Source of the DNA: a virus
Length of the DNA: 20,824 nucleotides
Direction: 5' to 3' (one strand)
Virus record (IMG/VR): IMGVR_UViG_3300020478_000086
Location: 1 to 20,824 of that record
The notes under the pieces are model-generated. The model had not been told where the DNA came from. It ran no database searches and saw only the letters and a program-made list of their open reading frames with translations. Shown here piece after piece: positions 1 through 20,824 of the stretch (positions within the stretch are counted from its first letter, which is position 1; each line of letters begins with the position of its first letter). The translations under genes were made by a program, and so were the position numbers.

Positions 1-3000
1 CTGGAATTTGAACGTTATATCCATTTTCAAACATTGCACTACCACCAATACCAGATGTTGTGGCAGCCATAACAATATCTTTTGTACCTGTTGTATGAGA
101 TGTAGTTGCAATACCAATCTTAGATCCTCCTTGAGTATCAAGAAGAACTGCTTGGCCAGTTTGGAAATCATGATTCTGGATACTAATAATATTAAGATTC
201 AGATCAACAACTGCAGCATCAGCAGAATTATACTGTTTCTTAAATGCAGGTACACCGCCAGAAGTTAATTGGAACTGTTTACTTCCAACTAATGTTCCAG
301 TTCTATCATGAGAACCATTAAATCCACTAGAAATATCATCCAAATTCAAGACCTTATTAGTCTTATTCATAACAAAACTCTTAATGGGTCTGCCTTCAGG
401 GAAGTAGACTCTCTGTACAGATCCATCTGGCAATGGATCATCTTCAGTAACCATTGCAAAATTATCTCTCTTACCCATATACACATCACTGTCAATATTC
501 AAAATAAGGTCAATTTTAATATCAGCAGGTCTAACCTTCATGTTGGTTGACTTAGCAATACCAACAGATACCAAATCCAATACTTCAGCATCCTTCTTAG
601 AATCACTTTCAACAATGAGATCAGAGAATTCTAGGAATCCAGATGGATGAACAATAGATTTTACAGCCTCTTTCCACCTATTGTGTGGTAACTTACTCTT
701 AATTGAATATGAGAACTTCTGATAATAGAAGTTATCGGATAATCTTTGACTGAAATCATTAAGAATACCGACATTCATATCATTCTTGGAAACTTTATCT
801 CTAGTAACTCCAAGAGTCGTATCAACACTAAATCTGTTTACATCTCTTACATTTCCATATAACTTAGAAACTTGACCATATAGAGTATCTCCAGGCAACA
901 ATTTACCAATAGTATCTCTAAGTCTAAGTTGACCAATGTTGCCATTCCAACCATTTTCCGAAACATACCCTTCAAATCTTGTAGATGTTACCTTTTCACC
1001 AGAAACATACTTAGCATCATCAATGATTGTCATTTGGAACTTAGCCATGTCATTGTAATTGACAATGGAACCCAAAGTGAAATCATCATTATAGGCACCT
1101 AAAGTAACAGTAGAAATGCCAGGAGCATCACCCATATTGAAAGTTACTGTTGCATTATCAGTGCTCACACCTGTTACAGTGTAAAATGTATAATCATAAT
1201 CTGCAGAATTGAAGTTACCTTCTCCATTCGTTAAAGATAGTGGTGTTAATCTACATCCTTCAACAAATACTTTATCTCCTACTGCAAAAGGTAACTTAGT
1301 TTCAGTGGATGCAAATCCAGTTTTTACTGGTATATTAAACTGTGCATCTAATAATAATTCAGCAGTAACGTATGTACCTGAATGAGTAATCGCATCAATA
1401 TCATATCCATTGGAGTTATTGGTTGTGATTATGCTTAGTGGTTCTTTAAATTCATAGGCATTATTAACAACTTCCACATAATCAACAGATCCACCCACTA
1501 CATGTGCAGCGATCTTTACGTTATCGTTACCACGAACACGAAGTTGAGGTGGTTGATTATATCTTGTACCTCCATCTATAACTTTAATCTGATCTATTCT
1601 AGCAATACCACTTATATCAACAATGGCAGGAACACTCAAGAATGGTAAAAGTGTAGGATCTGTAGGATAATCAAATCCATCTTTTATCCTTTCAATTGTG
1701 TCAATTTGTCCAATTTCGGGAGAAGATACTTTTACAATAGCATCCTTACCTTGAGTACTAGCAAAACCAATTACTTTAGGTAGAACAGTATATCCCTTGC
1801 CTGGGAAATTAATTTTAGTTTGAGAAACAGGCCCTCTAGCAGTAGGTGAAGTTGTACTATATGTGATAGTACTTACACCAGTTCTAGAAACATATTTCTG
1901 AGAATCTAGAGGTTTGTCAATTAAGTTAAATGTAAAATCAGTATCATTACTTCTTATAACATTGTGCTTATTCTTTATAACTATATTTCTGAATGTTATG
2001 TTATTTCTCCCAGTGACATCTTCATCAGATGATCCATATGTCTTTCTTGCATCTGAAGGAACAACAGGAGTCAAATCATAGAATGTTTTAGTTGGCCATG
2101 GAATATCTGTTCTAATAACTACAGTGGCATCAACATTTCCACTCACACCATTTCTTGTAATATTAAATCCACCAGAAGTTGAACCATAAACATCAAGTCT
2201 TGAATTAAATGTAATATCTTCAAAGAAATCTAGTCTCATATCCAAGAGAGTTGGATCAGAAACATCAAAGGTAATTGTATTTCCGTTTGTAAAAGTTAAA
2301 GGTGGATTGATCTTAGCAATAAAACTCTGATTACCTGCTTGAGATGCACTTACTGTTGTTATTGCTACAGGGTTGGAATTTTCAACATCAGACTTATATT
2401 TACAAAGTTTTATAGACTCAGTATCTTCCCTAAGAATGAAATAAGTTTCATTATTTGTTAATCCAGTAAGAGTATTTCCACCATCATAATAAACTACCTT
2501 ATCCCCACTCTGTAGGTCATCATCAGCAATGTTTATTTGAGTTAAATCTGGAGAGAAATCAGTAACAGCAAATCCTACTTTCTTTGTAGTTACTTTTGCA
2601 ATAACAGGATCATATCTAAAGGCAACTGACTCAGCAGACTTAGGTAATGCATCTAAAGTAATTTCATCACCAGTTAAAAGTCCATGAGCAGTTGAACATC
2701 CAACCGCTCCATAAAATCTTTCTACTTTTGTAGTTACTTTAGGATACTTGGTTGTTAATGAATGTGCAAACCCAGAATTAGAAGCAGGAGTATAGAACCA
2801 TATTGCATCAGAGGCAGATGGGAACCCAACAGTAGATAATCCAATATAATCTGGATCAAAGTTAATTGCCCAAACATCTCCATCAGGAAGAACCGCAGTA
2901 CCTACACCAGAAGTTGCACCAGCACTAGTCTTTGCCCAAACAATAGAAGTTCCACCAATACCCATATTGTAAGTTAAGTTTTGCCCAGTAAAGAATGTAT

Positions 3001-6000
3001 GACCTTTAATGTATATTCTTTGCTCAGGTACAAACCTATTTTCTACAGTTTGTACAGCAGAAGTACTTAAACCAGTAAGAGTTATATCATAATGTGTTCC
3101 TGTTGAACCAACACCGACTGTTTCTTGTGGGTTAAAGAAGGTTTGATAATTCTCGAAAGTAAACTGAGTTACTGTTGAAGCTCCAAGTGGGAATGAAAAT
3201 TCCTTTGGTTTTAATATAACATTGTTAATTCCAGCTGCATGTGTCATTGCAGCACCAACATAATCCTCTCTGTTTACAAATAACCTAGAGAATTGAACAT
3301 CAACATTAGTAACTAAGAATGTTTCTGTACCTATACCGATATGGTCACTTGGTTTAAAACCTCTTGTATCTGTTACATATATGTGGGTTGAAACCCCAGT
3401 TGTGGCAACGTTATTCAAGAATGTTGTTAATCCAACAGTTCTACCAATAACAGTAACCTTTTGTGGCCCATTAAATTCCGTAAATTGAGAAGTATCGATA
3501 CCACTTAGAACAATAGTTTCGCCACTTGCTATCTCATGTGGAATAGTCGTTATACCAACAATTAAGCCTTTTTCTTTTCTTAATTCAGTGCCTGGGAATG
3601 TAGTAATACCAATCTCAACAGTTTCGACTCCTTTACCAAGAATTTCACTTACAACAATACTTGCACCAGTTCCATCAGTGCCTCTATTATCTAATGTAAG
3701 GGAATCATCTACTTTATAACCATCACCTCTTGCAAAAACAGTTACAGAAGTTATCCCAGCACTCTTTGTTTTCTTAACCTCAAATTCCTGTTTTAGGGCA
3801 TCCTTGACATCATCAATTAACTCATAATCAGAATTACCATATGTTAGATAATATGGTGATATATTTCTAGTAAGTTGTCTAGAAGCAACATCAATATCTT
3901 GGTTAAAGAAGGTAACAAAGTTTTCCTCTACTGGAGTATCTTTAAAAGCACCACCAATCATGTATGGGAATTTAGGTTTAGCAACACCACTAGAATCAAC
4001 ATCAACACTGTAGAAGTATGCATAAGTTCCATCTGGGAACTGTGGTGTAACACAATACCTTCCACCATGTTCATCTAAGTCGCCAGAGTTGTCAAAAAGA
4101 TAATCATTGACAAAGTATCCAAATGCAAAGCCAGGAGGTCTTAAACCCGATTTAAGACTAGTATCAAGGATATAACCACTACTCAATCTAATAACAGCAC
4201 CACCAACTGCGTTCTGGTATCCATAAGGGCCATAGATTGGATTACCATCATAAGCAAAACCCAATACTGGTGAATGGAAAGCATTAGGTGTTTCTAAGTT
4301 ACCCGAATCAATATTATCTCCAAGTTGATACCTCAACTTCTGTGGAGGGTACATTCCTATTGTTTGTAGTTGATATTCAGGGTTTGTACTTGGTTTAGTT
4401 AAAATAGAGTCTTCTACACTGATTATATTTTCATTCTTTTGAACTTGATTAATTTTCCATTCTCTAATATTAGCAATAAACTTGGCAGATTTACCTCTGT
4501 TTTGTAAATCTAAAGTAGTATTACTAGAAGCATATCCAACGCCACCATCAAGTACTTGAACTCCTACTATCTTATTACCATTAATAACAGGTCTAATATC
4601 AGCAAAATCTCCTGTTGGACTGTAAATGATAATATCAGAGTCTTCCCTATATCCTTGACCAGAAGCAAGAATCTGAACATCTACAATAGAACCATCAATA
4701 ATGATTGGTTTCAATAATGCTTGATATACAACGGTTGATATACCAACATCAGGTCTTCTTTGAAAGTCCATGATATTAGTACAACCATAACCAACTCCAC
4801 CTTCTTCCAAATATACACTCTCAATAGATCCAAGAACTAAAGGAGAAATATCTGGTTTAATTACAGTCGTACTACCAATGGCAGATAAACTTTCTACCTT
4901 TACCACTATAGGAGGGTATTTTATAGTATGTTTACCAGTGCCCAGCCCACGAATTATAGCGCTTTTATTTTTGTCATAATTCGTAAAGTCTCTCTGTGTT
5001 GAAACACCAACATCACATAGTCTGAACCTATTTGAGTCAATTTTCTTAACAGCATATTGTGTAGTAGTCGAAAGACCATTGGCGACAGTACCATCTGTAG
5101 AATACTCGACAATTTCACCACTATTAAATCTATGATTATATGCAAGGATGTAATCATCAGATGTACTGATACCTGATTGAACATCACCGTTAGTTGGTCG
5201 TGCCTGAATAATAACCTTCTTATTTGAATAACCAGAACCTTGTTCTTTAACGTAAATTTTGGTTATAGTGTTTTTAGCATTAACTGAGGTGAATTTATGG
5301 AAACCAAAACTGATATTTCCCAAATTAACCGTATTAATTCCAATTTTAGCATCTTCTGGAGTATTGTATAACTTAATTCTCTTCTCATTCTCTACTCCAA
5401 CGAAATAAGTAGATCCACTAACAACATTGACTATAGGTGTATTACCTCTAGCGTCATAAACAACACCTTCACCAACTTCAAAGTTATGTCTAGTCTCAAA
5501 TGTGACGGATTCATCTGTAGTATTAACTGATGTACCATCTGCCTTGAAATTAGCTACAATTCTACCTCTTACAAGGTTAGATTCCAAAACAGCACCAGTT
5601 CCATTACCACCTTCTACAGTAATCTTTGGTTTTTCTTGATATCCAATGCCAGGAGTAACTAATTTTACTTCTCTGAATGATCCAGAAATATTAGCATGCC
5701 CAACAGCACCAGATCCTTGTTGATCATTAATGACCAAAGGTGGGCCTGTTATAACATCATAACCTTGGCCTGGATTTGTTACTTTAACACTAGTAATATC
5801 ACCGTGGAAGATCTGTTCATCAAAAACGGTGGGCGGAAACAGTTCAACACCATTTGCCATCAATCCTATAGCTCTATTATTAACTTCTCTCTTATTTGGA
5901 TCATCAAATAATGTTTTTTCCTTTATGAATGGATACTTTCTAAGAATCTTTTGATTCTTTAGTGTTTTGTTTTCCCACCCAGACTTATAGATGTATTGAC

Positions 6001-8002
6001 CAGTTGTATTTGTTTTTAAAGCAATGTACTTTTTAGCAAATACATCAGAACCACTGAATGAAAGATAAAATTCACTTTGGTTGACGCTAGTTACAAAGTA
6101 GATACCAGTAGAAATTCCACTATTAGTAGTGTTATCCCAATAGATTTTATCTCCAGTTACATAATTGTGGTTTAAAGGGGTATTGGCAAGGGGGTCGGAT
6201 GATTTTATAGTATATGTATAGCCACCACCCAATAAAGGCGTGCCAAACCCGTCTGTGACCTCTACAGAACTACTTTTAACCCATACTTTATTGTCAGTTG
6301 CAAAAACTGGGTAGTTTGGTAGACCAGATGAGGCTACATAAAAATATTTCTCTTCCTTATCGAGATAACTGTTTTGAATACCAACAGGGAAGGTATCTAC
6401 TCCAGCAAAGTAATTAGAATTATGAGATGCCTTAGTAACTGTCTTTGTAATGACACTTGGATTAACAGGAACTGTACCAGTTGTCTGAACAACGATAGTA
6501 TTTGAATATATTTGTGCTACATTGGTTGATGAATACTCAATTTGTTTAATGATAATATCTACATCATCTCCAACGTCATTTTTTAACTTAAGAATTTCAT
6601 CAATATAGAAAACACAAGAGTCATATAGGTTAATTCTATAAGTATTAACGTTTACTTGATTAATAGTCGCAATACTGTGACTAGAAGGTACATTATAGAT
6701 CCAGTTATTGAATTTGGGACTTTCTCCCATATCCTTACCGAATGAAAGCAACTTAAGACTATCGCCAAGTTGCATATTTGTAGATTTAGACGAATCTACC
6801 TGATCAATAACATTTACCAGTCTAAAATCAAGTCTAGATGTCTGACCATACCCAGCATAGGCATATGCAAGTTTATTTTCAAGTATATCTGCACCAAAAA
6901 CCAAAGAAGTAGTAATACCACTTACTCCTAAGAATTGGTTTATAGTTTTATCGGTATATCTTAAGTTCAGGAAGTTAGCACCTTCTCTTGGTTTTACCAA
7001 TAGAGTACCACTCTGTCCAAATCCAACTGTAGAGTCTACAACAAGAGTATCAGATTGAGCATCAGTCAGTTCCAATGCCTTTGTTTTACCAGGCACTTGG
7101 AAGTTACCATCAAATGATGTAGAGTCTAGAGATATCTCGTAGAAATCAGTTTGATTTATTGGTCTATACTCAACATTGTAAATTGAAGCACTGACCGTTC
7201 CAATACCAGTAATATTTTGATATAAGAAGTTACCGACAGTTTCTAATGGTTGCCCACCAAACAAGTTTTCTACAAGGACATGTTTAGTCTTGAAATATAC
7301 GTTATCAGAAGCAACTAATGTTTTATCAATTGGTTTGATAAGTTCAATTTCTTCACCATAAAGAAGTTTGAATAGAATCTGATACGATGCATCAGTTCCC
7401 TTAGACATGTAGAAGTCTTTTGCCCTTGTTAGGACATTTGTAACCGATGTTCCACTTATAAACGATCTATTCTCAAAGCCAGGAAGAAATTCTGTCTTGA
7501 ACTTGGTAAAGAAACTCTGTAAGAAAAGGTTACTTAAATTAGTAACTACTGATCCAGTAACATGAGAAGCTGCATTTGTTTGTGCAAAATTTAAGAATTC
7601 TGCAGCATCCTCTTTAGATATTTGATCTATTCCACTAAATCCTCTTGCACAACCATCAAATGTTGTAGCAGTTTTCGATGTATATGTAATTACTTCATTA
7701 TCAATCTTTAGTAGACCATAACTATCAGGCCAACCAGTAGTTGATGTTACTTCAATAGTAGAATCACCAGCAAAACATCCTAAAGTTAGTGTTGTTGACG
7801 GTACTAACGTTTCTGCATTAAAGGCACCAATTTTTCTATACTCTGGCAAATTGTTTGCCAAATCGACTACACCAGATTGATGTTCTTGGGATTCGTAATA
7901 TTGGTTTAAGAAACTCTTGAATAGAGGTGATTCTTGGTTTAAAAACTCAGGAATCTGCGACTCTATTACATGAGAGACTTTTACTCTTTTGATATCCGTC
8001 AT
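1..8002 (-). CDS. giant virion structural protein with YHYH-type motif (partial, C-terminus off window)
   Basis: The frame starting at ATG 8002, directly after the gp6 stop, stays open to the left edge, giving at least 2667 codons beginning MTDIKRVKVSHVIESQIPEF. Around residues 190-225 lies a segment (KDFYMSKGT, ILFKLLYGEE) that I recall from large cyanophage structural proteins. Residues 1250-1261 read AYDGNPIYGPYG, the signature of the YHYH domain. From about residue 740 to 2150 a GxGY motif returns at least nine times (PGQGYD, PGIGYQ, QGSGYS, GGVGYG, SGQGYR, GGVGYA, RGDGYK, PGKGYT, GGTRYN), often with a GxGA half. A second module (HNYVTGDKIYWD, RHNFEVGEGVVYD, NHRFNSGEIVEY, NHDFQTGQAV) appears at about residues 610, 837, 954 and 2610. 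These repeats suggest a long beta-rich fibre or baseplate protein. Position after gp25 and gp6 in a T4-like late operon supports a baseplate or tail role; the exact role is inferred. Confidence 0.85.
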   Translation of the reverse strand, partial: MTDIKRVKVSHVIESQIPEFLNQESPLFKSFLNQYYESQEHQSGVVDLANNLPEYRKIGAFNAETLVPSTTLTLGCFAGDSTIEVTSTTGWPDSYGLLKIDNEVITYTSKTATTFDGCARGFSGIDQISKEDAAEFLNFAQTNAASHVTGSVVTNLSNLFLQSFFTKFKTEFLPGFENRSFISGTSVTNVLTRAKDFYMSKGTDASYQILFKLLYGEEIELIKPIDKTLVASDNVYFKTKHVLVENLFGGQPLETVGNFLYQNITGIGTVSASIYNVEYRPINQTDFYEISLDSTSFDGNFQVPGKTKALELTDAQSDTLVVDSTVGFGQSGTLLVKPREGANFLNLRYTDKTINQFLGVSGITTSLVFGADILENKLAYAYAGYGQTSRLDFRLVNVIDQVDSSKSTNMQLGDSLKLLSFGKDMGESPKFNNWIYNVPSSHSIATINQVNVNTYRINLYDSCVFYIDEILKLKNDVGDDVDIIIKQIEYSSTNVAQIYSNTIVVQTTGTVPVNPSVITKTVTKASHNSNYFAGVDTFPVGIQNSYLDKEEKYFYVASSGLPNYPVFATDNKVWVKSSSVEVTDGFGTPLLGGGYTYTIKSSDPLANTPLNHNYVTGDKIYWDNTTNSGISTGIYFVTSVNQSEFYLSFSGSDVFAKKYIALKTNTTGQYIYKSGWENKTLKNQKILRKYPFIKEKTLFDDPNKREVNNRAIGLMANGVELFPPTVFDEQIFHGDITSVKVTNPGQGYDVITGPPLVINDQQGSGAVGHANISGSFREVKLVTPGIGYQEKPKITVEGGNGTGAVLESNLVRGRIVANFKADGTSVNTTDESVTFETRHNFEVGEGVVYDARGNTPIVNVVSGSTYFVGVENEKRIKLYNTPEDAKIGINTVNLGNISFGFHKFTSVNAKNTITKIYVKEQGSGYSNKKVIIQARPTNGDVQSGISTSDDYILAYNHRFNSGEIVEYSTDGTVANGLSTTTQYAVKKIDSNRFRLCDVGVSTQRDFTNYDKNKSAIIRGLGTGKHTIKYPPIVVKVESLSAIGSTTVIKPDISPLVLGSIESVYLEEGGVGYGCTNIMDFQRRPDVGISTVVYQALLKPIIIDGSIVDVQILASGQGYREDSDIIIYSPTGDFADIRPVINGNKIVGVQVLDGGVGYASSNTTLDLQNRGKSAKFIANIREWKINQVQKNENIISVEDSILTKPSTNPEYQLQTIGMYPPQKLRYQLGDNIDSGNLETPNAFHSPVLGFAYDGNPIYGPYGYQNAVGGAVIRLSSGYILDTSLKSGLRPPGFAFGYFVNDYLFDNSGDLDEHGGRYCVTPQFPDGTYAYFYSVDVDSSGVAKPKFPYMIGGAFKDTPVEENFVTFFNQDIDVASRQLTRNISPYYLTYGNSDYELIDDVKDALKQEFEVKKTKSAGITSVTVFARGDGYKVDDSLTLDNRGTDGTGASIVVSEILGKGVETVEIGITTFPGTELRKEKGLIVGITTIPHEIASGETIVLSGIDTSQFTEFNGPQKVTVIGRTVGLTTFLNNVATTGVSTHIYVTDTRGFKPSDHIGIGTETFLVTNVDVQFSRLFVNREDYVGAAMTHAAGINNVILKPKEFSFPLGASTVTQFTFENYQTFFNPQETVGVGSTGTHYDITLTGLSTSAVQTVENRFVPEQRIYIKGHTFFTGQNLTYNMGIGGTSIVWAKTSAGATSGVGTAVLPDGDVWAINFDPDYIGLSTVGFPSASDAIWFYTPASNSGFAHSLTTKYPKVTTKVERFYGAVGCSTAHGLLTGDEITLDALPKSAESVAFRYDPVIAKVTTKKVGFAVTDFSPDLTQINIADDDLQSGDKVVYYDGGNTLTGLTNNETYFILREDTESIKLCKYKSDVENSNPVAITTVSASQAGNQSFIAKINPPLTFTNGNTITFDVSDPTLLDMRLDFFEDITFNSRLDVYGSTSGGFNITRNGVSGNVDATVVIRTDIPWPTKTFYDLTPVVPSDARKTYGSSDEDVTGRNNITFRNIVIKNKHNVIRSNDTDFTFNLIDKPLDSQKYVSRTGVSTITYSTTSPTARGPVSQTKINFPGKGYTVLPKVIGFASTQGKDAIVKVSSPEIGQIDTIERIKDGFDYPTDPTLLPFLSVPAIVDISGIARIDQIKVIDGGTRYNQPPQLRVRGNDNVKIAAHVVGGSVDYVEVVNNAYEFKEPLSIITTNNSNGYDIDAITHSGTYVTAELLLDAQFNIPVKTGFASTETKLPFAVGDKVFVEGCRLTPLSLTNGEGNFNSADYDYTFYTVTGVSTDNATVTFNMGDAPGISTVTLGAYNDDFTLGSIVNYNDMAKFQMTIIDDAKYVSGEKVTSTRFEGYVSENGWNGNIGQLRLRDTIGKLLPGDTLYGQVSKLYGNVRDVNRFSVDTTLGVTRDKVSKNDMNVGILNDFSQRLSDNFYYQKFSYSIKSKLPHNRWKEAVKSIVHPSGFLEFSDLIVESDSKKDAEVLDLVSVGIAKSTNMKVRPADIKIDLILNIDSDVYMGKRDNFAMVTEDDPLPDGSVQRVYFPEGRPIKSFVMNKTNKVLNLDDISSGFNGSHDRTGTLVGSKQFQLTSGGVPAFKKQYNSADAAVVDLNLNIISIQNHDFQTGQAVLLDTQGGSKIGIATTSHTTGTKDIVMAATTSGIGGSAMFENGYNVQIP

Positions 8003-9877
8003 TTATCGTGTATAGATTGTTTCGCTAGCATAGCTAGAGGTTTTGACGTATGATGTAGCAGATGTATTTTCACCAGAAGAAACAACGTCTGGTAACGCCT
8101 TAACAGTACTGTTTGAAACGTCTAATTGTAAATACAAATCTTTTAAAGCGATAACATCATTAGATTCGGGAATAGTTTCGATTTCAATAACCCCGCTTGA
8201 TAATGAAGTACCTGTTATATTTACCACATCTAAAATAAGCTCTCCGTGAGTGTAATCAATTGTACCAGCATCATTTTTAACAACCAATGGAAGGTTATTA
8301 ACTAATTTGAAGAATACAATCTTTCCTACGGTTGTTCCCTCTGTAGGAACATCGCCAAGATAAAGAGTTCCATCAATACCATTTACGGTAAATCCAGATG
8401 AACGTACTCCATATCCCCCACACTGTTGATAGAAACCATTACCATAGCAAAGTTCATAAGTTGCGAAAGTATTGAGTTCAGGCGTTATATCCCTTCTCAT
8501 CTTAACCCTTGTGATGTTAGATGTAACACCCCTTGCAGAGTCATCTATCAATCCAACAACTTTACTATACTTGAATCTACCACCAAAATCATTAATATCT
8601 GATGATGAGGCGTAAGTTGTTAAAGTCTTTGTTACTGCACTAAGCAATTCAGTAGCATCTGAAGTTGCGTTAGTGTTATAATACACAGCAGTATCAACTT
8701 CAACATAAAGATACTTAAGATCAATGATTTCTGGTTTAATTCCAGCAATAGAATACTGTTTTAACTGCCTAGAAATGTCATCCTTAGTAATTTGCGATAA
8801 GAATGAACCATTTTTAGGTTTTACTGAGATAAAGACCTTCCCATACTCAGGAGGATCGAGTTCTTCCCCACCGTAAGCGGTCACAGACTCAACGTTAGGG
8901 TATACGAATGGAATTATCCCTGTATAATCATTGGCGGTCACGGCACGGTACTGTGACGAGTATATACGAGGTGCAAGATATTTAATAGTACTTACATCTT
9001 CAATATTATCGCCTTGTTCTGATTTTTGAGTTGTTGTTAGGAGTGAAATACCACCAGTGATTGTACTATTAGTATCATCCTTCAAAATTCCCACAAATGA
9101 GAAGTTTCTAGCGTTATTTCCTAATGCTCCGTTAGTTACAATGTAGGTAACTTCAATAATTGCTCCAGCAGGCGGTTTTTTACCAATAATTCCGTCTCCA
9201 AAGAGGATTTCATACTGCTCATCTTCAATTTCTTGGATTAAGAACAGTTTGGAAGTAGAATCTACTCTTAAAATGTTGTTATATAACTCATAAATCTCAT
9301 TTGTGGTGGATTTTACCGTAACACGAATGGAAGTGGTGTCAATATTCGCATTTGGTAAAATAAAACGTTGATTTGGTTGAGAATAGTCAATTTGGAAGGA
9401 TTTTGTAAGGTAAACACCCTCATAAATCGTCAAATTGGAGAAATTAGCAATATTATTCTCACCAGTTGTAGCAACGAAGTCATCTGGAATGGAAAATATG
9501 TATGCACTACCTTGTTGAGTACCTAATGCTACCTGTCCCGCCTTTAAAGTTACAATTTTTGTGTCATTTGTTCCCAAATCTACGCTGAAATTAACCACAG
9601 CTTGTGCAGATCGAGATGATCTAGGTACATAACCAATATTTCTTGCTAGTGATACCACATTTTCACGCAAAGTAGCACTATCAAGGAAACATTCATTAAC
9701 TGCCATGTTAGTATTGTAAGCAGTAATGTATGAGTTATATGCTAGAAGGTCAATTAACGTTGAAAAGTTAGACCCCTCAAAGTCGAAATCAGCGAAATCA
9801 CTATTAACACGCAGATAATCTTTAATTTGGGCCCTTAGATCAGCGAAATCTAGGTTTGTAAACTGGTTAAATGACAT
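8003..9877 (-). CDS. gp6: T4-like baseplate wedge subunit gp6
   Basis: This 624-aa protein is close to T4 gp6 in size (about 660 aa). The N-terminus (MSFNQFTNLDF) and the block at residues 34-85 (FEGSNFSTLIDLLAYN, then AVNECFLDSATLRENV and ARNIGYVP) are characteristic of cyanophage gp6 and related baseplate J/gp6 proteins. In T4, gp6 dimers form the inner iris of the baseplate wedge and bind gp25, gp53 and gp7; virion structural, with no enzymatic role expected. The start ATG overlaps the gp25 stop by 1 nt (TAATG) and the stop directly abuts the next ATG, so translation is probably coupled across gp25, gp6 and the giant protein. No frameshift or truncation was seen. Confidence 0.93.
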   Translation of the reverse strand: MSFNQFTNLDFADLRAQIKDYLRVNSDFADFDFEGSNFSTLIDLLAYNSYITAYNTNMAVNECFLDSATLRENVVSLARNIGYVPRSSRSAQAVVNFSVDLGTNDTKIVTLKAGQVALGTQQGSAYIFSIPDDFVATTGENNIANFSNLTIYEGVYLTKSFQIDYSQPNQRFILPNANIDTTSIRVTVKSTTNEIYELYNNILRVDSTSKLFLIQEIEDEQYEILFGDGIIGKKPPAGAIIEVTYIVTNGALGNNARNFSFVGILKDDTNSTITGGISLLTTTQKSEQGDNIEDVSTIKYLAPRIYSSQYRAVTANDYTGIIPFVYPNVESVTAYGGEELDPPEYGKVFISVKPKNGSFLSQITKDDISRQLKQYSIAGIKPEIIDLKYLYVEVDTAVYYNTNATSDATELLSAVTKTLTTYASSSDINDFGGRFKYSKVVGLIDDSARGVTSNITRVKMRRDITPELNTFATYELCYGNGFYQQCGGYGVRSSGFTVNGIDGTLYLGDVPTEGTTVGKIVFFKLVNNLPLVVKNDAGTIDYTHGELILDVVNITGTSLSSGVIEIETIPESNDVIALKDLYLQLDVSNSTVKALPDVVSSGENTSATSYVKTSSYASETIYTR

Positions 9878-10293
9878 TATATTCTAGTTGATTGAAGAAT
9901 AAATTCTATATTTTGCCTTGGGAATGGTAATCCCACAACGTCATACTTAATTACAACGGTCAATTCATTAGTATCTATTGGATATACGACAGATATATCC
10001 GTATTTTTTATTCTAGGTTCAAAGTTATCAAGTAAAAGTTGTATATCATCCTCAAGAACTAAAGCATTATCAGGATCTGCCTGTTCAAATAGAGAATCTT
10101 CAATTGAACTACCCAATAATGGGTTATAAAATCGTTCTCCAATTCTAGTTCGCACTAAATTAGTCACAGATCTTTTAATTGCAGACTCATTTGTAAACAC
10201 GCCAATGTCATCCGTCACAGGATGGCGGGTGAATGACAGACTAATATCTTTAAAAGCCTGACTTACCGTTAGCGTTTTGTTAACTTTCTGCAT
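9877..10293 (-). CDS. gp25: T4-like baseplate wedge subunit gp25 (GPW/gp25 family)
   Basis: The protein has 138 aa against 132 in T4 gp25. The order of blocks fits the GPW/gp25 family: an N-terminal segment with FKDISLSFTRHPVTDDIG, a central NLVRTRIGERFYNPLLGSS containing the family-typical RxGER.xxP..G pattern, and a C-terminal beta segment (ELTVVIKYDVVGLP). gp25 sits at the baseplate core, binds gp6 and helps nucleate the tail sheath; the old lysozyme label for this family is not supported as an activity here. The start overlaps the preceding small ORF by 14 nt, and the gene is followed by gp6 with a 1-nt overlap, the usual cyanophage order. Confidence 0.95.
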   Translation of the reverse strand: MQKVNKTLTVSQAFKDISLSFTRHPVTDDIGVFTNESAIKRSVTNLVRTRIGERFYNPLLGSSIEDSLFEQADPDNALVLEDDIQLLLDNFEPRIKNTDISVVYPIDTNELTVVIKYDVVGLPFPRQNIEFILQSTRI

Positions 10294-10438
10294 TTTCTGT
10301 CAACTTTTGCTTTCTTTTTGAGTCATGAAGGAAATCTCCTACAACTTCACGCAATAAATCATCAGATTCTTCGGGTTTGTCGAGTAAATCCTTTCTATTA
10401 GAGCTAATATAGTCAATTTTGATATGATCGTTATGCAT
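10280..10438 (-). CDS. small hypothetical protein upstream of gp25
   Basis: The 52-aa reading (MHNDHIKIDYISS..., ending LTENAES) is charged and soluble, with no recognised domain; the C-terminal half is rich in Asp/Glu then Lys/Arg. An upstream in-frame ATG at 10462 would add eight residues. I prefer 10438 because AAGGA lies immediately before it, although the spacing is very short, and because a late-promoter-like CTAAATAG at 10466-10473 would start RNA close to or inside the 10462 codon. The gene ends inside the gp25 start with a 14-nt overlap, suggesting coupled expression. No function is assigned. It is the first ORF after the terminator at 10478-10513. Confidence 0.6.
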   Translation of the reverse strand: MHNDHIKIDYISSNRKDLLDKPEESDDLLREVVGDFLHDSKRKQKLTENAES

Positions 10439-10465
10439 TTCCTTAGTAAAAAGGTATATCATAAT

Positions 10466-10473
10466 CTATTTAG
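10466..10473 (-). promoter_or_regulatory. candidate late promoter (CTAAATAG) for the gp25-gp6 operon
   Basis: On the minus strand CTAAATAG lies just downstream of the terminator and just upstream of the gp25 operon. It resembles the T4-like late element TATAAATA, and I recall CTAAATA-type cores being described for cyanophage late genes. The match is partial and the assignment rests mainly on position. Confidence 0.4.
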
Positions 10474-10477
10474 CGAC

Positions 10478-10513
10478 AAAAAAACACCTTTAGGCAAGGA
10501 ACCCAAAGGCGTT
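10478..10513 (-). terminator. Rho-independent terminator after the 51-aa gene
   Basis: On the minus strand AACGCCTTT (10513-10505) pairs with AAAGGTGTT (10491-10483), nine pairs including one G-U. The loop is 13 nt and a run of seven T follows at 10484-10478. It separates the 51-aa gene from the gp25 operon. Confidence 0.85.
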
Positions 10514-10534
10514 TGAATAATATTTGGTTTTTAT

Positions 10535-10690
10535 TTAACCTGCAGCTAGTGGAGATTGTGCAGTATTGTTGTTGGCAGCAGCTTTTTTGCGTGCTTGTTG
10601 GCTCACATCATACTGTCCTTTAACACTTCCACTAGCAAAACCAGCACTTACTACATTATGTGGTGACTTAGTTGGATCTGAATCTGCCAT
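10535..10690 (-). CDS. 51-aa small conserved-type phage protein
   Basis: The ORF reads MADSDPTKSP at the start and ends TAQSPLAAG. The middle (SGSVKGQYDVSQQARKKAAA) is Ala/Lys/Gln rich and probably disordered or a short helix; no membrane segment is visible. It has its own regulatory frame: a perfect TATAAATA late element 29-36 nt upstream of the ATG, GGAG about 5 nt before the ATG, and a strong terminator 22 nt after the stop. It is therefore likely a monocistronic, abundantly expressed late transcript, which fits a small virion or assembly protein; that role is inference. I do not recognise a named family. Confidence 0.75.
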   Translation of the reverse strand: MADSDPTKSPHNVVSAGFASGSVKGQYDVSQQARKKAAANNNTAQSPLAAG

Positions 10691-10718
10691 TACTACTCCA
10701 TTTTGCTTTATCTCCCTC

Positions 10719-10726
10719 TATTTATA
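10719..10726 (-). promoter_or_regulatory. T4-type late promoter TATAAATA
   Basis: The minus strand carries TATAAATA at 10726-10719, a perfect match to the T4 late -10-like element recognised by gp55-type sigma factors. The expected start of transcription is near 10712. The leader then includes GAGGGAG and, just before the ATG of the 51-aa gene, GGAG. Confidence 0.8.
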
Positions 10727-10735
10727 ATTTAGAGG

Positions 10736-10769
10736 AAAACGACGCCGTTTTTCGGTTTGTTTTACGCCG
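10736..10769 (-). terminator. possible weak terminator or overlapping hairpins
   Basis: Two alternative hairpins overlap between the 54-aa gene stop and the late promoter. On the minus strand TTTCGG pairs with CCGAAA around an 11-nt loop, and further on AAAACG pairs with CGTTTT around GCGT. The second ends in T-rich sequence but lacks a clean T run, so termination is uncertain. Confidence 0.35.
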
Positions 10770-10774
10770 AAATT

Positions 10775-10939
10775 TTATTCTGGAGTTGCTTTTAACCTAC
10801 TTGGAGAGACACCTTCATTAATATGAAAGTTTAATCTCTCCTCTGCCTGGGCTTTGGTAAGATGTACATCCCTCTTTTCATCGGGAACACCCCAACCATT
10901 AGTACCCAACTCCATAACTTTGTATAGTTGATCTGCCAT
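10775..10939 (-). CDS. 54-aa small conserved-type phage protein
   Basis: The protein begins MADQLYKVMELGTNGWGVPD and ends SRLKATPE. The pattern (short N-terminal strand with ELGTNGW, then a charged helix LTKAQAEERLNFHINEGVSP) resembles small proteins I recall as widespread in T4-like cyanophages, but no function is known to me. The helix ending in an Asn/Gly turn looks like a small domain that binds a partner. The ATG is 1 nt after the stop of the glycosyltransferase-like gene, so the two are almost certainly co-transcribed and translationally coupled. No signal peptide or cysteine is present. Confidence 0.75.
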   Translation of the reverse strand: MADQLYKVMELGTNGWGVPDEKRDVHLTKAQAEERLNFHINEGVSPSRLKATPE

Positions 10940-10940
10940 A

Positions 10941-11699
10941 TTAAATCACACGAGTTTTCTCATGTCCAACACGAATCTTTGGATCACACCATATCTCATA
11001 TCCTGCTTCTTTCGCATCTAGACAGAAAGAAACATCTTCACCACACATGTCCTGTACATCACCAGACTCGAAGACTTGCATCTTTGGAGCAAACCAAGGA
11101 TACTTCATCTCTTTATTTTCAAAGACTCCATTTTTAATGAGTAACCAACCAAATCCTGTGTAGTCAACTGTGAAAGGTTTTCTACGACGAGAGATAGACT
11201 CAATAGTCTCGTGGTTCATAACTCCGCCATTCTTAGCAAAGTCATCTTCTTCTAGCCAGTGTGCAACCGATGTGGTCTTTCCATCTTCTGTGCAATACCA
11301 ACCAGCAGCAATATCTTTTTGCATCCATACCAAACGGTAGAACTTCTCAGTATCGAAAACGATATCGGAGTCAATCCAGATTTGATAATCGTATTTTAGT
11401 TTTCCATCCCAAGGAATTTGGTCTGGGCCTCGTAGAACATTTGCGCCCAAGCACTTGCAACGTGCAAAGTTGACCATTGAAGAGTAGTCTTGGGAGATTT
11501 GGATACTAGATCCGTTTTGAACAAGGTCAAAACATAGTTGAACGAATGCTTTTAAGAAGATATATGATACTCCTCTTCCAGGCAGACAGAAAACAAATGC
11601 TTTCCCTTTCGCTAATTCCTTTGCCTTCTCTAAATCAAAGTCATCTTCGACCTTTTTCGTTTTAGGGGCATTAGCTTTTACTGTAAATCCTTTTGCCAT
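10941..11699 (-). CDS. GT-A-fold glycosyltransferase-like protein
   Basis: The 252-aa protein has a GT-A type layout: after a lysine-rich N-terminus, residues 33-90 form the alternating strand-helix nucleotide-sugar half, residues 107-115 read QIWIDSDIV with the DxD-type D110-S-D112 for metal and sugar nucleotide, and residues 220-225 (GEDVSF) with H246 (RVGHEK) match the C-terminal acidic/His elements of GT2-like enzymes. Residues 173-190 (KPFTVDYTGFGWLLIKNG) form the acceptor-side segment. It probably transfers a sugar in the infected cell, to phage DNA, a virion protein or host envelope precursors; the acceptor cannot be read from sequence. There is no signal peptide or membrane helix. A strong sigma-70-type promoter lies just upstream, and the 54-aa gene follows 1 nt after its stop. 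No Shine-Dalgarno is obvious. Confidence 0.8.
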   Translation of the reverse strand: MAKGFTVKANAPKTKKVEDDFDLEKAKELAKGKAFVFCLPGRGVSYIFLKAFVQLCFDLVQNGSSIQISQDYSSMVNFARCKCLGANVLRGPDQIPWDGKLKYDYQIWIDSDIVFDTEKFYRLVWMQKDIAAGWYCTEDGKTTSVAHWLEEDDFAKNGGVMNHETIESISRRRKPFTVDYTGFGWLLIKNGVFENKEMKYPWFAPKMQVFESGDVQDMCGEDVSFCLDAKEAGYEIWCDPKIRVGHEKTRVI

Positions 11700-11721
11700 A
11701 ACTTGTAATCAGTACATAGTA

Positions 11722-11750
11722 AGTATACCACGGTCAAATCAATTTGTCCA
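11722..11750 (-). promoter_or_regulatory. sigma-70-type promoter for the glycosyltransferase-like gene
   Basis: The minus strand has TGGACA (11750-11745), a 17-bp spacer and TATACT (11727-11722), each hexamer 5/6 to consensus. Transcription should begin near 11715, leaving a 5' leader of about 16 nt before ATG 11699. Confidence 0.7.
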
Positions 11751-11773
11751 TAGTGTTATATTATATATCAGCT

Positions 11774-12439
11774 TTAATTATGGATTTCTTTTATAAATTC
11801 TTGACTATTTTCGGGCCCTAACAACATGCCCTGACTGTAAATTTCACTAACAGCATTACTATTAATTGCAATATCACCCGCTACAGATATTCTTTTCTCT
11901 TCTGTTAGGAAATGTGGGTATGTGGCATGTAATAAATCAGAAGGAAACAACAACATATGCCCTTCATTGTACTGTTTTTCTAGTTTCCAATTAACTTTAC
12001 GGTGTTTTCCTGTTATATCTGAGTAACTTAGTATGAAATCACCCGCCTCTGGGTGCATTGTATCGGGTATTTCTTGTTCAACCATTGCAGCATACGGTAT
12101 TTTTAACCAAACTACGAAAGAAAACACTGCATCATGGTTATGTAATGACTGATATTGACCAATTCCTGTGTTATTTACCCAAAATTTCTGAAAAGTAAGG
12201 TTATGAATGTGCGTTGACTTGCAAACAGTAGGAAATCCCCACTCTTTTATGTACTCGGCAACTACATTATTAAGTACATCCTTCTGAAATCGATGATCAT
12301 CATCAATTAACATCCATTGTTGCTTGACGCAATCGGGTTCGTACTTCTCTATGAGGTGATAGAGGTGATCCAAGTGTTCTTTTTCCAGTTCTACGTCTAA
12401 AATACCGTAGTTTGGCAACACTTTTTTGTCAATTTTCAT
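11774..12439 (-). CDS. 2OG-Fe(II) oxygenase-like protein (copy 1 of a related pair)
   Basis: The 221-aa protein has the layout of the phage 2-oxoglutarate/Fe(II) oxygenase group with an H-x-H site: a VLPNYGIL start motif (residues 7-14), STHIHNLTF (75-83), YQSLHNHDAVFSFVVW (96-111), EAGDF (131-135), then FPSDLLHATYPH (165-176) and RISVAGDI (183-190). Likely metal ligands are H100/H102 (or D103) and H171, with R183 in the place that binds the 2OG carboxylate. Such enzymes hydroxylate proteins, nucleic acids or small molecules; the substrate is unknown. It is clearly a paralogue of the gene at 12771-13436. Its start overlaps the 53-aa gene by 11 nt, and no terminator is evident after its stop. 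Confidence 0.75.
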   Translation of the reverse strand: MKIDKKVLPNYGILDVELEKEHLDHLYHLIEKYEPDCVKQQWMLIDDDHRFQKDVLNNVVAEYIKEWGFPTVCKSTHIHNLTFQKFWVNNTGIGQYQSLHNHDAVFSFVVWLKIPYAAMVEQEIPDTMHPEAGDFILSYSDITGKHRKVNWKLEKQYNEGHMLLFPSDLLHATYPHFLTEEKRISVAGDIAINSNAVSEIYSQGMLLGPENSQEFIKEIHN

Positions 12440-12590
12440 TTTTAACTACTTTAATTTCTTCTTTTAGCAGTTCATCATCAGGATAATGCGTAAAATACGC
12501 TCTTAAAAATTCTAATTTGTGTTTTAAGTCCGTTTCCTGAACATCGGACATAATTTCTTTATCGCCAATAAAGACGTTATAGGTATTCAT
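12429..12590 (-). CDS. 53-aa hypothetical protein
   Basis: The ORF begins MNTYNVFIGDKEIMSDVQET, continues as a charged helix (LKHKLEFLRAYFTHYP) and ends VVKNEN. The two-strand-plus-helix pattern with a DKEIM turn resembles short proteins I recall from other T4-like cyanophages; function unknown. It overlaps the upstream 49-aa gene by 14 nt and runs 11 nt into the start of the first oxygenase-like gene, so the three are probably one translation unit. There is no cysteine, membrane segment or signal peptide. The overlap at both ends and the absence of another frame with better coding character support it as a real gene. Confidence 0.65.
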   Translation of the reverse strand: MNTYNVFIGDKEIMSDVQETDLKHKLEFLRAYFTHYPDDELLKEEIKVVKNEN

Positions 12591-12726
12591 CTTCCCATAC
12601 CGCCATCATGTCTTCTAGATCTTTCCGTATATTCGGATGATACATCAAATGGGTATCGTTTTCGAGTCGAAATTGAAGTGATTCATATAAAAGTTCCAAC
12701 TCGCTTACATCCAGATCAATATTCAT
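12577..12726 (-). CDS. 49-aa hypothetical protein
   Basis: The reading is MNIDLDVSELELLYESLQFR followed by a second helix (NIRKDLEDMMAVWEDEYL). It looks like a two-helix acidic mini-protein with no recognised domain. It fills most of the gap between the two oxygenase-like genes and overlaps the next ORF by 14 nt. No clear Shine-Dalgarno precedes the ATG. A late-like TATAGATA lies on the minus strand at 12759-12752 (one mismatch to TATAAATA), 26 to 33 nt upstream, and might drive it; this is weak evidence. Confidence 0.6.
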   Translation of the reverse strand: MNIDLDVSELELLYESLQFRLENDTHLMYHPNIRKDLEDMMAVWEDEYL

Positions 12727-12770
12727 CTGTGAGTAACCATATTTTCATTCCTATCTATAAAATTCAAAAC

Positions 12771-13436
12771 TTACCCTATATTAGTAAATGAACCTTCAAT
12801 TGGCTCCATACTATTCAATGCTATATCCCCAGCAAGTGATATACGAAACTCATCAGTTGTATAATGTGGATATACTATGTGATCAATGTCACTAGGGAAG
12901 AATAACATCTTACCTTCCCAACTAGAATCCAGTGTCCAACCTCTTTTTTGTATCTGTCCGCATGTATCTGGATAACATAAACAGAAATCACCTGCCTCAG
13001 GTCTAAATCCTGGCTGTAATGCGTTTTCCTTCTTACCATCAAAGGGTATTCTCATCCATACAACAAAAGTAAAGATGCCTTGGTGGTTATGTAAACTCTG
13101 ATAATCTCCTCTTGTTGCAGCACGACACCAGAAACGACTGAAGGCCAGTTGATGTTCGTGAGTAGACTTTAGTTTAAAAGGTGTACCAAAGTTATCAAAG
13201 TATATGCCTGCTGCTGGTTGTAAAACCTTCTCTGCGAATACGTGATCCTTATCCTTTATTGACCACTGTTTATCATTATAATCTTCCATTTCTAATAACT
13301 TTCTACCATCCCACTTAGCCTTGGGTGAGGTCTTAATAATAAGATCCCAGAGATAGTCCATCATTTCATCATCTAACTCTATGTTCAGTATTCCGTAATT
13401 AGGTAATACCGAAACATCTACATCCTTCATCTTCAT
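12771..13436 (-). CDS. 2OG-Fe(II) oxygenase-like protein (copy 2 of a related pair)
   Basis: This 221-aa protein shares its motif order with the gene at 11774-12439: VLPNYGIL (10-17), STHEHQLAFSRFW (91-103), YQSLHNHQGIFTFVVW (112-127), EAGDF (147-151), FPSDIDHIVYPH (180-191) and RISLAGDI (198-205). Probable ligands are H116/H118 and H186, with R198 for 2OG. Here the residue after HNH is Gln, not the Asp of copy 1, which argues that the second His rather than an HxD acidic residue holds the metal in this family. The N-terminal linker (residues 35-60) is longer and lysine-rich. The start overlaps the 175-aa gene by 4 nt (ATGA). Substrate unknown. Confidence 0.75.
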   Translation of the reverse strand: MKMKDVDVSVLPNYGILNIELDDEMMDYLWDLIIKTSPKAKWDGRKLLEMEDYNDKQWSIKDKDHVFAEKVLQPAAGIYFDNFGTPFKLKSTHEHQLAFSRFWCRAATRGDYQSLHNHQGIFTFVVWMRIPFDGKKENALQPGFRPEAGDFCLCYPDTCGQIQKRGWTLDSSWEGKMLFFPSDIDHIVYPHYTTDEFRISLAGDIALNSMEPIEGSFTNIG

Positions 13437-13960
13437 TTTGGTAACCTCTCTCGGTATTTTGCACGGCCAGTAACGACTTTCTCCATTTGTTGTTCACTAT
13501 AATGACCAACGTAATATCCTTTAGCCTCTAACTGTTTAGATGCATTATCAAGGGCTGTAATTCTTTGTACCATTACTATAGTATACATCTCATCTATTTT
13601 ACATAGTAACCAGATGTCTTTTCCCTTTTGATTCAGAAACGTGTTGAGTCCATCGACGCCGCCGCCCATGTTATCCTGATTTATATAATTCGCATTACTC
13701 TTAGCAACAACTAAGACAACATCATATGTGTCATCAAATGCATCTACCTCTTTACTTACTGCCTCCCAAAAGTCATAGGCACTAAAGTAATCATATACCT
13801 TTACATACTTAATCTTACCATCATCCTTAGCTTTCTTTGCAAAAGGACAACGTGCTCCTTCATAGACAGTATCTTTACCAATATGGTCTTTATCAGTTTC
13901 ACCTAACCAATTAACCCAATCATTAGTAAAGTCCTCAAGGAAATCGAGAACGTGTCCCAT
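13433..13960 (-). CDS. 175-aa hypothetical protein with CPFA motif
   Basis: The protein starts MGHVLDFLEDFTNDWVNWLG and has a single conspicuous cysteine motif, GARCPFAKKA (C38), then an alternating helix-strand pattern: KIKYVKVYDY, a helix to about residue 75, a hydrophobic strand YDVVLVVAKSN, and a second strand half DIWLLCKIDEMYTIVMVQRI. CPFA-type cysteines occur in the DUF1415 group, which it resembles only loosely. It sits directly upstream of an oxygenase-like gene with a 4-nt ATGA overlap, and its own start overlaps the stop of the 55-aa gene by 1 nt (TAATG), so it may act with the oxygenase; that is inference. No signal peptide or membrane helix is seen. Confidence 0.7.
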   Translation of the reverse strand: MGHVLDFLEDFTNDWVNWLGETDKDHIGKDTVYEGARCPFAKKAKDDGKIKYVKVYDYFSAYDFWEAVSKEVDAFDDTYDVVLVVAKSNANYINQDNMGGGVDGLNTFLNQKGKDIWLLCKIDEMYTIVMVQRITALDNASKQLEAKGYYVGHYSEQQMEKVVTGRAKYRERLPK

Positions 13961-14127
13961 TAAAAACTAGCCTCCTCATACTTTTCTAATTCTTTCTCAT
14001 TAACCTCACTATAAGTAATACCATCCCAATAGGAGTGGTATAACCTGCCCCATATTACCTTAAACTCTTCTTCGTTTAAATTCTTGAATAAACAACGCTC
14101 ATTTAAGTAGATATGGTATGTTTTCAT
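13960..14127 (-). CDS. 55-aa small conserved-type cyanophage protein
   Basis: The reading MKTYHIYLNERCLFKNLNEE continues with FKVIWGRLYHSYW and ends LEKYEEASF. The combination of CLFKNL and an FxxIWGxLYxSYW helix resembles a short protein I recall from many T4-like cyanophages; its function is unknown to me. An in-frame ATG at 14160 would add 11 residues but would run 37 nt into the upstream gene. The 14127 start makes a clean 4-nt ATGA overlap and begins at the conserved-looking MKTYHIYLN, so I chose it. Its stop overlaps the next ATG by 1 nt. Confidence 0.75.
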   Translation of the reverse strand: MKTYHIYLNERCLFKNLNEEEFKVIWGRLYHSYWDGITYSEVNEKELEKYEEASF

Positions 14128-14534
14128 TGTTTCTTTCGTACAGGTACTTGAATTGTCCACGCTCCTCCCTCAAGATCAATCATATCAAAGTTCTCTTCAA
14201 AATATTTCTTCTTCTTCTCTTTTGCCTCTTTTTCTATTCTCATTAATTCTTTTTCACGGCCAGGTTCGGGTTGAATCTCACCATAGTTAGGCTTATCCTT
14301 ATTCTTTATATCCAAATACTCTAATATAAGGTCATCAATCATGAAATACAATGCATCCCAAGTAAGACGAGTCCTTGCATCTACAGCAATTTCATCTATA
14401 TCATCAGCATCAAGCCAGTCTCCTTTAACTATCTCCTCAGAGTAGTCCTCATTTTGAGATAGTAACTTCGCTCGGATTTCAACCAACTCATTTAAGTTGA
14501 ATGTAATCCTAATGTCATTGTCTTGTGCGCTCAT
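14124..14534 (-). CDS. 136-aa hypothetical protein, paralogue of its upstream neighbour
   Basis: The N-terminal half (NDIRITFNLNELVEIRAKL, then DADDIDEIAVDARTRLTWDALYFMIDDLILEYLD) matches the layout of the 100-aa protein encoded just upstream (YEIRINLNELIEKR, then QIQDIAHDINMDLNLHPIYHQVDEHIMRYV). The two look like diverged copies of one helical domain of about 75 residues. The C-terminal third differs: a lysine/glutamate-rich helix (residues 96-116) that is probably a coiled coil, then a hydrophobic tail GGAWTIQVPVRKKQ. The gene starts 2 nt after the upstream stop and ends in a 4-nt overlap with the 55-aa gene. Function unknown. Confidence 0.7.
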   Translation of the reverse strand: MSAQDNDIRITFNLNELVEIRAKLLSQNEDYSEEIVKGDWLDADDIDEIAVDARTRLTWDALYFMIDDLILEYLDIKNKDKPNYGEIQPEPGREKELMRIEKEAKEKKKKYFEENFDMIDLEGGAWTIQVPVRKKQ

Positions 14535-14536
14535 GG

Positions 14537-14839
14537 TTAATCAAAATCAATAGTTCTTTCGTCTACACTAACACCTTTATCATATAGATCAGGCAACTGT
14601 TCTTCTACCCAGTGATCCGAATTCTCAATATTAGCAGCCCTTACATAACGCATAATGTGTTCATCTACTTGATGGTAGATAGGATGCAGGTTTAAATCCA
14701 TATTAATATCATGTGCTATGTCCTGTATCTGTGCCTCAGTAAAGCAATGATCAGGATGAGTGAGATTACACGCTGGTATTCTCTTCTCTATTAACTCATT
14801 CAAGTTAATACGAATCTCGTAGTCTCTGTAAACTGGCAT
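14537..14839 (-). CDS. 100-aa hypothetical protein, paralogue of its downstream neighbour
   Basis: It begins MPVYRDYEIRINLNELIEKR and carries one His/Cys-containing loop (ACNLTHPDHCF, residues 23-33). H28, H31 and the flanking cysteines C24 and C32 could bind a metal, but the pattern is not a known finger. A two-helix region follows (AQIQDIAHDINMDL, then IYHQVDEHIMRYV), matching the protein at 14124-14534. The acidic C-terminus ends ERTIDFD. It starts 27 nt after the stop of the 56-aa gene, with GAAG just before the ATG and a perfect hairpin in the intergenic region. Function unknown. Confidence 0.7.
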   Translation of the reverse strand: MPVYRDYEIRINLNELIEKRIPACNLTHPDHCFTEAQIQDIAHDINMDLNLHPIYHQVDEHIMRYVRAANIENSDHWVEEQLPDLYDKGVSVDERTIDFD

Positions 14840-14848
14840 TTCTTCTTT

Positions 14849-14880
14849 TAATAGAACCCTTACTACTTATGGTTCTATTA
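14849..14880 (-). other. perfect 10-bp hairpin with the stop codon in its loop
   Basis: On the minus strand TAATAGAACC (14880-14871) pairs fully with GGTTCTATTA (14858-14849) around a 12-nt loop. The TAA stop of the 56-aa gene lies in the loop. No T run follows; the next bases are AAAAGAAG and the ATG of the 100-aa gene. It is therefore more likely an RNA stability, processing or translation-control element than a terminator. Confidence 0.65.
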
Positions 14881-15037
14881 TATCACAAATACTCCCATCT
14901 ATCAACAGCCTATGTCTTTTACCTGTTGACTTAGCCCTTGCACTAGCACTCTTATATGCAAATGCTTCATTATGCATATACTGTAAGTGATGCCACTTAC
15001 CGAATTGATCCTGCCACTCTATGTCAACCTTGGACAT
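14867..15037 (-). CDS. 56-aa small conserved-type cyanophage protein, basic
   Basis: The protein reads MSKVDIEWQDQFGKWHHLQY, then MHNEAFAYKSASARAKSTGKRHRL and ends ICDIIEP. The WQDQFGKWHH strand pair plus a basic helix and RHRL resembles a short protein I recall as common in cyanophages. The basic helix (residues 29-43) could contact nucleic acid; that is inference. It is the first gene after the strong promoter at 15194-15222, behind a leader of about 150 nt, and heads the operon running to the oxygenase-like genes. AGG 9 nt before the ATG could serve as ribosome binding site. The stop lies in the loop of a perfect hairpin. Confidence 0.75.
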   Translation of the reverse strand: MSKVDIEWQDQFGKWHHLQYMHNEAFAYKSASARAKSTGKRHRLLIDGSICDIIEP

Positions 15038-15187
15038 TTTTTTATACCTGAAAAATTTTTTGAAATGGAATAATATATAGCTCTCGCTTTTGGTTCGTTG
15101 TAGGTTAGGGACTTAAGCGTTTTTATAACCCGCCCATCGCCCATCAGGGAGCAGCAAACCTAAAGCAAATTAACTGCGAGTTTGCTC
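15038..15187 (-). other. about 150-nt transcribed leader of the 56-aa gene
   Basis: This is the expected untranslated leader from the start near 15187 to ATG 15037. It includes a GC-rich patch with GCCCATC written twice in tandem on the plus strand (15131-15145) and a possible 5-bp GCAAA/TTTGC stem near the 5' end. No ORF begins in it, and I do not recognise a riboswitch. It is unusually long for this compact genome. Confidence 0.5.
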
Positions 15188-15193
15188 TATTTT

Positions 15194-15222
15194 ATTATAT
15201 CATATTTGTGCTCTTATGTAAA
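15194..15222 (-). promoter_or_regulatory. strong sigma-70-type promoter (TTTACA-17-TATAAT)
   Basis: The minus strand has TTTACA (15222-15217), 17 bp and a perfect TATAAT (15199-15194). The -35 sits inside TGTAAAGCAAAT, a degenerate copy of the array core, so the tandem array lies directly upstream of the -35. Transcription should begin near 15187 and read toward the 56-aa gene. Confidence 0.8.
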
Positions 15223-15243
15223 GCAAATGCTCATGAATGAGTT

Positions 15244-15716
15244 TGAGCAATTTAGTGAGGCATATTGCCATGCCTTAAATGTAGCAAATTAAAAGAAATG
15301 TGTATTTTATAAAATGTAGCAAATAGATGTATATATTGCCTGCCTTATGTATTAATTAGTATAGGCATATTGCCTTATATTAAATGTAGCAAATAGGCGT
15401 ATAATATGCCATGCCTTAATTGTTAATTAGTGTGGCATATATGTGTATATAAAGTTGCTCAAATGGCATGCCATATTAGTGTGCCTTAAATGTAGCAAAT
15501 AGTTGTATATATTATATGCCTTATATGTAGCAAATTGATTGCATATATGTGCTGTGGAAAATGTAGCAAATAGGCATATGATTGCCTGCCATTAAGTGTT
15601 ATATAAGCGGGTCTATATTAGGGGTCTTATATGTAGCAAACTGTGTGTGCCATATATGTTAATTAGTATAAGCATATATTCATCCTTAAATGTAGCAAAT
15701 TGGTGCGGATAATTAG
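15244..15716. repeat. tandem array of about 35-bp units with core TGTAGCAAAT
   Basis: The core TGTAGCAAAT occurs at 15280, 15315, 15385, 15491, 15526, 15562 and 15691, and with a final C at 15632. Spacings are 35, 70, 106, 35, 36, 70 and 59 bp, mostly multiples of about 35. Degenerate units fill the gaps: TGAGCAATTT at 15244, TTGCTCAAAT at 15455, and TTAATTAGT-containing units at 15350 and 15420. GCCTTAAA or a close variant usually precedes the core, and AT-rich alternating TATATA plus GGCATATTGCC or ATGGCATGCCAT palindromes lie between. The array is bounded by a terminator on its right and a strong promoter on its left and contains no gene. Confidence 0.85.
15553..15561 (-). other. DnaA-box-like 9-mer (TTTTCCACA) inside the array
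   Basis: TGTGGAAAA on the plus strand (TTTTCCACA on minus) immediately precedes a TGTAGCAAAT core. The 9-mer equals the form I recall for cyanobacterial DnaA boxes and occurs five times within 1.15 kb here. Confidence 0.5.
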
Positions 15717-15733
15717 TTGCTCAAATAGGTAAT

Positions 15734-15761
15734 AAAAAAGGGGGTCTATATGTAACCCCCC
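15734..15761 (-). terminator. Rho-independent terminator isolating the repeat array
   Basis: On the minus strand GGGGGT (15760-15755) pairs with ACCCCC (15745-15740) around a 9-nt loop, followed by six T at 15739-15734. It should stop transcripts coming from the 64-aa gene before they enter the array. Confidence 0.85.
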
Positions 15762-15790
15762 GTATATACAGTTGTTTATACTAACTGTTT

Positions 15791-15985
15791 TTATAAAAGT
15801 GTAGCATGCTTAGAGTTAATCTTGCCTCGGTTTGTGTTAGTTCTGATGCCTTTAGTTTGTGTAAACCAACAATCAGATTTACGAGGTTTGTTAGCAGGTA
15901 GTCTTACATATTTGATTTTGTTTTGTGTGTCCAAAATCTGTAAATCTAACCTAGTTAATGTGCTCAAATCAGAAGGTAATTGCAT
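15791..15985 (-). CDS. 64-aa basic hypothetical protein
   Basis: The ORF reads MQLPSDLSTLTRLDLQILDT, then KIKYVRLPANKPRKSDCWFTQ, and ends KHATLL. It is rich in Lys/Arg with a single Cys, and could bind nucleic acid. An overlapping plus-strand frame (15822-16034) is as long. I prefer the minus frame because every neighbour is on that strand, a terminator follows it, and its composition is that of a soluble protein. The start is uncertain: no Shine-Dalgarno precedes the ATG, which abuts a TTTTCCACA box. If that box is bound by DnaA, the gene's expression would be affected. Function unknown. Confidence 0.5.
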   Translation of the reverse strand: MQLPSDLSTLTRLDLQILDTQNKIKYVRLPANKPRKSDCWFTQTKGIRTNTNRGKINSKHATLL

Positions 15986-16014
15986 GTGGAAAAATGTTAA
16001 TGAACTGTGGAAAA
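15985..16014 (-). other. pair of DnaA-box-like 9-mers spaced 21 bp
   Basis: TGTGGAAAA occurs on the plus strand at 15985-15993 and 16006-16014, in the same orientation and 21 bp apart, two helical turns, so both would face the same side of the DNA. They lie in the 45-nt gap between two minus-strand genes. Confidence 0.6.
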
Positions 16015-16030
16015 GTGTAAGGACGATTGC

Positions 16031-16378
16031 TTAAACAACTTGTAACGATTGCTCATTACTAAGTATCATCCCATCCCAAAACATTAACGTTTCTTTGTTC
16101 TTACCTAAGAACCAAACAAAATTCTTTTGAAACACTCTAACACCATAATTAACTTCACTAAGTAAAGCATTCAAGCGTGATTTTGTAGTTACTGTTTCAT
16201 AACCGCAAGAGTCTAATTTGACTGCTTTAGTGTTATGATCGTAAACTGCAATTTCATGCCCGTGTAGTAAAACAGTAGAACAATTTGAATTTTCGTTGTA
16301 ACTAACTGCTGTATTGGATTTGCTCCAATTAGACTTGCTGATTACAGCGTTGTTCATTGCTCTTTCGATTTTACGCAT
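16031..16378 (-). CDS. 115-aa hypothetical protein (DUF8033-like)
   Basis: The protein opens MRKIERAMNNAVISKSNWSK, contains a beta-rich middle (TVLLHGHEIAVYDHNTKAV, residues 35-53) and the block TTKSRLNALLSEVNYGVRVF followed by QKNFVWFL. The order strand-pair, TTKSRLNALL helix, QKNFxWFL and a C-terminal FWDGMIL strand matches a group of short phage proteins I recall as DUF8033; this is from memory, and no molecular function is known to me. It is the last recognisable domain-type gene before the regulatory core, 46 nt ahead of the 64-aa gene, and two DnaA-box-like sequences lie in that gap. A promoter candidate lies about 25 nt upstream. Confidence 0.7.
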   Translation of the reverse strand: MRKIERAMNNAVISKSNWSKSNTAVSYNENSNCSTVLLHGHEIAVYDHNTKAVKLDSCGYETVTTKSRLNALLSEVNYGVRVFQKNFVWFLGKNKETLMFWDGMILSNEQSLQVV

Positions 16379-16405
16379 AAATTGTGCTTAATGTGTTTAC
16401 TCTTA

Positions 16406-16434
16406 TATAATAGTCCATAATGACGCATTTACAA
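16406..16434 (-). promoter_or_regulatory. candidate sigma-70-type promoter for the 115-aa gene
   Basis: The minus strand shows TTGTAA (16434-16429), 17 bp and ATTATA (16411-16406), overlapping other TA-rich -10 options. The start would be near 16399, about 20 nt before the ATG. Moderate match only. Confidence 0.4.
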
Positions 16435-16469
16435 CCCCTTAGTGGACACTATTTTGACTGGCACAGTAA

Positions 16470-16485
16470 TTTGAGCAATTTAGTG
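16470..16485. repeat. 16-bp exact repeat of the array edge
   Basis: TTTGAGCAATTTAGTG at 16470-16485 is identical to 15242-15257 at the left edge of the array, 1.2 kb away. Both contain the enriched GAGCAA word. Confidence 0.7.
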
Positions 16486-16521
16486 GGTTTATATGGGTTC
16501 GGTAACTTATAACGAATTTCC

Positions 16522-16550
16522 TTGCCTTTTTCGAGGATTTGTGTTATAAT
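16522..16550 (+). promoter_or_regulatory. strong plus-strand promoter opposing all genes
   Basis: TTGCCT (16522-16527), a 17-bp spacer and a perfect TATAAT (16545-16550) predict RNA from about 16557 reading right. No credible plus-strand gene follows. A run of seven T at 16623-16629, preceded only by a 4-bp ATAG/CTAT stem, might end a short RNA of about 70 nt; otherwise the RNA would enter the inverted 9-mer pair and run antisense to the genes beyond 16.7 kb. Confidence 0.6.
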
Positions 16551-16661
16551 GCACGCCAAGATAACTATAATTCGCTACATTTATTAACGATAAGTATGAA
16601 AGAGATAGAGCACACAACTATGTTTTTTTAACCATTTATTTAATATACTTAAATGGCATAC

Positions 16662-16693
16662 TTTTCCACATAAATTGCTCAAACTGTGGAAAA
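16662..16693. other. inverted pair of DnaA-box-like 9-mers
   Basis: TTTTCCACA (16662-16670) and TGTGGAAAA (16685-16693) form a perfect 9-bp inverted repeat around a 14-nt centre that holds TTGCTC. It could be a paired protein-binding site or an RNA hairpin downstream of the 65-aa gene. Confidence 0.6.
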
Positions 16694-16714
16694 TTACCTC
16701 TTAATTGTTGATAA

Positions 16715-16912
16715 CTAATAACCCTTATTGTCTCTCTGTAGATAACATATTTTGTCTAAGAGATTGAGCAACATAGTGTAAATATTGCCCGACTCATTAA
16801 CATTTACGTCATCATATTCACTGAGCATTGTTAATACTAACATTTTCAACATTGACAATTCTTGAGCATTAAACTCTGAGTTAATTAGACGTTCTAATTG
16901 TTCATGGGTCAT
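16715..16912 (-). CDS. 65-aa hypothetical early-type protein
   Basis: The protein begins MTHEQLERLINSEFNAQELS and continues as helices (LKMLVLTMLSEYDD, then IYTMLLNLLDKICYL). It is a short all-helical protein with amphipathic, Leu/Met-rich segments and no recognised domain. The start overlaps the 48-aa gene by 11 nt; the Shine-Dalgarno GGAGG lies in the 3' codons of that gene. It is the last gene of the cluster before the 336-bp region with the plus-strand promoter, the 16-bp repeat and the inverted 9-mers, and no ordinary terminator follows. Function unknown. Confidence 0.7.
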   Translation of the reverse strand: MTHEQLERLINSEFNAQELSMLKMLVLTMLSEYDDVNVNESGNIYTMLLNLLDKICYLQRDNKGY

Positions 16913-17048
16913 AACTAATTGCCTCCAATTCTATAACATAACCATCATAAGTATTATCTTCATAATTATCATCACTATCCGTTAATCTCTTTATGAATGC
17001 TTCACTTGACTCTTGGCACATTTTGTTAATTAGTTGCTCTTTGTCCAT
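16902..17048 (-). CDS. 48-aa hypothetical protein
   Basis: The reading is MDKEQLINKMCQESSEAFIK, an acidic stretch (SDDNYEDNTYDG) and a C-terminal strand VIELEAISYDP. Its ATG overlaps the TGA of the 71-aa gene by 1 nt and is preceded by AAGGAGG, 8 nt away, so translation is clearly coupled. Its own 3' end contains GGAGGCAATT, which places a Shine-Dalgarno before the next gene, and it overlaps that gene by 11 nt. No domain recognised; the high acid content is typical of this region. Confidence 0.65.
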   Translation of the reverse strand: MDKEQLINKMCQESSEAFIKRLTDSDDNYEDNTYDGYVIELEAISYDP

Positions 17049-17263
17049 CAAATTGCCCTCCTTTTGTTATTACTATTACAGGCAATTTGTCCCAAGTTTT
17101 CAACATAAACCTCCTTAACTCTCTCATTTACGTTATCATCCAGTTCAAGCAATTCCCTCCAATTCCATTCACTAGGGGGCACGCAGTTTGCTTCATTTAC
17201 TGTGAAATCTAATGTTACTCTATAACGTGTAACTTTGTTTGTTGATTGTGTTAGCGAGGACAT
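17048..17263 (-). CDS. 71-aa hypothetical early-type protein
   Basis: The core RYRVTLDFTVNEA, then PPSEWNWRELLELD and VKEVYVENLG resembles a small cyanophage protein pattern that I recall (a YRVTLD strand, then WxxLxxLD and a YVENL end); no function is known to me. Residues 12-25 form beta strand and residues 30-57 a helix with acidic turns. The C-terminus is basic (NNKRRAI), because its codons also supply the AAGGAGG for the next gene. A well-matched promoter lies about 30 nt upstream, so it is probably the first gene of a short operon with the 48-aa and 65-aa genes. No Shine-Dalgarno is seen. Confidence 0.7.
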   Translation of the reverse strand: MSSLTQSTNKVTRYRVTLDFTVNEANCVPPSEWNWRELLELDDNVNERVKEVYVENLGQIACNSNNKRRAI

Positions 17264-17547
17264 AGGAATAAGGAGCGAAGGTGTTAATTAATTCTAACAG
17301 ATATTTGTTATTTGTCAACACTTTGTTCAACTTATTACGACTACTTCGTTGTTATTTAGTGGGGAAACTTTGTCAGGTTTATGTAAATTAACGTTATTAT
17401 TATATTTGATTGTTTATATTTTCGGCGGCGTTCGCCTCAAAGGGACTAACAATAATGAGAGACAAATAAAGTTGAGTAAATGATAATTAGTCTCAAGGAT
17501 TAGTAAACCCTCATTAATAACGTCAGGGTGGAATTAACACGACTAAG
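17264..17547. other. intergenic region with promoter and GC-rich hairpin
   Basis: This 284-bp gap holds no credible ORF on either strand. It contains the promoter at 17291-17318, an isolated GC-rich hairpin in otherwise AT-rich DNA (GGCG/CGCC around 17422-17436), a 5-bp ACCCT/AGGGT stem near 17506-17530, and two similar half-sites, CTCAAAGGGACTAA and CTCAAGGATTAG, about 50 bp apart. It may be an untranslated leader or regulatory region. Confidence 0.5.
17291..17318 (-). promoter_or_regulatory. sigma-70-type promoter (TTGACA-16-TAGAAT)
   Basis: The minus strand has a perfect TTGACA (17318-17313), 16 bp and TAGAAT (17296-17291). The start would be near 17284, about 20 nt before ATG 17263. The downstream ATTAATTAACAC is also found before the 70-aa gene at 18856. 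Confidence 0.8.
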
Positions 17548-17760
17548 TTAAGCATACATTTCAAAATCTTCCATAGCACAATGTAATGCTGAAATGCAAT
17601 CTGCTATATCAACTTTATAATCAGTTTGTTCAATTACCCATCTAAACTTACTATAAAGGGCATGAAATTCTTCGGGATTAGTAACAGTTCGATCTGGAAA
17701 TTCTTCAGTAATAAATCTCATTTTAGTTCTGAGAGTTTCAACTTGGGGCATAACTTTCAT
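17548..17760 (-). CDS. 70-aa hypothetical early-type protein
   Basis: It starts MKVMPQVETLRTKMRFITEE, with a charged first helix, then FHALYSKFRWVIEQTDYKVD and ends CALHCAMEDFEMYA-like with two cysteines close together (DCISALHCAM). The predicted structure is all helical. The cysteines at about residues 55 and 61 might pair or bind metal but show no known motif. The ATG overlaps the stop of the 46-aa gene by 1 nt (TAATG). It is the last gene before the 284-bp intergenic region, where no strong terminator is apparent. Function unknown. Confidence 0.65.
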   Translation of the reverse strand: MKVMPQVETLRTKMRFITEEFPDRTVTNPEEFHALYSKFRWVIEQTDYKVDIADCISALHCAMEDFEMYA

Positions 17761-17900
17761 TAGAAATTACCTCTACTAGGGTGAATAAGTGTGCTGGCAC
17801 TATCTAATACATTAGATGTAAGAATACGGGCATTAGTTCTAACATTAAGAGTGTTAGTAAGTAACATTGAAATACCCACGATTAAACCTAAAGTTTTCAT
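17760..17900 (-). CDS. 46-aa protein with signal-peptide-like N-terminus
   Basis: The N-terminus MKTLGLIVGISMLLTN has one Lys followed by a hydrophobic stretch of about 12 residues, the layout of a short signal peptide or membrane anchor, and is unlike its acidic soluble neighbours. The rest (TLNVRTNARILTSNVLDSAS to PSRGNF) is polar and weakly basic. No lipobox cysteine is present. The ATG directly follows the stop of the 81-aa gene, whose last codons carry CAGGAGGCA as Shine-Dalgarno, and its stop overlaps the next ATG by 1 nt. A membrane or envelope role is possible but unproven; it is a small ORF supported mainly by its junctions. Confidence 0.6.
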   Translation of the reverse strand: MKTLGLIVGISMLLTNTLNVRTNARILTSNVLDSASTLIHPSRGNF

Positions 17901-18146
17901 TTACTGTGCCTCCTGAGTGATGAATTGTGCTGGTCTCTTTGTATTCATAGTAACTCTATAATTATGATTCCATAGTCTATTTGTTATTTCATTATCAAGA
18001 TATTTGCTGTCCATAACTTCTTTAACTAGGGTTTGACCATTATAAGTTATGACCTTTAATATTTGATTGTCAATAGGATAACCATAGGCATTCTTAGTTG
18101 GATAGTAGTCAATAACCTTAGTGTTATCTTGAGATGTTAGTTGCAT
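17901..18146 (-). CDS. 81-aa hypothetical protein
   Basis: The reading is MQLTSQDNTKVIDYYPTKNA, YGYPIDNQILKVITYNGQTL and a C-terminal half with DSKYLDNEITNRLWNHNYRV. It is Tyr/Asn-rich with alternating beta strands and is less acidic than its neighbours. No domain recognised. It is 34 nt after the 54-aa gene. Its 3' codons (CAGGAGGCACAG, encoding QEAQ) provide the ribosome binding site for the 46-aa gene, which starts immediately after its TAA. Confidence 0.65.
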   Translation of the reverse strand: MQLTSQDNTKVIDYYPTKNAYGYPIDNQILKVITYNGQTLVKEVMDSKYLDNEITNRLWNHNYRVTMNTKRPAQFITQEAQ

Positions 18147-18180
18147 AATAAAAAGAGAATAAAGGACGATTAAATGTTAA

Positions 18181-18345
18181 TTACTGAATTTTATCTTCAA
18201 ATCTTTCTTGTGCTACAGTAGCAACATATTCTTCGAGAATTGCTACATCCTGATCTTCTAATAGTTTGAAATTCGGTGTTACTAACTCTTCCCAAATTTC
18301 ATCATATAGAGTTTCAAGAATTGCTTCATTGTTTAAGCATGACAT
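18181..18345 (-). CDS. 54-aa acidic hypothetical protein
   Basis: The protein reads MSCLNNEAILETLYDEIWEE, LVTPNFKLLEDQDVAILEEY and ends RFEDKIQ. It is an acidic two-helix protein; NHEAILE.LYDE-type starts are familiar to me from small cyanophage ORFs, without a known function. The start is well supported by AAGGAG 12 nt upstream. A perfect TATAAT lies about 32 nt upstream and the preceding gene ends in a hairpin, so it may begin a new transcript. The 34 nt after its stop carry no terminator, so it is probably co-transcribed with the genes that follow. Confidence 0.75.
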   Translation of the reverse strand: MSCLNNEAILETLYDEIWEELVTPNFKLLEDQDVAILEEYVATVAQERFEDKIQ

Positions 18346-18376
18346 AGTGAAAAAACTCCTTATGAATGTTTATATT

Positions 18377-18405
18377 ATTATAATACCCGATTTTATATGA
18401 AAATG
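18377..18405 (-). promoter_or_regulatory. possible promoter with perfect TATAAT but weak -35
   Basis: TATAAT lies on the minus strand at 18382-18377, in an AT-rich gap between the hairpin and the AAGGAG of the 54-aa gene. At 17 bp spacing the -35 position reads CATTTT, a poor match, so use of this site would need an activator or another sigma factor. Confidence 0.4.
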
Positions 18406-18413
18406 GGAAAATA

Positions 18414-18439
18414 GTGTGCCAGTAATTATTCTGGCACAC
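18414..18439 (-). terminator. perfect 9-bp hairpin with stop codon in loop, weak terminator
   Basis: On the minus strand GTGTGCCAG (18439-18431) pairs fully with CTGGCACAC (18422-18414) around an 8-nt loop that contains the TAA stop of the 97-aa gene. Only TATTTT follows, so it may be a weak terminator or an mRNA-protecting element. Confidence 0.6.
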
Positions 18440-18719
18440 ACTCTTTAATTTCTTCTATTAAATCATCTAGACTATCATCAAAATAACTATATGCCTCATC
18501 AATAAATTCACTATCTGTTAATTTATCAACATAATCTGTCATATCATCAAATACATATTGCTCCATAGTTTTAATATCCATATTATCAACAATTCTTTCA
18601 ACATAGGCGCTTTTAAGTGCATCTATCTGTTTAGGATTTAATTTGTTAGGTGTTACAATCACCTTGGCATCTAACTCACTATTTGTAGCATTAGGATTTG
18701 CAGATTGATGATAATTCAT
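18426..18719 (-). CDS. 97-aa acidic helical hypothetical protein
   Basis: After a polar N-terminus (MNYHQSANPNATNSELDAKV) the protein has a helix LNPKQIDALKSAYVERIVDN and a strongly acidic helical C-terminal half (MTDYVDKLTDSEFIDEAYSY, then DDLIEEIKECVPE). The pattern resembles a family of small acidic phage proteins that I have seen without a function. It might mimic nucleic acid or bind a basic host protein; that is speculation. The start overlaps the 46-aa gene by 4 nt (ATGA), with AGGAATTACTTACAATG upstream as a distant ribosome site. The stop lies in the loop of a perfect hairpin. Confidence 0.75.
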   Translation of the reverse strand: MNYHQSANPNATNSELDAKVIVTPNKLNPKQIDALKSAYVERIVDNMDIKTMEQYVFDDMTDYVDKLTDSEFIDEAYSYFDDSLDDLIEEIKECVPE

Positions 18720-18856
18720 TGTAAGTAATTCCTCAAATTACGATAAGGTTTATAAGTATAAGTTTCATTATCTTTAACATCACTGCCTATATTAATACGA
18801 TCAGATTTGAGTAATTCTTTATACTCTTTGATAGTAAGTTTTTTATTTAATGGCAT
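18716..18856 (-). CDS. 46-aa basic hypothetical protein
   Basis: The reading is MPLNKKLTIKEYKELLKSDR, INIGSDVKDNETYTYKPYRN and ends LRNYLQ. It is Lys/Tyr rich and basic, in contrast with the acidic proteins on either side. Its ATG overlaps the stop of the 70-aa gene by 1 nt (TAATG) and follows GGAGGAGGA, the best Shine-Dalgarno in the region, made by the Glu codons that end the previous gene. The stop overlaps the next ATG by 4 nt. No domain recognised; a pairing with the strongly acidic neighbour proteins is possible. Confidence 0.7.
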   Translation of the reverse strand: MPLNKKLTIKEYKELLKSDRINIGSDVKDNETYTYKPYRNLRNYLQ

Positions 18857-19068
18857 TAATCCTCCTCCTCTAATAGATAATCAATGTCATCATCCTCAGT
18901 TGTTAAATATTCATCAACTGGAAATTCAGTTAATTTATATTGTGCCAATGATTGAATCATTGTCCAAACTTTCTCGCCTGAAAGCAATTCTGTATCACAA
19001 ATATGCTCAACAGTATCCTCTACATATTCGAGAACAGTACACGCTTCATGCTCTAATTGTTGATCCAT
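18856..19068 (-). CDS. 70-aa strongly acidic hypothetical protein
   Basis: It begins MDQQLEHEACTVLEYVEDTV and ends DDDIDYLLEEED, with about one third Asp/Glu. Two cysteines (C10 and C24) lie in the first helix pair; the middle helix is GEKVWTMIQSLAQYKL. The extreme C-terminal acidity is partly imposed by the GAGGAGGAGGAT codons that serve as ribosome binding site for the next gene. A DNA-mimic or histone-like-protein-binding role would fit the charge but is speculation. It follows a strong terminator, so it may begin a transcript; ATTAATTAACAC precedes it as it does the gene at 17263. Confidence 0.7.
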   Translation of the reverse strand: MDQQLEHEACTVLEYVEDTVEHICDTELLSGEKVWTMIQSLAQYKLTEFPVDEYLTTEDDDIDYLLEEED

Positions 19069-19099
19069 TTGTGTTAATTAATAAAGAACAGTTTTTAAG

Positions 19100-19133
19100 A
19101 AAAAAGAACTAAGGATTAAACCTTAGTTCTTTT
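19100..19133 (-). terminator. strong Rho-independent terminator with stop codon in loop
   Basis: On the minus strand 19133-19121 pairs fully with 19114-19102 (13 bp, core AAGAACTAAGG/CCTTAGTTCTT), with a 6-nt loop containing the TAA of the 61-aa gene and a T run at 19105-19100. The reverse strand ends in TTTT, so it might also stop plus-strand RNA. Confidence 0.88.
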
Positions 19134-19301
19134 ATACATTTCGTAGATTTTGTTACCTACGGATGACATTAATTCTGCCTCAGTATCACCATAATCTTGA
19201 TAATCAGCAAGGGCAGAATCAATAGCATCCCACTCGGCGTCAGTAAAAAATGACTTAATTGTCTGTAACTGATCGTAAGAAAAATCTCTTACCATTGTCA
19301 T
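19116..19301 (-). CDS. 61-aa hypothetical early-type protein
   Basis: The protein reads MTMVRDFSYDQLQTIKSFFT, DAEWDAIDSALADYQDYGDT and ends IYEMYKRTKV. It is an amphipathic, acidic helical protein; the pattern D-x-x-x-x-Q-L-x-x-I followed by an E/D-rich second helix and I-x-x-x-Y is shared loosely with the proteins at 19322 and 20274, so they may be one family. GGAG 7 nt before the ATG supports this start; a second Met at residue 3 is possible. It is the last gene of the operon, with its stop inside the terminator hairpin. Confidence 0.75.
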   Translation of the reverse strand: MTMVRDFSYDQLQTIKSFFTDAEWDAIDSALADYQDYGDTEAELMSSVGNKIYEMYKRTKV

Positions 19302-19321
19302 AAGATTGCTCCATTGATTGA

Positions 19322-19558
19322 TTACATTCTAATTATAGTCTGTTTTCCCCTATTTTTGGGGGTTTGTGTGACACTATTTTTATTGTCATAGTATTCATCT
19401 ATAGCGCCCTCTAATATGGTAAAGATAGATTCTATCTCAGGCACTACTAAACACTCATTTTCATAATCACTATAAGAGGCAACTTTTTCCTCTAATTGAC
19501 ACAATATAACTGAAATTTCGCCTTCAGTTAGTGTTACATTGAAAGAAGGATTTTCCAT
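19322..19558 (-). CDS. 78-aa hypothetical early-type protein
   Basis: The domain region MENPSFNVTLTEGEISVILC continues with QLEEKVASYSDYENECLVVP and EIESIFTILEGAIDEYYDN, two long helices separated by a short loop. The remaining tail (NSVTQTPKNRGKQTIIRM) is basic and probably disordered. The VTLTxxExxxILxxL start resembles small cyanophage early proteins that I recall without function, and loosely the proteins at 19116 and 20274. Its ATG is 2 nt after the previous stop and no Shine-Dalgarno is obvious, so it likely depends on re-initiation. The next gene starts 20 nt downstream. Confidence 0.7.
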   Translation of the reverse strand: MENPSFNVTLTEGEISVILCQLEEKVASYSDYENECLVVPEIESIFTILEGAIDEYYDNKNSVTQTPKNRGKQTIIRM

Positions 19559-19560
19559 AA

Positions 19561-19779
19561 TTAAAGATAACTTGTTAGTGGATGTAGTAAGTTTGAAGTA
19601 TAATCTATTTTCTTAATACACCATCCTAAAGTATCACTTATTTTATCAACTAATTCATCCTCGCTATCAACTTCCCATATACCGATTGCCCTTTCAATAA
19701 TGTTATCTTCTTCATATTTTGATAGTGGCATATATCCATCATCAAAATCAAATTCAACTTGAGTTACTAATAGTTTCAT
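19561..19779 (-). CDS. 72-aa small conserved-type cyanophage protein
   Basis: It begins MKLLVTQVEFDFDDGYMPLS and contains ERAIGIWEVDSEDELVDKIS and TLGWCIKKIDY. The order MKLLVTxVEFDF, then a helix, ExxDELVDxI, and a GxCIKxIDY strand resembles a short protein I recall from many T4-like cyanophages; its function is unknown to me. The beta-alpha-alpha-beta layout suggests a compact fold. The C-terminal 12 residues (TSNLLHPLTSYL) look like an extra tail. The previous gene ends GTGGAGGCAATTTAA, placing GGAGG 10 nt before this ATG. Confidence 0.8.
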   Translation of the reverse strand: MKLLVTQVEFDFDDGYMPLSKYEEDNIIERAIGIWEVDSEDELVDKISDTLGWCIKKIDYTSNLLHPLTSYL

Positions 19780-19781
19780 AG

Positions 19782-19934
19782 TTAAATTGCCTCCACAATA
19801 ATGTTAGTTTGAAGTTCAAATACTTCGGGTTGAATGTTATTTTGCCTTGAAAGTGCTTCAAGGAAAATGTTAGTAACTGTCTCTAATTCATCAGAAGTTA
19901 ATGAATCATAAATGTCATAAGTTTTAAAACTCAT
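19782..19934 (-). CDS. 50-aa hypothetical protein
   Basis: The protein reads MSFKTYDIYDSLTSDELETV, TNIFLEALSRQNNIQPEVFE and LQTNIIVEAI. It is acidic and helical: an N-terminal D-S-L-T-S-D-E-L cap, one long helix and a second shorter segment. Its 3' codons (GTGGAGGCAATT, VEAI) are the ribosome binding site of the next gene, 2 nt on. It starts 2 nt after the stop of the 52-aa gene. GAAGAGGG lies 8 to 15 nt before its ATG. Function unknown; the gene is supported by its position, spacing and codon-level fit in a continuous chain. Confidence 0.7.
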   Translation of the reverse strand: MSFKTYDIYDSLTSDELETVTNIFLEALSRQNNIQPEVFELQTNIIVEAI

Positions 19935-19936
19935 TG

Positions 19937-20095
19937 TTAAAAACCCTCTTCAGATAGTTGTTCAATAGCATTATCTAATAGATCGTTAATTGTAAAACTA
20001 GATCCATCATTATCTTTTGGAAGTGTACCAAATCCATGCAATTCTGCCATGTTTTTTATATCATAGAGATCACATATTAATTCTGAAATATTCAT
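19937..20095 (-). CDS. 52-aa hypothetical protein
   Basis: It reads MNISELICDLYDIKNMAELH, GFGTLPKDNDGSSFTINDLL and ends NAIEQLSEEGF. A first helix, a Gly-rich turn with GFGTLPKDND, and a second acidic helix are visible. Its ATG overlaps the stop of the 60-aa gene by 1 nt (TAATG), with GGAGG 7 nt upstream in the codons for MEAV. It ends with GAAGAGGGTTTTTAA, which supplies a purine-rich site for the following gene 2 nt away. No domain recognised. Confidence 0.7.
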   Translation of the reverse strand: MNISELICDLYDIKNMAELHGFGTLPKDNDGSSFTINDLLDNAIEQLSEEGF

Positions 20096-20277
20096 TATAC
20101 TGCCTCCATTTCTGAAATTGAATCGAACTCATAATTATAAAAGAAGTCATCCATAAAATATTGACTATCTTTATAATGTCCTCTATTATAAAGTGCGATT
20201 GCCTGATCTTCAGTTTCTGCTTCAATATGAATATCAGCATAACCTGTAAATCTTTCTTGAATAATAAATGTTTTCAT
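20095..20277 (-). CDS. 60-aa small conserved-type cyanophage protein
   Basis: The layout is MKTFIIQERFTGYADIHIEA, ETEDQAIALYNRGHYKDSQY and FMDDFFYNYEFDSISEMEAV. A beta strand pair (KTFIIQERFTGYADIHIEA) followed by a TEDQAIALY helix is a common ferredoxin-like half in phage small proteins with the pattern FTGYAxIxxEAxxxxxA. I recall similar sequences in cyanophages without a known function. It is translationally coupled on both sides: a 4-nt overlap with the upstream gene (ATGA) and a 1-nt overlap downstream. The C-terminal MEAV codons form the next gene's Shine-Dalgarno. Confidence 0.75.
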   Translation of the reverse strand: MKTFIIQERFTGYADIHIEAETEDQAIALYNRGHYKDSQYFMDDFFYNYEFDSISEMEAV

Positions 20278-20456
20278 AGATAAGTCTCCTTAGCATTACA
20301 AATAGCATCAAATAGATTGTCAAATGTTTGTACATCAAAATCATCACTCTCATTAAGAGTATCAATTATTTTCTCTTGAGAGCACATAATGTTGTATAGA
20401 TGTTGATATTGACCTTTAGTAAGGTCAATATTTAATCCTTTAAGTTTGTTTGCCAT
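20274..20456 (-). CDS. 60-aa hypothetical early-type protein
   Basis: The protein reads MANKLKGLNIDLTKGQYQHL, YNIMCSQEKIIDTLNESDDF and DVQTFDNLFDAICNAKETYL. It has a two-helix layout with an acidic loop and two cysteines (about residues 25 and 53), and loosely shares the LTxxQ...L and ..F..L..AI pattern of the proteins at 19116 and 19322. The longer start at 20465 adds three residues; I chose 20456 because AGGATGG lies about 8 nt ahead of it and the gap to the previous stop is then 2 nt, whereas no ribosome site precedes 20465. It overlaps the next gene by 4 nt. Confidence 0.7.
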   Translation of the reverse strand: MANKLKGLNIDLTKGQYQHLYNIMCSQEKIIDTLNESDDFDVQTFDNLFDAICNAKETYL

Positions 20457-20458
20457 TG

Positions 20459-20716
20459 TTACCATCCTGAAGTGAATTGTGGATTTTCAAGTATAATATC
20501 TCTGACTCTTTCTCTGTCTAAACTATCACCATCGCCCCAAGTATAGTAAGAGTTGTTATCATTTTCTGCTTGAATAATTCTATCTCTATATGTAAAGATA
20601 GCAAGGAAAATGTCACCCTTAGTTAATCCTTTAATGGGATATAATGTGTCATCATGTTCACCATAGAATGACCATACATATTCCATAAAGTCAAAAAGTT
20701 GTTTGTATGCTGTCAT
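20459..20716 (-). CDS. 85-aa small conserved-type cyanophage protein
   Basis: It starts MTAYKQLFDFMEYVWSFYGE and contains YPIKGLTKGDIFLAIFTYRD and SLDRERVRDIILENPQFT. The pattern FYGE, then YPIKGxTxxDIxxAxxxY and a final DREGVRDIILE-type helix strongly resembles a family I recall in cyanophages and cyanobacteria, of unknown function; here the usual REGVRD is RERVRD. It has aromatic-rich helices and an acidic loop (ENDNNSYYTWGDGD). Its ATG overlaps the stop of the gene entering from the right by 1 nt, and its Shine-Dalgarno candidate GGGG lies in the loop of the hairpin at 20718-20750, which may modulate its translation. Confidence 0.8.
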   Translation of the reverse strand: MTAYKQLFDFMEYVWSFYGEHDDTLYPIKGLTKGDIFLAIFTYRDRIIQAENDNNSYYTWGDGDSLDRERVRDIILENPQFTSGW

Positions 20717-20824
20717 TATGCTAACCCCATTACTTTATAGTGGTTAGCATTCTGACTAGGAAATTGGTGAAGTTGATGTACTTCTTCAACAGCAACTATA
20801 TTCCCAGTTTTGTTGTAATAATCA
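20716..20824 (-). CDS. 3' end of a hypothetical gene (N-terminus off window)
   Basis: The last 35 codons are open from the right edge: DYYNKTGNIVAVEEVHQLHQ then FPSQNANHYKVMGLA and TAA. The stop overlaps the next ATG by 1 nt, the same junction type as its neighbours. The fragment is too short for a family call; the Asn/Gln-rich tail with a VAVEEVHQLHQ helix shows no motif. The 3' end lies inside a 9-bp inverted repeat. Confidence 0.65.
   Translation of the reverse strand, partial: DYYNKTGNIVAVEEVHQLHQFPSQNANHYKVMGLA
20718..20750 (-). other. 9-bp perfect hairpin over the gene junction
   Basis: ATGCTAACC (minus strand 20750-20742) pairs with GGTTAGCAT (20726-20718) around a 15-nt loop. The stem includes the last codons of the upstream gene and the first base of its stop; the GGGG that could act as Shine-Dalgarno for the 85-aa gene lies partly in the loop and partly in the stem. 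There is no T run, so it is not a terminator. Confidence 0.55.

Follow-up and report, generated by a model that had tools for sequence, protein, structure and literature searches.

A tandem array of 35-bp units with conserved cores in a candidate replication origin of a T4-like cyanophage

Genes and signals at the locus

The window, that is, the whole stretch of 20,824 nucleotides that was analysed, stems from a T4-like cyanophage; its best matches were S-SSM7 and S-SSM6a, 77% identical across some 55% of its length, with gp6, gp7 and gp25 among the matching genes. T4-like cyanophages are among the most abundant viruses of the ocean. Every gene near the array lies on the minus strand, and the order on that strand is Kyano_Gp96, p64, terminator, array, promoter, conserved non-coding element, p56, small genes, gp25 and gp6 (Table 1). 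The structure model of p64 had low confidence. The fold of p56 was predicted with high confidence (pLDDT 95), and the only clear PDB matches of this model were the Dmd proteins of T4 and RB69 (TM 0.73-0.69, probability 1.00, E 0.04-0.14, 9% identity). Dmd is a phage antitoxin against RnlA/LsoA; judging from the modelled fold, p56 is a possible cyanophage counter-defence protein.

The original prediction had placed the array between a terminator and a strong promoter, and both were recovered, at 15761-15739 and 15222-15194, respectively, on the minus strand. The promoter points towards the conserved element and, beyond it, the late operon. Its −35 is overlapped by a degenerate core, AAAGCAAAT, at 15220-15228, as had been proposed for the leftmost degenerate copy. 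The DnaA-type boxes and the conserved non-coding element adjacent to the array, however, had been overlooked in that inventory. A tandem array of promoters was considered and rejected: promoter-like sites between 14800 and 16800 numbered 12 against 11.2 expected, with one weak minus-strand site in the array. A promoter-like TTGCCT-17-TATAAT at 16522-16550 (+) runs against the direction of all genes.

Table 1. Features of the array locus, in window coordinates
Feature	Position	Strand	Basis
p56, small protein, predicted beta-beta-alpha-beta-beta fold like T4/RB69 Dmd	14867..15037	-	ORF + structure prediction
Conserved non-coding element, invariant core CCCTAACCTACAACGAACC	15042..15140	-	conservation across cyanophages
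Sigma70-type promoter TTTACA-17-TATAAT, 11/12 matches, TG before -10	15194..15222	-	promoter scan; homologous position in relatives
TTGCTCAAA variant site	15242..15250	-	motif search
Tandem array of ~13 slots, 8 of them with an intact core; period ~35.3 bp, approximate unit GGCATATTGCCNNGCCTTAAATGTAGCAAATNG	15258..15727	+	repeat analysis; conserved in L016, L021
Core 1 TGTAGCAAAT	15280..15289	+	motif search
Core 2 TGTAGCAAAT	15315..15324	+	motif search
Core 3 TGTAGCAAAT	15385..15394	+	motif search
TTGCTCAAA variant site within array	15455..15463	+	motif search
Core 4 TGTAGCAAAT	15491..15500	+	motif search
Core 5 TGTAGCAAAT	15526..15535	+	motif search
DnaA-type box TTTTCCACA in array	15553..15561	-	motif search
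Core 6 TGTAGCAAAT, abuts DnaA-type box	15562..15571	+	motif search
Core 7 TGTAGCAAAC	15632..15641	+	motif search
Core 8 TGTAGCAAAT	15691..15700	+	motif search
TTGCTCAAA variant site, end of array	15717..15725	+	motif search
Terminator-like hairpin, end of upstream transcript	15739..15761	-	terminator scan
p64, small basic protein, often adjoins conserved element	15791..15985	-	ORF + relatives
DnaA-type box TTTTCCACA at p64 start	15985..15993	-	motif search
DnaA-type box TTTTCCACA upstream of p64	16006..16014	-	motif search
Kyano_Gp96 family protein (PF23790)	16031..16378	-	family match
TTGCTCAAA variant site upstream of Gp96 gene, part of 16-bp repeat TTTGAGCAATTTAGTG	16470..16478	-	motif search
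Core-like TGTAGCGAAT upstream of Gp96 gene	16570..16579	-	motif search
DnaA-type box, left arm of inverted pair (14-bp interior)	16662..16670	+	motif search
TTGCTCAAA variant site flanked by two inverted DnaA-type boxes	16675..16683	+	motif search
DnaA-type box, right arm of inverted pair	16685..16693	-	motif search

The array and its apparent growth among relatives

Eight cores of the form TGTAGCAAA[T/C], seven of them exactly TGTAGCAAAT and one TGTAGCAAAC, lie on the plus strand at 15280-15700 with spacings of 35/70/106/35/36/70/59, corresponding to a unit of 35-36 bp and a single irregular gap of 59. About five slots have no core and carry CTTAATTGTTAATTAGT-like sequence or AAAGTTGCTCAAAT instead. 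These details refine the original description, in which spacings were mostly multiples of about 35 bp with degenerate units among the cores. The array itself was confirmed, but not the extent given for it (15217-15716), since the array proper runs from about 15258 to 15727. Its regularity goes beyond chance, as had been claimed: shuffled array sequence contained 0.012 cores on average and at most 2 (2000 shuffles), and the autocorrelation peaked at lags 70 (z 5.8), 106 (5.3), 71 (4.6) and 36 (3.6), compared with a maximum z of 4.2 over all lags in 300 shuffles. These peaks fit a period of about 35.3 bp; TRF returned periods of 70 and 35. Over the 19 units of the window and L016, the core was intact in every one, with all positions of A-N-ATGTAGCAAA invariant save N, which was A or T, and with CTTA usually preceding it.

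In line with the original description as neither coding nor CRISPR, the array contains no ORF that reaches 40 aa. A CRISPR array was ruled out, since only the 10-bp core is invariant and the rest of the unit is common but drifting; no cas gene was recognised among the ORFs of the window. The GC content was 31% in the array versus 35% in the window. Tested as an unwinding element, the array turned out more stable than some other stretches of the window. The locus gave no match above gathering scores in Rfam. The original prediction knew of no described element of this form in cyanophages, and our search of the open-access literature likewise found none.

A variant site, TTGCTCAAA, occurs five times in the window, always between 15242 and 16683, against an expected 0.33. 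As one of these copies sits between inverted DnaA-type boxes, the array is tied to the neighbouring intergenic region. An exact 16-bp repeat, TTTGAGCAATTTAGTG, is common to 15242 and 16470, 1.2 kb apart. At a place apparently equivalent to that of the core-like site upstream of the Gp96 gene, L016, L030 and L040 carry TGTAGCAAA on the same strand.

IMG/VR was scanned for pairs of cores some 35 bp from each other. Of the 19 loci obtained, only L016 and L021 matched the window, and both had the same array between the same neighbours. The remainder (L011-L015, L017-L020, L022-L029), mostly with no BLAST match to the window and with a different spacing, were discarded as relatives, which leaves the array in three contigs. 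A cultured phage carrying the array was not found. The L021 contig stops inside the array and that of L043, a close relative, at the conserved element, as contigs tend to break at repeats. In L016 the array is longer by about 213 bp, or about 6 units. Where window and L016 could be aligned one to one, differences affected 0/80 core positions and 40/402 other positions, with 19 gaps (Fisher p=0.0007), although the cores had been chosen as intact in the window, which biases the count somewhat towards 0/80. One core was altered in L021.

The expectation of a similar array in relatives with the same gene order was borne out by L016 and L021 but not by more distant phages of that gene order, which have one or two units: two in L030/L031 and L040, and one (ATTGCC..CTTAAG..GCAAA) in L033-L035 and L038. 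In such low-copy relatives the units always lie over or beside the −35 of the homologous promoter, and no further copy of this promoter-flank unit turned up in the 1.3 Mb of related loci examined. Since these distant relatives of the same gene order have their one or two units at the −35, the array looks like a tandem amplification of a promoter-flank element, and the forms with one or two units over the promoter are ancestral-looking. The array is absent in relatives whose p64 is 77-98% identical. L145, distant in sequence, has a different 35-bp unit in 4.3 copies, 92-256 bp past the conserved element, and this unit, too, resembles promoter and transcript-start sequence. Four DnaA-type boxes lie farther out than the array of L145. 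In L082, a 33-bp tandem array of 3.9 copies was seen 879-1006 bp past the conserved element.

A conserved non-coding element and DnaA-type boxes

The conserved element lies upstream of gp25/gp6. GGTTCGTTGTAGGTTAGGG was present exactly in at least 119 IMG/VR stretches, and a 54-nt version of the element in at least 120 phage records, once per record and mostly unannotated; the organisms of these records were all cyanophages or marine viruses. The gene that follows the element varies widely between phages, which means that the element does not serve a single gene as its leader. In an alignment of 42 sequences, 22 columns were invariant. The RNA consensus fold of the element had zero pairs, and the idea of a structured RNA was dropped for this reason. 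Taken together, the invariant columns and the lack of a common RNA fold suggest that the element is recognised as sequence itself.

TTTTCCACA is known as a species-specific cyanobacterial DnaA box (PMC4674748). The 20.8-kb window contains five exact copies, all within 15553-16693 and one of them within the array; shuffles of 15217-16716 had 0.02 copies on average and at most 2 (5000 shuffles). Counted per kb, boxes were 24 times as frequent up to 1.4 kb from the conserved element (106 in 113 kb) as elsewhere (27 in 681 kb). Because it had first been spotted by eye, a word-free 9-mer enrichment was run on 42 dereplicated cyanophage loci over the 1.4 kb past the conserved element. TTTTCCACA was the top-enriched 9-mer (47 in 55 kb vs 7 in 264 kb), with two or more boxes in 13/42 loci. 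In 13 complete cyanophage genomes, 14 of the 41 boxes fell at this locus, which makes up 0.8% of the DNA; the corresponding naive binomial value of about 1e-19 ignores relatedness. Two or more boxes were present at the locus in five of these genomes (S-SM2, P-SSM7, ACG-2014b, S-RIM2 and P-TIM68), and boxes were absent there in the other eight, including P-SSM2, P-SSM4 and S-SSM7.

The metagenomic relatives L112, L118 and L148 exhibited dense oriC-like clusters with 11-bp repeats, the boxes following one another at 11 bp; the cluster of L118, in a cyanophage contig, occupies 13569-13830. An inverted pair, TTTTCCACA-N14/15-TGTGGAAAA, recurs across genera with a varied interior. It was seen in the window at 16662-16693 and in L016, L030, L094, L102, P-SSM7, ACG-2014b and S-RIM2. 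Among 117 viral contigs with three clustered boxes, the conserved element was absent from the stretch examined in 111 and present in six, there always in the same orientation and 0.45-1.3 kb away. Triple clusters are thus no hallmark of phages that carry the element, which speaks against the origin reading. A scan of genome contigs for triple boxes matched many phyla and gave no pointer to a host. A link between cyanophages and DnaA boxes was not found in the open-access literature.

Possible roles: replication origin or control of the promoter

Since the cores are conserved, it is likely that some protein binds them. The original prediction had offered an iteron-like origin, an operator array or a protein sink as options, and of these the origin has gained circumstantial support from the boxes, the conserved element and the position of T4 oriE. 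The combination seen upstream of gp25/gp6, with a single-copy conserved non-coding element, boxes of the DnaA type, a strong promoter and direct repeats, looks like a replication origin. Evenly spaced direct repeats, as found in the array, mark iteron-type origins; a cluster of host-type DnaA boxes, the mark of oriC-like origins, is also found at the locus, though in 8/13 complete relatives it is absent. We tentatively favour, while giving it somewhat less than an even chance, that the array is an iteron-like cluster of putative binding sites for a protein and that it lies within a candidate origin of replication of the phage. The array may then be part of the site where phage DNA replication starts. 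The cores ATGTAGCAAA, about 35 bp apart, would be sites for a DNA-binding protein, and the array would have arisen by tandem amplification of the element found in one or two copies at the −35 of relatives. This core-binding protein, together with host DnaA or replacing it, would load in many copies on the array and open or bend AT-rich DNA, and the leader transcript would be coupled to priming of the first forks.

Known origins share several of these traits. T4 oriE consists of evenly spaced direct repeats with an early promoter (PMC3016281). The annotation puts it in the baseplate region, 1.7 kb upstream of gene 6. Both loci belong to T4-like phages, combine iterons with an early-type promoter and lie upstream of this gene; this agreement is positional and not proof of homology. 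The T4 repeats, however, are 12 nt long and lie within gene 5, with repEA/repEB antisense, whereas the array is non-coding with units of about 35 bp, and its neighbouring genes have annotations unrelated to those at oriE. The 10 kb around T4 oriE contained no DnaA-type box, and T4 is not known to use or depend on DnaA. At the origin of the PLE satellite, RepA binds non-coding repeats of about 30 bp, and natural iteron duplications occur (PMC8263062). These repeats resemble the array in length and non-coding position and are bound by a specific protein, but they comprise three semi-palindromic copies with a known RepA, as opposed to more than ten direct copies with a putative binder. Clusters of TTTTCCACA likewise occur at cyanobacterial oriC; our locus differs in lying in a phage, without adjacent dnaA/dnaN, and in spreading its boxes over 1.1 kb, though they are dense in L118. 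At the R-loop origin oriF (uvsY) of T4, too, a promoter fires into a non-coding stretch beside the origin region, but it is a MotA middle promoter, whereas that of the window has the sigma70 consensus.

GC skew showed no switch at the element in S-SSM7 and P-TIM40, a test that is uninformative since nearly all genes of these phages lie on one strand. Third-codon-position skew in the window was similar on both sides. With boxes absent in eight of 13 genomes and the array in three contigs, neither is universal for origin function.

The main rival is an operator array, which we consider a real but lesser possibility. A phage or host regulator on the cores would repress or activate the promoter at 15222-15194 and so time the transcript of the small genes and the baseplate operon; replication would be uninvolved, and the DnaA-type boxes would be transcriptional sites or a separate feature. 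The array abuts the promoter with a degenerate core overlapping the −35, the unit itself lies over the −35 in relatives with one or two units, and TGTAGCAAA is found at the expected transcript start in L030 and L040. This option keeps its weight, as the unit stems from sequence flanking the adjacent promoter. At 470 bp and more than ten slots, though, the array is long for an operator, and direct repeats 35.3 bp apart correspond to about 3.4 helical turns, so that successive cores face different sides of the DNA. DnaA-type clusters at the locus in phages lacking the array would also be left without explanation. As the boxes are often absent, the array is rare and skew gave no signal, we hold the origin-linked reading against the transcriptional operator with corresponding caution.

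The rarity of the array (three contigs), the difference of about 6 units between close relatives and its absence next to p64 genes 77-98% identical would also suit a neutral or nearly neutral satellite, in which a stretch beside the promoter was amplified by replication slippage or unequal recombination and copy number has no function. We regard this as improbable, since the cores are invariant in 19/19 units of two genomes while the rest diverges, and since L145 acquired an array of its own at this spot, different in sequence but equal in period. One site in many copies in a compact non-coding region might finally act as a sink that titrates a DNA-binding protein of the host or the phage, for instance to release a host process from control by that protein. 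This is very unlikely: in all relatives the site goes with a single promoter, with no scattered copies across the 1.3 Mb of related loci.

A described replication origin of T4-like cyanophages was not found in the open-access literature, and the conserved element beside DnaA-type boxes and repeat arrays provides one precise place to look for it. The locus also makes the unsettled question of the role of the T4 oriE repeats testable by comparison. Should the origin reading fail, the locus would still present the stepwise growth of a regulatory array (1, 2, ~13 and ~18 units) in close relatives. A broader proposal, which we think rather unlikely, is that the main origin of Kyanoviridae is marked by the universal element upstream of gp25/gp6, to which many lineages added host-type DnaA boxes and some added iteron arrays amplified from the leader promoter. 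If this is true, origin control in T4-like phages would be evolvable and in part dependent on the host initiator.

Follow-up and report, generated by a model that had tools for sequence, protein, structure and literature searches.

Introduction

Host DnaA boxes are used by phage and plasmid origins such as P1 oriR and pSC101, and in E. coli the titration locus datA is a cluster of DnaA boxes. The T4 origins oriE, oriF and oriG are of the R-loop/promoter type, and T4 origins are not known to use DnaA boxes. T4-like cyanophages are among the commonest viruses of the sea, and the start of their replication is known only as a single predicted theta origin, that of Syn9; a review leaves it open whether the remaining cyanomyoviruses have such an origin (PMC2984593). 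In cyanobacteria the published DnaA box is TTTTCCACA (PMC6323995; PMC4674748), and it has been characterised by EMSA and footprints with domain IV of DnaA in Cyanothece, with consensus data also from PCC 7942 and Anabaena (PMC4674748; PMC6323995). GTTTTCCACAG is found in Cyanothece oriC oligonucleotides (PMC4674748), and DoriC reports that the letters of the box drift in GC-rich cyanobacteria (PMC6323995).

The cyanophage element described here resembles cyanobacterial oriC in its 9-mer and in having several boxes grouped in noncoding, somewhat AT-rich DNA a few hundred bp long, and similar tandem spacings of 20-22 bp and convergent pairs are seen in some host origins; however it is virus-borne, does not lie beside dnaN or dnaA, and is dominated by one convergent pair with a spacer of 14-15 bp, and its boxes are usually exact. 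With P1 oriR and pSC101 it shares host DnaA boxes in a non-chromosomal replicon, together with an iteron-like array in the virus studied, but no adjacent Rep gene was recognised, the phages have a T4-type replisome of their own and the array is confined to close relatives. Such a replisome, and a nearby promoter in seven genera, recall oriE, oriF and oriG, whereas the conserved feature of the cyanophage element is a set of phased DnaA boxes. Like datA it is a cluster of DnaA boxes away from oriC, but it is found in a virus and has a fixed geometry and position. The occurrence of the same cluster at the same place in many related viruses suggests that host DnaA is borrowed, perhaps to start the copying of phage DNA. 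What would be new is that T4-type phages carry DnaA boxes as a conserved module in helical phase, since host boxes in phage and plasmid origins are already known; a literature search turned up no paper that links cyanomyoviruses to DnaA boxes, most subscription papers lying outside the search, so that the absence is unproven.

Results

Five boxes at one locus

The window analysed is a whole IMG/VR record of 20,824 bp, to which the box count in the source virus is limited, and is a fragment of a T4-like cyanophage. The features of the locus are as follows.

15092-15110, minus strand: conserved block CCCTAACCTACAACGAACC; its match in cultured phages is CCTAACCTACAAAGGTTCCC, the longest invariant run of the seven-genus alignment
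15280-15702, plus strand: iteron-like array of TGTAGCAAAT, seven exact copies and one variant, lineage-specific and perhaps part of the element
15553-15561, minus strand: lone box within a noncoding repeat region, also present in the close relative L011/L068
15791-15985, minus strand: short ORF of 64 aa starting at the tandem pair, which by eye looks homologous to the Sf-FS3 gene SfFS3_71
15985-15993, minus strand: the downstream box of the tandem pair, abutting the ATG of the ORF 15791-15985 and 21 bp start-to-start from the box at 16006
16006-16014, minus strand: box, upstream member of the tandem pair, an exact match to TTTTCCACA
16031-16378, minus strand: Kyano_Gp96 gene (PF23790, 115 aa), between the convergent and tandem pairs, used as the locus marker
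16594-16655, minus strand: conserved noncoding tract adjoining the convergent pair, reading TTAAATAAATGGTTAAAAAAACATAGTTGTGTGCTCTATCTCTTTCAT on this strand, homology judged by eye
16662-16693: convergent box pair, the core of the element, consisting of TTTTCCACA at 16662-16670 (plus), a 14-bp spacer and TGTGGAAAA at 16685-16693 (the minus-strand box)

The 9-mer occurs at 15553(-), 15985(-), 16006(-), 16662(+) and 16685(-) with no further copy in the window, and our recount agrees with the preliminary description, which had reported five perfect and unique copies, two of them in the same orientation 21 bp apart (the tandem boxes 15985/16006) and two inverted (the convergent boxes 16662/16685). 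In 100 dinucleotide-preserving shuffles the mean count was 0.41 and the maximum 2, and relaxing the pattern to TTWTNCACA adds one extra site in the window, at 7581. All five boxes lie in noncoding DNA or border on a short ORF, four of them lie outside the local repeat array, and the DNA beside them is slightly more AT-rich than the window (31-33% GC vs about 35%). The late baseplate genes gp6 (8003-9877) and gp25 (9877-10293) are followed by small minus-strand ORFs, in an order much as in S-SSM7, and the element is located between the block of small ORFs and gp25/gp6. By eye, the tract at 16594-16655 resembles TTAAATAAA...TGTGTGTTTTATCTCTCT, which is found after the pair in cultured phages. 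An RNA element or a tRNA was rejected as a reading, Rfam and ARAGORN giving no match in the window.

Conservation in related phages

The nearest cultured relative of the window is S-SSM7 (S-SSM7/S-SSM6a, 72% DNA identity over parts). In S-SSM7, S-SSM6a and Sf-FS3 the flanking conserved tracts are kept and the boxes are missing at the locus, S-SSM7 having at most one single-mismatch site near Gp96; as the pair is missing these phages were dropped as support for conservation, which was therefore tested in IMG/VR relatives and in other genera. A homology search of IMG/VR with Kyano_Gp96, blind to the boxes, provided 56 loci, 35 of them non-redundant. Most of the 56 carry copies of the 9-mer. At least three copies within 1.2 kb were found in 17 of the 35 non-redundant loci, against two loci at most for any of 400 shuffled 9-mers, and the convergent pair in 13 of the 35, against none for these 400 control words, which had the composition of the box. 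When IMG/VR was scanned for the convergent pair, at least 119 stretches came up, and their spacers pile up at 14-15 bp though 11-17 bp was allowed.

The copies are moreover concentrated at the locus. Nearly all of those on IMG/VR contigs of up to 90 kb are found at Gp96; the cultured genomes (171-252 kb) contain 1-8 copies each, any cluster of them sitting at the Gp96 locus, and in isolate genomes about one third to all of their 2-8 copies are placed there, while a reversed control word is rare and unclustered in contigs and isolate genomes. Where a cluster exists, the counts in the genomes of relatives thus show it at one place, and not the even spread that the preliminary description had named as the refuting outcome.

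Among the 23 cultured T4-like cyanophages examined, which were picked partly by similarity so that the numbers give no frequency estimate, 12 have the cluster at the same locus and 11 are without it. Seven genera carry the element between Gp96 and gp25/gp6 (P-SSM7, S-RIM50, S-SM1, S-RIM2, S-CAM8, S-SSM5 and S-RIM12), and records matching S-RIM8 and S-CAM22 also carry the cluster. The conserved module gives exact coordinates in isolates: in P-SSM7 the cluster spans 46.0-46.6 kb and includes a tandem pair at 46602/46623, with the same 21-bp distance as in the window; S-RIM2 has the element at 48.1 kb, Syn9 a single box pair at 52565/52589 (52.6 kb), S-PM2 a box triplet at 19231-19264 (19.2 kb) and ACG-2014g a box pair at 45030/45053. 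By genome counts the cluster is absent from P-SSM2, P-SSM4, P-HM1, P-RSM4, P-RSM6, S-SSM4, P-TIM40 and S-SCSM2R. Since 11 of the 23 cultured phages do without it, including close relatives that keep the tracts, the cluster is dispensable for the T4-type replisome in general.

Geometry of the element

The alignment of the seven genera shows that invariance is concentrated in the boxes, in which 17 of 18 columns are invariant as compared with 4 of 14 in the spacer (Fisher p 1.4e-4); elsewhere in the alignment, 240 of 582 gap-free columns are invariant (p 4e-6). S-SM1 and S-SSM5 have an altered box, ATTTCCACA, with an exact copy 8 bp further on. In loci that were found by homology, spacing having played no part except for P-SSM7, the convergent spacer measures 14-16 bp in 19 of 26 distinct cases. 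When loci from homology and from the scan are taken together, other convergent gaps fall near 4-5 and 25-26 bp, tandem gaps near 2-4 and 11-13 bp, and divergent gaps near 54-55, 65-66 and 76 bp, common ancestry inflating the counts within a class and leaving the existence of several in-phase classes unaffected. These steps of about 10.5-11 bp, a phasing judged from the gap classes, indicate that the boxes may lie on one face of the helix and be read by a cooperative protein. The phased and inverted arrangement noted originally is therefore not peculiar to the window, as both the gap classes and the convergent pair recur in related phages.

A second conserved part of the element is the 20-bp run CCTAACCTACAAAGGTTCCC, invariant in seven genera (P-SSM7 46552, Syn9 53505); in the cultured phages it begins at a distance of about 540-940 bp from where the pair begins. 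Its first ten bases, CCTAACCTAC, occur once per genome in P-SSM7, S-SM1, S-RIM2, S-CAM8, S-SSM5, S-RIM12 and Syn9 and are over-represented in the IMG/VR loci. The phage boxes also have preferred flanks, with the consensus AGTTTTCCACAG (AG before, G/A after), and this preference is somewhat stronger than in hosts.

Boxes at the putative host origins

WH7803 and RCC307, both high-GC, have no exact box beside dnaN and imperfect boxes only, and for this reason low-GC members of the family were examined. Nineteen low-GC genomes from the same family as Synechococcus WH7803 (locus GC 0.29-0.36) have 17 exact copies of TTTTCCACA in the 381 bp that precede dnaN vs 0 in the other 56.8 kb of these loci, and 63 one-mismatch boxes vs 15; none of 300 shuffled words, the box itself excepted, was enriched above 4. 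Thus the 9-mer, identified from the start as a cyanobacterial DnaA box, matches the published consensus and is concentrated at the presumed oriC in this host family; the same consensus near the host oriC, for which the preliminary description proposed a check, is present in the low-GC members and absent beside dnaN in WH7803 and RCC307, whose missing exact boxes fit the drift of letters seen in DoriC (PMC6323995). Some of the putative host origins have tandem pairs at 20-22 bp and convergent pairs at 20-23 bp, without a common layout. All seven cyanobacterial DnaA proteins compared have the same recognition segment, GGKDHTTVMY. Close exact pairs of TTTTCCACA were also seen far from dnaN, at C1:474410-474451 in RCC307 and C1:1819368-1819420 in WH7803, and these are possible DnaA targets outside oriC.

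Discussion

Proposed mechanism

The conservation of the boxes, their concentration at one locus, their helical phasing and their identity with the host box support a reading by DnaA, as do the enrichment of the box upstream of dnaN in the host family, the similar pair arrangements there and the uniform recognition segment of cyanobacterial DnaA. In favour of an origin, Syn9, with its one predicted theta origin (PMC2984593), also has just one box pair. Recognition by DnaA is well supported from these sequence comparisons, and the reader of the element is probably the DnaA of the host. That the cluster is a host-DnaA binding module, an oriC-like array at a fixed locus and probably part of the phage replication origin, has in our estimate an even chance, and the same balance applies to the element being an origin, or part of one. 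Among the three roles considered in the preliminary description, namely titration of host DnaA, its recruitment, or reading by a phage protein, recruitment is favoured. We propose that host DnaA would bind the convergent and tandem pairs on one face of the helix, and that the resulting nucleoprotein complex would help to open the adjoining AT-rich DNA, after which phage gp41, gp59 and gp43 would start a replication bubble early in infection; this DnaA-assisted start would precede the takeover by recombination-dependent replication. DnaA binding, origin function and the hand-over to the helicase are all three steps that we infer. The wider proposal, that T4-like cyanophages start or license the first replication of their genome via host DnaA at an oriC-like element, and that lineages gain or lose the boxes at a fixed locus and in this way switch between DnaA-dependent and DnaA-independent modes, is tentative, and we rate it somewhat below even. 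If true, the timing of phage replication would be tied to the host initiator, a departure from the usual picture of T4-type phages bypassing DnaA.

Against the proposed reading we count the absence of the cluster from 11 of the 23 cultured phages, the high-GC hosts with imperfect dnaN boxes only, and the stronger flank preference of the phage boxes. Strand skew was set aside as proof of an origin, because the keto/AT skew of P-SSM7 turns at 52 kb, 6 kb off the cluster and where the structural genes have their boundary too, which confounds it, and the skew of Syn9 does not turn at the box pair; GC, keto and AT skew were examined in these two phages.

Alternative explanations

In bacteria DnaA also acts as a transcription factor, and the main rival is that bound host DnaA represses or activates a nearby promoter, tying the early-to-late switch of the phage to the replication state of the host. 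The position of the element, with small early-type ORFs on one side and late baseplate genes on the other, would suit such a role, as would a sigma-70-like promoter (TTGACA-N17-TATAAT or similar) located about 150-330 bp after the pair in the seven genera. However, the distance between pair and promoter differs by well over 100 bp among genera whereas that between boxes shows no such variation, and several boxes are far from any promoter, so that we regard transcriptional control as unlikely.

A protein encoded by the phage, with a recognition site that by accident is the same as the DnaA box of the host, could account for the flank preference, stronger in phages than at host oriC, and for the fact that the cluster travels with Gp96; but the identity of 9 bp with the box of the host initiator would then be a coincidence, which makes a private phage reader improbable. 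Gp96 itself was rejected as the reader because its fold search gave no DNA-binding match and because it is present in phages without boxes. Its model is confident (pLDDT 91) and has an internally repeated layout of a helix plus strands, for which a fold search found no solved relative and no match to a DNA-binding fold; many unrelated phages encode proteins predicted to fold in a similar way, none of them characterised. Weak profile matches of Gp96 to the fft3 helicase (E 0.0015) and to NS1 were judged to be chance. Furthermore, comparison of six neighbouring proteins with PHROGs and Pfam gave no Rep-family match, and none of the neighbours scanned had a DnaA-like match.

Titration, in which boxes on the multiplying phage DNA sequester host DnaA and halt initiation in the host, would profit from several exact consensus boxes per genome multiplied by the phage copy number, all the more as host oriC boxes are often imperfect. 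A sink needs no conserved spacing, helical phasing or fixed position, though, and 2-5 boxes per genome are few; because the geometry is conserved, simple titration appears highly doubtful. Finally, an origin of the cluster by chance or as a by-product of local repeats, other repeats being indeed present in the region, is hardly conceivable and is refuted by the shuffles, the 400 control words, the conservation across seven genera and the four boxes outside the array.

Local repeats, ORFs and promoters

The copies of TGTAGCAAAT are spaced by 35, 70, 106, 35, 36, 70 and 59 bp, near multiples of 35, and only L068/L011 and L069, which are close relatives, share the array. Another repeat, TTTGAGCAATTTA(GTG), surrounds the element in both orientations at 15240-15255, 16470-16485, 16671-16685 and 16763-16778, and its copy at 16671-16685 occupies the spacer of the convergent pair. 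Two related ORFs of 221 aa, at 11774-12439(-) and 12771-13436(-), apparently correspond to a family annotated in Sf-FS3, at the same place, as prolyl-4-hydroxylase/2OG-Fe(II) oxygenase. On the strand opposite to the genes, a sigma-70-like promoter, TTGCCT-N17-TATAAT, is found at 16522-16550(+) and may possibly give an antisense or priming transcript; S-SSM7 has TTGATA-N17-TATAAT at the matching place (L006, about 9690-9718).
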